Positions 1 through 36,669 of a stretch of DNA of 36,669 nucleotides are shown in pieces. The DNA comes from [Mycobacterium] crassicus (GTDB taxonomy: Bacteria; Actinomycetota; Actinomycetes; Mycobacteriales; Mycobacteriaceae): assembly GCF_020181615.1 (NCBI RefSeq), contig NZ_CP084029.1, forward strand, positions 4,550,500 to 4,587,168. Direction: 5' to 3'. Under the pieces are notes generated by a model that saw only the letters and a list, made by a program, of their open reading frames with translations, had not been told where the DNA came from and did not search any database. The translations under genes were made by a program, and so were the position numbers. Position 1 is the first letter of the stretch. Each line of letters opens with the position of its first letter.

Positions 1-349
1 CTTCAGAGCCGTCGGTGCCATCACCGATCAGATACTGCCCGGCCGAGGTGTTGATCCAGCCGTTGACCATCGCCCCGAAGTCACTGTTGATCCACGTCTC
101 CATCGAGGTATGGATCGGATCGTAGAACCACTGGTCGAGCATGGTGGTCCAGTCGAAGGCGCCCACGTCGGCCGGCCCGGCAGCCAGCCACATCGAGGAG
201 TCGAAAAGATCGGTGAGCCAATCGAATCCATCGGCCTGCGCCGCGGGTGGGGTGGTCAGTGGGGCGATGCCGAATGCCAGGAATGCGCCGACGGCGCTGG
301 CGGCGCCGACTGCCCGGGAGTGGCGGCGCGTAGTGGTGTGATGACTCAT
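1..349 (-). CDS. PE-less PGRS-type secreted protein, N-terminal part (runs off left end)
   Basis: This is the N-terminal 116 codons of a protein whose remainder lies outside the window. It starts at ATG 349 (MSHHTTTRRHSRAV), with an AGAGAGG ribosome site about 10 nt upstream. Residues 1-39 form a signal peptide: an Arg-rich start, a hydrophobic core and a likely cleavage after AAQA. The region after it (FDWLTDLFDSS, then FDWTTMLDQWFYDP) is nearly identical to the start of the complete PGRS protein at 2907-5408. It ends in GQYLIGDGTDG, the segment that precedes the Gly-rich repeats in that protein. The start lies 49 nt after the stop of the GjpA-like gene upstream, the same gap as in the second cassette, so the two are probably one operon. 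The PGRS repeats themselves are inferred from the paralogue because they are not in view. Function unknown; probably surface-exposed. Confidence 0.8.
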   Translation of the reverse strand, partial: MSHHTTTRRHSRAVGAASAVGAFLAFGIAPLTTPPAAQADGFDWLTDLFDSSMWLAAGPADVGAFDWTTMLDQWFYDPIHTSMETWINSDFGAMVNGWINTSAGQYLIGDGTDGSE

Positions 350-398
350 GTGCAGGGATACCTCTCTAAAAGGTTGGGGGATTGAGGGGTTTGGTGGG

Positions 399-1475
399 TC
401 AGAGTCCGAGCAGGTCGCCCAGCCAGCCGAAGGCGTCGGTCGCCGAGGCGCCGCCGTCATCGAGCAGGGGCAGCTCCGCGCCGGCCAGCGGCGGCGTCAC
501 CACCACCGGGCCCTTGCCGTCCCAACCCGACCCCAACAGCGCGCCCACGGTCTGGCCCCAGGCCTGCCACGCGGCGATCGGCCCGATCCCGGCACTGTTG
601 AGATCCAGGGTGCCCAGTACCGGGACGCCACTGAATTCGATTCCGACACTTTGGAAGATCGAGCCACCGACCGCGGGAACCGCGGCAGCAACCTCACCGC
701 CGGGACCAAGGACCTGGTACGGACCGACCGCCACCGCGCCCGGGGACAGCAGCCCACCGAAGGCGATGTCCAGGTGGTCCATGTTCATCCCGGCCGGGAA
801 GACCCCGAACCCGTTGATCATCGGCAACAGTGCGTCCAGATTCAGGGTGGCGCCGTTGAAGAAGGCCCCACCCATGTTGGTCAGGGTGTCGCCCAGGCTG
901 TCGTGGTCGGTGATGCTGTTCATCAACGCCACCCACGGGCTGATCGCCGGGCCGATCATGCCCATCAGGACCGCACTGGCCGGTGAGCCCAGGTAGTCGA
1001 TGATCGGCATGATCATCGCCTGGTCGACATCGGGCGGGATGTAACCGCCGATCTGACCGAACATCAGCTGATGGGTGCCATCCATGGTGTGGTTGAGCAC
1101 CGTGGAGTGGGTCGCGTCGGTCTCGTTCTGCAGCGCCCAGCCGGAGATCACCGCGTTCAGATGCAGCTGGACCTGCTCGTTGACGTCGTTGGTGCTGCCC
1201 GACGGGTCGTTGGCCAACTGGCCCCAATAATCCATCTGATTGGCCCAGAACTGCTGCATCCCCACCCCGGGCGCCAGATACCAGTTGTTCAACAGGCTGG
1301 TCATGTTCGCCGATGCGGCATTGAGCACGTCATCCCACGCACCGGTCAACGCCACCGCCGGGGACTGGACGTTAAGCAGGGCGGGCACCGGCGCAGACAC
1401 CGGCGTCACCGCGATCAAGCCGGCACCGGCGATTGCGACGCCAGCGGTGGCGTAGGGGCGAATGGTGGCTCGCAA
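399..1475 (-). CDS. GjpA-like exported protein (putative outer-membrane porin family), copy 1
   Basis: A 358-residue protein starting at TTG 1475, with AAGGAG 5 nt upstream. The N-terminus MRATIRPYATAGVAIAGAGL looks like an export signal; cleavage would fall near residues 28-35. I recognise the start (RPYATAGVA..GAGLIAVTP) as that of the mycobacterial/Gordonia family annotated as outer-membrane porin GjpA. Porin activity has been reported for the Gordonia founder and is only inferred here. The mature part is rich in Gly, Ala, Trp and Met and has no enzymatic motif that I can see. The C-terminus ends LDDGGASATDAFGWLGDLLGL, with an acidic patch before a hydrophobic end. The closest relative is the gene at 5458-6531, which is almost colinear (358 versus 357 residues). 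It is the first gene of a two-gene operon with the PGRS protein downstream. Confidence 0.72.
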   Translation of the reverse strand: MRATIRPYATAGVAIAGAGLIAVTPVSAPVPALLNVQSPAVALTGAWDDVLNAASANMTSLLNNWYLAPGVGMQQFWANQMDYWGQLANDPSGSTNDVNEQVQLHLNAVISGWALQNETDATHSTVLNHTMDGTHQLMFGQIGGYIPPDVDQAMIMPIIDYLGSPASAVLMGMIGPAISPWVALMNSITDHDSLGDTLTNMGGAFFNGATLNLDALLPMINGFGVFPAGMNMDHLDIAFGGLLSPGAVAVGPYQVLGPGGEVAAAVPAVGGSIFQSVGIEFSGVPVLGTLDLNSAGIGPIAAWQAWGQTVGALLGSGWDGKGPVVVTPPLAGAELPLLDDGGASATDAFGWLGDLLGL

Positions 1476-1548
1476 GAGAACTCCTTCGGGTATGTGATGC
1501 GCAACACGGCCTGGAAACGAAGCTGAGCCTAGCTGAGAGATGCATGTC

Positions 1549-1578
1549 TTGTATACATGAAAATAGAACTTGTTCTAA
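1549..1578 (-). promoter_or_regulatory. Cassette 1 promoter with GTATAC palindrome and KstR-type operator
   Basis: Read on the minus strand, a -10 TATACA (1555-1550) lies 17 bp from a -35-like TTAGAA (1578-1573). The -10 sits in the palindrome TGTATACA (1550-1557). The -35 and spacer are covered by TAGAACTTGTTCTA (1564-1577), 6-bp inverted arms with a 2-bp centre, an exact fit to TnnAACnnGTTnnA, the pattern known for the mycobacterial KstR repressor. The centres of the two palindromes are 17 bp apart, exactly as in cassette 2. The GTATAC core also suits a FadR-type GntR protein, and a GntR gene lies 650 bp away. Binding is inferred. Confidence 0.6.
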
Positions 1579-2202
1579 AATCCCTGAGTTCGCCCTTGTC
1601 GCCCTCAGCGCGGTCGTCCGTCTGCAGTGGGACAATCTCGCTCTACTGCCAGCCATCTACATAATAAGTGCAGGTAGAACGTCATATATTTTGCGTTGAG
1701 TAGACGTCGCGTCAGCTGGCGAATGCTATGGCCTTACCGGGTGCCACGCCAGCTTGTCTTCGAAAACATGTATATACGAAGCAAAATTATGGACGGTAAA
1801 AATGAAAGACAGTTCGGTATCGTAGAAAACAGACCATATCTCTCAGGTTAAGTTCATAAGCGCCACGTATGCCGGAGCGGCACCGCGGCACCGCGGCACC
1901 GCGGCAGCAGGGCGATCTGACTGCGGTCGAGGGCCCGTCAACCGAAGTTGCGACGGCCTCCAGCGCCAACGACGTTGGGCCGGTTACGGCGCGCCGCGAG
2001 CCCCTGGCAGGCCACGGAATCGGTAGCGTCGGCTGACGTTTTCACCTGGGAAAATCGCTACGATACTGTTCACGTAGAAAGTGCCGTCTCGTCAGGATGT
2101 GTGGTCTTGAGGGTTTTCATAATCCCGCGTGGCGCAGCAACTTTCGTTGATGCGACCCCGTTCCGTGCTGAGTTTCGCGAAAGTCCCAGGTGAGCCCACT
2201 CC
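1579..2202. other. Intergenic region between cassette 1 and gntR
   Basis: No convincing gene is seen in these 624 bp. The stretch is AT-richer than its surroundings in 1640-1860. It contains a short palindrome GTATATAC (1770-1777), loosely similar to the GTATAC sites of the cassette promoters, and an 8-bp tandem repeat at 1877-1908. The gntR promoter must lie here, but I cannot fix its -10/-35 with confidence. Short frames in this stretch lack ribosome sites and family resemblance. Confidence 0.5.
1877..1908. repeat. Four-unit 8-bp tandem repeat (GCGGCACC)
   Basis: Three exact units of GCGGCACC are followed by GCGGCAGC, in noncoding DNA about 300 bp upstream of gntR. Such short perfect arrays can vary in unit number by slippage. 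No function is evident. Confidence 0.85.
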
Positions 2203-2850
2203 ATGCCCAAGAAGTACGGAGTCAAAGAAAAAGACTTGGTCGTCAATCACATCGTCGATCTGATACTGGCCGGGGAGTTGCGCACCGGCGACCGCGTCAA
2301 CCGCGATGCGATCGCGGCGGTCCTGGGCGTCAGTCGGCTGCCGGTGCAGCAGGGAGTGGATCAACTCGAGCACGACGGCCTGTTGGTGAGCCGGTATCAC
2401 CGCGGTGTTTTTGTCGAGCGGTTCGACGAGGCGGCGGTGTTGGAGCAGCACGAGTTGCACGGGGTGTTGAACGGCATCGCGTCGGCGCGGGCGGCCACCA
2501 ACCCGACTCCCCGGGTGCTGGCCGAACTCGACTCGGCTTTGCGGACCCTGCGAGCCAGCAACGAGCCCGGGGCGTTTCAGGAGGCGGCCTACGCATACCG
2601 CCGCATCATTGTCGAGGAGTACGCCGGCCCCCAGCTGCAGGCGGCGATCGTCGCGGCACGGGTCTTCGCGCCACGTGGATTCTGGGGGAGCTACCCAAGG
2701 GGCAACGAGGAGTTCGGCCACACGTACGACGCGGAGACAGCTGCGATCCGCGGGGGTGATCCAGATGCCGCACGGGCAGCGAATCTGGAGCGCGCGGATC
2801 TGCGGGCGAAGGTGGTTGTCGCCGAGTTGATCCGGCGAGGCGTGCTGTAG
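2203..2850 (+). CDS. GntR-family transcriptional regulator (FadR/FCD-type)
   Basis: A 215-residue one-component regulator. Residues about 10-72 form a GntR winged helix-turn-helix: GELRTGDRVNRDAIAAVLGVS is the recognition region, LPVQQGVDQLEHDGLL the following helix and GVFV the wing strand. Residues about 78-215 are an all-helical FCD/VanR-like effector domain, with an EQHELHGVLNGIASARA helix and a Glu/Arg-rich end. Start ATG 2203 has AGGTGAG about 9 nt upstream. The gene lies between the two GjpA-like/PGRS cassettes: it diverges from cassette 1 and converges on the PGRS gene of cassette 2. FadR-subfamily proteins generally bind TnGT..ACnA palindromes, and TTTGTATACAAA at 6603-6614 fits. I infer that it controls both cassettes. 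The ligand is unknown, although such regulators often sense organic acids or acyl groups. Confidence 0.88.
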   Translation: MPKKYGVKEKDLVVNHIVDLILAGELRTGDRVNRDAIAAVLGVSRLPVQQGVDQLEHDGLLVSRYHRGVFVERFDEAAVLEQHELHGVLNGIASARAATNPTPRVLAELDSALRTLRASNEPGAFQEAAYAYRRIIVEEYAGPQLQAAIVAARVFAPRGFWGSYPRGNEEFGHTYDAETAAIRGGDPDAARAANLERADLRAKVVVAELIRRGVL

Positions 2851-2889
2851 CGACGGTCGCCGGGCCCTGCGGGGACCCGACGACCGTCG
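2851..2889. terminator. Bidirectional hairpin between convergent gntR and PGRS gene
   Basis: CGACGGTCG (2851-2859) pairs perfectly with CGACCGTCG (2881-2889). A further CGGG/CCCG pairing (2861-2864 with 2876-2879) lies inside. It starts directly after the gntR stop and lies 17 bp from the end of the convergent PGRS gene. There is no clear U-tract, as is usual for mycobacterial terminators. Confidence 0.75.
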
Positions 2890-2906
2890 CCGATCTTGCT
2901 GAGTTG

Positions 2907-5408
2907 TCAGCCGGGCTGGCCGGCGCCTCCGTCGGTGCCGGACTGCCCGTCGGGTGTGCCGGTGCCGCCGGTACCACCGGTGCCACCCGCGCCCGCGGCG
3001 CCGGCTGTTCCGGAGGTCCCGTTGGTGCCGCCGGTGCTGGTGCCGCCTGCGCCGCCGGCTGCTCCGTTTCCGCCGGTTCCGCCGTTGCCACCGTTACCGC
3101 CGGCCAAGGTGTTGCCGTCGGAATCGGTGCCGCCGGTGCCGCCGTTGTGGCCTGCGCCGCCGGCGCCGCCTGCGCCGCCTGCGCCGCCTGCGCCGCCGTC
3201 ACCGGAGACCGCGCTACCACCGGAACCGCCCTTACCGCCGTTTCCGGCGTCGCCGCCGTTGCCGCCGTTGCCGCCGGCAGCGTGCGGGGGGTTGGTGGCA
3301 GGCCCACCGGCGTAGCCTGCGCCTCCGCTGCCGCCGGCCCCGCCGTTTCCGCCGTTCACGGTGCCCTGCGCATTGCCGCCGGCGCCACCGTCCCCGCCGG
3401 TTCCGCCCGCGCCCATGGTGCCCATGCCTGCGGCGCCGCCGTTGCCGCCGTTGCCGGCGTGGCTGGCACCCTGGCCGTACGGGTTGTCGTTGGGCATGGC
3501 GACACCGCCGCTGTTCCCGCCTGCGCCACCGGCCCCGCCATTGCCGGCGGTGCCACCCGCACCACCGGTGACGGGGACCGCCGCGGTACCGCCTAGGCCG
3601 CCGTTGCCGCCGTTGCCGCCGGTTGCGGTGCCAGAGCCGCCGGCGCCGCCGGCGCCGCCGTCGCCGGCGGCAATCCCGCCGGAGGCACCACCGCCGTTGC
3701 CGCCGGCGCCGCCGTTTCCGCCGATGCTGACCACGCCGACACCGGTGGCGCCGTTGCCGCCGTTGCCGCCGGCGCCGCCCTGGCCGGCGGCAACGTCGGC
3801 GTTGCCGGCACCGCCGTTGCCGCCCTTGCCGCCGTCGCCACTGTGGCTGTAGGTGGTGCCGTTGTGTTGCCAGCCGGTGCTGGTGCCGCCGCCACCGCCG
3901 GTGCCGCCGTCACCACCGCGGTTGTTGGCGTTGCCGCCGGCGCCGCCGTTGCCGCCGGCGAAGGTGCCGTTGCCGCCGTTGCCGCCGTCGCCGCTGCCGC
4001 CGCTCCCAAAGGCTGAGCCGCCGGCACCGCCGTTTCCACCGAAGGTTTGGACGGTGGCGTCATCGGTGGCGCCGTTGCCGCCGTTGCCGCCGTTGCCGCT
4101 GGCGAGTCCGCCGCTGTAGGCGCGGCCACCGTTGCCGCCGTTACCCGCGTGTCCCGCGGTGGCGTCGCCGCCGTTGCCGCCGTCGCCGCCGCTACCGGGC
4201 AGGGTCCCGAAGATGGCGCGGCCGCCGTTGCCGCCGGTGCCGCCGTTGCCGCCGTTGAGGCCGGTGCCGCCGTTGCCGCCGTCGCCGCCTTGGCCACCAT
4301 CGCCGGCGGGCTGCACGTTGTTTCCACCGCCGTACCCGCCGGCGCCGCCGTTGCCGCCGTTGCCGAGGTAGTTGCCGTTGGCGTCTTGATAGGCGTTGCC
4401 GCCGTCTCCGCCGTCGTGGCCAGCACCGCCGACCCCGACCTGACCGGCCTGCCCGTAAGCCGGACTGGTGTAGATGGTGGAGCCGCGACCACCGGCGAGG
4501 CCGCCGTAACCGCTGTAGGCCTGCCCGGCGCCGTTGCCGCCGTTGCCGCCGTTGACGTGGTCAACAGTTCCCGTGGCACCGTTGCCGCCGGCCCCGTTGT
4601 TGCCGCCGGCCCCGCCGTTACCGCCGTTGCCGAACATGAAGCTGCTGCGTCCGCCGTTGCCGCCGTTGCCGCCGAGGCCGCCGTCGCCGCCGTCGCCGGT
4701 TCCGCCGTTGGCGTAGGTGCCGGCGGCACCGTCTACCCCAGCCGCGCCGATCCCGCCGTTGCCGCCGTTGCCGAAGAACCAGGCTGAGGCGTTGCCGCCG
4801 TTGCCGCCATTGCCGCCGGCGAGAGCGGTGTCGGTAGTCGCCCCGCCGTTTCCGCCGTTTCCGCCGTTGCCCATCCAGATGCCGCCGGCGCCGCCGTCGC
4901 CGCCGTGGGCGCCGGTGCCGCCGGTGCCACCTGCGCCGCCGTCGCCGAGCCAGCCGGCGGCGTTGCCGCCGTTGCCGCCGTCGACGCCGGCTTCGGTGCT
5001 GTTCCAGCCGTTGCCGCCGTCGCCGAACCAGAGGCCGCCGTTGCCGCCGTCGGGGTTGAGTGCGGTGCCGTCGGTGCCGTCGCCGATGAGGTATTGGCCT
5101 GCGGCGGTGTTGATCCAGCCGTTGACCAGTTCGCCGAAGTCACTGTCGATCCAGGCCTGCATGCTGGTGTGGATGGGGTCGTAGAACCACTGGTCGATCA
5201 TGGTGGTCCAGTCGAAGGCGCCGACTTCGGCCGGGCTGGCGGCCAGCCATGCCGATGAATCGAACAGATCAGTGATCCAGTCGAATTCGTCGGCTTGGGC
5301 GGACGGTGCGACGGTGAGCGGGGCCATTCCGAAGGCCAGGAATGCACCGACCGCACTGGCGGCGCCGACCGCCCGGTAGGTGCGTCGGGTGTTGGTGTGG
5401 TGACTCAT
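2907..5408 (-). CDS. PE-less PGRS-repeat secreted protein
   Basis: An 833-residue protein starting at ATG 5408 with AAAGAGGT upstream; in-frame codons further upstream would overlap the preceding gene. Residues 1-39 are a signal peptide with TRRTYRAV at the start (possibly Tat-compatible), a hydrophobic core and cleavage after APSAQA. Residues 40-103 are a conserved Trp/Asp-rich region. Residues 104-111, GQYLIGDG, and the following Asn/Asp-Gly segment resemble the GRPLIGNG linker found between the PE domain and the repeats of PE_PGRS proteins. From about residue 120 to the end it is GGNGG/GGAGG-type glycine repeat, the hallmark of PGRS regions. There is no PE domain, so ESX-5-type export is not expected. 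Calcium-binding and surface roles have been proposed for PGRS repeats; none can be shown here. It is the second gene of cassette 2, 49 nt after the GjpA-like gene. Confidence 0.88.
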   Translation of the reverse strand: MSHHTNTRRTYRAVGAASAVGAFLAFGMAPLTVAPSAQADEFDWITDLFDSSAWLAASPAEVGAFDWTTMIDQWFYDPIHTSMQAWIDSDFGELVNGWINTAAGQYLIGDGTDGTALNPDGGNGGLWFGDGGNGWNSTEAGVDGGNGGNAAGWLGDGGAGGTGGTGAHGGDGGAGGIWMGNGGNGGNGGATTDTALAGGNGGNGGNASAWFFGNGGNGGIGAAGVDGAAGTYANGGTGDGGDGGLGGNGGNGGRSSFMFGNGGNGGAGGNNGAGGNGATGTVDHVNGGNGGNGAGQAYSGYGGLAGGRGSTIYTSPAYGQAGQVGVGGAGHDGGDGGNAYQDANGNYLGNGGNGGAGGYGGGNNVQPAGDGGQGGDGGNGGTGLNGGNGGTGGNGGRAIFGTLPGSGGDGGNGGDATAGHAGNGGNGGRAYSGGLASGNGGNGGNGATDDATVQTFGGNGGAGGSAFGSGGSGDGGNGGNGTFAGGNGGAGGNANNRGGDGGTGGGGGTSTGWQHNGTTYSHSGDGGKGGNGGAGNADVAAGQGGAGGNGGNGATGVGVVSIGGNGGAGGNGGGASGGIAAGDGGAGGAGGSGTATGGNGGNGGLGGTAAVPVTGGAGGTAGNGGAGGAGGNSGGVAMPNDNPYGQGASHAGNGGNGGAAGMGTMGAGGTGGDGGAGGNAQGTVNGGNGGAGGSGGAGYAGGPATNPPHAAGGNGGNGGDAGNGGKGGSGGSAVSGDGGAGGAGGAGGAGGAGHNGGTGGTDSDGNTLAGGNGGNGGTGGNGAAGGAGGTSTGGTNGTSGTAGAAGAGGTGGTGGTGTPDGQSGTDGGAGQPG

Positions 5409-5457
5409 GTGCGGGGATACCTCTTTCAAAGAGTTGCGGGTAAAGGGCTTTGGGTGA

Positions 5458-6531
5458 TCAGAGGCCGAGGAGGTCGCCCAGCCAGCCGAACGCGTCGGTG
5501 GCTGATGCACCGCCGTCGTCGAGTAGGGGCAGTTCCGCGCCGGCCAGCGGCGGGGTCACCACGACGGCACCCTTGCCGTCCCAACCCGAGCCCAGCAGGG
5601 CGCCGACGGTTTGACCCCAGGCTTGCCAGGCGGCGATGGGTCCGATGGCGGCGCTGTTGAGGTCGAGGGTGCCCAACGCGGGAACCCCACTGAATTCGAT
5701 GCCCACGCTTTGGAAGATCGATCCGCCGACGGCGGGCACCTCGGCCGCGACTTCGCCACCGGGGCCGAGGACCTGGTACGTCATCCCGTTCGCGCCCGGG
5801 GATAGCAGCCCGGCGAATGCGAAGTCCAGGTGGTCCATGCTCATGCCGGCGGGGAAGTAGCCCGAGGAGTTGATCATCGGCAGCAGGGCACCTAGATCCA
5901 AGGTGGCGCCGTTGAAGAAGGCTCCGCCCATGTTGGCCAGGATGTCGAAGGGGTTGTCGCCGTCGGTGATGCCGTTCACCAGGGCGATCCACGGGCTGAT
6001 CATCGGCCCGATCGACGCCATGAACAGTGCGCTGGCCGGTGAGCCCAGGTAGTCGATGATCGGCATGATCATGTCCTTGTCCACATCCGGTGGGATGTAG
6101 CCGGCGACCTGGCCGAACATCAGCTGATGGGTGCTGTCCATGGTGTGGTTGAGGATGGTGGCACGGGTTTCGGCGGTGGCGTCCTGCAGCGCCCAGCCGG
6201 AGAGCACCGCGTTCAGGTGCAGCTGGATCTGCTCGTTGATCTCATTGGTGGAGCCGGACGGGTCGTTGAGTAGCCGATCGGCGTAGTCCATCTGGTTGGC
6301 CCAGAACTGCTGCATTCCGACCCCGGGGGCCAGGTACCAGTTGTTGAGCATCGTTGTGATGTTGGCCGAGGCGGCGTTGATGACGTCCTGGACCGCCCCG
6401 GTCAGCGCGACCGCGGGGGATTGGACCTCGGGCAGGGCGGGAAGCGGCGCGTCCAGCGGGGTGACCGCGACAAGACCGGCCCCGACGAGTGCCACACCGG
6501 CGGTGGCATAGGGGCGAAGCATGGCGTGCAA
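5458..6531 (-). CDS. GjpA-like exported protein (putative outer-membrane porin family), copy 2
   Basis: A 357-residue paralogue of 399-1475. The start is placed at TTG 6531, with AAGGAG 5 nt upstream, because this matches copy 1 exactly (MHAMLRPYATAGV versus MRATIRPYATAGV). The longer frame back to 6633 would run through the promoter. The N-terminus is an export signal (LRPYATAGVALVGAGLVAVTP). The body keeps the same blocks as copy 1: SANITTMLNNWYLAPGVGMQ, then NQMDYADRLLNDPSGSTNE, HTMDSTHQLMFGQ, IPPDVD, LSPGAN and LPLLDDGGASATDAFGWL. The family is the one annotated GjpA-type outer-membrane porin; channel activity here is inference. It is co-transcribed with the PGRS gene downstream and driven by the promoter at 6603-6633. 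Confidence 0.74.
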   Translation of the reverse strand: MHAMLRPYATAGVALVGAGLVAVTPLDAPLPALPEVQSPAVALTGAVQDVINAASANITTMLNNWYLAPGVGMQQFWANQMDYADRLLNDPSGSTNEINEQIQLHLNAVLSGWALQDATAETRATILNHTMDSTHQLMFGQVAGYIPPDVDKDMIMPIIDYLGSPASALFMASIGPMISPWIALVNGITDGDNPFDILANMGGAFFNGATLDLGALLPMINSSGYFPAGMSMDHLDFAFAGLLSPGANGMTYQVLGPGGEVAAEVPAVGGSIFQSVGIEFSGVPALGTLDLNSAAIGPIAAWQAWGQTVGALLGSGWDGKGAVVVTPPLAGAELPLLDDGGASATDAFGWLGDLLGL

Positions 6532-6602
6532 GGGGACTCCTTCAGGTATGTGATGCGCAGCACCGTGACGAACGAAGATGAGACTAGCTGAGAGACAGCT
6601 AG

Positions 6603-6633
6603 TTTGTATACAAATAACTAGAACATGTTTCAA
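6603..6633 (-). promoter_or_regulatory. Cassette 2 promoter with TTTGTATACAAA palindrome and KstR-type operator
   Basis: On the minus strand, TTGAAA (-35, 6633-6628), a 17-bp spacer and TATACA (-10, 6610-6605) form a good sigma-A promoter, giving a leader of about 65 nt to TTG 6531. The -10 sits in the perfect 12-bp palindrome TTTGTATACAAA (6603-6614). TAGAACATGTTTCA (6619-6632), matching TnnAACnnGTTnnA, covers the -35. The initially transcribed region holds CTAGCTG-AGAGA-CAGCTAG (6584-6602), a perfect 7-bp hairpin that is not conserved in cassette 1. Confidence 0.65.
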
Positions 6634-7000
6634 GAGTCCGAAATAATCTATGCGATGCCTGCCCCGCAGGCGTCTGGCGGCACCGCGTTTATCGCTACTG
6701 ATGGAAGCGAAATGCCTGGTATTACTCGGTAGTAACCAGCGGGGAAGCGCTTGAGTGGACGGCCGGGGCCACCGGTGGCGAGAGAGGACGATATATGCAT
6801 TAGATATAAAAATACTTGGTGAGAATGACCCGTGTTAGCTCGATCTGGATTCACTCTCACAGCTAGAGCCTCAGGATTAAGACAGATATTTGACGGGTTC
6901 GGGCAGGGTTCTCGGGCGGACCGGTATCGGTGCCGCAAACCTGTTTCATGTCGGGAGGTGAACAGCTAGCGTGATCGAGAGCCGGGGCGGAAGGAGGGGG
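6634..7000. other. Intergenic region between cassette 2 and the phosphotransferase gene
   Basis: No gene is recognised. The part around 6780-6890 is AT-rich compared with its surroundings. A weak -10-like TAGCGT (6967-6972) would start transcription near 6979, upstream of a strong AAGGAGG ribosome site at 6991-6997. I looked for the 19-bp rifampin-associated element (GGGGCTTGC...) known upstream of some actinobacterial rifampicin-inactivation genes and did not find it. Confidence 0.45.
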
Positions 7001-7039
7001 ATGTCTCGGGCGGATCGCATCTTCCAGCCAGGCGGATGA
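7001..7039 (+). CDS. 12-codon leader ORF, start-stop overlap with the phosphotransferase gene
   Basis: ATG 7001 is preceded by AAGGAGGGGG (6991-7000), the strongest ribosome site in this region. It opens a frame of 12 codons (MSRADRIFQPGG) whose TGA (7037-7039) overlaps the ATG of the next gene as ATGA (7036-7039). The downstream gene has only a weak ribosome site of its own, so its translation probably depends on ribosomes finishing this leader. The peptide matches no attenuation leader that I know. That it is translated is inference, resting on the site and the overlap. Confidence 0.55.
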   Translation: MSRADRIFQPGG

Positions 7040-9453
7040 GCACATCGTTCGTCAGGCCACTGGCCGATATTCGCGCGACAGACGTCGCATTCGGCGGTGG
7101 TAAGGCGGCCAATCTGGGGGAGTTGGTCGCTGCCGGGCTTGCTGTGCCCGATGCGTTTGTCATCGGTGTCCCGGCCTACGTGACCGCGGTGGCCGGGGGG
7201 CCGGTCGCGGACCCATCCGGTGACGTCCGTGACGCGATCGTCGCGCACTACCGGGCTATGGGCCACGACGTGGCGGTGGCGGTCCGTTCCTCGGCGGTGG
7301 CCGAGGACGGTGCCACCGCGTCCCACGCGGGGATCTTCGAGACGGTCCTCAACGTCCGGGGCGTCGCAGACCTGTTGGACGCGGTTCGACGCTGCTGGGC
7401 ATCGGCGACTTCGTCGCGAGCACGTCGATACGCCGGCGCCCGGGGATTGGAATCAGAAGACTCCGGCATCGCGGTGGTGGTCCAGCGTCAGATCGCCTCC
7501 GCCTGTTCGGGCGTCGTATTCACCGCCGACCCGCTGACCGGGCGCTCGGACCGGTTGGTCCTTGAGTGCGTACGGGGGTTGGGGGAGGCCGTCGTGGCCG
7601 GACTGGTCACACCGGACCGCATCGTGGTGGACAAACATTCATTGGACATCGTGGCCGTTGAGCGCGGCAACCAAGAATCGGCCCTTGAGAGCGACTCCAC
7701 CGCGACGGGTCTCGTGAGTCGGTCGCTGACGTCACGCGAGGGTGTGTGTCCGTCGTTGTCCGAGAGTCAGATCCGCGAGATCGCCCGGCACGCGTTGCGG
7801 ATCGAGCAGTGGTACGGCAGTCCGCAGGACATCGAGTGGGCTTTCGACGACCAGACACGATCCTGGATCCTGCAAACCCGCCCGATCACCGCCTTCGACA
7901 TGTTGGCCGCCCGCGCAGCCGCATTCGGTTTCTATGATCCGTCGCGCCCGACCGGAAGCCGTTGGACCCGCGCGAACATCGCCGAGGCGGTGCCCGGTGT
8001 GCCGACGCCGCTCACCTGGTCGGTGTGGAGCACCGGACTCAACGACGGCCACCGACAATCCCAGATTCAGCTCGGTGTGGTGGCCAAGGGTGACCACCGG
8101 CGCGTACCTGTCGTCAGTCTTGTCCGGGGCTGGCCGGCTCTGTCGGTGGATCTGCTGGTGAGTCAGATCGCTCAGGTACCCGGGATGGATGCGAGTGCGT
8201 TCAGTGAGCAGTTCTTCGGGGAGGCAGAACATGTGGCGCCGGCACCGGCACGGGTCCGCATCGCGACCGCGCTGCGGATGGCGACCCGTGCGCCGATCAA
8301 TCTTGCTCTGCTGCAACGGCGCCTGCGCGCGGTGAGCGCTGCCTCGCGGCAGGCGTGGCAGCGCGACGCCTGGCGGCCGGTCACCGATCCGGTGGCCCTG
8401 GTGGTCGAGGCCGCGCAACGGTTCGGCGAGACCATGGTCGTGCACTCGATGCAGACCAACGTGTGTCAAAACCTCTACCAGGCCGTCGAACGCGTTGCCG
8501 GCGGCCGGGCGATAGACCTGGTCTCCGCAGACGGCGACCTGCCCGAAGCGCACCTGGCCACCGAACTCTGGCTGCTGGCCCACGGTCGGATCCCGCTGGA
8601 ACCATTCCTTCGCCGACACGGCTTTCACGGACCCGACGAGGGGGAACTCGCCGCGCCGTCCTGGCGGCAGAACCCTGAGCCGGTGCTGCGGGCAGCGAGT
8701 GGAATGGCTGGTCGCGGTGATTCGTGTGATCCCCGTGCGGCATTGGACAAGCGGCGCGCGGAGCGGCGCGAGGCGGAGATACGACTGGGCGCCTCCGTGC
8801 CGCGTTCGCGCCGACGGATCGCCGTACAGCTGATCGCCATGGCCCGCCGAGCGGTCGTCGGGCGCGAGATCGGCAAAGTGGCATTCCTGCAAGACCTCGA
8901 CGTCATCCGCCATGCGATCTCGTTCCTGGGCGATGACGCGGTCTGGCGCACGCTCGACGAACTCAAGTCGAAGGTGACTCCCACCGCGACTGATGTCGTT
9001 GCACGCCAACGAGTCCGGTCGGAGTTCGCCGCCCAGGAGCCACCGCTGTCGATCGTCGAAGGCCGGGTAGCGCCGGAATCTGTTGGTGATCAAGGACCGG
9101 AGCCGATGATCGCCGGTATCGCAGCCAGCCCGGGCCGTGCGCGTGGGCGGGCGCGGGTGGTGACGAGTCCCGTCGCCAATGCCGTCCTCGGCGCCGGCGA
9201 TGTGCTGATCGCCCGCACCACCGACCCGTCGTGGGTGACGACGTTCATGACGGTGGCCGGAATGGTGCTCGATGTGGGTGCCACCATGTCGCACGCCGCG
9301 ATCATCGCGCGAGAACTGGGGATCCCCTGTGTGATCGGGACGGGCAACGGCACCCGGGCGATCCCGGACGGTGCGCTGGTGGAGATCGACGGATCGGAGG
9401 GGGCCGTGCGGATCCTCGAGCTGCCGGCTACCGATCGATCCGGAAACGCTTGA
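7036..9453 (+). CDS. Rifampicin-phosphotransferase-like PEP-synthase-family enzyme
   Basis: An 805-residue protein with the order ATP-grasp domain, substrate domain, swivelling phosphohistidine domain. Residues about 8-290 are the PPDK/PEP-synthase nucleotide-binding domain: GGGKAANLGEL (20-30), AVRSSAVAEDG (82-92), and DIEWAFD..SWILQTRPIT (265-285). Residues 312-700 start with RANIAEAVPGVPTPLTW, as in rifampicin phosphotransferases, and carry RRHGFHGPDEGEL. The C-terminal domain holds GATMSHAAIIARELGIP with the phospho-acceptor His753. The TIM-barrel PEP-binding domain of true PEP synthase is absent, and this supports a dikinase-type transfer of the ATP beta-phosphate to a small molecule. 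The substrate is unproven; rifamycins are one possibility. It starts at ATG 7036, coupled to the leader ORF. The 3' end overlaps the convergent DUF167 gene by 26 bp. Confidence 0.78.
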   Translation: MSTSFVRPLADIRATDVAFGGGKAANLGELVAAGLAVPDAFVIGVPAYVTAVAGGPVADPSGDVRDAIVAHYRAMGHDVAVAVRSSAVAEDGATASHAGIFETVLNVRGVADLLDAVRRCWASATSSRARRYAGARGLESEDSGIAVVVQRQIASACSGVVFTADPLTGRSDRLVLECVRGLGEAVVAGLVTPDRIVVDKHSLDIVAVERGNQESALESDSTATGLVSRSLTSREGVCPSLSESQIREIARHALRIEQWYGSPQDIEWAFDDQTRSWILQTRPITAFDMLAARAAAFGFYDPSRPTGSRWTRANIAEAVPGVPTPLTWSVWSTGLNDGHRQSQIQLGVVAKGDHRRVPVVSLVRGWPALSVDLLVSQIAQVPGMDASAFSEQFFGEAEHVAPAPARVRIATALRMATRAPINLALLQRRLRAVSAASRQAWQRDAWRPVTDPVALVVEAAQRFGETMVVHSMQTNVCQNLYQAVERVAGGRAIDLVSADGDLPEAHLATELWLLAHGRIPLEPFLRRHGFHGPDEGELAAPSWRQNPEPVLRAASGMAGRGDSCDPRAALDKRRAERREAEIRLGASVPRSRRRIAVQLIAMARRAVVGREIGKVAFLQDLDVIRHAISFLGDDAVWRTLDELKSKVTPTATDVVARQRVRSEFAAQEPPLSIVEGRVAPESVGDQGPEPMIAGIAASPGRARGRARVVTSPVANAVLGAGDVLIARTTDPSWVTTFMTVAGMVLDVGATMSHAAIIARELGIPCVIGTGNGTRAIPDGALVEIDGSEGAVRILELPATDRSGNA

Positions 9454-9664
9454 CCCGCGCCCCGGCTCCGGACGCCAGTTCGACACGGCTGCGCGGCACG
9501 CCGAAATGCTCAGCCAGGACCTTGATGACGGCGGCGTTGGCCTTGCCGTCAACGGCCTGCTCCCGCACGTAGACGGTGAGCTGGCCGTCGTCGTCGGTCT
9601 CCACCAGCGGGCCTTTGCGGCTGCCGGGTTTGACCTTCACGACGACGGTCTCGCTGGCGCTCAT
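9428..9664 (-). CDS. DUF167 (YggU/UPF0235) family protein
   Basis: A 78-residue protein with the complete DUF167 pattern: VVVKVKPGSRKGPLVE at the N-terminus, then LTVYVREQAVDGKANAAVIKVLAEHFGVPRSRVELASGAGARVKRFRI. The family is a small alpha/beta fold found in most bacteria and archaea, with no firmly established role. The ATG at 9664 lies inside the 24-bp inverted repeat shared with the vapB start, and there is no ribosome site, so the message is probably leaderless or nearly so. The gene diverges from vapBC, and its 3' end overlaps the phosphotransferase gene by 26 bp. Confidence 0.85.
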   Translation of the reverse strand: MSASETVVVKVKPGSRKGPLVETDDDGQLTVYVREQAVDGKANAAVIKVLAEHFGVPRSRVELASGAGARVKRFRIDR

Positions 9665-9711
9665 ATTGACAGCATGCTATCAAGTTGACTTGATAGCATG
9701 CTGTCAATATG
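9662..9711. promoter_or_regulatory. Perfect 24-bp inverted repeat: divergent promoter/operator of DUF167 and vapBC
   Basis: Arms of 24 bp are separated by TG (9686-9687), with no mismatch. The outermost bases are the start codons: CAT 9662-9664 for DUF167 and ATG 9709-9711 for vapB. Each half contains a near-palindrome TTGAYAGCATGCTRTCAA centred on GCATGC (9672-9677 and 9696-9701), so it is a palindrome built from two palindromes 24 bp apart. On either strand TTGACA can act as -35, with TTGATA 18 bp further on as -10. It is very probably the VapBC autoregulatory operator, and it would also control DUF167. Confidence 0.85.
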
Positions 9712-9960
9712 CGTACGACCGTGACTTTGGACGACGACACCGTGCAGTTGATCCGTCGGCGAATGGCTGAACGGCAGGTGTCGTTCAAGCAGGCGCTCAA
9801 CGAGGCCATCCGAGACGGTGTCGCAGGCCGGCCGATACGGCAATTCACCACGCGGACCGCCGATCTCGGTGTTCCTTCGGTCAATCTGGACCGGGCCCTG
9901 CAGATCGCCGCGGACCTGGAGGACGAAGAGTTGATCCGCCGTCAGCGTCGTGGCGTGTAG
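9709..9960 (+). CDS. vapB: VapB-type antitoxin
   Basis: An 83-residue antitoxin. Residues 1-45 form a ribbon-helix-helix DNA-binding domain (MRTTVTLDDDTVQLIRRRMA, then ERQVSFKQALNEAIRDGV). The C-terminal tail (residues 50-83, FTTRTADLGVPSVNLDRALQ and the acidic LEDEEL) is the part expected to cover the toxin active site. It starts at ATG 9709 inside the inverted repeat, with no ribosome site, so translation is likely leaderless. It lies 6 bp upstream of vapC and is co-transcribed with it. The protein should bind the 9662-9711 repeat together with VapC. The family assignment is clear; numbering among the many mycobacterial VapB proteins is not possible by eye. Confidence 0.88.
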   Translation: MRTTVTLDDDTVQLIRRRMAERQVSFKQALNEAIRDGVAGRPIRQFTTRTADLGVPSVNLDRALQIAADLEDEELIRRQRRGV

Positions 9961-9966
9961 CAGTCC

Positions 9967-10398
9967 ATGAAGATCGTCGACGCCAATGTGTTGCTGTATG
10001 CGGTGAACACCGCAGCAGAACACCACGATGCCTCGGTGCGTTGGCTCGACCGTGCGCTGTCCGGGGCCGACACCGTCGGGTTCGCATGGGTACCGCTTCT
10101 GGCGTTCGTCCGACTCTCCACCAAGGAGGGTCTGTTCCCCAATCCGCTACGACCAGAGGATGCCATGAGCCGGGTCGCGGACTGGACTACGGCATCCACT
10201 GCCGTGATCGTCAACCCCACCGCCCGGCATGCCGACGTCCTCACCGAGATGCTGAGCAGGACAGGCTCGGGTGCGAACCTGGTCAACGATGGCCACTTGG
10301 CGGCACTGGCTTTTGAGCATCGGGGCCAAATCGTCTCCTACGACACCGATTTCAAAAGATTCGGGGTCGGCTGGAACCAGCCCGACGACTTGTTGTGA
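9967..10398 (+). CDS. vapC: VapC-type PIN-domain ribonuclease toxin
   Basis: A 143-residue PIN-domain protein. Visible active-site acids are Asp5 in MKIVDANVLLYAVN, Asp108 in NLVNDGHLAALA, and Asp126/Asp128 in SYDTDFKRF. The usual second acidic position, in the helix around residues 38-52 (GFAWVPLLAFVRLST), has no Glu, a feature of the actinobacterial subgroup with a VLLAFLRLTT-like helix. VapC toxins cut specific RNAs, mostly tRNAs or 23S rRNA, using Mg2+ or Mn2+; the target here is unknown. The gene is the second of the vapBC operon, 6 bp after vapB, and ends 13 bp before the convergent thiolase gene. Confidence 0.9.
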   Translation: MKIVDANVLLYAVNTAAEHHDASVRWLDRALSGADTVGFAWVPLLAFVRLSTKEGLFPNPLRPEDAMSRVADWTTASTAVIVNPTARHADVLTEMLSRTGSGANLVNDGHLAALAFEHRGQIVSYDTDFKRFGVGWNQPDDLL

Positions 10399-10411
10399 GG
10401 GTGGGCGAGCC

Positions 10412-11611
10412 CTAGCGGGCGACGATCACCGACGAGCCGTGCCCGAACAGGCCCTGGTTGGCGGTGACGCCGACCTTCGCCCCTTCGACCTGCCGGCCGG
10501 TGGCCTGACCGCGCAGCTGCCAGGTCAGCTCACACACCTGGGCAATCGCCTGCGCCGGAATGGCCTCGCCGAAGCACGCCAAACCGCCGGACGGGTTGAC
10601 CGGAACCTTCCCGCCGATAGTGGTGGCGCCGCTGCGCAGCAGCTGCTCGCCCTCGCCCTTGGCGCACAGGCCCAGGTGCTCATACCAGTCGATCTCCAGC
10701 GCGGTCGACAGGTCGTAGACCTCGGCCAGGCTGACGTCCTCGGGACCGATCCCGGCTTCGGCGTAAGCCGCGTCCAGGATCTGGTCCTTGAACACCCGGT
10801 CTGATCCCGGCACTACCGCAGTGGAATCGGTTGCGATGTCCGGCAATTCGGGCAGGTGCTGTGGGTAGCGGGGGGTCACGGTGGACACCGCGCGCACCGA
10901 CGGCACCCCGTCCAAAGACCCCAGGTGCTTCTTGGCGAACTCGGCGCTGGCCACGATCAGCGCGGCCGCACCGTCGGAGGTCGCGCAGATGTCGAGCTGG
11001 CGCAGCGGGTCGGAGACCACCGGGCTGGCCAGCACGTCGGCGACCGCGGATTCCTTGCGGTAGCGGGCATTCGGGTTGTTCAGACCGTGCCGGGAGTTCT
11101 TCACCTTCACCTGTGCGAAGTCCTCGGAGGTGGCGCCGTAGAGGTCCATCCGGCGGCGCGCCAGCAGCGCGAAGTACACCGGGTTCATCGCCCCGATCAG
11201 GTGGAACCGCTGCCAGTCCGGGTCGTTCTTGCGCTCACCGCCGACCGGGGCGAAGGCGCCCTTGGGGGTGGTGTCGGCGCCGATCACCAGCGCCACGTCG
11301 CAGAACCCGGCCAGGATCTGGGCCCGGGCGCTCTGCAGCGCCTGCGAACCGGAGGCGCAGGCGGCATAGCTGGATGACACCGGAACCCCGTTCCAGCCCA
11401 GCTTCTGGGCGAACGTCGAACCGGCGATGAAGCCCGGGTAGCCGTTGCGGATGGTGTCCGCACCGGCGATGAACTGGATCGCGGTGGCGTCCAGGCCGGC
11501 GTCGGCCAGCGCGGCACGAGCGGCGATGACCCCGTACTCGGTGAAGTCGCGGCCCCACTTGCCCCACGGGTGCATGCCCGCACCCAGGATGTACAGCGGC
11601 TGGGGGCTCAT
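10412..11611 (-). CDS. Thiolase-fold lipid-transfer protein (Rv1627c type)
   Basis: A 399-residue SCP2-type thiolase homologue. ATG 11611 overlaps the stop of the upstream DUF35 gene (ATGA) and has AAGAAGGTGG before it, so the two are translationally coupled. Cys85 in AACASGSQAL sits at the usual acyl-accepting position. The C-terminal NPSGG (339-343) is followed by LACFGEA instead of the GHP motif that supplies the catalytic His, and the CxG segment is replaced by NQGLFGHGS. Ordinary thiolysis is therefore doubtful. Thiolase-like proteins paired with DUF35 partners can be retro-aldolases in sterol side-chain degradation (Ltp2-ChsH2). A role in lipid or sterol breakdown fits the KstR-type site at 12084-12097. 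It corresponds to Rv1627c next to polA in M. tuberculosis. Confidence 0.85.
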   Translation of the reverse strand: MSPQPLYILGAGMHPWGKWGRDFTEYGVIAARAALADAGLDATAIQFIAGADTIRNGYPGFIAGSTFAQKLGWNGVPVSSSYAACASGSQALQSARAQILAGFCDVALVIGADTTPKGAFAPVGGERKNDPDWQRFHLIGAMNPVYFALLARRRMDLYGATSEDFAQVKVKNSRHGLNNPNARYRKESAVADVLASPVVSDPLRQLDICATSDGAAALIVASAEFAKKHLGSLDGVPSVRAVSTVTPRYPQHLPELPDIATDSTAVVPGSDRVFKDQILDAAYAEAGIGPEDVSLAEVYDLSTALEIDWYEHLGLCAKGEGEQLLRSGATTIGGKVPVNPSGGLACFGEAIPAQAIAQVCELTWQLRGQATGRQVEGAKVGVTANQGLFGHGSSVIVAR

Positions 11612-12051
11612 GCGTCCACCTTCTTCCACGCGTAGACGGTGCGCGTCACGCCGTCGTCGTCGGTGTAGAGCGGCATGGTGGCCAGCTCCATCTCCATGCC
11701 GACCTTCAAGTCCGCGGCAAGGGTGCCCTCGACGACCTTGCCCAGCACGATCAGGCCCTCGTCGGCCAGCTCCACCGCGGCGATCGCGAACGGCTCGAAC
11801 GGGTCGCTCGGCGGGTACGGCGACGGCGGGAGGTACCGGTTCTCGGTGTAACTCCAGATCGTGCCGCGCCGCGACAGCGCGACCGGCTCCAGCACGTCGC
11901 CGTCGCAGGCCGGGTTGGGGCAGTTGTTCTCACGCGGCGGGAACACGTAGGTGCCGCACTGCGGACACTTGGCGCCGATCAGGTGGGGGAGGCCGGCGTC
12001 GTCGGTGGTGAACCACCCGTCGATCGCGGGCTGCGAGGCTACGTCTGGCAC
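11608..12051 (-). CDS. DUF35 / OB-fold zinc-ribbon acyl-CoA-binding protein (Rv1628c type)
   Basis: A 147-residue protein. The N-terminal rubredoxin-like zinc ribbon has CPQCG (about 33-37) and CPNPAC (about 48-53), and is followed by an OB fold (RRGTIWSYTENRYLPPSPYP to MELATMPLYTDDDGV). DUF35 proteins act as partners of thiolase-fold enzymes, binding acyl-CoA or completing the active site. The start is placed at GTG 12051, with TACGCT (12063-12058) 6 nt upstream, so the message looks leaderless. The longer open frame upstream runs antisense through polA and is not real. It is the first gene of a two-gene operon with the thiolase-like gene and diverges from polA. The KstR-type palindrome lies in the shared 96-bp intergenic region. 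Confidence 0.87.
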   Translation of the reverse strand: MPDVASQPAIDGWFTTDDAGLPHLIGAKCPQCGTYVFPPRENNCPNPACDGDVLEPVALSRRGTIWSYTENRYLPPSPYPPSDPFEPFAIAAVELADEGLIVLGKVVEGTLAADLKVGMEMELATMPLYTDDDGVTRTVYAWKKVDA

Positions 12052-12083
12052 CGGTTCAGCGTACCCAACCGCGACCGCAAAAC

Positions 12084-12097
12084 TGAAACGTGTTGCA
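12084..12097. promoter_or_regulatory. KstR-type operator between DUF35 operon and polA
   Basis: TGAAACGTGTTGCA matches TnnAACnnGTTnnA exactly. Its centre lies 39 bp from GTG 12051, near the -35 of the leaderless DUF35 promoter and 38 bp from the polA -10. Control of the lipid-transfer operon is the natural reading. I recall that the M. tuberculosis orthologues are assigned to the KstR (cholesterol) regulon, but I could not check it. Confidence 0.68.
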
Positions 12098-12134
12098 ATT
12101 CTGGCGGCGGCGACGGGCGCCCAAGCGCGGTGCA

Positions 12135-12140
12135 TAGAGT
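12135..12140 (+). promoter_or_regulatory. polA leaderless -10 element
   Basis: TAGAGT lies 7 nt before GTG 12148, the spacing expected when transcription begins at the start codon. There is no ribosome site, so this also supports the chosen start. A -35 is not evident. Confidence 0.55.
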
Positions 12141-12147
12141 TGGGTCC

Positions 12148-14835
12148 GTGAGTCAGACCAAACCGACGCTGCTGCTGCTGGACGGAAACTCGCTGGCATA
12201 CCGGGCGTTCTACGCCCTGCCCGCGGAGAACTTCAAGACACGCAGCGGCCTGACCACCAACGCCGTCTACGGGTTCACCGCGATGCTGATCAACCTGCTG
12301 CGCGACGAGGCTCCCTCCCACGTCGCCGCCGCATTCGACGTGTCGAGGCAGACATTCCGCTCCGAGCGTTTCCCGGAGTACAAGGCGACCCGATCGGCCA
12401 CTCCCGATGAGTTCCGCGGCCAGATCGACATCACCAAGGAGGTGCTGGCGGCGCTGGGCATCACCGCGTTGTCGGAGCCCGGCTTTGAAGCCGACGACCT
12501 GATCGCCACGCTGGCCACCCAGGCCGACAACGAGGGCTACCGGGTGCTGGTGGTCACCGGCGACCGCGACGCCCTGCAGTTGGTCAACGAGAACGTAACC
12601 GTGCTCTACCCGCGCAAGGGGGTCAGCGACCTGACCCGGTTCACCCCCGACGCTGTGGTGGAGAAGTACGGCCTGACCCCGGCGCAGTACCCGGACTTCG
12701 CGGCGCTGCGCGGCGACCCCAGCGACAACCTGCCGGGCATCCCCGGGGTGGGGGAGAAGACCGCGTCCAAGTGGATCGTCGAATACGGCTCCCTGCAGGG
12801 GCTGGTCGACCAGGTCGACACCGTCAAGGGCAAGGTCGGAGATGCGTTGCGCGCCAACCTGTCCACCGTGATCCTCAACCGCGAGCTGACCGACCTGGTG
12901 CGCAACGTGCCGTTGGCTCAGACGCCCGACACGCTGCGGCTGGTGCCGTGGGACCGCGAGCAGATCCACCAACTGTTCGACGACCTCGAGTTCCGGGTGC
13001 TACGGGACCGGCTGTTCGAGACGCTGGCTGCGGTCGAACCCGAGGCCGAAGAGGGTTTCGAGGTTCGCGGCGGGGCGCTGGAACCGGGCACGGTCGCGTC
13101 CTGGCTGGCCGAGCACGCCAGCGACGGTCGTCGCGCAGGGCTGGCGGTCATCGGCAGCCACCGCAGCTTCGACAGTGACGCCACCGCGCTGGCCCTGGCC
13201 GCCGCCGACGGCGACGGCGGCTACGTCGACACCGCGGCGCTCACCGCCGAGGACGACGTCGCGCTCGGCGCCTGGCTGGCCGACCCGGCCAAACCGAAGG
13301 CGCTGCACGAGGCGAAGCTGGCCATCCACGACCTGGCCGGGCGCGGCTGGACCCTCGCCGGTGTCACCTGCGACACCGCCCTGGCCGCCTACCTGGTTCG
13401 GCCCGGGCAGCGCAGCTTCAGCCTCGACGACCTGTCGGTGCGTTACCTGCGCCGCGAATTGCGCGCCGAATCCGATGAGCAGCAACAACTCTCACTGCTC
13501 GATGACACCGACGGCGTCGACGACCAGGCGGTGCAGACCGCGATCCTGCGGGCCCGAGCGGTCACCGACCTGGCCGGCGCGCTGGATGCCGAGCTGGTTC
13601 GCATCGACTCCGCGGCGCTGCTCGACGACATCGAACTGCCGGTCCAGCGGGTGCTGGCCGAGCTGGAGACCGCCGGGATCGCCGTCGACCTCGACCGGCT
13701 CGGTGAGCTGCAGAGCCGATTCGGCGACCAGATCCGCGACGCCGCCGAAGCCGCCTACGCGGTGATCGGCAAACAGATCAACCTCGGCTCGCCCAAGCAG
13801 TTGCAGGTGGTGCTCTTCGACGAGCTGGGCATGCCCAAGACCAAGAAGACCAAGACCGGCTACACCACCGACGCCGATGCCCTGCAGACCCTGTTCGACA
13901 AGACCGGGCACCCTTTCCTGGAGCACCTGCTGGCCCACCGCGACGTCACCCGGCTGAAGGTCACCGTCGACGGACTGCTGAAATCCGTTGCCTCCGATGG
14001 CCGTATCCACACCACACTGAATCAGACGATCGCGGCGACCGGCCGGCTGTCATCCACCGAGCCCAATCTGCAGAACATCCCGGTGCGCACCGACGCCGGT
14101 CGGCAGATCCGCGACGCGTTCGTGGTCGGTACCGGTTACGCCGAGCTGATGACCGTCGACTACAGCCAGATCGAGATGCGCATCATGGCGCACCTGTCGG
14201 GCGATGCGGGCCTGATCGAGGCGTTCAACACCGGCGAGGACCTGCACTCGTTCGTCGGGTCGCGGGCCTTCGGCGTGCCCATCGACGAGGTGACCCCGGA
14301 CATGCGGCGGCGGGTCAAGGCGATGTCCTACGGCCTGGCCTACGGGTTGAGCGCCTACGGGCTGGCCTCCCAGCTCAAGATCTCCACCGAAGAGGCCAAA
14401 GAGCAGATGGACGCCTACTTCGAGCGATTCGGGCGGGTGCGGGACTACCTGCATGAGGTCGTCGAGCAGGCCCGCAAGGACGGCTACACCTCCACGGTGC
14501 TGGGCCGGCGGCGCTACCTGCCGGAGCTGGACAGCAGCAACCGGCAGGTCCGGGAATCCGCCGAGCGGGCCGCGCTCAACGCCCCGATCCAGGGCAGTGC
14601 CGCCGACATCATCAAGGTGGCGATGATCAACGTCGACACCGCACTCAAGGCCTCGGGGCTGCGATCCCGGATGCTGCTGCAGGTGCACGACGAGCTGCTG
14701 TTCGAGGTGGCCGACGGCGAACGCGAACCCTTGGAGGCGCTGGTGCGCGACAAGATGGGCGGCGCCTACGAGCTGAGCGTGCCGCTGGAGGTGGCGGTGG
14801 GTTACGGACGCAGTTGGGACGCTGCAGCGCACTAG
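12148..14835 (+). CDS. polA: DNA polymerase I
   Basis: An 895-residue protein close to the mycobacterial PolA length. The N-terminal part, about 8-290, is the 5'-3' exonuclease/flap domain: LLLDGNSLAYRAFYALP, then FEADDLIATLA, TGDRDALQLV, GDPSDNLPGIPGVGEKTA. The middle domain has the 3'-5' exonuclease fold but lacks the DEDD acidic residues, as in other mycobacterial PolA proteins, so it should not proofread. The polymerase domain is complete: motif A VDYSQIEMRI (Asp671), motif B RRRVKAMSYGLAYGLSAYG, motif C QVHDELLFE (His847, Asp848, Glu849). It starts at GTG 12148 (VSQTKPTLLLLDG) from a leaderless promoter. The enzyme fills gaps in excision repair and replaces RNA primers; uvrA and uvrB lie downstream in the same window. 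Confidence 0.97.
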   Translation: MSQTKPTLLLLDGNSLAYRAFYALPAENFKTRSGLTTNAVYGFTAMLINLLRDEAPSHVAAAFDVSRQTFRSERFPEYKATRSATPDEFRGQIDITKEVLAALGITALSEPGFEADDLIATLATQADNEGYRVLVVTGDRDALQLVNENVTVLYPRKGVSDLTRFTPDAVVEKYGLTPAQYPDFAALRGDPSDNLPGIPGVGEKTASKWIVEYGSLQGLVDQVDTVKGKVGDALRANLSTVILNRELTDLVRNVPLAQTPDTLRLVPWDREQIHQLFDDLEFRVLRDRLFETLAAVEPEAEEGFEVRGGALEPGTVASWLAEHASDGRRAGLAVIGSHRSFDSDATALALAAADGDGGYVDTAALTAEDDVALGAWLADPAKPKALHEAKLAIHDLAGRGWTLAGVTCDTALAAYLVRPGQRSFSLDDLSVRYLRRELRAESDEQQQLSLLDDTDGVDDQAVQTAILRARAVTDLAGALDAELVRIDSAALLDDIELPVQRVLAELETAGIAVDLDRLGELQSRFGDQIRDAAEAAYAVIGKQINLGSPKQLQVVLFDELGMPKTKKTKTGYTTDADALQTLFDKTGHPFLEHLLAHRDVTRLKVTVDGLLKSVASDGRIHTTLNQTIAATGRLSSTEPNLQNIPVRTDAGRQIRDAFVVGTGYAELMTVDYSQIEMRIMAHLSGDAGLIEAFNTGEDLHSFVGSRAFGVPIDEVTPDMRRRVKAMSYGLAYGLSAYGLASQLKISTEEAKEQMDAYFERFGRVRDYLHEVVEQARKDGYTSTVLGRRRYLPELDSSNRQVRESAERAALNAPIQGSAADIIKVAMINVDTALKASGLRSRMLLQVHDELLFEVADGEREPLEALVRDKMGGAYELSVPLEVAVGYGRSWDAAAH

Positions 14836-14836
14836 C

Positions 14837-14859
14837 TTGTCGGACCCCGCCACTAGAAT
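14837..14859 (+). promoter_or_regulatory. RecA-independent DNA-damage (PafBC-type) promoter of the HNH gene
   Basis: TTGTCGGAC (14837-14845), exactly 8 bp, then TAGAAT (14854-14859) matches TTGTCRGTG-N8-TANNNT, with 7 of 9 bases in the first element and perfect spacing. A further 7 nt lead to ATG 14867, so the transcript is leaderless. The promoter begins 2 bp after the polA stop. Confidence 0.72.
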
Positions 14860-14866
14860 CGAAAAT

Positions 14867-16393
14867 ATGTTCGAATCGAAGTCGCTGGGCTCGCCGCCGG
14901 AGGTGATCGCCTGGTTCAACGAGCGGTTTGAGCGGCGTTATCCGTCGACGACGCCGGAGTCGGCGGCGCTGGTGGATCGGATCTGTGCGGCGGCGCGGGC
15001 GGAGAATCGGGCTGCGGCGGCGCATTTGGTGGCGATCGGGGAGTTGTTCACGCTGCGGTTGAGCCGGTGCGGCGAGACCGAGCAGTGGGCGGTGGATACC
15101 GAGGCGGCGGTGGCTGCCGAGGTTGCCGCGGCGTTGCGGATCAGCCAGGGGCTGGCCGCGAGCCGATTGCGGTATGCCCGGGCGATGCGTGAGCAGTTGC
15201 CGCAGGTAGCGGAGGTGTTTAAAGCCGGCGATATCGATCTGCGGTTGTTTCAGACGATCACCTATCGCGTTGATCTGATTACCGACCGCGAGGTGTTGGC
15301 GGCGGTGGATGCGGAGTTGGCGGTCAAGGTCGGGCGCTGGCCGTCGATGACGAGGAGCCGGTTGGCCGGAAAGATCGACAAGATCGTGGCGAAAGCCGAT
15401 GTGGATGCGGTGCGCCGCCGCAAAGAGCGGCAGGCCGAACGCGAGATCGGGTTCCAGGACTATGTGGAGGGTGGTCTGTCGGAGATTCGCGGCAGTCTGT
15501 TCACCGTCGATGCGCGCGCCTTGGAGAAGGCCTTGGATGCCTTGGCCGCCACGGTGTGTGAACACGACCCGCGCAGTCGTGAGCAGCGGCGCGCCGATGC
15601 GATGGGGGCGTTGGCGGCGCGGGCGGATCGGCTGGGGTGTCGTTGTGGGCAGCCGGACTGTGTGGCAGGTGGGCGCCCGGCCGCATCACCGGTGGTCATT
15701 CATGTGATCGCCGAGCAGGCCACCGTCGACGGGACTGGTGATGCGCCGGGCTCGTTAGTCGAGGCTGATGGATTGGTGCCACCGGAGTTGATCGCCGAAC
15801 TCGCCCGCTCGGCCCGGCTGGTGTCGTTGGTGCATCCCGCCGATGCCCCGCCGGAGCCCGGTTACGTGCCTTCCAAAGCGCTGGCGGATTTTGTGCGCTG
15901 CCGGGATCTGACGTGTCGTTGGCCAGGCTGTGACCGCCCGGCGCTCGACTGCGACATCGACCATACGATTCCCCGTGGCGACGGTGGTGTCACCCATCCG
16001 TCGAATCTCAAATGCTATTGCCGCACACATCATTTGGTGAAGACATTCTGGGGCTGGCGAGATCAGCAACTGCCCGACGGCACGGTGATCCTGACCTCGC
16101 CATCGGGGCAGACCTATGTCACCACCCCGGGCAGTTCCCTGTTGTTCCCGCGCTTGTGCGCACCTACCGGGGACCTGTCGGCACCGCAGCAACGCGACGA
16201 CGACCGCTCCGGTGATCGCACCGCGATGATGCCCCGCCGTAGGCGCACCCGTGACCAACACCGCGCGGCCCGCATCGCCGCTGAACGCAGCCAAAACCGC
16301 AAGGCCCGCCAAGCCCGGCGCGCCGCAATCGACGCCGTTTGGTTCCCGAAATTAGCCGCCGGCATCGACCCCGACGACCCTCCGCCCTTCTAG
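14867..16393 (+). CDS. 13E12-type HNH endonuclease-like protein (DUF222)
   Basis: A 508-residue member of the REP13E12 family common in mycobacteria. Residues about 20-330 are the helical DUF222 region. The HNH motif follows: FVRCRDLTCRWPGCDRP supplies two Cys pairs, DCDIDHTIPRGDGGVT the His-containing core, and NLKCYCRTHHLVK the closing part. The C-terminus is Arg-rich (RRRRTRDQHRAARI), suited to DNA binding. The start is ATG 14867, because TAGAAT 7 nt upstream gives a leaderless message; earlier in-frame codons precede the promoter. Family members are repeated in mycobacterial genomes, can be attachment targets of prophages, and several respond to DNA damage. The nuclease activity is predicted from the motif. 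Its stop overlaps that of the convergent nitronate monooxygenase gene. Confidence 0.9.
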   Translation: MFESKSLGSPPEVIAWFNERFERRYPSTTPESAALVDRICAAARAENRAAAAHLVAIGELFTLRLSRCGETEQWAVDTEAAVAAEVAAALRISQGLAASRLRYARAMREQLPQVAEVFKAGDIDLRLFQTITYRVDLITDREVLAAVDAELAVKVGRWPSMTRSRLAGKIDKIVAKADVDAVRRRKERQAEREIGFQDYVEGGLSEIRGSLFTVDARALEKALDALAATVCEHDPRSREQRRADAMGALAARADRLGCRCGQPDCVAGGRPAASPVVIHVIAEQATVDGTGDAPGSLVEADGLVPPELIAELARSARLVSLVHPADAPPEPGYVPSKALADFVRCRDLTCRWPGCDRPALDCDIDHTIPRGDGGVTHPSNLKCYCRTHHLVKTFWGWRDQQLPDGTVILTSPSGQTYVTTPGSSLLFPRLCAPTGDLSAPQQRDDDRSGDRTAMMPRRRRTRDQHRAARIAAERSQNRKARQARRAAIDAVWFPKLAAGIDPDDPPPF

Positions 16394-17352
16394 CCGCGGT
16401 TCAGGATTCGGGTGGCGTCTTGCACCATCTGCGCCACGATGGCTCCCGCAGGGACGACGTCGTGGATAAGGCCGACGGCCTCACCGATCAGGATGTGGGC
16501 AATGTCGAAGTCCGCGGCGGCGAGCCCGGCCTGAAAGACAGCGATGGCCTCGGGCAGGTTGGCCAGCAAGTGGCTCTCGTCGCCATGCCAGCTCTGCAGG
16601 AACGCGTTGTGCAGCGCCCGCTCGTCGTATTGGGCAGGCCAATCGAGTTGTCGCACAAGGTCGTAGACGCGGGTGCGGACGGTGTCCTCACCGCTGGCTC
16701 GGATGACTCGCTCGCGTGCGTTGGGTGGTACGAGTGCCTCGCTGGCGGCCCAGAACCGTGTACCGATGAGGGCACCGTCGGCGCCGAGCGCCAGCGCCGC
16801 GGCCACCCCGCGGCCGTCGGCGATACCGCCCGCGGCCAGTACGAACGTTTCTGGGGAGCGCTCGGCTACCAGATCGACGACGGCCGGGACAAACGTCAGG
16901 GTCGAGCGGGTGGACATTCCGTGGCCGCCGGCCTCGGAGCCTTGGGCCACGATGACTTTCGTTCCCGCCCGCAGCGCGGCATGTGCCTGCTCAAGGGTCT
17001 GTACCTGGCAGATAAGCGGAACGCCCGCATCGCGGATGTCTCCGGCGAAGGCGTCGGGATCACCGAAGGACAGCATGATGGCCGCCGGGTTCCGGTTGAG
17101 TGCGACGGCGAGAGCCTCCGGCGCGCGGGCCAGGCTCCAGGTGATGAATCCGCACCCGACGCGCGCGTCGCCGGCGGCATCGAATTCACGCTGCACCCAG
17201 TCAGCGTCGCCGTAACCCCCGCCGAGCAGACCGAGTCCACCGGCATGGGTGACCGCCGCGGCGAGCCGGCCGCCGGAGGCCTGCGCCATGGGCGCCAGCA
17301 CGATCGGGTGGTCGATACCGAAGAACTCGGTGAGGCGATTGCGCAGCGACAC
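16390..17352 (-). CDS. Nitronate monooxygenase-family FMN enzyme
   Basis: A 320-residue TIM-barrel flavoprotein. Visible FMN-site motifs are HPIVLAPMAQASGGRLAAAV near the N-terminus, then VIVAQGSEAGGHG (about 132-145) with the conserved His, LAAGGIADGRGVAAALALGA and GALIGTRFWASEA-like phosphate-binding turns. The family oxidises nitronates such as propionate-3-nitronate using O2; some members have other 2-oxo or enoyl substrates. GTG 17352 has AAGGAGG 7 nt upstream. The TAG stop overlaps the TAG of the convergent HNH gene. It lies 18 bp downstream of the PrsW-type gene on the same strand, so the two may be co-transcribed. It is not part of the polA-rpsA segment in M. tuberculosis as I remember it. 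Confidence 0.88.
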   Translation of the reverse strand: MSLRNRLTEFFGIDHPIVLAPMAQASGGRLAAAVTHAGGLGLLGGGYGDADWVQREFDAAGDARVGCGFITWSLARAPEALAVALNRNPAAIMLSFGDPDAFAGDIRDAGVPLICQVQTLEQAHAALRAGTKVIVAQGSEAGGHGMSTRSTLTFVPAVVDLVAERSPETFVLAAGGIADGRGVAAALALGADGALIGTRFWAASEALVPPNARERVIRASGEDTVRTRVYDLVRQLDWPAQYDERALHNAFLQSWHGDESHLLANLPEAIAVFQAGLAAADFDIAHILIGEAVGLIHDVVPAGAIVAQMVQDATRILNRG

Positions 17353-17370
17353 CGCGATGCCTCCTTGAGA

Positions 17371-18504
17371 TCAGCGCCGTACCGGCAGGGGAGAGTGATA
17401 GCCGGCCATCGGGTGCAGCACCGGTGCCGCGGCCCGGGCCGCCACCACCCCGTAGGCATCCTCGTGTTGTCGGGCGAACACCTCTGGGTCGCCGAAGCCG
17501 CGGTCGATGCGGTCCCGCACGAAGGCCAGCTCGACGACCTGGGCGGCGAACTTCTTCACCGACTGGGCGGCCGGGCGCCCGCCGATGCGCTTGGCCTCGC
17601 GGATCGCCAGCTTGCGGCTGCGGATCGACCCCAGCCAGGTCTCCTCGTTCGGGCTGATCAGCCCGCTCATCACCATGCCGGGCAGCTTGGTGGCGACCAG
17701 GTGCTGTTCGTGGCGGCGGCTCACCATGGCCAGCACGACCACCAGGATGAAGATCGGAATCATCCAGAACACGTAGGTCACCAGGAACGCCTCGCCGCCG
17801 CCCATCGCCAGCGAGGCATTCCACAGGGCGTGCATGCCCACCGCCGCGAGGTAGCCGAGCAGGATTACGAACGCCTTTGCCCAGAACCCGCGGCGGCGCA
17901 GCGCGAAGAACACCCCGATGCCCGTCATCGTGGTGAACAGCGGGTGCGCGAACGGCCCGAAGATCAGCCGCGCGACGGCGACGGCCGCCATCTGGGCCGG
18001 TGACTCGGCCGGCGCGATGTAGACGATGTCTTCCATCCAGGCGAAGCCCACCGCCGTGACGCCCGCGTAGACCATGCAGTCGGTCAGTGAGTTCATTTCG
18101 TGCCGACGCCGGCCGGTCAGCATGATCAGCAGGAACAGGCCTTTGGCGGCCTCCTCGATGAACGGCGCCTGGATCGCCGCCTGGTCAAAGGTCTTCGACA
18201 CCAGCGGTCTCACCGTGGCCACCGTGGACCCGAAGGTCTCCAGGCCCACCGCCAGAATCACCGCCACCGACGCGCCCCACAGGAACGCCAGCTGCAGCAG
18301 CCGTCGCGGTTCGGGCTCCCAGCGGTCCAACCACCGGTAGCACAACAGCACCACCAGCATCGCCATGCTCGACAGCACCAGTGCTGTCAGCGTTCCGCCC
18401 GGATTGGCCGCGGTGAACAACAGCAACAACAACCCGGTCAGGATGGCTAGCAGGATGATGACGAGGCGCGACGCTCCGACCTTGCGGCTCCGGATGGCAG
18501 GCAT
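17371..18504 (-). CDS. PrsW-family intramembrane metalloprotease
   Basis: A 377-residue membrane protein with about eight hydrophobic segments (such as LVIILLAILTGLLLLLF, TALVLSSMAMLVVLLCY, AFLVTYVFWMIPIFILVVVL). PrsW signatures are present: FIEEAAKG (the EExxK motif), AVGFAWMEDIVYIA (the FxxxE motif), FGPFAHPLFT and VGMHALWN with conserved His residues. A cytoplasmic tail of about 110 residues follows, rich in Arg and Lys. PrsW proteases cleave membrane anti-sigma factors; the substrate here is unknown. The start at ATG 18504 is preferred; TACGCT (18518-18513) lies 8 nt before it, allowing a leaderless message. It is followed 18 bp later by the nitronate monooxygenase gene and diverges from rpsA. 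Confidence 0.86.
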   Translation of the reverse strand: MPAIRSRKVGASRLVIILLAILTGLLLLLFTAANPGGTLTALVLSSMAMLVVLLCYRWLDRWEPEPRRLLQLAFLWGASVAVILAVGLETFGSTVATVRPLVSKTFDQAAIQAPFIEEAAKGLFLLIMLTGRRRHEMNSLTDCMVYAGVTAVGFAWMEDIVYIAPAESPAQMAAVAVARLIFGPFAHPLFTTMTGIGVFFALRRRGFWAKAFVILLGYLAAVGMHALWNASLAMGGGEAFLVTYVFWMIPIFILVVVLAMVSRRHEQHLVATKLPGMVMSGLISPNEETWLGSIRSRKLAIREAKRIGGRPAAQSVKKFAAQVVELAFVRDRIDRGFGDPEVFARQHEDAYGVVAARAAAPVLHPMAGYHSPLPVRR

Positions 18505-18682
18505 AGCGACGCAGCGTAGACCACCGGTTTGTCCAGCGTGCAACCCGTCGAGTAGCCTCAACAGGTAGTCCTCGACTAGTCGCAGACCAGTTCTAGGCCA
18601 AGATCGGGGGCCACCGCATGCTCAGGCGTGCGTGACTTCACCCAGTCCCTACTACCTCAACTTGTCCGGAGCATCCCAACAC

Positions 18683-20125
18683 ATGCCAAGTCCCACCGTC
18701 ACCTCGCCGCAAGTAGCCATCAACGACATTGGCTCGGCCGAGGATTTTCTCGCCGCTATCGACAAAACGATCAAGTACTTCAACGATGGCGACATCGTGG
18801 AAGGGACGATCGTCAAGGTTGACCGGGACGAGGTCCTGCTCGACATCGGTTACAAGACCGAAGGGGTCATTCCCTCCCGCGAGCTGTCCATCAAGCACGA
18901 CGTCGACCCCCACGAGGTGGTGTCCGTCGGTGACGAGGTCGAGGCTCTGGTCCTGACCAAGGAGGACAAAGAGGGTCGGCTGATCCTGTCCAAGAAGCGC
19001 GCCCAGTACGAGCGCGCCTGGGGCACGATCGAGGAGCTCAAGGAGAAGGACGAGGCCGTCAAGGGCACCGTCATCGAGGTCGTCAAGGGCGGCCTGATCC
19101 TCGACATCGGGCTGCGCGGCTTCCTGCCGGCCTCGCTGGTGGAGATGCGTCGGGTCCGCGACCTGCAGCCCTACATCGGCAAAGAGATCGAAGCCAAGAT
19201 CATCGAGCTGGACAAGAACCGCAACAACGTGGTGCTGTCCCGTCGCGCCTGGCTGGAGCAGACCCAGTCCGAGGTGCGCAGCGAGTTCCTCAACCAGCTG
19301 CAGAAGGGCGCCGTCCGCAAGGGTGTCGTGTCCTCGATCGTCAACTTCGGCGCCTTCGTCGACCTGGGCGGCGTGGACGGCCTGGTGCACGTCTCCGAGC
19401 TGTCCTGGAAGCACATCGACCACCCGTCCGAGGTGGTGCAGGTGGGCGACGAGGTCACCGTCGAGGTGCTCGACGTCGACATGGACCGCGAGCGGGTTTC
19501 GTTGTCGCTCAAGGCCACTCAGGAAGACCCGTGGCGCCACTTCGCCCGCACCCACGCGATCGGCCAGATCGTGCCGGGCAAGGTCACCAAGCTGGTGCCG
19601 TTCGGTGCATTCGTCCGCGTCGAGGAGGGCATCGAGGGTCTGGTGCACATCTCCGAGCTGGCTGAGCAGCACGTTGAGGTGCCGGACCAGGTTGTCGCCG
19701 TCGGTGACGACGCCATGGTCAAGGTCATCGACATCGACCTGGACCGTCGTCGTATCTCGCTGAGCCTCAAGCAGGCCAACGAGGACTACACCGAGGAGTT
19801 CGACCCGTCGAAGTACGGCATGGCCGACAGCTACGACGAGCAGGGCAACTACATCTTCCCCGAGGGCTTCGACGCCGAGACCAACGAGTGGATCGAAGGT
19901 TTCGACAAGCAGCGCACCGAGTGGGAGGCCCGCTACGCCGAGGCCGAGCACCGGCACAAGATGCACACCACGCAGATGGAGAAGTTCGCCGAGGCCGCCC
20001 ACGCCGAGTCTTCGCACTCCGGCTCCAACGGGTCGCACCGCGACGATGCTCCGGCCGGTGGCTCGCTGGCCAGCGACGAGCAGCTCGCCGCTCTGCGGGA
20101 GAAGCTCGCCGGCAACAGCGCCTAA
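18683..20125 (+). CDS. rpsA: 30S ribosomal protein S1
   Basis: A 480-residue protein almost colinear with M. tuberculosis RpsA. The start at ATG 18683 (MPSPTVTSPQVAINDIGSAE) matches that protein; a weak GGAG lies 11 nt upstream. Four S1 RNA-binding domains are visible: residues about 36-105 (GDIVEGTIVKVDRDEVLLDI), 123-188, 209-277 (GVVSSIVNFGAFVDLGGVDG) and 294-363 (GKVTKLVPFGAFVRVEEGIE). The variable acidic/His-rich C-terminal tail ends in GGSLASDEQLAALREKLAG. S1 recruits mRNA to the 30S subunit. In M. tuberculosis the C-terminal region has been discussed as a pyrazinamide-related site. The gene lies 40 bp upstream of coaE and is probably co-transcribed with it. Confidence 0.97.
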   Translation: MPSPTVTSPQVAINDIGSAEDFLAAIDKTIKYFNDGDIVEGTIVKVDRDEVLLDIGYKTEGVIPSRELSIKHDVDPHEVVSVGDEVEALVLTKEDKEGRLILSKKRAQYERAWGTIEELKEKDEAVKGTVIEVVKGGLILDIGLRGFLPASLVEMRRVRDLQPYIGKEIEAKIIELDKNRNNVVLSRRAWLEQTQSEVRSEFLNQLQKGAVRKGVVSSIVNFGAFVDLGGVDGLVHVSELSWKHIDHPSEVVQVGDEVTVEVLDVDMDRERVSLSLKATQEDPWRHFARTHAIGQIVPGKVTKLVPFGAFVRVEEGIEGLVHISELAEQHVEVPDQVVAVGDDAMVKVIDIDLDRRRISLSLKQANEDYTEEFDPSKYGMADSYDEQGNYIFPEGFDAETNEWIEGFDKQRTEWEARYAEAEHRHKMHTTQMEKFAEAAHAESSHSGSNGSHRDDAPAGGSLASDEQLAALREKLAGNSA

Positions 20126-20165
20126 TCGCGCCTGGGCGCTCTGACGGGGCTTTGAAAGGGCGCAG

Positions 20166-21095
20166 ATGCTGCGTATCGGTCTGACCGGCGGTATCGGCGC
20201 CGGTAAGTCGACGGTGTCGGCGACTTTCAACCGCCACGGCGGCGTCATCGTTGATGGCGACGTCATCGCTCGTGAAGTAGTGGAGCCCGGTACCGAAGGC
20301 CTGACCGCACTGGTCGAGGCCTTCGGGCCGGGCATCCTGCTTCCCGACGGAAGTTTGGACCGCCCGGCCCTGGCGGCGATCGCGTTCAGCGACGACGACA
20401 AGCGGGCCACCCTCAACGGGATCGTGCACCCGCTGGTGGCCCGTCGCCGCCAGGAGTTGATCGCCGCGGCCGGTGACGACGCGGTGATCATCGAGGACAT
20501 CCCGCTGCTGGTCGAGTCGCAGATGGCGCCGATGTTCCCCCTGGTGATCGTGGTGCACGCGGATGTGGAAGTCCGCGTGGCCCGACTCCTGACCCATCGC
20601 GGCATGTCGGAGGATGACGCGCGGGCCCGCATCGCCGCGCAGGCCACCGAGCCGCAGCGCCGCACGGTCGCCGACGTGTGGCTGGACAACTCCGGTTCTC
20701 CCGATGACCTGGCCGCGCAGGCGCTGCAGCTGTGGGAGCAGCGCATCCTGCCGTTCGCCGACAACATCAAGGCCCGCCGTGCGGTGCCGTCGCCGACGAC
20801 TCCGGTGCCGGCCGATCCGACCTGGGCCGATCAGGCGCAGCGAATCGTGGCGCGGTTGCGGACCACCTGCGGGCATCTGGCACAGCGCATCGAGCACGTC
20901 GGCCCCACCGCGGTGGCCGGGCAGGACGCTCCGGACGTCATCGATGTTGAGGTCACGGTGGAATCGGTCGCGGTGGCCGACGAACTCGTCGAGCCGCTGC
21001 TGGCGGCCGGCTACCCCCGCGTCAGTTCCGATGCTTACGCCTCCGCGGACCCGGGGCGGCCCACCACTGTTCGGGTGGTGACTGCAGAGGCCTGA
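20166..21095 (+). CDS. coaE: Dephospho-CoA kinase with shortened C-terminal GrpB-like domain
   Basis: A 309-residue protein. Residues 1-200 are a complete dephospho-CoA kinase, which performs the last step of coenzyme A synthesis: P-loop LTGGIGAGKST (7-17), VDGDVIAREVV with the DxD-like acidic site, VIIEDIPLLVES and the LID region RLLTHRGMSEDDARARIAAQ. In M. tuberculosis the enzyme continues into a GrpB/UPF0157 domain and reaches about 407 residues. Here that domain begins (ARLRTTCGHLAQRIEHVGPTAV, then DVIDVEVTVESVAVADELVE), skips about 30 residues, resumes at ASADPGRPTTVRVV, and then stops. The extra domain is therefore a remnant. It starts at ATG 20166 with GAAAGG 8 nt upstream. The stop abuts the convergent gene at 21096. 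Confidence 0.94.
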   Translation: MLRIGLTGGIGAGKSTVSATFNRHGGVIVDGDVIAREVVEPGTEGLTALVEAFGPGILLPDGSLDRPALAAIAFSDDDKRATLNGIVHPLVARRRQELIAAAGDDAVIIEDIPLLVESQMAPMFPLVIVVHADVEVRVARLLTHRGMSEDDARARIAAQATEPQRRTVADVWLDNSGSPDDLAAQALQLWEQRILPFADNIKARRAVPSPTTPVPADPTWADQAQRIVARLRTTCGHLAQRIEHVGPTAVAGQDAPDVIDVEVTVESVAVADELVEPLLAAGYPRVSSDAYASADPGRPTTVRVVTAEA

Positions 21096-21527
21096 TCAGG
21101 CCATGCTGCTGATCAGCGCGCCGCACAGCATCGCGCCGGTGTGCGGGTCGTTGGTGTTGCCCCAGGTGTTGACGAAGCGGTCGCTCTTGACCGTGGTGAC
21201 ATCGTCGACCTTGATCTCGCAGTGCACGTTCGCCGTCGTCGGGAACCGCAGCCGGATCACCATGCCGGCCTTGCTCGGGTCGCTCATCACCGTGTTGGCC
21301 TCGAACGGCCCGCCGAACCCGTCGAGATCGGCGCTGGCGGTCTCGGTGTCGTTGCGCATGAACGTGACCACGCTGCCGGTGGTCCAGGCATCGACCCGCG
21401 CGATGTAGGTGACGTTGTGCAACTCCTCGGCGGCAGCTGCCGGTGCCGGGAGCAACTGACCGCAGCCCAGCACGGCCACAGCGGTCGCGATAGCGGCACT
21501 CAGTCTCAGGTTGACGTTCATCTCCAC
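21096..21527 (-). CDS. Small secreted protein of unknown function
   Basis: A 143-residue exported protein. The first 33 residues are a signal peptide (LRLSAAIATAVAVLG, then LLPAPAAAA) with cleavage expected after AAAA. A Cys at the end of the core (VLGCG) is a weak lipobox, so lipidation is unlikely but possible. The mature part looks like a beta-rich domain (NVTYIARVDAWTTGSVVTFM, VIRLRFPTTANVHCEIKVDD) with two Cys that could form a disulfide. I do not recognise the family with confidence. The start GTG 21527 lies 4 nt after the DUF402 stop, with an alternative at ATG 21521. There is no good ribosome site, so translational coupling to DUF402 is likely. It ends directly against coaE. Confidence 0.75.
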   Translation of the reverse strand: MEMNVNLRLSAAIATAVAVLGCGQLLPAPAAAAEELHNVTYIARVDAWTTGSVVTFMRNDTETASADLDGFGGPFEANTVMSDPSKAGMVIRLRFPTTANVHCEIKVDDVTTVKSDRFVNTWGNTNDPHTGAMLCGALISSMA

Positions 21528-21531
21528 GAGG

Positions 21532-22035
21532 TTACCCGGCCCAGGAGAGTTGCATCCCGTAGTCGCTGAGCCAGCTCTGCAGGTCGTAACCGTGCGTGGC
21601 CAGGCCGTCGACGGCGTTCACGGCCCGCAGCACCGCCTGTTCGGCGGTGTCCTGGCTGAGCAGGCCCGCCCGCACGGCGGTCAGCAGCTCGTCGGTGTCG
21701 TCGAGTTCGACGCCCTTCCCGGTGCGCACCACCAGGTCCAGATAGTGGTCCTGGGAGTGCCAGCGCTCCGGCCCCGGGGTGTAGTCGCCGACGTCGAGAT
21801 AGAAATCCTGGTCGCGTTCGTGGCCCGGGTTGAAGTGGAAGACGGTCGCCCGCAGCCCCAGCGTGGGCAGCAGCCAGGACTCCAGGTAGTGGAACTGTTC
21901 CCGGCCCGGGGTGGGACGGGCCACGTACAGGCCCCACGGCTGCACCGTGTAGACGTCGACGTCGCGTACCACCCCTTTCGGGTCGGTGTTGGTGTAGGCG
22001 ACCAGATCGAAGGTCTCCTGCTTAGGCGGGTGCAC
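21532..22035 (-). CDS. DUF402 family protein (Rv1632c type)
   Basis: A 167-residue soluble protein. The DUF402 core is visible: [15 protein letters not shown], then [21 protein letters not shown] and [27 protein letters not shown], with the Asp/Trp pattern that forms a divalent-metal site in related nucleoside di- or triphosphatases such as FomD. The C-terminal helical stretch ([20 protein letters not shown]) is usual for the actinobacterial branch. The natural substrate is unknown. The start is GTG 22035 ([10 protein letters not shown]) with AGAGAGG about 11 nt upstream. It diverges from uvrB across 86 bp and is the first gene of a likely pair with the small secreted protein. Confidence 0.85.
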
Positions 22036-22082
22036 CCGTTGACCGCCTCTCTCGAACCGCCGCTGTGCGGCGGGGTCGTCGT

Positions 22083-22115
22083 AGCCGGATGTCTGTCAGA
22101 CACCCGGCTTACCCT
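22083..22115 (+). promoter_or_regulatory. uvrB promoter: PafBC-type damage element within an inverted repeat
   Basis: CTGTCAGAC (22093-22101), exactly 8 bp, and TACCCT (22110-22115) fit TTGTCRGTG-N8-TANNNT (core TGTCAG intact, edges divergent). GTG 22122 follows after 6 nt, so the message is leaderless. The element lies inside an inverted repeat, 22083-22109: AGCCGG pairs with CCGGCT and TGTCTG with CAGACA, with one mismatch. A second perfect hairpin CCGCCGC-TGT-GCGGCGG lies just upstream at 22057-22073. No LexA box was seen. Confidence 0.65.
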
Positions 22116-22121
22116 GGGTTC

Positions 22122-24293
22122 GTGGCTTTCGCAACGGAACACCCCGTCGTCGCGCATTCGGAGTACCGACCTGCAGGTGACGCGGTCGACGGTCTGGTGC
22201 GCGCCGGCGGCCGTTTCGACGTGGTCAGCGAGTACCAGCCGGCCGGGGATCAGCCGACCGCCATCGCCGACCTGGAACGTCGGATCACCGCGGGGGAGAA
22301 GGACGTGGTGCTGCTTGGTGCCACCGGCACCGGCAAGTCGGCCACCGCGGCCTGGCTGATCGAACGGCTGCAGCGCCCCACCCTGGTGATGGCGCCGAAC
22401 AAGACGCTGGCCGCGCAGCTCGCCAATGAGCTGCGAGAGATGTTGCCGCACAACGCCGTCGAATACTTCGTCTCGTACTACGACTACTACCAGCCGGAAG
22501 CCTATATCGCGCAGACCGACACCTACATCGAGAAGGACAGCTCGATCAACGACGACGTGGAGCGGCTGCGTCACTCGGCGACCTCCAGCCTGCTGTCCCG
22601 GCGCGACGTGGTGGTGGTGGCCTCGGTGTCGTGCATCTACGGTCTGGGCACCCCGCAGTCCTACCTGGACCGCTCCGTCGAACTGCAGGTCGGCGCCGAG
22701 GTGCCGCGGGACGGACTGCTGCGGTTGCTGGTCGACGTCCAGTACACCCGCAACGACATGTCGTTCACCCGCGGCTCGTTCCGGGTGCGCGGTGACACCG
22801 TCGAGATCATCCCGTCGTATGAGGAACTGGCGGTCCGCATCGAATACTTCGGGGACGAGATCGAGGCGCTGTACTACCTGCATCCACTCACCGGCGACGT
22901 GGTGCGCAAGGTCGACTCGCTGCGCATCTTCCCGGCCACCCACTATGTCGCCGGCCCCGAGCGCATGAGCCAGGCCATCTCCACCATCGAGGAGGAGCTG
23001 ACCGAGCGGCTCGCCGAATTGGAGGGGCAGGGCCGGCTGTTGGAGGCGCAGCGGCTGCGGATGCGCACCAACTACGACATCGAGATGATGCGCCAGGTCG
23101 GATTCTGCTCGGGCATCGAGAACTATTCGCGCCACATCGACGGCCGCGGCGCCGGTTCGGCACCGGCCACGCTGATCGACTACTTCCCGGAGGACTTCCT
23201 ACTCATCGTCGACGAGTCGCACGTCACCGTGCCGCAGATCGGCGCCATGTATGAGGGCGACATGTCGCGCAAGCGCAACCTGGTCGAGTTCGGGTTCCGG
23301 CTGCCCTCGGCGTGCGACAACCGGCCACTGACCTGGGAGGAGTTCGCCGACCGCATCGGGCAGACGGTCTACATGTCGGCCACCCCCGGGCCGTATGAGC
23401 TCAGCCAGGCCGGCGGGGAGTTCGTCGAGCAGGTGATCCGCCCCACCGGACTGGTGGATCCGAAGGTGGTGGTCAAACCCACCAAGGGCCAGATCGACGA
23501 CCTGATCGCCGAGATCCGGCAGCGCACCGAGGCCGACGAGCGGGTGCTGGTGACCACGCTGACCAAGAAGATGGCCGAAGACCTCACCGACTACCTGCTG
23601 GAGATGGGGATCCGGGTGCGCTACCTGCACTCCGAGGTCGACACGCTGCGCCGGGTGGAGTTGCTGCGGCAGCTGCGGCTCGGCGACTACGACGTGCTGA
23701 TCGGCATCAACCTGCTGCGGGAGGGCCTGGACCTGCCGGAGGTGTCGCTGGTGTCGATCCTCGACGCCGACAAGGAGGGCTTCCTGCGCTCCACCCGCAG
23801 CCTGATCCAGACCATCGGCCGGGCCGCCCGCAACGTCTCCGGCGAGGTCCACATGTACGCCGACAAGATCACCGACTCGATGCGGGAGGCCATCGACGAG
23901 ACCGAGCGGCGCCGGGCCAAACAGGTGGCCTACAACGAGGAAAAGGGCATCGACCCGCAGCCGCTGCGCAAGAAGATCGCCGACATCCTCGACCAGGTGT
24001 ACCGGGAGGTGGAGGACACCGAAACCATCGAGGTCGCCGGTTCGGGCCGCAACTCATCGCGGGGGCGGCGCGCCCAGGGCGAGCCCGGCCGAGCAGTCAG
24101 CGCCGGGGTCTTCGAAGGCCGCGACACCAGCAACATGCCGCGCGCCGAACTGGCCGATCTGATCAAGGACCTCACCGAGCAGATGATGAACGCGGCACGC
24201 GACCTGCAATTCGAGCTGGCCGCCCGGATCCGTGACGAGATCACCGATCTCAAGAAGGAATTGCGGGGCATGGATGCGGCCGGGCTGCAGTGA
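22122..24293 (+). CDS. uvrB: Excinuclease ABC subunit B
   Basis: A 723-residue nucleotide-excision-repair helicase. Walker A is GATGTGKSA (Lys72). The beta-hairpin region [15 protein letters not shown] threads between the DNA strands. Helicase motifs continue with [10 protein letters not shown] (Walker B), [31 protein letters not shown] and QTIGRAARN. The C-terminal UVR domain ([20 protein letters not shown] and AARIRDEI) binds UvrC/UvrA. It is slightly longer than the M. tuberculosis protein near residue 20 ([18 protein letters not shown]). The start GTG 22122 is set by TACCCT 6 nt upstream; the longer frame runs back through the promoter. UvrB takes damaged DNA from UvrA, encoded at 29892-32798. 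Confidence 0.97.
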
Positions 24294-24301
24294 CCGGCCG
24301 C
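24276..24301 (+). terminator. Hairpin overlapping the uvrB stop
   Basis: GCGGCCGG (24276-24283) and CCGGCCGC (24294-24301) are perfect 8-bp arms around a 10-nt loop that contains the TGA stop. A short CCCTTTT follows about 10 nt later. It is a plausible intrinsic terminator without a strong U-tract. Confidence 0.55.
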
Positions 24302-24352
24302 CGAACCCAACCCTTTTCGCGTGTCGTAGGGATCCGTGATTGACTGCAAGCG

Positions 24353-25792
24353 GTGGTGGATCTGACTGAGGCGGCGGCGACCGATTCCGCTGTAAGCACA
24401 GGCAGCTGGCGTGAGCTGCTGGGCAGACGCTACCTGGGCACGTCGGCCGTGCTGGCCGGGGGCGTGGCCCTCTACGCCACCAACGAATTCCTCACGATCA
24501 GCCTGCTGCCCAGCACCATCAGAGACATTGGCGGCGAGCGGTATTACGCCTGGGCCACCACGTTGTACCTGGTCGGCTCGGTGGTCGCCGCCGCCGCGGC
24601 CAACGCGGTGCTGGTGCGCATCGGGTCCCGGTCGGCCTACCTACTGGGTGTGATGTCCTTCGGTGCCGGTGCGGCGGTGTGCGCGGTGGCCCCGCACATG
24701 GAGATCCTGCTGATCGGCCGGGCCCTGCAGGGTATGGGTGGCGGACTACTGGCCGGCTTGGGTTATGCGCTCATCAATGCTGTGCTGCCCAGTTGGCTGT
24801 GGACCCGCGCCTCGGGGCTGGTGTCGGCCATGTGGGGGGTCGGCACCCTGGTCGGGCCGGCGGCCGGTGGCCTGTTCGCCCAGTTCGGCATCTGGCGGTG
24901 GGCATTCGGCCTGATGGTGGTGCTGTCCGGGGTGATGTGCGTGGCGGTGACTGTGGTGCTGCGGGCCAGCCGCGGCGGCCACCACGACGAACCGATGAAG
25001 ATCCCGGTGCGGTCCCTGCTGCTGCTCGGCGGCGCCGCACTGGTGGTGAGCACCGCCCAACTGCCGCGCAATCTCATCGGCGCGGCCGGACTGCTGATCG
25101 CGGGCGCCGTCCTGCTGGCGGTGTTCCTGGTCGTGGACCGGCGCTCGAGCGCGGCGGTGCTGCCGCCCAGCGCGTTTCACCCGGGCCGGGAGAAGTGGAT
25201 CTACCTGACGCTGGGCCTGCTGATGGCCACCACGAAGGCCAACCTGTACATCCCGCTACTCGGTCAGCGCCTGGCCCATCTTGCGCCCGTGATGGCCGGG
25301 TTCCTCGGCGCCGCCCTGTCGACCGGCTGGACCATCAGCGAGATCGCCAGCGCCTCGGTCAGCAAGGCGCGGGTGATCGTCGGGCTGGTGATCAGCGGGC
25401 CGTTGGTGATGGCGGCAGGGTTGGCGGTCGTCGCGTTCGCCCGGATGAGCCGCTACAACCCGACCGCCGTCGGCGCGATCTGGGCACTGGCCCTGCTGGT
25501 CGTCGGTATCGGCGTCGGCGCCGGCTGGCCGCACCTGTCGGCGTGGGCCATGAGCTGCGTCGACGACCCCGCCGAGGGTGGCACGGCCGCCGCGGCCATC
25601 AACACCGTCACGCTGATCGGCGGGGCGTTCGGCGCGGGTATCGCCGGTCTGGTGGTCAACACCGCGATGAGCGCCGGCGAACCGGCAGCCCGCTGGCTGT
25701 TCGCAATCTTCGCCGCATTGGCCGCCGCGAGCTGTGCGGTCGCCTACCGGGCCAGCCGCGGCGCCGAGGAGCCGGTCGGCGCCACCTCCTGA
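24353..25792 (+). CDS. MFS multidrug exporter (Rv1634 type)
   Basis: A 479-residue major-facilitator protein with about 14 hydrophobic segments. Visible features include the first helix VLAGGVALYATNEFLTISLLP, the loop 2-3 region VLVRIGSRSAYLLG, and the helix-4/5 antiporter-type pattern GRALQGMGGGLLAGLGYALI followed by SAMWGVGTLVGPAAGGLFA. Family members export drugs using the proton gradient; the M. tuberculosis counterpart in the same position is described as a drug-efflux protein. The substrate here is unknown. Start GTG 24353 or GTG 24356; no ribosome site decides between them. The stop is 6 bp from the convergent mannosyltransferase gene. Confidence 0.88.
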   Translation: MVDLTEAAATDSAVSTGSWRELLGRRYLGTSAVLAGGVALYATNEFLTISLLPSTIRDIGGERYYAWATTLYLVGSVVAAAAANAVLVRIGSRSAYLLGVMSFGAGAAVCAVAPHMEILLIGRALQGMGGGLLAGLGYALINAVLPSWLWTRASGLVSAMWGVGTLVGPAAGGLFAQFGIWRWAFGLMVVLSGVMCVAVTVVLRASRGGHHDEPMKIPVRSLLLLGGAALVVSTAQLPRNLIGAAGLLIAGAVLLAVFLVVDRRSSAAVLPPSAFHPGREKWIYLTLGLLMATTKANLYIPLLGQRLAHLAPVMAGFLGAALSTGWTISEIASASVSKARVIVGLVISGPLVMAAGLAVVAFARMSRYNPTAVGAIWALALLVVGIGVGAGWPHLSAWAMSCVDDPAEGGTAAAAINTVTLIGGAFGAGIAGLVVNTAMSAGEPAARWLFAIFAALAAASCAVAYRASRGAEEPVGATS

Positions 25793-25798
25793 GGGCTT

Positions 25799-27412
25799 TT
25801 ACCGGGTGGACTTGATCACCTGGCTGAAGGTGAACTGCCAGCGTTCGACGACGTGGAAGCCCAGTTCGTGCAGCACCCGGCCGTCGGGTGTGCGGGCGAA
25901 CCGCGAACCCGGCGGCAGCATCGCCGCGAGCTGATGGGCCGGCAGGCTGTGGTCGTGGTCGGTGATCGTCCAGATCGTCGGGCACCGGTTGAGCTGATCG
26001 GTCAGTGCCCAGACCGCGAGGTGCCCGTCCCAGAGCCGTCCCAGTTTCTGCCGATGCGGCCCCAGGCCGGGGTCGATCAGCTTGGCGAACGCAGCGGGCC
26101 GTCCGGCCGGCAGCGCCCGGATCGGGCCGGGCAACCACCGGGTGGTGTTGTCGATCAGCAGGCAGTCCCCGGCCCGGGCGTGCGTGTCGATCACGTCGGC
26201 GACCGCACTGTAGTCCCAGCCCTTTTCCTTGGTGTACCGATCACGCTGACCGACAACGTAATTGGGCGCCGCCGCAACCGCCAGCACCACCACCAGGCCG
26301 ACCACCGCCCGACGTGAGCCGGCGATCGTGGTGACGGCGACCGCCAGCACGATCGCCATCGCAGGAGCGGTACCGATCAGATACCGCGGGTAGTAGATCG
26401 GACTCGCCGCCACCGAATAGGCCAGCGTGGCCAGCGTCGGGACCAGCATCCAGGTCGCGCAGAGGACCACCAGTCGGCGCGTGTCCGGGTCCGGCGCCGG
26501 GCGGGCACCGTGTCGAACGGCGACGACGGCAGCGGTGAGCACCAGCCAGGCCAGGATCGCGAACGCGATGCTCTGTTCGAAGTACTGCTCCTGCGCGATC
26601 TCGACGACGGTGGCGAGATTCAGCGGATGAATCCAGGCGACCTGCCGGATCTGGTTCTGGGTCAGCACCAGGAACGGGGCCAGCACCGCCAGCGCGACGC
26701 CGGTCGCGGTCGCCCAGCGCCGCCTCGCCGAGGGCGCGCGGCCCGACAGCACCACCGGGTGCGCCGCCACCACCAGCACCGTGAAGAGGTTCAGCAGTGT
26801 CGACGCCACGACCGCGGCGCCGTAGCCCGCCCACAGCGGCACGGTATTGCGACGTGCCGCACCGACGCACAGCACGGTGAGCCAGACCGCCGCGGCCGCC
26901 GCAAACGCGTACGGGCGGGCCTCGACCCCGGCCCACGTCACCCGCGGGAGTACGGCATAGAGCACGCCCGCGCACACCGACAGCTGCCGGCCGCTGAACT
27001 GGCGACACAGCACCACCACACCGCCGGCCCCGACGCCGACCGCCAGACAACTCGGCAGCCGCGACCAGAACTCGGTGGCCGGGAACACCGCGAACCAGCC
27101 ATGCATGAACAGGTAATAGAGACCATGCACGGCATCGATGTGCGTCAGCAGTCGCCACAGCTCGGGCAGCGACCGATGCGTCGAGGCGGAGATGGTGGCC
27201 GCCTCGTCGAACCAAATGGACGGCCGACTCGCCCCGATGGCGCTGATCACGGTTGCTGCGACCGCGATCACAACCGCGTCGTGCGGGCGCCGCCACCGGC
27301 GGGCCGGGCCCGCCGTTGTGCTCACCGGTTCCCGGGTCGCAACCAGGCTCAACGGCGTGCGCTGTCGGTTCGGATGAGGCTGATGAGAACTCACGCTACT
27401 ACCGCCGGGCAC
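25799..27412 (-). CDS. capA: GT-C mannosyltransferase, ManLAM-capping type (Rv1635c)
   Basis: A 537-residue polytopic membrane glycosyltransferase. After a cytoplasmic Arg-rich start of about 45 residues comes a first helix, then the GT-C catalytic loop SRPSIWFDEAATISAS with the Asp-Glu pair typical of polyprenyl-phosphomannose-using enzymes. About ten hydrophobic segments follow, then a periplasmic C-terminal domain of about 150 residues (KGWDYSAVADVIDTHARAGD to the end). In M. tuberculosis and M. marinum the counterpart adds the first mannose cap to lipoarabinomannan, and its conserved place between the MFS exporter and universal stress protein genes supports the same role. Start GTG 27412 is uncertain; GTG 27394 is also possible. 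It diverges from the universal stress protein gene. Confidence 0.85.
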   Translation of the reverse strand: MPGGSSVSSHQPHPNRQRTPLSLVATREPVSTTAGPARRWRRPHDAVVIAVAATVISAIGASRPSIWFDEAATISASTHRSLPELWRLLTHIDAVHGLYYLFMHGWFAVFPATEFWSRLPSCLAVGVGAGGVVVLCRQFSGRQLSVCAGVLYAVLPRVTWAGVEARPYAFAAAAAVWLTVLCVGAARRNTVPLWAGYGAAVVASTLLNLFTVLVVAAHPVVLSGRAPSARRRWATATGVALAVLAPFLVLTQNQIRQVAWIHPLNLATVVEIAQEQYFEQSIAFAILAWLVLTAAVVAVRHGARPAPDPDTRRLVVLCATWMLVPTLATLAYSVAASPIYYPRYLIGTAPAMAIVLAVAVTTIAGSRRAVVGLVVVLAVAAAPNYVVGQRDRYTKEKGWDYSAVADVIDTHARAGDCLLIDNTTRWLPGPIRALPAGRPAAFAKLIDPGLGPHRQKLGRLWDGHLAVWALTDQLNRCPTIWTITDHDHSLPAHQLAAMLPPGSRFARTPDGRVLHELGFHVVERWQFTFSQVIKSTR

Positions 27413-27578
27413 CTGGTGTCGGGTACGTCACCAGGGCCGCGAATCCTGATTCACGTCGCCGAACCGGCCCGGGTGTGGTGGACACGTGAGGCCAATTGCG
27501 CCCATCGGGGCCGCTGACGCGTTAATGTCGCCATGGCTTACTAGCGAATATTGCAACACATCACCGAGAGGGTTACGG

Positions 27579-28025
27579 ATGAGCGGCTACAAGACCGTCG
27601 TGGTCGGTACGGACGGCTCGGATTCTTCGCTGCGTGCCGTGGACCGTGCCGCTCACCTGGCGTCCGAAGCGGGCTCCAAGCTCGTCATCGCCACCGCCTA
27701 CCTGCCGCATGCGGACGACCCGCGGGCGACCGACGCCCTCAAGGATGAGGGATACCAGGCCTCCGGCAACGCGCCGATCTACGCGATCCTCAAGGAAGCC
27801 AAGGAGCGGGCGGTCAAGGGCGGGGCCCACGAGGTGGAGGAGAAGGCCATCGTCGGCGCCCCGGTCGACGCGCTGGTCGACCTGGCCGAGTCGGTCAACG
27901 CCGACCTGCTGGTGGTCGGCAATGTCGGCCTGAGCACGATCGCCGGGCGGCTGCTCGGTTCGGTGCCGGCCAACGTGTCCCGCCGTTCCAAGATCGACGT
28001 GCTGATCGTCCACACCACCGGCTAG
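27579..28025 (+). CDS. Universal stress protein (Rv1636/TB15.3 type, cAMP-binding)
   Basis: A 148-residue single-domain universal stress protein. The N-terminal strand KTVVVGTDGSDSSLRAVDRA and the C-terminal nucleotide loop VVGNVGLSTIAGRLLGSVP (pattern G-2x-G-9x-G-S) show an intact binding site. The counterpart in M. tuberculosis binds cAMP more tightly than ATP and is thought to buffer cAMP. Start ATG 27579 has GAGAGGG about 9 nt upstream. The longer frame from 27486 has no ribosome site and does not match the family. It is divergent from the mannosyltransferase gene. The 166-bp gap before it must hold both promoters. Confidence 0.93.
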   Translation: MSGYKTVVVGTDGSDSSLRAVDRAAHLASEAGSKLVIATAYLPHADDPRATDALKDEGYQASGNAPIYAILKEAKERAVKGGAHEVEEKAIVGAPVDALVDLAESVNADLLVVGNVGLSTIAGRLLGSVPANVSRRSKIDVLIVHTTG

Positions 28026-28039
28026 GCCCAGGGGCTCCG

Positions 28040-28345
28040 CTACGTCGGGGTGTCGATGTGCCCGGGCGGCTGGAACGCGGGCAACGGGTGATCGTTGCCC
28101 AGCGTGAAACACGTGGATTGGGTGGCGTGCAGGAGGATCTGATTCACCTCCAGGCAGCGTTGCCAGGTGCTTTCGGCCTGAATCGGGCCATCGCAGAGGT
28201 GTTGATTCCAGCCCCACGGCTGACATCCCATGCTGTCCGGAGCCGCCGAGGCGGCAGGCGCCCCGATCATCAGGCCTGCGCCCAGTCCCGTGACGACTTG
28301 CGCCAAGGTGATCTGCAGTGGCACGACTGCGACGTTACCGGCCAC
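28040..28345 (-). CDS. Small secreted cysteine-containing protein
   Basis: A 101-residue protein. A signal peptide covers residues 1 to about 35 (ITLAQVVTGLGAGLMIGAPA, cleavage after ASA). The mature 66 residues hold four Cys in SMGCQPWGW, HLCDGPI, WQRCLEV and STCFTLG, so two disulfides are possible. The CDGPIQ...W.RC block recurs in small exported mycobacterial proteins of unknown role. The start GTG 28345 is chosen for a full signal peptide; a GTG seven codons later is possible. It converges on the universal stress protein gene with 14 bp between. Confidence 0.68.
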   Translation of the reverse strand: MAGNVAVVPLQITLAQVVTGLGAGLMIGAPAASAAPDSMGCQPWGWNQHLCDGPIQAESTWQRCLEVNQILLHATQSTCFTLGNDHPLPAFQPPGHIDTPT

Positions 28346-28485
28346 CCGGAGATGCGACGTTATTGTCGCCGAACCTGTCGAAAGTCTTGCGACTCACATC
28401 GTCGGGCAACCGCACGCAGTTGCGAGATTGTCGGGTCTTGCCCGACCCTTCCGGGAACCCCGAATCCGTATGAGAGACTCGCGCC

Positions 28486-29058
28486 ATGATTGCAAAATCC
28501 AAGTGGAAATCGTTTGGGTCAAACCTTCTCGTTGGTGCACTAGGCTCGTTGCTTGGAAATTTAATTTGGTGGATAAGCGGTTTGTACTTGCTGCAGCAAA
28601 ATAATCTTATCTCGTTGAAAACCTTCTGGGTGTCTGTTATTACTCCTGTGGGCGTCATTGCGGTCGTAATAGCGATATGTGGCATGGTCTATTGGGATTA
28701 CCGGCGTCTGGAAAAGAACGAAATGGATGGATTGATTCTTGTAAATATTTCCATGTCGGGCGCACACACGATCAATCGCCGGCCTGGTAACGACAAGCGG
28801 CAGGACGTTGCGCTAACGGAAACGGAACCTCCGGTCATATTCCCAGATTGCAACGCGTTCTTGCGGACTTATTGGAGAAAGTACGAGATGGAAATTGTTA
28901 GAGAGCTGAAGGAATTTGGCATCGAACCGAGGCTCATGAACGTCGGAATATTGATTCCATCGAACGTCTACCCGCCCGACCTTCCCTTTTCGGCGCCGTT
29001 GAGAACGCCGATGCGTTTGGATCCTGTCGAGGTGAGCGACGCCGCTCGATCCTTGTAA
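28486..29058 (+). CDS. Orphan membrane protein, low GC
   Basis: A 190-residue protein not recognised as any family. Two hydrophobic segments (LLVGALGSLLGNLIWWISGL, about 14-33, and FWVSVITPVGVIAVVIAICG, about 47-66) are followed by WDYRRLEKNE and a soluble C-terminal part of about 115 residues containing CNAFLRTYWRKYEMEIVREL. Base and codon use differ clearly from the neighbours, with many A/T third positions (AAT, TTA, ATA, AAA). This points to recent acquisition. It sits between the universal stress protein and MBL hydrolase genes, which are adjacent in M. tuberculosis. Start ATG 28486 lacks a good ribosome site. It is kept as real because the frame is long for AT-rich DNA and has a coherent membrane topology. 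Confidence 0.65.
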   Translation: MIAKSKWKSFGSNLLVGALGSLLGNLIWWISGLYLLQQNNLISLKTFWVSVITPVGVIAVVIAICGMVYWDYRRLEKNEMDGLILVNISMSGAHTINRRPGNDKRQDVALTETEPPVIFPDCNAFLRTYWRKYEMEIVRELKEFGIEPRLMNVGILIPSNVYPPDLPFSAPLRTPMRLDPVEVSDAARSL

Positions 29059-29146
29059 ATCTATTTGAATATCCAGCAACTCTGGAAAGATTGCATATTT
29101 GTCTGTTGTCCCTGCTGGATCATCGGCTCGGCACGATTCGAAGGAC

Positions 29147-29833
29147 TCACCAGCCCCGCTGGCGCCATTCGTCCAGATGGGGGCGTTCGGCGCCGACCGT
29201 CGTGTCATCACCGTGCCCGGGGTAGACGACGGTGTCGTCGCCGAACCGGCCGAACACCTTCGTCTCGACATCACCGAGCAGCCGTTCGAAGTCACCGGGC
29301 TGCCAGGTCTTGCCGATCCCGCCCGGGAATAGGCAGTCGCCGGTGAACAGTTGCGTCACGCCGCCGGTGGCCGCACCGTCCAGCGCCAGCGCCACCGACC
29401 CTTCGGTGTGGCCCTGCAGGTGAATCACGTCGAACGTCAGATCCCCGACCGTGATGGTGTCGCCCTCGGCCAGGATCCGGTCCGGCTTCACCGGCAGCGG
29501 CTCGGCGTCCAGTGCGTGCGCGGCCGTCGGTGCCCCGGTCGCCTCGGCGACCTCGGGCAGGGCCTGCCAGTGGTCGAAGTGCTGGTGGGTGGTGACGATC
29601 AGCGACACCGTGGGCGCCTGCTCGCGCACCAGGGCCACCAGGTTCTCGGCGTCGTTGGCGGCGTCGATCAGCAGGGTCTGGCCGGTGTTGGTGCACGTCA
29701 CCAGGTAGGCATTGTTGTCCATCGGGCCCACCGACGTCTTGATGATCGAGACGCCGGGCAGCACGCGCCGGGCCGCGGTTCCTGGGGCGACATGCCCGGT
29801 GTAACTGTCGTCAACCGAGATCTGTGGGGTCAT
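29147..29833 (-). CDS. Metallo-beta-lactamase-fold hydrolase, glyoxalase II-like (Rv1637c type)
   Basis: A 228-residue MBL-fold enzyme. The metal ligands are all visible: [10 protein letters not shown] (HxHxDH), [10 protein letters not shown] (His), [10 protein letters not shown] (Asp) and [14 protein letters not shown] (final His). This pattern fits hydroxyacylglutathione hydrolase-like proteins, but mycobacteria use mycothiol, so the substrate is probably a mycothiol or other thiol ester; this is inference. Start ATG 29833 ([13 protein letters not shown]) is chosen; the longer frame overlaps uvrA antisense. It diverges from uvrA with 58 bp between starts, so its own promoter overlaps the uvrA damage promoter. 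Confidence 0.9.
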
Positions 29834-29861
29834 GTCCGCAACGGTACTGGCCCTGAGGCGG

Positions 29862-29884
29862 CTGTCGGTACCGGCACATAGCAT
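29862..29884 (+). promoter_or_regulatory. uvrA promoter: PafBC-type DNA-damage element
   Basis: CTGTCGGTA (29862-29870), exactly 8 bp, and TAGCAT (29879-29884) match TTGTCRGTG-N8-TANNNT with 7 of 9 bases in the first element. GTG 29892 follows after 7 nt, giving a leaderless transcript. The spacing is identical to the uvrB and HNH promoters in this window. Confidence 0.75.
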
Positions 29885-29891
29885 GGAACCC

Positions 29892-32798
<2,907 letters not shown>

Positions 32799-33101
32799 CG
32801 GCGGGCGTAAGCGCGGAGAAGCAGGGCGCTGCGGGTCGCGGCCATTCGCCGCTCATCATTAGCCGTCTAACCATCGCGCCCGTGGTCCTCGGTGCTGATC
32901 GAACCTCCGCTTGCTCTCCGGCTGAGTCGTGTGCCGTACCCGAGCACAATTCCGATGCTTTCGCACCGCAACCGTTGGCCAAGGGTGAGGAGCGCTCGGG
33001 CGCGTAGAGGCGTCAGATCTAACGTTCGGAGATCTCAATGCCGAGTAAAGCTGGTGCAGGGCCCGCAACAGCTGGCACCGCTAGAACCACTTTTGGCGGG
33101 T
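32799..33101. other. Noncoding stretch after uvrA (edge of the accessory island)
   Basis: No gene, tRNA or clear terminator hairpin is recognised in these 303 bp. Short frames on both strands lack ribosome sites. The genes that follow uvrA in M. tuberculosis do not appear, so the conserved gene order ends here. Confidence 0.5.
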
Positions 33102-33845
33102 TCAGGGAAAAACCTTGACTCCCATGGAAAGCCCGGAGTCGTGTAGCTCGACTGCAGTGATTGATGGATCATCACCTCGGATGTCGAACAGCGCTACCGT
33201 CGCGACCGAATCGCCGGGATTGATATTCAAATCCTTCCCGACACCGTCACACCGCCGGCAACTGAATCCGCCCTTAGGGACTTCACCGGTTGGCCGGGAA
33301 GGCTCCCTCAGCAGGACTTGGTCGTCCGGGGAGAACGTCCACGGCACGTTGCTAGTGTTGGTCACATTCACCGTGACTTTGACCGGTTGGCCGACGCACG
33401 CGTCGATTTCGGCCACCACGAAGGCAAACTTTCCGTCCCGCACCTCCTGGCCGACGCGCCCCTCTTCGTTCCAATCACTGGCCAGATCAGAGAAGGACAG
33501 GCTCGACCGATTGTCATGCAACTCGCCCACGGTTGGGGGAAGGGGACAGGTTTTTTGTTCTTGGGTCCTGACTGTCACCGATAGGAGTGCGGCCAGGAGG
33601 CCACTGGCCACCACAAACAGCAGGAATGTCTTAGCAAGCGAGGCGTTTCGCAGCCACTCCAGGAGTGCGTTCTGCGGGTGTTCTAGTGGCGGTCCTTCGT
33701 GCGAGAGTCCCGATAGAGGGCTCGGGCCCGGTTGCTGAGGTTGGGGTTCTAACGGGCCCCATGCTGAACCATCCCAATAACGACGACCGTTGCCACCCGA
33801 GGGGTCGGGGTACCAACCTGGCGGTGGTGCAGGGGGTGTGGTCAC
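33102..33845 (-). CDS. DUF2510 membrane protein
   Basis: A 247-residue protein. Residues about 6-26 are a DUF2510 motif (PPGWYPDPSGGNGRRYWDGS), a short Trp-rich cytoplasmic module common in actinobacterial membrane proteins. A Pro/Gln linker precedes one transmembrane helix (LAKTFLLFVVASGLLAALLSV, near residue 80). The exterior part of about 150 residues looks like a beta sandwich of the DUF4352 kind (KVTVNVTNTSNVPWTFSPDD, then DSVATVALFDIR), with a CRRC pair. GTG 33845 is preferred because DUF2510 proteins start just before this motif, and TAGTGT lies 8 nt upstream; an in-frame start at 33917 is possible. Its role is unknown. It diverges from the SIR2 gene. Confidence 0.75.
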   Translation of the reverse strand: MTTPPAPPPGWYPDPSGGNGRRYWDGSAWGPLEPQPQQPGPSPLSGLSHEGPPLEHPQNALLEWLRNASLAKTFLLFVVASGLLAALLSVTVRTQEQKTCPLPPTVGELHDNRSSLSFSDLASDWNEEGRVGQEVRDGKFAFVVAEIDACVGQPVKVTVNVTNTSNVPWTFSPDDQVLLREPSRPTGEVPKGGFSCRRCDGVGKDLNINPGDSVATVALFDIRGDDPSITAVELHDSGLSMGVKVFP

Positions 33846-34389
33846 GGCGCAGGACACTAACAGGTCATCCAACTTCGCGTTGATGGTGCGGAGGTTCGGG
33901 GCAGACGCGGGAGGCATGGCGATACGCGGATGCTCTGCCGACTCTCGTGCTTGAGTGCTCGGACCGCCACCAATTCGATTGACGTCATCACCAGCGACGG
34001 CACGTGGGACGTTTGAACGAGATCAGCCATCTCCAGAACTAACGATAGGCGACAACGGTTTTCAGGCGACTTCTGAGATTGGGTTGCCTGGAATGCTCCA
34101 AGCATCAGCGACTTCCTAGCAACGCGTCCCAGATCTAAAGATTTGAGACGTAAGGGGCACTTTGAAGACCGGTGCACTCAGCTACACCGTGTCCTTCGGC
34201 TTAGGTAGTGACGGATTCGCGACGTGTGACTTCGCGCCGTGTGGTCGTCCATGAAGCGACTGCAGCAAGCGGTGTGTCCCGCAGAGAGCGCGGCTACACG
34301 CCGATATCCTGCGTTTGTCGGAGCAGGAGCTGACCAGACATCAGCCATCAGTGGGCAAAGGATCCGATCCGCATCTGGGGGGAGTCGAT
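33846..34389. other. Divergent intergenic region between DUF2510 and SIR2 genes
   Basis: About 540 bp with no supported gene. Minus-strand frames at 33857-34177 and 34178-34423 have no ribosome site or recognisable domain and may be decayed remnants. GC is lower than in the core genes. The promoter of the SIR2 gene should lie in the last 150 bp but is not obvious. Confidence 0.4.
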
Positions 34390-36234
34390 ATGTCGTCTGT
34401 TTCGCCAAGCAGTGCACTGTCACCTCGAGTCATGCTGGCTTCGGGTGTTCATGCTCAGCCCGGCGTATACGCCTTGCTGATTGGTTCTGGTGTGTCCCGA
34501 GCCGCAGGGATCCCGACTGGGTGGGAGATAGTCAAGGACCTCGTTCGACGTGTCGCAGTCGCTGACAACGCTGACGATAAGGAATCACATGGACTCGCGG
34601 AATCGGACCCTGAAAGCTGGTGGCAGCAGCACGGCGAAGGCGAACTCGGCTACTCATCACTACTCCACTCCCTTGCTTCTACGCCTGCGGCCCGCCAAGG
34701 CATATTGGCGAAGTACTTCGTGGCCAGCGACGAGGACCGCGAGGCCGGGCGGAAGGAGCCGACGGCAGCGCACAGAGCGATCGCGCAGTTGGCAAAAGCG
34801 GGCTGGGTCAAAGTCGTAATCGCAACCAACTTCGACAGGCTTGCAGAGCAAGCTCTCGATACCCTCGGCGTGACATATCAGGTGATCAGTCGGCATGAAG
34901 CAATACGGGCCGCAACCCCACTCGCCCATGGGATCGTCACCGTCATCAAGCTTCACGGCGACTGGACTGACCTGGACACGCGTAACACCATCGACGAGTT
35001 GAGCGCCTACCCGGAGCCGTGGACGCAACTACTTAGTCGCGTCTTCAACGAATACGGCCTACTGATTAGCGGCTGGTCGGCTGACTGGGACAAGGCGCTC
35101 GTCCATATTCTCGAATCGACCCCGAGGCGGTATCCGCTTTATTGGGACAGCAGGTCTTCGCGCGGATACGCCGCCCGCAACTTGCTGGCACAACACGGCG
35201 GTCATATCGTCGAGTCTGACGACGCGGACAGTTTGTTCACGTTGTTGAACGCGAGCGTGGAGGCGTTGCAGCAGTTGGCCGAACCGCCGCTAAGCACTGC
35301 CATGGCTATCGCGCGCCTAAAGCGCGCCCTCCCAAACCCATTGAGGCGAATAGAACTTCGCGACATGGTCCTCGACAGCGTTCACGGGGTATTCAAATCA
35401 CTGGCAGGTAAAGTGCCCACAACCGCTCGCGATTGGGCGACGATGGATGCGTACTTGGACACACTTCTGGAGGCAACCAAGCCACTCCTTGCCTTGGTCG
35501 TTCAGGGCGTGCGGTACGACGACGGCTCTCACATAAACCTATGGGTCGAAGCACTGCAGTCCCTGCTTGACGGGCCGCCCGCAGCCCGGCAACCCGCGCA
35601 AGGAATAGTTCAGCAACCCATCGTTCAGACGGTCGAAGGACTTAGGAACTATCCCGCCTTGCTCGCACTGCGTGCCATGTCAATCGAGGCAATCGGCCAA
35701 GGAAGAGACGATCTCCTACTAGCATTGCTAACCATCCCGCAGTGGGATGATCCATTTCACTCTGGTCGGTCTACCGTGGCAGCCGACGTTCTACACCTCC
35801 TGAATGTCATTGATCGCGACTTTGCCGATGGTTTGCCGAGGTGGAACGGAGGGCGGTGGCAGTATCCGTCTAGCCACTTGTTGAAAACCGCGCTGGCCGA
35901 CTTCTTCTCGGAAAATGGGATGGACTGGGCTAGATATGAGGACCTATGCCACGACGTGGAGTATCGGACGGGGCTCGTCCAGCATCTCCTGCCGCAGAAG
36001 CAGGGGCGCTACAGCCATGGCCCGAACGCGGGCGAGTTCGTTGGGGAGGGGCGATGGGTGCACGTAAGCAACAACTGGGACGACGTTGCGCCCTCCGCGG
36101 AGATGCGCTTTCGAAAAGCGATCGACCGTTTTGGCGATGGCGGTTGGAGAAAATTGCTAGCCCCGGAACAGTCGCTCGATGACACGTTGCTGAAATACCG
36201 GGAGATTCTCAAGGCTTACAACCGTCGTCTGTAA
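34390..36234 (+). CDS. SIR2-domain protein, candidate NAD-consuming anti-phage effector
   Basis: A 614-residue protein. Residues about 25-300 form a SIR2-like NAD-binding domain: YALLIGSGVSRAAGIPTGWE (27-46) is the glycine loop, VVIATNFDRLAEQAL (142-156) carries the conserved Asn147 and Asp149, VIKLHGDW (185-192) holds the probable catalytic His189, and LLISGWSADWDKAL (224-237) is the last NAD-site loop. The remaining 310 residues are mainly helical and unknown to me. This is the N-terminal SIR2_2-type domain seen in phage-defence proteins that degrade NAD on infection, rather than a deacetylase, as no zinc Cys set is present. Start ATG 34390 has GGGGGGAG 5 nt upstream. Base composition and the island setting next to an IS element suggest transfer. 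Confidence 0.82.
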   Translation: MSSVSPSSALSPRVMLASGVHAQPGVYALLIGSGVSRAAGIPTGWEIVKDLVRRVAVADNADDKESHGLAESDPESWWQQHGEGELGYSSLLHSLASTPAARQGILAKYFVASDEDREAGRKEPTAAHRAIAQLAKAGWVKVVIATNFDRLAEQALDTLGVTYQVISRHEAIRAATPLAHGIVTVIKLHGDWTDLDTRNTIDELSAYPEPWTQLLSRVFNEYGLLISGWSADWDKALVHILESTPRRYPLYWDSRSSRGYAARNLLAQHGGHIVESDDADSLFTLLNASVEALQQLAEPPLSTAMAIARLKRALPNPLRRIELRDMVLDSVHGVFKSLAGKVPTTARDWATMDAYLDTLLEATKPLLALVVQGVRYDDGSHINLWVEALQSLLDGPPAARQPAQGIVQQPIVQTVEGLRNYPALLALRAMSIEAIGQGRDDLLLALLTIPQWDDPFHSGRSTVAADVLHLLNVIDRDFADGLPRWNGGRWQYPSSHLLKTALADFFSENGMDWARYEDLCHDVEYRTGLVQHLLPQKQGRYSHGPNAGEFVGEGRWVHVSNNWDDVAPSAEMRFRKAIDRFGDGGWRKLLAPEQSLDDTLLKYREILKAYNRRL

Positions 36235-36598
36235 GGCGGATCTTCAGGCGCTTGTGTGCTTGGTAGAACTTCATTTCAACGCATCCGTGGTCCGTCGCCG
36301 AGCTGGTCTGGGCTAACGCAATTAACCGGATCTTATGAACGCTCTACCCATCGCTTATTCACCGATAATGACTGCGAAACACCGGGAATCGACAGGATTC
36401 AGTAGGCGCTTTGCGGACGAAAGCTATTGCGCTGCAACGTAGGACCAGTCGTGACCGGAACCTTCAGGACCTGTCGCGCCATAATCCATCGGTTGCTGGT
36501 TGGAACGCAGCCCGACCCGCCAGGCTTTTTCGGCTACTTCGGCGGCTTGTACGGACGAGGCTTGGGTGCGAGGGGGTCTGCTGCACGGATAGGTGACA
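36235..36598. other. Noncoding stretch between SIR2 gene and insertion sequence
   Basis: No gene recognised. A 61-codon frame at 36411-36596 has no ribosome site and a shuffled, Arg-rich composition. No tRNA fold or attachment-site repeat was found. Confidence 0.4.
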
Positions 36599-36642
36599 TC
36601 TGAGTTGGCTTGCCCTGTGGGGTGGGCTGGAAGGATGTCCTT
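36599..36642. mobile_element. Probable left end of an IS3-family element
   Basis: A TG-initiated sequence (TGAGTTGGCTTGCC from about 36601) lies about 40 bp before a transposase start, the usual distance from a terminal inverted repeat to orfA in IS3 elements. The right end is outside the window, so the boundary cannot be confirmed. Confidence 0.4.
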
Positions 36643-36669
36643 GTGCCCAGGCCTTATCCGAAAGAGTTC
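36643..36669 (+). CDS. IS3-type transposase OrfA, first nine codons
   Basis: GTG 36643 with AAGGA about 9 nt upstream opens a frame reading MPRPYPKEF. That start is typical of actinobacterial IS3-family OrfA proteins, in which RPYPKEFRDDVVRVA begins a helix-turn-helix domain. The gene is cut by the window end, so only the start can be seen. Confidence 0.6.

Follow-up and report, generated by a model that had tools for sequence, protein, structure and literature searches.

PGRS proteins have mostly been discussed as PE-headed, ESX-5-exported products of pathogenic mycobacteria. Among the PE/PPE proteins of the ESX systems, gene pairs encoding partners that function together have been multiplied by duplication, and in two-partner secretion the TpsB/TpsA operon joins an envelope protein to a large repetitive exported protein. 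Local regulators of the GntR FadR subfamily usually have catabolic targets. To our knowledge, the delivery of proteins to the mycomembrane by non-ESX means is an open question. A published model of PGRS proteins proposes a PGII-sandwich “sail” with a helical linker and a GRPLI motif (PMC9436101). A 2025 review counted no pe_pgrs genes for two Mycolicibacter species, its table 1 giving 12 pe and 0 pe_pgrs genes for Mycolicibacter terrae (PMC12209268), and section 7 of another article describes PGRS proteins of M. smegmatis whose PE starts are doubtful (PMC11939664).

We analysed a window of 36,669 nt (C1:4550500-4587168) in a 4.87-Mb mycobacterial genome. The window corresponds to one assembly contig, because a 10-N assembly gap abuts its base 1 and a 100-N gap abuts its right end. 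Its left part holds the following features.

2-349, minus strand: N-terminal part of the copy 1 PGRS protein (ORF, ATG at 349), comprising a signal-peptide-like start and the linker; truncated at the window edge and 10-N gap
350-398, minus strand: intergenic gap of copy 1, 49 nt
399-1475, minus strand: GjpA-type exported protein, copy 1, 358 aa, TTG start (NF033942, 436.9 bits; AF2 model)
1548-1559, minus strand: degenerate operator-like palindrome of copy 1, 9/12 matches to TTTGTATACAAA (alignments and site score)
1566-1575, minus strand: second conserved promoter palindrome of copy 1, GAAC..GTTC type (alignments)
2203-2850, plus strand: GntR-family regulator with FCD domain, between the cassettes and on the opposite strand (PF00392, PF07729)
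2907-5408, minus strand: PGRS protein, copy 2, complete, 833 aa, with a signal-peptide-like start instead of PE (PF21526; AF2 model)
5409-5457, minus strand: intergenic gap of copy 2, 49 nt
5458-6531, minus strand: GjpA-type exported protein, copy 2, 357 aa, TTG start (NF033942, 400 bits)
6603-6614, no strand assigned: perfect palindrome TTTGTATACAAA, predicted GntR/FCD operator (single exact genomic copy, kept in relatives)
6621-6631, minus strand: second conserved promoter palindrome of copy 2 (alignments)

The initial annotation had read this region as two same-strand copies of a GjpA-PGRS cassette with identical layout, and most of that description was borne out. Both copies lie on the minus strand with GjpA first, GjpA starts in each with TTG and an AAGGAG motif 5 nt upstream, and the gap between the genes is exactly 49 nt in both. 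The promoter palindromes are likewise present in both copies, but the operator-like one is a perfect TTTGTATACAAA only in copy 2 and matches it at 9/12 in copy 1. The GjpA-like identity is secure, since both proteins match NF033942 of NCBIfam over its full length (profile 1-331 of 331) at scores far above the curated cut-off of 100 bits. A 391-aa ORF ending at 6633 was rejected as over-long, the start of GjpA copy 2 lying at 6531. Reading leftwards for the rest of copy 1, as had been proposed, we met the 10-N gap and then PGRS coding sequence in another frame, beyond which lies a further PGRS gene. The N-termini of the two PGRS copies are 82% identical, and the cassettes of this genome are grouped in two clusters. 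The paired arrangement is real and not a product of chance.

The PGRS partner lacks a PE domain, as had been claimed. The copy 2 protein matches PF21526 at 50.8 bits (cut-off 27) with no match to PE (PF00934), and the truncated piece of copy 1 has no Pfam match. Judged by eye, as all signal peptides were here, the copy 2 protein starts with a basic stretch, a hydrophobic core and an AQA/DE cut site, which resembles a signal peptide. Across the genome there are 16 PE and 46 PGRS matches, none sharing a frame and the nearest 2.8 kb apart, and neither window cassette has a PE match within it or close by. A match to the signal-peptide PGRS N-terminus lies within 900 nt of 41 of the 46 PGRS matches. 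This N-terminus gave 68 listed matches in the genome, corresponding to 54 distinct frames, some of which match in the linker part only. In a survey that scored up to 32 candidates per genome, it was found at 1e-10 in 21 of 148 genomes drawn from the genus: nine, including this genome, had from 14 to at least 32 matches, and twelve had one to four.

The AF2 model of the copy 2 protein (pLDDT 74.9 overall, with a mean of 87 over residues 111-690, calculated by blocks) shows the PGRS domain as an extended glycine-rich fold with almost no standard secondary structure. Helices at 67-87 and 90-102, modelled at low confidence, precede the sequence GQYLIGDG, and the N-terminal linker has a pLDDT of about 43-59. 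The motif G-x-x-LIG[ND]G occurs in 67/67 partner PGRS proteins and GRPLI in 0/67. The nearest solved entry in Foldseek was a polyproline-II-bundle antifreeze protein (E 1.5e-6, with a TM-score of only 0.30 on the target and an rmsd of 17). The model and this match agree with the PGII-sandwich sail without proving it.

We then determined how general the pairing is. Of 396 genomes from the genus of this one, 113 have a match to NF033942 above its cut-off, and our survey covered 100 regions around GjpA places among the matches listed, together with the loci of this genome. It yielded 154 GjpA frames; 6 scored too low or were too short to enter the tree, and the remaining 148 rows represent 147 genes, one G322 gene appearing twice in overlapping stretches. 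These genes come from 52 genomes, namely this one, 50 others of the genus and one of another genus. A single GjpA clade, class A, contains every PGRS-linked GjpA among the 147 genes and comprises 72 genes from 17 genomes that we call Mycolicibacter-type, a label inferred with clade position among its grounds. A signal-peptide PGRS gene directly follows 67 of the 72. In three others the gene immediately upstream is a glycine-rich frame of PGRS type, with a signal-peptide N-terminus found in two and only the glycine-rich part of the third within the stretch read. The last two are cut by sequence ends, one at the edge of the stretch examined and the other 40 nt from a contig end. A PGRS-type gene thus adjoins all 70 readable class A genes (67 downstream, 3 upstream), pairs that are not independent because all share one origin. 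An ATG was found for 66 of the 67 pairs, and in these the spacer up to the nearest one measures 46-100 nt.

Outside class A, a PGRS gene was the next gene downstream in 0 of 75 cases, with at least 665 nt readable downstream in all of them. Membership of the same clusters brings a PGRS gene to within 3 kb of 4 of these 75 genes (5 rows). The strict pairing proposed in the initial annotation therefore held for every readable class A gene but is confined to that one subfamily. Its suggested counter-finding, that the two families usually occur apart, is true of each family overall (0/75 other GjpA genes; 7/54 signal-peptide PGRS frames of this genome adjoining GjpA) and untrue of class A. The PGRS family is also wider than the pairing, because G214, one of the nine PGRS-rich genomes, has GjpA genes with none in class A. 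Among loci with close GjpA relatives, 15 of 15 show the pair, 14 in Mycolicibacter and one filed as Mycobacterium sp.; these overlap the surveyed genomes and were kept separate from the survey counts. Two further GjpA-PGRS neighbours in G227, known from coordinates, and GjpA places beyond the 100 regions lie outside the counts. These results indicated that the pair is widespread in Mycolicibacter-type genomes, where the two-gene unit has been multiply duplicated and kept together. As the initial annotation had stated, we found no description of such a pair in the literature, as far as titles and abstract openings show, and it is apparently undescribed.

To follow the inheritance of the partners, we compared GjpA distances with those of the partner N-termini and obtained r=0.682. 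Shuffling partners within genomes gave r = 0.055 +/- 0.038, with 0 of 2000 shuffles as high. A tree of PGRS N-termini also included 21 unpaired ones, taken from among the best 30 loci in this genome; here 65 paired rows fell on one side together with 2 unpaired, and 3 paired rows lay outside. This shows that GjpA and PGRS are inherited as a unit, which does not imply contact between the proteins. Because all pairs descend from one, passive linkage is the main rival to joint action: the pair would have arisen once and spread by block duplication through recombination of PGRS repeats, its products sharing regulation and having no mutual action. The confinement of all pairs to a single clade and the two cassette clusters of this genome fit this account, and block inheritance predicts the observed correlation equally well. 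On the other side, PGRS genes mostly stand alone and the spacers have diverged, yet no readable class A GjpA is without a partner, and the three class A genes with changed gene order still adjoin theirs. We thus regard passive linkage as possible but doubtful. Both genes sit together in every checkable copy, which suggests that GjpA and PGRS share a single task at the cell surface.

The sister clade of class A gives a pointer to lipids, because its genes adjoin a fatty-acyl-AMP ligase. Of the 14 sister-clade GjpA genes, 13 have a relative of this genome's putative FAAL-type ligase no more than 600 nt away, one of them in another genus, the fourteenth gene being on a short contig. The same neighbour is present at 11 of 61 other non-A genes (12/62 rows) and 7 of 72 class A genes. 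The older link of the GjpA family may therefore be to lipid activation, and GjpA could primarily be part of a lipid pathway, with the ligase as its older partner and PGRS joining later as carrier, mask or anchor of a lipid-linked surface product. Against this, most class A genes lack such a ligase within 600 nt, as do both window cassettes, where PGRS and GntR genes are present, and the two ligases scanned score below the NCBIfam cut-offs. We consider a primarily lipid-related role unlikely.

Searched against Pfam up to E 0.1, GjpA gave no match. Its AF2 model (pLDDT 85, pTM 0.78) places helices over residues 45-207 and a small beta part at 209-292, contains no Omp85-type beta-barrel, and matched no known fold among solved structures. 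NCBIfam names the family “outer membrane porin GjpA”. A resemblance between the GjpA C-tail and the PGRS N-terminus was considered as a mark of contact and rejected, as it is not specific to class A. The idea of the initial annotation that GjpA is a diffusion channel which an exposed PGRS partner gates or shields is improbable, for although the family name favours it and helical channels exist in mycolata, the helix-rich model has no convincing match to a solved channel and no paper describing the family was found in the literature searched; the model neither shows a channel nor speaks clearly against one, and the “porin” label stays unproven.

The initial annotation had not noted the GntR/FCD gene, nor recognised a palindrome upstream of copy 2 as FadR-type. 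The regulator between the copies matches PF00392 at 39.5 bits (cut-off 27) and PF07729 at 32.7 bits (cut-off 24.3). In six other genomes the GntR gene is likewise kept beside the cassette and in opposite orientation to it. There it neighbours prcA, a PEP-utilising enzyme gene lies beyond it where that side was read, and the palindrome occurs at the same place upstream of GjpA, with one change in one genome. The exact sequence occurs once in the 4.87-Mb genome, at window position 6603-6614; centred on GTATAC, it fits the operator consensus TKGT/ACMA given for the FadR subfamily (PMC4494728). Where a GntR gene is linked to the cassette, a site with at least 9/12 matches is present in 8 of 9 cases, against 0 of 63 where none is linked (Fisher 7.5e-10, on rows related by descent), and a tree-based test of regulator and operator, which had only 2 well-supported independent contrasts, was not significant. 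Judging from these sequence patterns, the pair is probably regulated, and the linked GntR protein may act through the predicted operator.

Considering these results together, we lean towards an operon of two genes under GntR control, whose products would be envelope proteins acting together at the mycomembrane. Export of both would follow the general secretion pathway and not ESX/PE, and PGRS would form a sail in the mycomembrane. The acidic, helix-rich envelope protein GjpA would work with PGRS in the same mycomembrane process, most likely by placing, anchoring or stabilising it, and the GntR protein would keep the operon repressed as long as a small ligand is missing. The proposed location at the cell surface is based on signal sequences and on the published PGRS model, and a joint function of the two proteins is inferred. 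The likeliest explanation for the pair having been kept together is that both products act jointly at the mycomembrane, and GjpA as a helper of PGRS is the boldest version of this reading. In its full form, which is speculative and unlikely as a whole, class A GjpA would be a dedicated mycomembrane export or insertion partner of PGRS sails, providing Mycolicibacter with a Sec-plus-GjpA display route that runs alongside, without depending on, the PE/PPE-ESX-5 route used by the tubercle bacillus and related species, is switched by a GntR-sensed metabolite and derives from a lipid-linked (FAAL-associated) ancestor.

A Mycolicibacter-type genome thus holds a large PGRS repertoire without PE, one branch of which is locked to a partner gene and in some cases accompanied by a regulator. 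The function of the PGRS domain would then be separable from PE/ESX-5 export, its surface display becomes testable in a non-tuberculous species, and the locked partner gene offers a direct handle on non-ESX delivery to the mycomembrane.

Compared with described families, class A GjpA shares with NF033942 a full-length match far above the cut-off and is set apart by its own clade, a length of 349-415 aa measured from the model start, an adjacent PGRS-type gene and the lack of a long tail present in the eight relatives examined. Its linked regulator shares a GntR HTH, an FCD domain, a linked operon and a GTATAC-centred palindrome matching TKGT/ACMA with FadR-subfamily local regulators (PMC4494728) and differs in that the linked genes encode envelope proteins. 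With the PE_PGRS proteins of Mycobacterium the partner has in common the PGRS repeats (PF21526), modelled helices (at low confidence) followed by an extended glycine-rich fold as in the published model (PMC9436101), and a G-x-x-L-I-G motif where PE_PGRS proteins have GRPLI; it begins with a signal-peptide-like sequence in place of the PE domain. The cassette resembles TpsB/TpsA in coupling the gene for an envelope protein to one for a large, repetitive exported product, whereas GjpA has neither a Pfam match nor a beta-barrel in its model. GjpA and PGRS differ from PE/PPE pairs in being unrelated to those proteins, with signal-peptide-like starts and no PE match in or near the window cassettes, and they resemble those pairs as a two-gene unit multiplied by duplication, the products of which, by our reading, would also work jointly.

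In the relatives, the gene order runs prcB-prcA-GntR, followed by the cassettes of GjpA and PGRS genes and then by a PEP-utilising enzyme gene, which is a kept neighbour of the cassette:

Window 7036-9453: PEP-utilising enzyme with PPDK_N and PEP-utilizers domains.

In the genome studied here, we found the prcBA side of this order in a separate stretch (L013, C1:2136000-2150000), 2.4 Mb from the cassette side at window 1-9453, where it gives way to PGRS sequence and an assembly gap of 100 N. The separation may reflect a rearrangement via PGRS genes or else a scaffold misjoin.

Assembly gaps also flank the window on both sides (10 N at position 1 and 100 N at position 36669), the left one falling within a PGRS gene. 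In this genome, GjpA is followed in one place by two PGRS genes in a row (C1:4546088-4548517), the N-terminus of the paired PGRS preceding that of the second, and coordinates indicate the same order in two other genomes (G210:C1:4595897 and G271:C143:15120). For 5 of the genome's 46 PGRS matches, no signal-peptide N-terminus match was found within 900 nt (C1:1085439, 1087664, 3635542, 4266687 and 673895).

The same genome also carries a second cluster:

C1:3704703-3746708 (L010-L012): second GjpA-PGRS cluster. Five of its GjpA genes are paired and belong to class A, a further one is unpaired, and the cluster also contains fatty-acyl-AMP-ligase-type genes.

A gene of this ligase type also lies beside GjpA in 13 of the 14 genes of the sister clade, one of the 13 being from another genus (stretches L164, L166-L170, L172-L176, L178 and L198). 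For the PEP-utilising enzyme beside the window cassettes, the nearest NCBIfam models were prodigiosin-type ligases, with scores below their cut-offs.
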